A stretch of 8,779 nucleotides of DNA. It comes from Desulfuromonas sp. SDB (lineage in GTDB: Bacteria > SDB-A). Below, one piece after another: positions 1 through 8,779 of this stretch. A program made the position numbers and the translations under genes. Every line of letters starts with the position of its first letter. The first letter of the stretch is position 1. Below the pieces are notes generated by a model that worked only from the letters and a program-made list of their open reading frames with translations, was not told where the DNA came from and did not search any database. The stretch spans positions 1 through 8,779 of the forward strand of contig LKUE01000312.1 in the NCBI GenBank assembly GCA_001412365.1, read 5' to 3'.

Positions 1-483
1 AAATATTTTCAGAAAAGTAATTTTTTTATCCATGGATCGGCAATAATGCTCAAAAATAGATTAATTCTACTAATTGGAAAAAGCGGTAGGGGTAAAACAA
101 CTATCTCATATAAAGCAGCTTACAATGGTTTTAAAGTTCTCTCCGATGAAATGGTATTAATTGATTACCGGGAAAACACATTTTTTGCTCAAGGAACTCC
201 TTTTGGAAAAATTTCAGATGGACCACTTTTAGGGGAGATAGATTGTATTATGATATTAAAACAATCTTCTGAGAATTGTTTTAAATCAATAAGCGCGGTT
301 CAGGCATTTAGTTATGCCTGGAGCGACTCCTATTACCGGGGAAGAAAGATCTCTTTACAAAGAAAGAAAGAAGTTTTTAATAATATGTTTAATCTGTTTT
401 CAACTAAAAAATGTTATGAAATGGAATTCCGCAATGATTTCGATCAGTGGGATGAGTTGATCGAACTTTGCGACAAGCAATAA
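1..483 (+). CDS. HPr kinase-like P-loop protein (partial, 5' end outside window)
   Basis: The frame is open from base 1, so the ATG at 46 is almost certainly internal. The residues before it read F-I-H-G-S-A-I (about 25-45), the His-Gly element that precedes the P-loop in HprK-type kinases. Counting from the Met at 46, a Walker A motif GKSGRGKTT lies at residues 11-19. It is followed by an L-S-D-E-x-V segment (S33, D34, E35) at the place where HprK relatives carry an acidic SDD motif, so the second Asp is replaced by Glu. The visible part is too short for a full HPr kinase/phosphorylase and matches the shorter HPrK-like kinases found in lasso-peptide clusters, where one member phosphorylates the peptide. 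It lies 50 bp upstream of an ABC exporter on the same strand. Kinase fold is fairly sure; the substrate is inferred from context only. Confidence 0.72.
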   Translation, partial: KYFQKSNFFIHGSAIMLKNRLILLIGKSGRGKTTISYKAAYNGFKVLSDEMVLIDYRENTFFAQGTPFGKISDGPLLGEIDCIMILKQSSENCFKSISAVQAFSYAWSDSYYRGRKISLQRKKEVFNNMFNLFSTKKCYEMEFRNDFDQWDELIELCDKQ

Positions 484-533
484 CTGTCAATAAGACTTTT
501 TACTCTCTGAAATTTCCAGTATAGTATAAAAAG

Positions 534-2330
534 ATGAAAAAAATTAAGGATACACTGCATCTGTTGAAGGCAGTTAAATTAGTCTGGCAGAGCAGTAAAA
601 AATGGTTTGTACTAAGACTGGTAATCGTAGTCTTTCAGGGGATTTTACCTCTGGTTCCCTTATATTTAATGAAATTATTTGTAGATCAGGTGGCGGGTAC
701 GGTTAATTCAGCAGATATATCTGCTGGTTTTACAAAAATTTTGCTGGTAGTGGCAGCGATGGCTGTGGTTGCTTTGTTCTCCAGCGTAATCAACGCTTTT
801 TCAGGTTTTATAAGTGAAATTCAGAGCCAGGTGGTTACGGACAGGGTTTACGATATCCTGCATGCTAAATCACTGGAAGTAGATTTGGAATACTACGAAA
901 ATCCTCAATATTACGACACTCTTCACCGGGCTCAGCAGCAAGCTCCCTACCGACCCACCCATATTGTCAATGGATTGGTTCAGTCAGTTAAAAACATAAT
1001 ATCCATAATGGCAATTTCAGGATTGATACTTACCTTTAACTGGATGATCGCATTGTTATTGCTGGTGGCATTAATTCCTTCTGCGGTGGTTAAAGTTAAG
1101 TTCTCCGGAAAGATTTTCCGCTGGCAAAATCAGCGAACCAAAACGGAAAGAAAATCCTGGTATTACAATATGATGCTTACCCGTAATCATCATGCCAAGG
1201 AAATTAGAATTTTTCAGTTAGGAAAACTATTTTTAGATAGGTTCACCGAGTTTAGAAAAACTCTGCGAAGAGAAAGACTGATTTTGTTGGGAAAAAGGTC
1301 AATTGCGGAATCTCTGGCTCAGCTATTTTCCATGGCGGCTGTTTTTGGCGCTTTGGTCTATGTCGCTTATAGAACCATTCACGGAAATATTACCCTGGGA
1401 GACATGGTAATGTACTACGGCGCATTTCAACGGGGGCAGGGATATCTGGGGTCTTTTCTGACCACCCTGGCGGGGTTGTATGAAGATAATTTGTTTTTAT
1501 CTTATCTTTACGATTTTCTGGATATTAAGCCTAAAATTTCCACTCCTGAACAACCGGTAAAATTTCCCCCTGAAATAGTTAAGGGAATTAATTTTAACAA
1601 TATAGATTTCGGTTATCCCCACAGCCCCAGAAAAGCTCTTTACAATTTCAGCGCAGAGGTTTTTCCGGGGGAAACGGTTGCCCTGGTTGGAGAAAATGGA
1701 TCAGGAAAGACTACCCTTATAAAACTGCTGTGCAGGCTTTATTCGCCGGACCGAGGAGTAATAACTATAGATGGGGTGGATATAGGGAAATTTGATTTAG
1801 AGGAATACCGCAGTAAAATCAGTGTAATTTTTCAGGACTACGTCAAATATTTTTTAACTGCCAGAGAAAATATCTGGTTCGGCAATATTGACCGGGATAA
1901 GCTGGATGAAAATATTGTCCCTGCCGCCAGATTCTCCGGGGCGGGGCAGTACCTGGAAAAACTGGAAGATAAATATGATACCTTTTTAGGTAAATGGTTT
2001 GAAAAGGGCGAAGAACTAAGTGTGGGGGAATGGCAGAAAATTGCCCTGGCTAGGGCGGTATTCAGTAAAGCAAACATTCTGGTTTTAGATGAACCCACCA
2101 GTTCTCTTGATGCTAAATCGGAATATGAAATTTTTGACAAGTTCAAAAAAATTGCCGGCGAAAAAATTGTTTTCCTTATAAGTCATCGTTTTTCTACGGT
2201 CCGAATGGCGGATAAAATTTTTGTTTTAGATAAGGGCAGAATTATTGAACAGGGAACCCATTCTGAATTATTAGATCTTCACGGCAAATATGCCGAATTG
2301 TTTTCTCTTCAAGCTGAACATTACAAATGA
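534..2330 (+). CDS. ABC exporter, fused membrane and ATPase domains (probable peptide exporter)
   Basis: A 598-residue half-transporter of the usual exporter length. Hydrophobic stretches at about 25-47, 67-91, 153-187 and 261-312 make up the six-helix membrane domain. The ATPase domain starts near 350, with an FGY A-loop, Walker A GENGSGKTT (386-394), Q-loop Gln434, signature LSVGE (495-499, followed by WQK), Walker B ending in D519-E520 and H-loop His551. All catalytic residues are present. The signature deviates from LSGGQ; from memory LSVGxWQ variants occur in RiPP exporters. There is no N-terminal C39 peptidase domain, so any leader peptide must be removed by another enzyme, as in lasso-peptide systems. 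It should act as a homodimer in the inner membrane. The ATG at 534 has no clear ribosome binding site. The stop overlaps the next start by ATGA, indicating translational coupling. Exporter is certain; the cargo is inferred. Confidence 0.93.
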   Translation: MKKIKDTLHLLKAVKLVWQSSKKWFVLRLVIVVFQGILPLVPLYLMKLFVDQVAGTVNSADISAGFTKILLVVAAMAVVALFSSVINAFSGFISEIQSQVVTDRVYDILHAKSLEVDLEYYENPQYYDTLHRAQQQAPYRPTHIVNGLVQSVKNIISIMAISGLILTFNWMIALLLLVALIPSAVVKVKFSGKIFRWQNQRTKTERKSWYYNMMLTRNHHAKEIRIFQLGKLFLDRFTEFRKTLRRERLILLGKRSIAESLAQLFSMAAVFGALVYVAYRTIHGNITLGDMVMYYGAFQRGQGYLGSFLTTLAGLYEDNLFLSYLYDFLDIKPKISTPEQPVKFPPEIVKGINFNNIDFGYPHSPRKALYNFSAEVFPGETVALVGENGSGKTTLIKLLCRLYSPDRGVITIDGVDIGKFDLEEYRSKISVIFQDYVKYFLTARENIWFGNIDRDKLDENIVPAARFSGAGQYLEKLEDKYDTFLGKWFEKGEELSVGEWQKIALARAVFSKANILVLDEPTSSLDAKSEYEIFDKFKKIAGEKIVFLISHRFSTVRMADKIFVLDKGRIIEQGTHSELLDLHGKYAELFSLQAEHYK

Positions 2331-3541
2331 TACAAATTGTTGAAAAGATGTTGGATGTAATTAATGCTGTAGATAACTCAGTCTTTCTGTCTCTTTCCGG
2401 TCAAGAGCAAAAGAAAATTGTTGATGCAGCGTTGAAACATCAGTTGGGGGGAGTGCTGTATGTAAAATTACGCCCTGAAAATAAAAGCAGCCTGATTAAT
2501 AGAGATGTTTTTTATTTACTGGAAAGTTATTGGAGGACAAATGCCGTTAAAAATATGGTTTTATTTCATCAGTTAAAGGACATTCTAGAAAAATTCAGGG
2601 AAAATAAAATTAATTCCATGGTTTTAAAGGGAGCTTATTTTGCGGATAAACTTTATCCGTCCATTGGTTCCAGACCGATGTCAGATATTGACATATTGAT
2701 CTACCGCAAAGATCAAAAAAAGGCAGATGAGATTTTAACAAAAAGTGGATATTATTGCAGATGGAATAAAACCTGGATAGATAAGTTTCATTATCACTAC
2801 GGATACTTCCCTCCATTGAAAAATCAATTTTTCCTGGAAGTGCACTGGCTGTTGGCAAAACCGGAACCCTATTTCACCCAAAATATTAAAAATATCTTTC
2901 AAAGGGCAGAAGAATACGAAATAGAAGGGGAAAAAACAAAAGTAATGTCTCCGGAAGACCAAGTAGTTTACCTGTCCATTCATCATGCCTGGTCGCACTG
3001 TTTTAGTGTAAATCTAATTCAGCTTTTTGATCTGGTGCTGATCTTTGAAAAACTGGAGATTGATCTAAATAAATTAGTTGATATTTCAAAACAATATCAT
3101 GCAGAAAAGGCAGTTTACATAACTTTAAATGTGGTTAATAAACTGTTTATAAACAGCATTGATAGTAATGTTATAAAAAAGCTGGAGCCTGAAAATTTTC
3201 CCGAATACCTGAGCGTTGCGGCTGTGAATATTGTTTTAAACCGGCAGCAGGTTCTTAATACAGCTTTTTCGAGATTTATGTCCAGAGATAAAGTCTATCG
3301 CAAAGTTTTTTCATTAATCAAAAGTGTTTTCCCAGAAAGAAAAGTTCTTGCTGAAATTTACCAGCTGGATTCATTATCAAATGTTAACCTAATTCATTAT
3401 ATGCAAAGATTGAAGGATCTTGTGGTAAAATACAGAACTACCGGATTAAACTATGTTTTCAGAAAAAAGAATACCCGAAATGTTTTTGATAATGAAAGGA
3501 TCAAAAACAGAATGAGAAATTTTTTAATCAGTAATTTTTAA
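2327..3541 (+). CDS. Nucleotidyltransferase family protein (PF14907-like)
   Basis: A 404-residue protein with the hallmarks of the NTP_transf_5 family. An LKG element (K101-G102) is followed by a conserved segment ending in S119-D120-I121-D122, the DxD metal-binding pair of the Pol-beta nucleotidyltransferase fold. E171 and H173 in L-E-V-H-W fit the third acidic strand of the family. A helical C-terminal half follows, including an H-H-A-W stretch near 218-222. Family members are often found next to HPrK-like kinases, PqqD-like proteins and lasso-peptide exporters, but their reaction is not well established. The start codon lies inside the exporter's stop (ATGA), so the two are translationally coupled. 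It is the last gene of the + strand operon. The fold is well supported; transfer of a nucleotide to a peptide or to its phosphate is a guess. Confidence 0.82.
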   Translation: MIQIVEKMLDVINAVDNSVFLSLSGQEQKKIVDAALKHQLGGVLYVKLRPENKSSLINRDVFYLLESYWRTNAVKNMVLFHQLKDILEKFRENKINSMVLKGAYFADKLYPSIGSRPMSDIDILIYRKDQKKADEILTKSGYYCRWNKTWIDKFHYHYGYFPPLKNQFFLEVHWLLAKPEPYFTQNIKNIFQRAEEYEIEGEKTKVMSPEDQVVYLSIHHAWSHCFSVNLIQLFDLVLIFEKLEIDLNKLVDISKQYHAEKAVYITLNVVNKLFINSIDSNVIKKLEPENFPEYLSVAAVNIVLNRQQVLNTAFSRFMSRDKVYRKVFSLIKSVFPERKVLAEIYQLDSLSNVNLIHYMQRLKDLVVKYRTTGLNYVFRKKNTRNVFDNERIKNRMRNFLISNF

Positions 3542-3596
3542 GTGTACAGAATTTATTTAATCTGAACTAACTTTCCCTGTGCCAAATAATAGATAG

Positions 3597-3938
3597 TTAA
3601 GATAGAAAGGTTAAATTGTAAATTTCATTGTATAATATGGCGGCTTGTTCTCTATCGTGGGGAAAATCAAACAGCCAGGAGGCTCCACCGGCGGTAACCG
3701 AAAAGCCGCGCAAAGAGGATTCGGCTGAGTTCATGTCGGCTTCCAGCCCCGCAACTGCGGTAATTGAGGAGTATTTCAGGGAAATTACTCCGATTTTTTT
3801 TATTTTGGCAAAAGGAACTTCCCCGATAAAAAGCAGTCTCTTGTCGGTAACACAGACAGTTCCATGAAACTTTATAACATTTTCACCTTGTTTTAAATAC
3901 GCCTTTATCTTAAAAGCTAGTTTTTCTTCAACAGACAT
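3597..3938 (-). CDS. Small bacterial PH-like domain protein
   Basis: I start this gene at the ATG at 3938 (113 residues, beginning MSVEEKL). It has AAGGCGG five bases upstream and a promoter-like pair just beyond. The longer in-frame ATG at 4007 would sit inside that promoter. The core V-T-D-K-R-L-L-F-I-G (residues 30-39), the following I-S-L-K-Y-S-S-I-T-A-V stretch and the F-D-F strand near 90-92 follow the beta-strand pattern of bacterial PH-like domains (bPH type). A helix near 95-108 closes the fold. There is no signal peptide or membrane segment, so it is probably cytoplasmic. It is a single-domain protein, convergent with the nucleotidyltransferase gene 55 bp away and probably not part of that operon. 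The function is unknown, and the family assignment rests on pattern recognition. Confidence 0.62.
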   Translation of the reverse strand: MSVEEKLAFKIKAYLKQGENVIKFHGTVCVTDKRLLFIGEVPFAKIKKIGVISLKYSSITAVAGLEADMNSAESSLRGFSVTAGGASWLFDFPHDREQAAILYNEIYNLTFLS

Positions 3939-3945
3939 AATTTCC
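3939..3945 (-). promoter_or_regulatory. Ribosome binding site deciding the start of the PH-like gene
   Basis: On the - strand an AAGGCGG run, one mismatch from AAGGAGG, sits just upstream of the ATG at 3938 with about five bases of spacing. The exact edges are approximate by a few bases. No comparable site precedes the ATG at 4007, which supports the shorter protein. Confidence 0.5.
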
Positions 3946-3978
3946 GCCTTTTTGTTAATGGTTGTGAAAATCAATAAA

Positions 3979-4007
3979 ATTTTAATGGGAAATTTTAAAA
4001 AAATCAA
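3979..4007 (-). promoter_or_regulatory. Candidate sigma70-type promoter for the PH-like gene
   Basis: On the - strand TTGATT (4007-4002) and TAAAAT (3984-3979) are separated by exactly 17 bases. Transcription would begin near 3972, giving a leader of about 34 bases that contains the ribosome binding site. The surrounding DNA is very AT-rich, so a chance match is possible. Confidence 0.4.
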
Positions 4008-4071
4008 AGTTAAAAGTTCTTTGAAAAGGTAAAAGTTTTAATTCCGATCAATAAATTATGGCTTATAGTAA

Positions 4072-4100
4072 ATAGACAAACAGTAGAACTGATTGTCTAT
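4072..4100. repeat. Near-perfect inverted repeat (hairpin), 13-bp arms
   Basis: The arms 4072-4084 and 4088-4100 are reverse complements except for one position, around a three-base AGA loop. The core GACAAACAG (4075-4083) recurs inverted and exact as CTGTTTGTC at 4207-4215. No T-run follows on the + strand, and only a short TTTA on the - strand, so it does not look like an ordinary terminator. It could be an operator or a cruciform-forming site. Confidence 0.6.
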
Positions 4101-4141
4101 GTGAAGAGAAAAATTACTAGCAAAAACTACAATTAATAATA

Positions 4142-4280
4142 TGTGGATAAAGAGACTCAGTTTTTATTATATTCACCTCACAGAGTCTCCAAGTGTTGTA
4201 TTTATGCTGTTTGTCCTGTCATGTTACAAATTATATAATTGTGGACAACTGTGTGGAAAAAATTGTCTTTTTGTTGATAA
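4142..4280. promoter_or_regulatory. Cluster of DnaA-box-like sites
   Basis: TGTGGATAA at 4142-4150 is the exact reverse complement of the DnaA box TTATCCACA. One-mismatch copies in the same orientation lie at 4240-4248 (TGTGGACAA), 4252-4260 (TGTGGAAAA) and 4272-4280 (TGTTGATAA). The flanking DNA is AT-rich. Whether DnaA binds here is inference; no dnaA, dnaN or rpmH gene is visible in the window. Confidence 0.42.
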
Positions 4281-4350
4281 AATTCTTATCACCCCAAACT
4301 TCAACAGATAAAAAGTAAAGGAAAATGTTTCATGAATTATATTATCATGG

Positions 4351-4378
4351 TTGTTTTTTTCTGGGGATTGATTATATT
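4351..4378 (+). promoter_or_regulatory. Weak candidate promoter for the thioredoxin gene
   Basis: TTGTTT (4351-4356) and TATATT (4373-4378) are 16 bases apart, about 45 bases upstream of the thioredoxin start. The match is modest and the region is AT-rich, so other placements are possible. Confidence 0.28.
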
Positions 4379-4424
4379 GTATAACAAGTGGAATTTTTTA
4401 AATTAATTAAAGTAAGGAGAAATA

Positions 4425-4790
4425 ATGGAACATCTGACCTTAAGTACCTTTAAAGACAAAATATTTGATTTTGAAAATAATAAAGACTGGAAATATAAAG
4501 GTGATAAACCCTGTATTATAGATTTTTATGCTGATTGGTGTGCCCCCTGCAAGATGATTACACCCATTCTTGAAGAAATTTCCGAAGAATACCAGGGAAA
4601 AATTGAAGTTTTCAAGGTGGATACTCAGCAGGAAAGTGAATTAGCAGCTGTTTTTCAGATACAGAGCATACCCAGCCTTCTATTTATTCCATTAGAGGAC
4701 AAGCCGCAAATGGCAATGGGTGCCCTGCCTAAACAGGCTCTTGAACAGGCAATAACAGATGTGTTAAAGGTTGAAAAATCTTCCAGTTAA
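4425..4790 (+). CDS. Thioredoxin (CAPC active site)
   Basis: A 121-residue thioredoxin-fold protein of normal length with no signal peptide, so cytoplasmic. The redox motif W38-C39-A40-P41-C42-K is intact, but has Ala where classical thioredoxins have Gly. The cis-proline is in S-I-P (P84), and the buried Asp is in the D-F-Y-A-D-W stretch before the active site. The end, with A-M-G-A-L-P-K, recalls Bacteroidota-type thioredoxins, a taxonomic hint from memory. It should reduce disulfides in cytosolic proteins using electrons from a thioredoxin reductase, which is not encoded here. The ATG is preceded by AAGGAG (4414-4419), which fixes the start. A PAP2 phosphatase gene follows 54 bp downstream on the same strand and may share the transcript. 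Confidence 0.95.
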   Translation: MEHLTLSTFKDKIFDFENNKDWKYKGDKPCIIDFYADWCAPCKMITPILEEISEEYQGKIEVFKVDTQQESELAAVFQIQSIPSLLFIPLEDKPQMAMGALPKQALEQAITDVLKVEKSSS

Positions 4791-4806
4791 TAGGATTATT
4801 TTTTTA

Positions 4807-4835
4807 CTGAAAACAGAGGACTTTTGATTTATAAT
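4807..4835 (+). promoter_or_regulatory. Candidate promoter for the PAP2 gene, almost leaderless
   Basis: A perfect TATAAT (4830-4835) is preceded at 17 bases by CTGAAA (4807-4812). Transcription would start near 4842, only a few bases before the ATG at 4845. The mRNA would then be leaderless, or translation would begin at the internal ATG at 4872. Confidence 0.35.
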
Positions 4836-4844
4836 AATTAAATT

Positions 4845-5450
4845 ATGCCGGAAAGTTGGGACCTATGGTTAATGTATTTTATAAACAGGGATTGGCATAG
4901 TAGTTTTTTAAATCCTTTATTTATTGCTCTTTCCGATAAAAATTTATCATTAATTCCCATTGTTCTGGTTACGGTATTGCTATTTTGGAAAGGAGGAAAG
5001 AAGGGAGTTTTGATTTTTTTTGGCTTGATTGTTTCAGTAGCTCTTTCCGATTTGATTTCCTCAAGAATTTTCAAGGATTTCTTTCAACGTCCTCGCCCTT
5101 GTGAAGTCCTTCCTAATCTAAATTTTTACAGAAAAGAGGGGAATCCTTTCTGGGTGTTAACTGACGGAATTTCAAGCTATAAGAGTTCTTTTTCCTTTCT
5201 TTCCTCCCATGCCTCCAATTCTATGTCTTTTGCAGTTTTACTTGGCTTGTTCTATAAGAAATTGTTGCCCTTTCTTATAGTTTTTTCAGTATTTATAGGT
5301 TTATCCAGAATTTATTTGGGATTTCATTATCCTTCCGATGTAATTGCGGGATTTTGTTTAGGAGCAATTATTGCCTTTTTTGTAAAAGCCCTGATTGATA
5401 TATCCATTTACAGCTGTAAAAAAATAAAACTTAAAAAGAAAAACTGCTAG
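4845..5450 (+). CDS. PAP2-family membrane phosphatase
   Basis: A 201-residue integral membrane protein with the three signature motifs of the PAP2 superfamily. Motif 1 is K77-x6-R84-P85. Motif 2 is S120-S121-H122, where the usual leading Pro is Leu119. Motif 3 is S154-R155-x5-H161-x3-D165. H122 and H161 are the expected catalytic histidines, D165 the partner acid, and K77, R84 and R155 the phosphate-binding residues. Hydrophobic stretches at about 36-48, 53-72, 126-137, 141-158 and 166-186 give a polytopic protein, and the C-terminus is Lys-rich. Family members hydrolyse lipid phosphates such as undecaprenyl pyrophosphate or phosphatidylglycerophosphate; the substrate cannot be told from sequence. 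No ribosome binding site precedes the ATG at 4845, and M10 (4872) is an alternative start. It follows the thioredoxin gene by 54 bp. Confidence 0.92.
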   Translation: MPESWDLWLMYFINRDWHSSFLNPLFIALSDKNLSLIPIVLVTVLLFWKGGKKGVLIFFGLIVSVALSDLISSRIFKDFFQRPRPCEVLPNLNFYRKEGNPFWVLTDGISSYKSSFSFLSSHASNSMSFAVLLGLFYKKLLPFLIVFSVFIGLSRIYLGFHYPSDVIAGFCLGAIIAFFVKALIDISIYSCKKIKLKKKNC

Positions 5451-5662
5451 GTAAATTTCAGAATATTTTATCTGTTGCAAATATGATTAATAAACTTATA
5501 ATTACGTTTTATATTTCATGCTTTTGAATTTTACAAAGTTATTGCCTAAAATGTTGAAAACTTGTTGATAAAAAAAAAATAAATGTGGATAAAATGGAAG
5601 TTATTAACAATAAAATGTGAAAAAACCAATTAAACTTAGTTAATGCGTTACTTTAGGATTTG
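5451..5662. other. AT-rich convergent intergenic region with DnaA-box-like sites
   Basis: This 212-bp gap separates the convergent PAP2 and XRE genes. It contains TGTTGATAA (5563-5571, one mismatch) and TGTGGATAA (5584-5592, perfect DnaA box), in the same orientation as the sites near 4142-4280, around an A-rich tract. I see no convincing terminator hairpin and no gene in it. Confidence 0.42.
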
Positions 5663-5869
5663 TCATTTTTTTAGGTCAAGGTAGAAAATATTTTCAATAT
5701 TGGTGTTGAAAAAACAGGAAATTTTAAATGCTGTATGTAAAGATGGTTCAAATTTACCTTTCTCTATGTAGTTTATACTTTGTCTGCTGAGACCTATACT
5801 TTTTGCCAACTCTTCTTGTGAAATTCCGCGATATGCCCTGAATAATTTAATTTTATTTTTTACAGTCAT
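5663..5869 (-). CDS. Short XRE/Cro-type HTH transcriptional regulator
   Basis: This 68-residue protein is essentially one helix-turn-helix domain. The recognition unit spans about residues 15-38, from G-I-S-Q-E-E-L-A through L-S-R-Q-S-I-N to Y-I-E-K-G-K. It continues with P-S-L and a terminal I-E-N-I-F, the normal end of this stand-alone family. It has no sensor domain. It probably binds DNA as a dimer and controls itself and possibly a neighbour. The start ATG has only an AGGA directly against it, so the leader is unusual, but the family N-terminus fits this start. A perfect palindrome upstream overlaps its best -35 box and suggests autoregulation. It lies 238 bp downstream of the hemolysin III gene on the same strand and is probably a separate transcript. 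Confidence 0.9.
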   Translation of the reverse strand: MTVKNKIKLFRAYRGISQEELAKSIGLSRQSINYIEKGKFEPSLHTAFKISCFFNTNIENIFYLDLKK

Positions 5870-5876
5870 TCCTGAA

Positions 5877-5905
5877 TAAATAAAGTATTTTTATTTATAT
5901 GTCAA
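5877..5905 (-). promoter_or_regulatory. Candidate promoter of the XRE regulator
   Basis: A perfect TTGACA (- strand, 5905-5900) is followed after 17 bases by a poor -10, TATTTA (5882-5877). Transcription would start close to 5870, leaving almost no leader. The -35 is strong and the -10 weak, so the placement is uncertain. Confidence 0.35.
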
Positions 5906-5918
5906 GTTTTATTGACAT
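5899..5918. promoter_or_regulatory. Palindromic operator candidate upstream of the XRE gene
   Basis: ATGTCAA and TTGACAT are perfect 7-bp inverted arms around a 6-bp spacer (20 bp in all). The left arm contains the -35 hexamer of the XRE promoter read on the - strand. Length and symmetry are what an XRE dimer would bind, and its position would block RNA polymerase. Binding is inferred. Confidence 0.55.
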
Positions 5919-5971
5919 TACTTCAGTGATAAAAAAAGAATAACACATATTTTTGAAATTGTTAGAATTAA

Positions 5972-6068
5972 TCACACAGAGACACCAAGAATACAAAGTT
6001 GTGCAAATACAGAGGATAAATAATAAAGGTATATACTGAATCTTGATGCTCTTAGTGGCTTTGGGTGA
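5972..6068. repeat. Small element with imperfect terminal inverted repeats
   Basis: The left end (5972-5990, containing CACAGAGACACCAAG) and right end (6050-6068) are reverse complements at 15 of 19 positions, enclosing about 60 bp of AT-rich sequence. From memory, CACAGAGACAC-type sequence is a motif of short dispersed repeats seen in unrelated bacterial genomes, so this may be a decayed non-autonomous element. It encodes nothing. It sits between the hemolysin III gene and the XRE promoter. Only one copy is seen in this window. Confidence 0.45.
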
Positions 6069-6107
6069 GAAATAAACAAGAGTTCCAATGGTAAGCTTGA
6101 TTAGGAT

Positions 6108-6770
6108 TTATATTACAAAAAATAAAAACCCGAAAAAATGAGTTAAACTTCCTGTTAAGACAAATAAATGCCAGATGAAATGATTGTAGGGCATTTTCTT
6201 CCAGGCGTAAAATATTATACCCAAGGTGTATAATATTCCTCCGATAAATAATAAAATTGTCATTTTAGTGGGAATCATTTCCAGCATAGGTCTAAGTGCA
6301 ATGATTACCAGCCATCCCATGGCAATGTAAAAAACAACGGATAATATTTTAAGTTTTCCTAAAAGAAAAATTTTGAACAATATTCCCAGTACAGCCATTC
6401 CCCAAATTAATCCAAACAGAACCCACCCCCAGGTCCCCCTCATGGAAATCAAGGTAATAGGAGTGTAAGTTCCTGCTATCAGGACATATATAAAAACATG
6501 ATCAAAAATAAAAAAAACATTTTTAGCTATTTTATTGGTGAGACTGTGATAAAAAGTAGAAGCCAGGTAAAGTAATATTAATGCGCTGCCGTACACACTG
6601 AAACTTACAATTTTCCAAGGATCCCCTCTTTGGGCGGCAAGAACCACCAAGATAACCAAAGCGGCAACACTTAAAACCGCGCCGATTCCATGGGATATGC
6701 TGCTGGCTATTTCTTCTCCCAGGGTCTCTTGATGAGTCTGGGTATCTTTATCTGGTTCAGAGAACTTCAT
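6108..6770 (-). CDS. Hemolysin III / PAQR-family integral membrane protein
   Basis: A 220-residue, seven-helix membrane protein of normal family length. The conserved residues are present: E20 and H27 (E-x6-H-G), S71 and H75 (S-T-F-Y-H-S), D90-H91, the L-I-A-G-T-Y-T-P segment, and the H197-x3-H201 pair with H211 near the end. H75, H197 and H201 match the zinc site of PAQR/adiponectin-receptor relatives. The bacterial members are linked to membrane homeostasis; the hemolysin name is historical and says nothing certain about toxicity. The start overlaps the FAD-subunit gene by 14 bp (6757-6770) and has no strong ribosome binding site, so translation is probably coupled. Its place behind a molybdenum hydroxylase operon is unusual. 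Confidence 0.93.
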   Translation of the reverse strand: MKFSEPDKDTQTHQETLGEEIASSISHGIGAVLSVAALVILVVLAAQRGDPWKIVSFSVYGSALILLYLASTFYHSLTNKIAKNVFFIFDHVFIYVLIAGTYTPITLISMRGTWGWVLFGLIWGMAVLGILFKIFLLGKLKILSVVFYIAMGWLVIIALRPMLEMIPTKMTILLFIGGILYTLGIIFYAWKKMPYNHFIWHLFVLTGSLTHFFGFLFFVI

Positions 6771-7614
6771 CTGGGAAGCAGAAATGGTTATTTGAGTTTA
6801 TTTGAAAAATTATATTTGCCAGCACCTTAATTCGATAATTTGCGTTAGACCTTATATCGTCAATAGGGCTGATTTCCTGTGTTAAAATTTCCTGAATTTT
6901 CTCAATAGTCAATGGGGGTGCTTTAAACCAGCAATCTTCAACAGTTTTAAGTCTCATGGGGAAGGGAGAAACACTTCCCGCAGCGAGTTTAATTTCGTCA
7001 GCACAAATTTTATAAGCTAAATTTAACTTGCTTATAGTCATTGCGGAGCGAGTTCCGATTTTGATGAAATTTGAAAACTCCTTATCTCCTGCAGTATTAA
7101 ATTCAATTGAATATATAATTTCATCTGGTCTTATCTCTGTTTTTTTATAGCCGTGATAAAATTTTTCCACCTCAATTTTTCGAAAGCCCTCTGTGCTTAG
7201 AAGATTAATTTTTCCATCTTCCACCAATAGAGAGGGAATGGAATCGGCAGCGGGAGAAGCATTGGCAATATTACCAGCCAGGGTGGCTAAATTTCTAATT
7301 TGAACGGAGCCAATTGAAGATAATGCCTTGTACATACTGTCTGGAATTAATTTAGCATTCTGTTTAAACCGGGCATAATCAATGATTTTTTGGAGGGTAG
7401 TCAACGCCCCTATTTCAATATGTTCTGTTGATATGTTGATAAAATCCAAACTTGATTTCAGGGAATTCAAATTTATCAATACTTCAGGATGAAGAATACC
7501 TCGGTTGATAGAAGAAAATAAATCAGTTCCTCCAGCTAAAAACTGAAAAACTTTTTTTTCTTTGCTGAGTTTTTCAGTTAGTTCTTCTAATTTAACCGGA
7601 GTGTATACTTCCAT
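6757..7614 (-). CDS. Molybdenum hydroxylase FAD-binding subunit (CoxM/XdhB type)
   Basis: The FAD-binding medium subunit of the xanthine dehydrogenase/CO dehydrogenase superfamily. Counting from a GTG at 7626, A-G-G-T-D lies at 31-35 and the flavin-binding stretch T-L-A-G-N-x4-S-P-A-A-D at 115-128. A K-I-G-T-R-S segment lies at 189-194. A C-terminal CO-dehydrogenase flavoprotein-like domain with A-A-G-S-V-S-P-F-P-M-R-L follows. The total is 285 residues from the ATG at 7614, normal for the family. I prefer that ATG (M-E-V-Y-T-P, the usual family beginning) over the GTG at 7626 (289 residues), which has no ribosome binding site; the AGGA before the ATG is close at two bases. It overlaps the iron-sulfur gene by 23 bp. 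It should accept electrons from the 2Fe-2S clusters and pass them to NAD+ or another acceptor. Confidence 0.92.
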   Translation of the reverse strand: MEVYTPVKLEELTEKLSKEKKVFQFLAGGTDLFSSINRGILHPEVLINLNSLKSSLDFINISTEHIEIGALTTLQKIIDYARFKQNAKLIPDSMYKALSSIGSVQIRNLATLAGNIANASPAADSIPSLLVEDGKINLLSTEGFRKIEVEKFYHGYKKTEIRPDEIIYSIEFNTAGDKEFSNFIKIGTRSAMTISKLNLAYKICADEIKLAAGSVSPFPMRLKTVEDCWFKAPPLTIEKIQEILTQEISPIDDIRSNANYRIKVLANIIFQINSNNHFCFPDEVL

Positions 7615-8080
7615 TTTCCTGTTCACGGTATTTTATTGCTAACTTCACTGCCTCAATTATGGAGAGATATCCAGTGCAGCGGCATAAGTTTCCGCATAGA
7701 TACTCTTGTATTTTCTTTTCATCGGAATTCCCAAATTTTTCAATGTAGTAATAACTTGCCATTATAAATCCAGGCGTACAAAAACCACATTGTACTGCTC
7801 CGCAATCAATGAATGCCCTTTGAACGTAGTTTAGTCTTCCGTCTTTGCTGAGACCTTCTAATGTTACGATGGATGATCCATTGACTTTAATTACTGGAAT
7901 TAAACAAGAACAAACCAAATTACCATCTACGATGACCGAACAAGAACCGCACTCTCCTTCTCCGCAGGATTGCTTTACCGAGGTTAATCTAAAATCTTCC
8001 CTCAGTACATCAACCAGCCGTTTTACGGGATCTACCTCCACGGACTGCCATTGACGGTTAAGCTTTATTTTTATTTTCAC
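7592..8080 (-). CDS. Molybdenum hydroxylase [2Fe-2S] subunit (CoxS/XdhC type)
   Basis: A complete 162-residue iron-sulfur subunit. The N-terminal plant-ferredoxin-like domain carries C39, C44, C47 and C59 (C-G-E-G-E-C-G-S-C). The C-terminal helical domain carries C98, C101, C133 and C135 (Q-C-G-F-C-T-P-G and L-C-R-C-T-G-Y). All eight cluster ligands are intact, so both clusters can form. Translation starts at GTG (8080) with AGGA seven bases upstream (8088-8091). The start lies 23 bp inside the large-subunit gene. It bridges electrons from the molybdopterin site to FAD. The superfamily is certain; the substrate (purine, nicotinate, aldehyde, CO or other) is not shown by this subunit. Confidence 0.96.
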   Translation of the reverse strand: MKIKIKLNRQWQSVEVDPVKRLVDVLREDFRLTSVKQSCGEGECGSCSVIVDGNLVCSCLIPVIKVNGSSIVTLEGLSKDGRLNYVQRAFIDCGAVQCGFCTPGFIMASYYYIEKFGNSDEKKIQEYLCGNLCRCTGYLSIIEAVKLAIKYREQENGSIHSG

Positions 8081-8779
8081 TTTCCAGTCCTGATAAGATT
8101 TTTTCGGGAGTAATAGGCAGGGATTTAATTCTCACTCCCACCGCATCCGTCACTGCATTGGCGATAGCCGGAGGAAGCCCATCCAAAGGCAATTCTCCTA
8201 CTCCTTTGGCTCCAAAAGGTCCGTAGGGAGAAGGATTGTCAACGAAGTCAAGTTCAATTTCAGGCAGATCTTTTATGGTGGGAAGGAGGTAATCGGAGAA
8301 ACTGTTGTTCTGAATTCCTTGAAAATTCATTACTGAATTTTCCATTAGGCTGAAGCCAATTGCCTGGACAATTCCCCCAATTAACTGTCCTTCCACCAGC
8401 GGTTTGTTTATTAACTTTCCAATGTCACAGATCATCAGCACTTTTTCAATATGGACAGCATAACATATCAGATCTACGGTTAGCCAAACCAAATAGCCAG
8501 CCCAGGAATAATCTGAGTATGCATTTCCCTGGTAAGAGGCATCATCCCAGCGATGTCCTGAAGGAGATTGGTATTGCTGGTAGAAAACACCGGGTTGATT
8601 TGTGCGGAAGTAGTTTTGTACTTTTAGTTTGAATTCATCGCCGTTGTTGTATTTTCCTAAAACTTGTTTTACCTGCTCTGCTGCCCTCCTCAACAACTCA
8701 CCCACGATCATGGTGGTGCGAGAAGCTACGGTTGGTCCTGAATTAGGAACAAGAAGAGTGTTTACTTCAGTAAAAAATA
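8058..8779 (-). CDS. Molybdenum hydroxylase large subunit, C-terminal part (5' end outside window)
   Basis: The frame stays open through the right edge of the window, so the ATG at 8711 is internal. The residues before it include V-N-T-L-L-V-P-N and S-G-P-T-V-A-S-R-T-T, a typical piece of XdhA/CoxL-type molybdopterin subunits. The end shows G-G-I-V-Q-A-I-G, the L-P-T segment and G-A-K-G-V-G-E, whose Glu (codon 8193-8195) is the conserved catalytic base. The family is about 750 residues long, so only roughly the last third is seen. Substrate-pocket residues lie mostly outside the window, so neither xanthine dehydrogenase nor another member can be named. It is the first visible gene of the - strand operon, and more genes may precede it. 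Confidence 0.93.
   Translation of the reverse strand, partial: FFTEVNTLLVPNSGPTVASRTTMIVGELLRRAAEQVKQVLGKYNNGDEFKLKVQNYFRTNQPGVFYQQYQSPSGHRWDDASYQGNAYSDYSWAGYLVWLTVDLICYAVHIEKVLMICDIGKLINKPLVEGQLIGGIVQAIGFSLMENSVMNFQGIQNNSFSDYLLPTIKDLPEIELDFVDNPSPYGPFGAKGVGELPLDGLPPAIANAVTDAVGVRIKSLPITPEKILSGLESENKNKA

Follow-up and report, generated by a model that had tools for sequence, protein, structure and literature searches.

A kinase–exporter–nucleotidyltransferase operon as the probable tail of a split SynChlorMet RiPP cassette

To which biosynthetic system does an operon belong that begins with a truncated HprK-like kinase and continues with an exporter and a nucleotidyltransferase? The operon opens the window, the whole stretch of DNA that was analysed (8,779 bases), which is the entire contig C312 in the 433-contig, 98.7% complete genome of an uncultured bacterium. 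Its three genes are as follows.

1..483, + strand: K, HprK-like (ScmC-type) kinase predicted to act on a peptide Ser; the last 160 residues are present, the 5' end lying off the contig.
534..2330, + strand: D, MsbA-like fused ABC exporter without a C39 peptidase, 598 residues (Pfam ABC_membrane and ABC_tran).
2327..3541, + strand: N, PF14907 (NTP_transf_5) nucleotidyltransferase, 404 residues (PF14907, 4e-52); translationally coupled to D.

Fifty bases separate K from D, and the stop codon of D overlaps the start codon of N in the sequence ATGA. The open reading frames and domains thus confirm the preliminary description, which had recognized an HprK-like kinase, an exporter lacking C39 and a PF14907-like nucleotidyltransferase, the last two joined by ATGA. 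It had also placed the precursor and the maturation enzymes outside the window; this is correct, as the window is a whole contig that begins inside K. None of the other contigs of the assembly overlaps the window's first 150 bases, and the upstream side was therefore sought by comparison. At the other end (6757–8779), genes for xanthine-dehydrogenase-like FAD, FeS and probable molybdenum subunits run off the right contig end; they are unrelated to the operon discussed here.

Taken alone, K is weakly HprK-like (Pfam Hpr_kinase_C, 17 bits). Its Walker A motif (GKSGRGKTT), LSDE, GTPFG and the C-terminal CYEMEF (C-[YF]-E) align with those of HprK-like kinases, and a profile of such kinases matches the solved HPr kinases 1jb1, 2qmh and 1ko7 as well as PEPCKs. 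In N, the polymerase-beta-like acidic residues are intact, namely D120 and D122 (RPMSDID) and E171 (EVHW). Searching the PDB by sequence with N was uninformative, and an AlphaFold model built from two sequences was discarded at a pLDDT of 39. The related-locus search gave no match with N alone and a single one, a same-phylum MAG contig, with the alignment of the N family. Exporter matches to D on plasmids (Priestia lantibiotic, Deinococcus, Bernardetia, Phyllobacterium) were set aside as general ABC exporters. Separately, plasmid pCRI9333.04 of the cyanobacterium Crinalium epipsammum (L089/L020) carries a series of PqqD, N, HPr kinase, FkbM and glycosyltransferase genes with a D-N pair nearby; its D is 43% identical to that of the window, and the N adjoining its kinase has lost the catalytic acidic residues.

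SynChlorMet (SCM) was reportedly put forward by Haft and colleagues as a peptide system of the radical-SAM kind; it has hitherto been a name in HMM libraries without a product, and our search of the open literature turned up no paper on it. The system is represented in NCBIfam by the models ScmC (TIGR04249), ScmD (TIGR04248), ScmE (TIGR04250) and ScmF (TIGR04251). We consider it highly probable that K-D-N is the tail of an SCM RiPP cassette that was split by the assembly, with ScmE, ScmF and the signal peptidase/RRE on another contig (C335), the precursor in the gap, and K-D-N on C312. This assignment is made because of the gene clusters of relatives, the content of C335, the cassettes of two genomes of other phyla (G121 and G189) and the CxxG-rich precursors.

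The comparison within the phylum covered four genomes, that of the window and the relatives G001, G002 and G003; searches at class and phylum level give the same four. In two of the relatives, the orthologous kinase belongs to a cluster that also encodes two SPASM-type radical-SAM enzymes, a fusion of an archaeal-type signal peptidase with PqqD/RRE, and precursors with a YxxPxI leader. The order on contig C40 of G001 is an ScmE-like radical-SAM enzyme with an N-terminal PqqD domain, an ScmF-like radical-SAM enzyme, the signal peptidase/PqqD fusion, and then K between two precursors, of 98 aa before it and 96 aa after it. G002 matches this gene content as far as the precursors; its contig breaks before K, a fragment of which starts another contig, just where the window's genome is broken too. 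The window's K is 34% and 42% identical to the cassette kinases of G001 and G002 (the latter a fragment), and D is 40–42% identical to the exporters of the relatives. In addition, G001 and G002 each have a GAK system, unrelated to the cassette, with another HprK-related kinase (L116, G001:C31; L117, G002:C82); at L117, TIGR04355, TIGR04356 and TIGR04357 all exceed their cut-offs.

Contig C335 of the window's genome carries ScmE (408 bits; TIGR04250 cut-off 400), followed by a complete ScmF-like gene, whose G001 ortholog scores 325 against the ScmF cut-off of 400, and then by a signal peptidase (TIGR02228, 70.7; cut-off 51.85). The contig ends inside the signal peptidase gene, at a point after which K would be expected. 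Its G+C content is 36.6%, that of K-D-N 36.5%, and it is the sole locus in this genome with a PqqD match over the cut-off. The join between C335 and C312 is absent from the assembly and we infer it, the simplest reading being one cassette that broke at a repetitive precursor gene. At another locus (L102, G000:C114, 4710–5042), a gene for a small PqqD-like protein of 110 residues, below the Pfam cut-off, lies just upstream of a large secreted C25-type-peptidase-like protein and adjoins a kinase/sigma-54-type regulator.

To sample distant genomes, 386 diverse genomes were scanned with TIGR04250. ScmE is rare, matching in 11 of them, and all 11 contain a match to N. Outside the phylum, an A1-matching nucleotidyltransferase occurs in 7 of 7 ScmE genomes versus 85 of 382 (hypergeometric 2e-5, a figure uncorrected for kinship among the genomes). 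G121, also outside the phylum, has ScmF, signal peptidase (SpI), RRE (PqqD), precursor, K, D and N in one contiguous run, with ScmE divergent alongside. In G189, ScmC, ScmD, ScmE and ScmF all pass the NCBIfam cut-offs; a 55-aa precursor is encoded between ScmF and ScmC, and the signal peptidase and N follow ScmC. The ScmC of this genome scores 304 bits (cut-off 125) and is homologous to K. G047 combines ScmE, ScmF, precursor, K and signal peptidase with a D-like exporter, to which the window's D is 49% identical. Partial sets occur in G081, G090 and G079.

Precursor candidates were chosen for their position, their composition and a leader of the YxxP type. The 11 candidates (55–236 aa) all come from other genomes, none having been recovered from the window's own. 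They share the leader [YWF]xxPx[ILVAC], from which one candidate in G079 deviates at the last position. In the cores, 72 of 76 Cys fall in CxxG, often extended to CxxGxx[ANSTPV], versus 13 +/- 3.2 (maximum 25) in 2000 composition shuffles. The six candidates scanned against NCBIfam had no match. Among the four closest precursors, the only invariant Ser is that of a C-terminal GxSP.

The linear polyphosphorylated peptide (LPP) family, published in 2026, includes the kinase LppK and the nucleotidyltransferase LppN (PMC13381572). K-D-N could accordingly be read as an LPP-type operon (precursor, K, RRE, signal peptidase, D and N) devoid of radical-SAM enzymes, with the ScmE and ScmF genes of C335 forming a separate locus. 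The five core genes are indeed common to LPP, whose cloned operon likewise closes with D-N (PMC13381572). Nevertheless, we regard this as improbable: C335, the only PqqD locus over the cut-off in the window's genome, also carries the signal peptidase, and in the relatives and G121 ScmF, signal peptidase, RRE, precursor and K form one run.

The relatives also raise the question of whether D and N belong to the cassette at all. In G001–G003 the D-N pair lies apart from it, beside a lipoprotein gene and umuDC. In G003, moreover, the cassette has been deleted (L100, G003:C11, 7369–9205): ScmE is intact, ScmF is truncated to 147 aa, and the signal peptidase, precursors and kinase are gone, whereas D-N is kept on another contig. 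Since the pair outlasted the cassette there, D-N may have a second role outside it. A stronger version would hold that D and N, as exporter and transferase, serve a substrate of their own, a lipoprotein or something other than a peptide, and that K adjoins them by chance. The persistence of D-N without K in G001–G003, next to a 262-aa lipoprotein, and its survival in G003 would fit this version, which we rate as even less credible than an LPP-type operon, given that K-D-N is contiguous in both the window and G121 and that N co-occurs with ScmE across phyla. We note that the lipoprotein-like gene (262–287 aa) always precedes D-N in these three genomes (L010, L011, L012), and that the copy scanned has no Pfam match.

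Least probable of all is the tail of a paeninodin/pseudomycoidin-type lasso cluster with A, B1, B2 and C upstream: such clusters are known to include each of K, N and D (PMC8498205, PMC7533575), and a B2-annotated protein on a Deinococcus plasmid matches N, but we reject this reading because no B2 exceeds the NF033537 cut-off in the window's genome or its three relatives, the sole PF13471 match is an ordinary transglutaminase, and the radical-SAM cluster that holds the relatives' orthologous kinase has no B2. The lasso cluster with both kinase and nucleotidyltransferase that the preliminary description had proposed is thereby largely refuted; what survives of it is that the operon looks like the end of a RiPP cluster with kinase, exporter and nucleotidyltransferase, whose upstream machinery is most likely radical-SAM ScmE/ScmF together with the signal peptidase/RRE fusion. 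The plasmid protein, from Deinococcus psychrotolerans (L025, 5797–7137), matches N over its first part and is a nucleotidyltransferase-B2 fusion, with no evident lasso cyclase annotated nearby.

Returning to the SCM cassette, its chemistry can be approached through enzymes of known activity. In the LPP system, a Ser is (poly)phosphorylated by LppK, and the leader is cleaved off by LppS, which is homologous to signal peptidases; deletion of lppN in B. subtilis had no detectable effect; and radical SAM is unmentioned in the LPP text (PMC13381572). PsmK phosphorylates and PsmN hexosylates pseudomycoidin (PMC8498205, PMC9266682). The pairing of kinase and nucleotidyltransferase had been called poorly characterised, which overlooks that both PsmK/PsmN and LppK/LppN have been studied (PMC8498205, PMC9266682, PMC13381572).

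From the gene content and order, the conserved catalytic motifs and the precursor repeats, all of them observed in the genomes, we infer the following chemistry. The PqqD/RRE domains would bind the YxxPx(I/L) leader of the CxxG-repeat precursor, and the two SPASM radical-SAM enzymes would crosslink or otherwise modify its core. By analogy with ThcoK, PsmK and LppK, K would then phosphorylate, perhaps polyphosphorylate, a Ser, and N, judged by PsmN, may transfer a nucleotide or a sugar to that Ser phosphate. The archaeal-type signal peptidase would remove the leader as LppS does, and D would export the finished product. In short, we predict that the gene set acts on small cysteine-repeat peptides, from crosslinking through phosphorylation and further decoration to export.

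That SCM cassettes contain the tailoring and export module of LPP and paeninodin systems, with CxxG-repeat peptides as their likely precursors, appears to be new; our literature search found no paper that joins HprK, radical SAM and PqqD with the K-D-N cassette set. The likely precursors, together with the link to a biochemically studied module of kinase, nucleotidyltransferase and signal peptidase, make the chemistry of SynChlorMet directly testable, and SCM cassettes offer new systems for asking what enzymes of the LppN/PsmN type transfer. We would further give about an even chance to the broader proposal that the SCM cassettes of several phyla represent an undescribed RiPP class, whose products would comprise 2–20 CxxG units, be modified by radical-SAM enzymes, (poly)phosphorylated on Ser, capped by a nucleotidyltransferase-fold enzyme, freed of the leader by an archaeal-type signal peptidase and exported.

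How does the cassette compare with known systems? With respect to SynChlorMet as modeled, the likeness lies in the ScmE of the window's genome, which passes its cut-off, in the ScmF-like partner, the HprK-like kinase and the PqqD domains; the signal peptidase, the precursor and N are likewise present in G189, where all four models exceed their cut-offs. Unlike the modeled system, the window's phylum has the RRE fused to ScmE and, in the relatives, to the signal peptidase; the exporter and N come after K in the window; and the phylum's K, RRE and ScmF score under the cut-offs, the first two by a wide margin. The 160-aa fragment of K in the window has no match to ScmC, and its G001 ortholog scores 17 bits versus 125; for ScmD, the RRE half of the G002 signal peptidase scores 24.6 versus 100, the corresponding part in the window's genome lying past the contig end. 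K and the RRE also show weak similarity to the HprK_rel_A/PqqD_rel_X system (TIGR04352/TIGR04353), membership in which was rejected at 32 bits for K (NCBIfam cut-off 200) and 26 for the RRE (cut-off 35).

The paeninodin and pseudomycoidin lasso clusters share with the cassette a kinase (ThcoK/PsmK type), a nucleotidyltransferase (PsmN type) and an exporter; they differ in the B2 protease and the lasso precursor, which were not found for the window's cassette. The leader of the precursor candidates resembles those of both lasso and LPP precursors (PMC13381572). Tailoring by phosphorylation and NTP transferase may be a portable module common to lasso, LPP and radical-SAM RiPPs.

The likeness to LPP systems is extensive: an HprK-like kinase, an archaeal-type signal peptidase, an RRE, an MsbA-like exporter and an NTP transferase, with D followed by N and a YxxPx leader (PMC13381572). 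Homologs of all members of the five-component LPP set (HprK-like kinase, SpI, RRE, NTP transferase and exporter) were found in the window's genome or in the orthologous cluster. In contrast, the SCM set has two radical-SAM/SPASM enzymes, CxxG-repeat cores, a fused RRE and hosts other than Bacillota. Of the LPP leader pattern YxxPxVLxHQxIxFETxxS, the precursors of the relatives carry YxxPxI only. The LPP family is marked by a linear core and by the lack of further enzymes for primary modification; to the cluster described here belong two SPASM radical-SAM genes. In its gene content the cassette corresponds to the LPP core plus two radical-SAM enzymes; if the broader proposal of a new class is true, the LPP family would be the same module without them.
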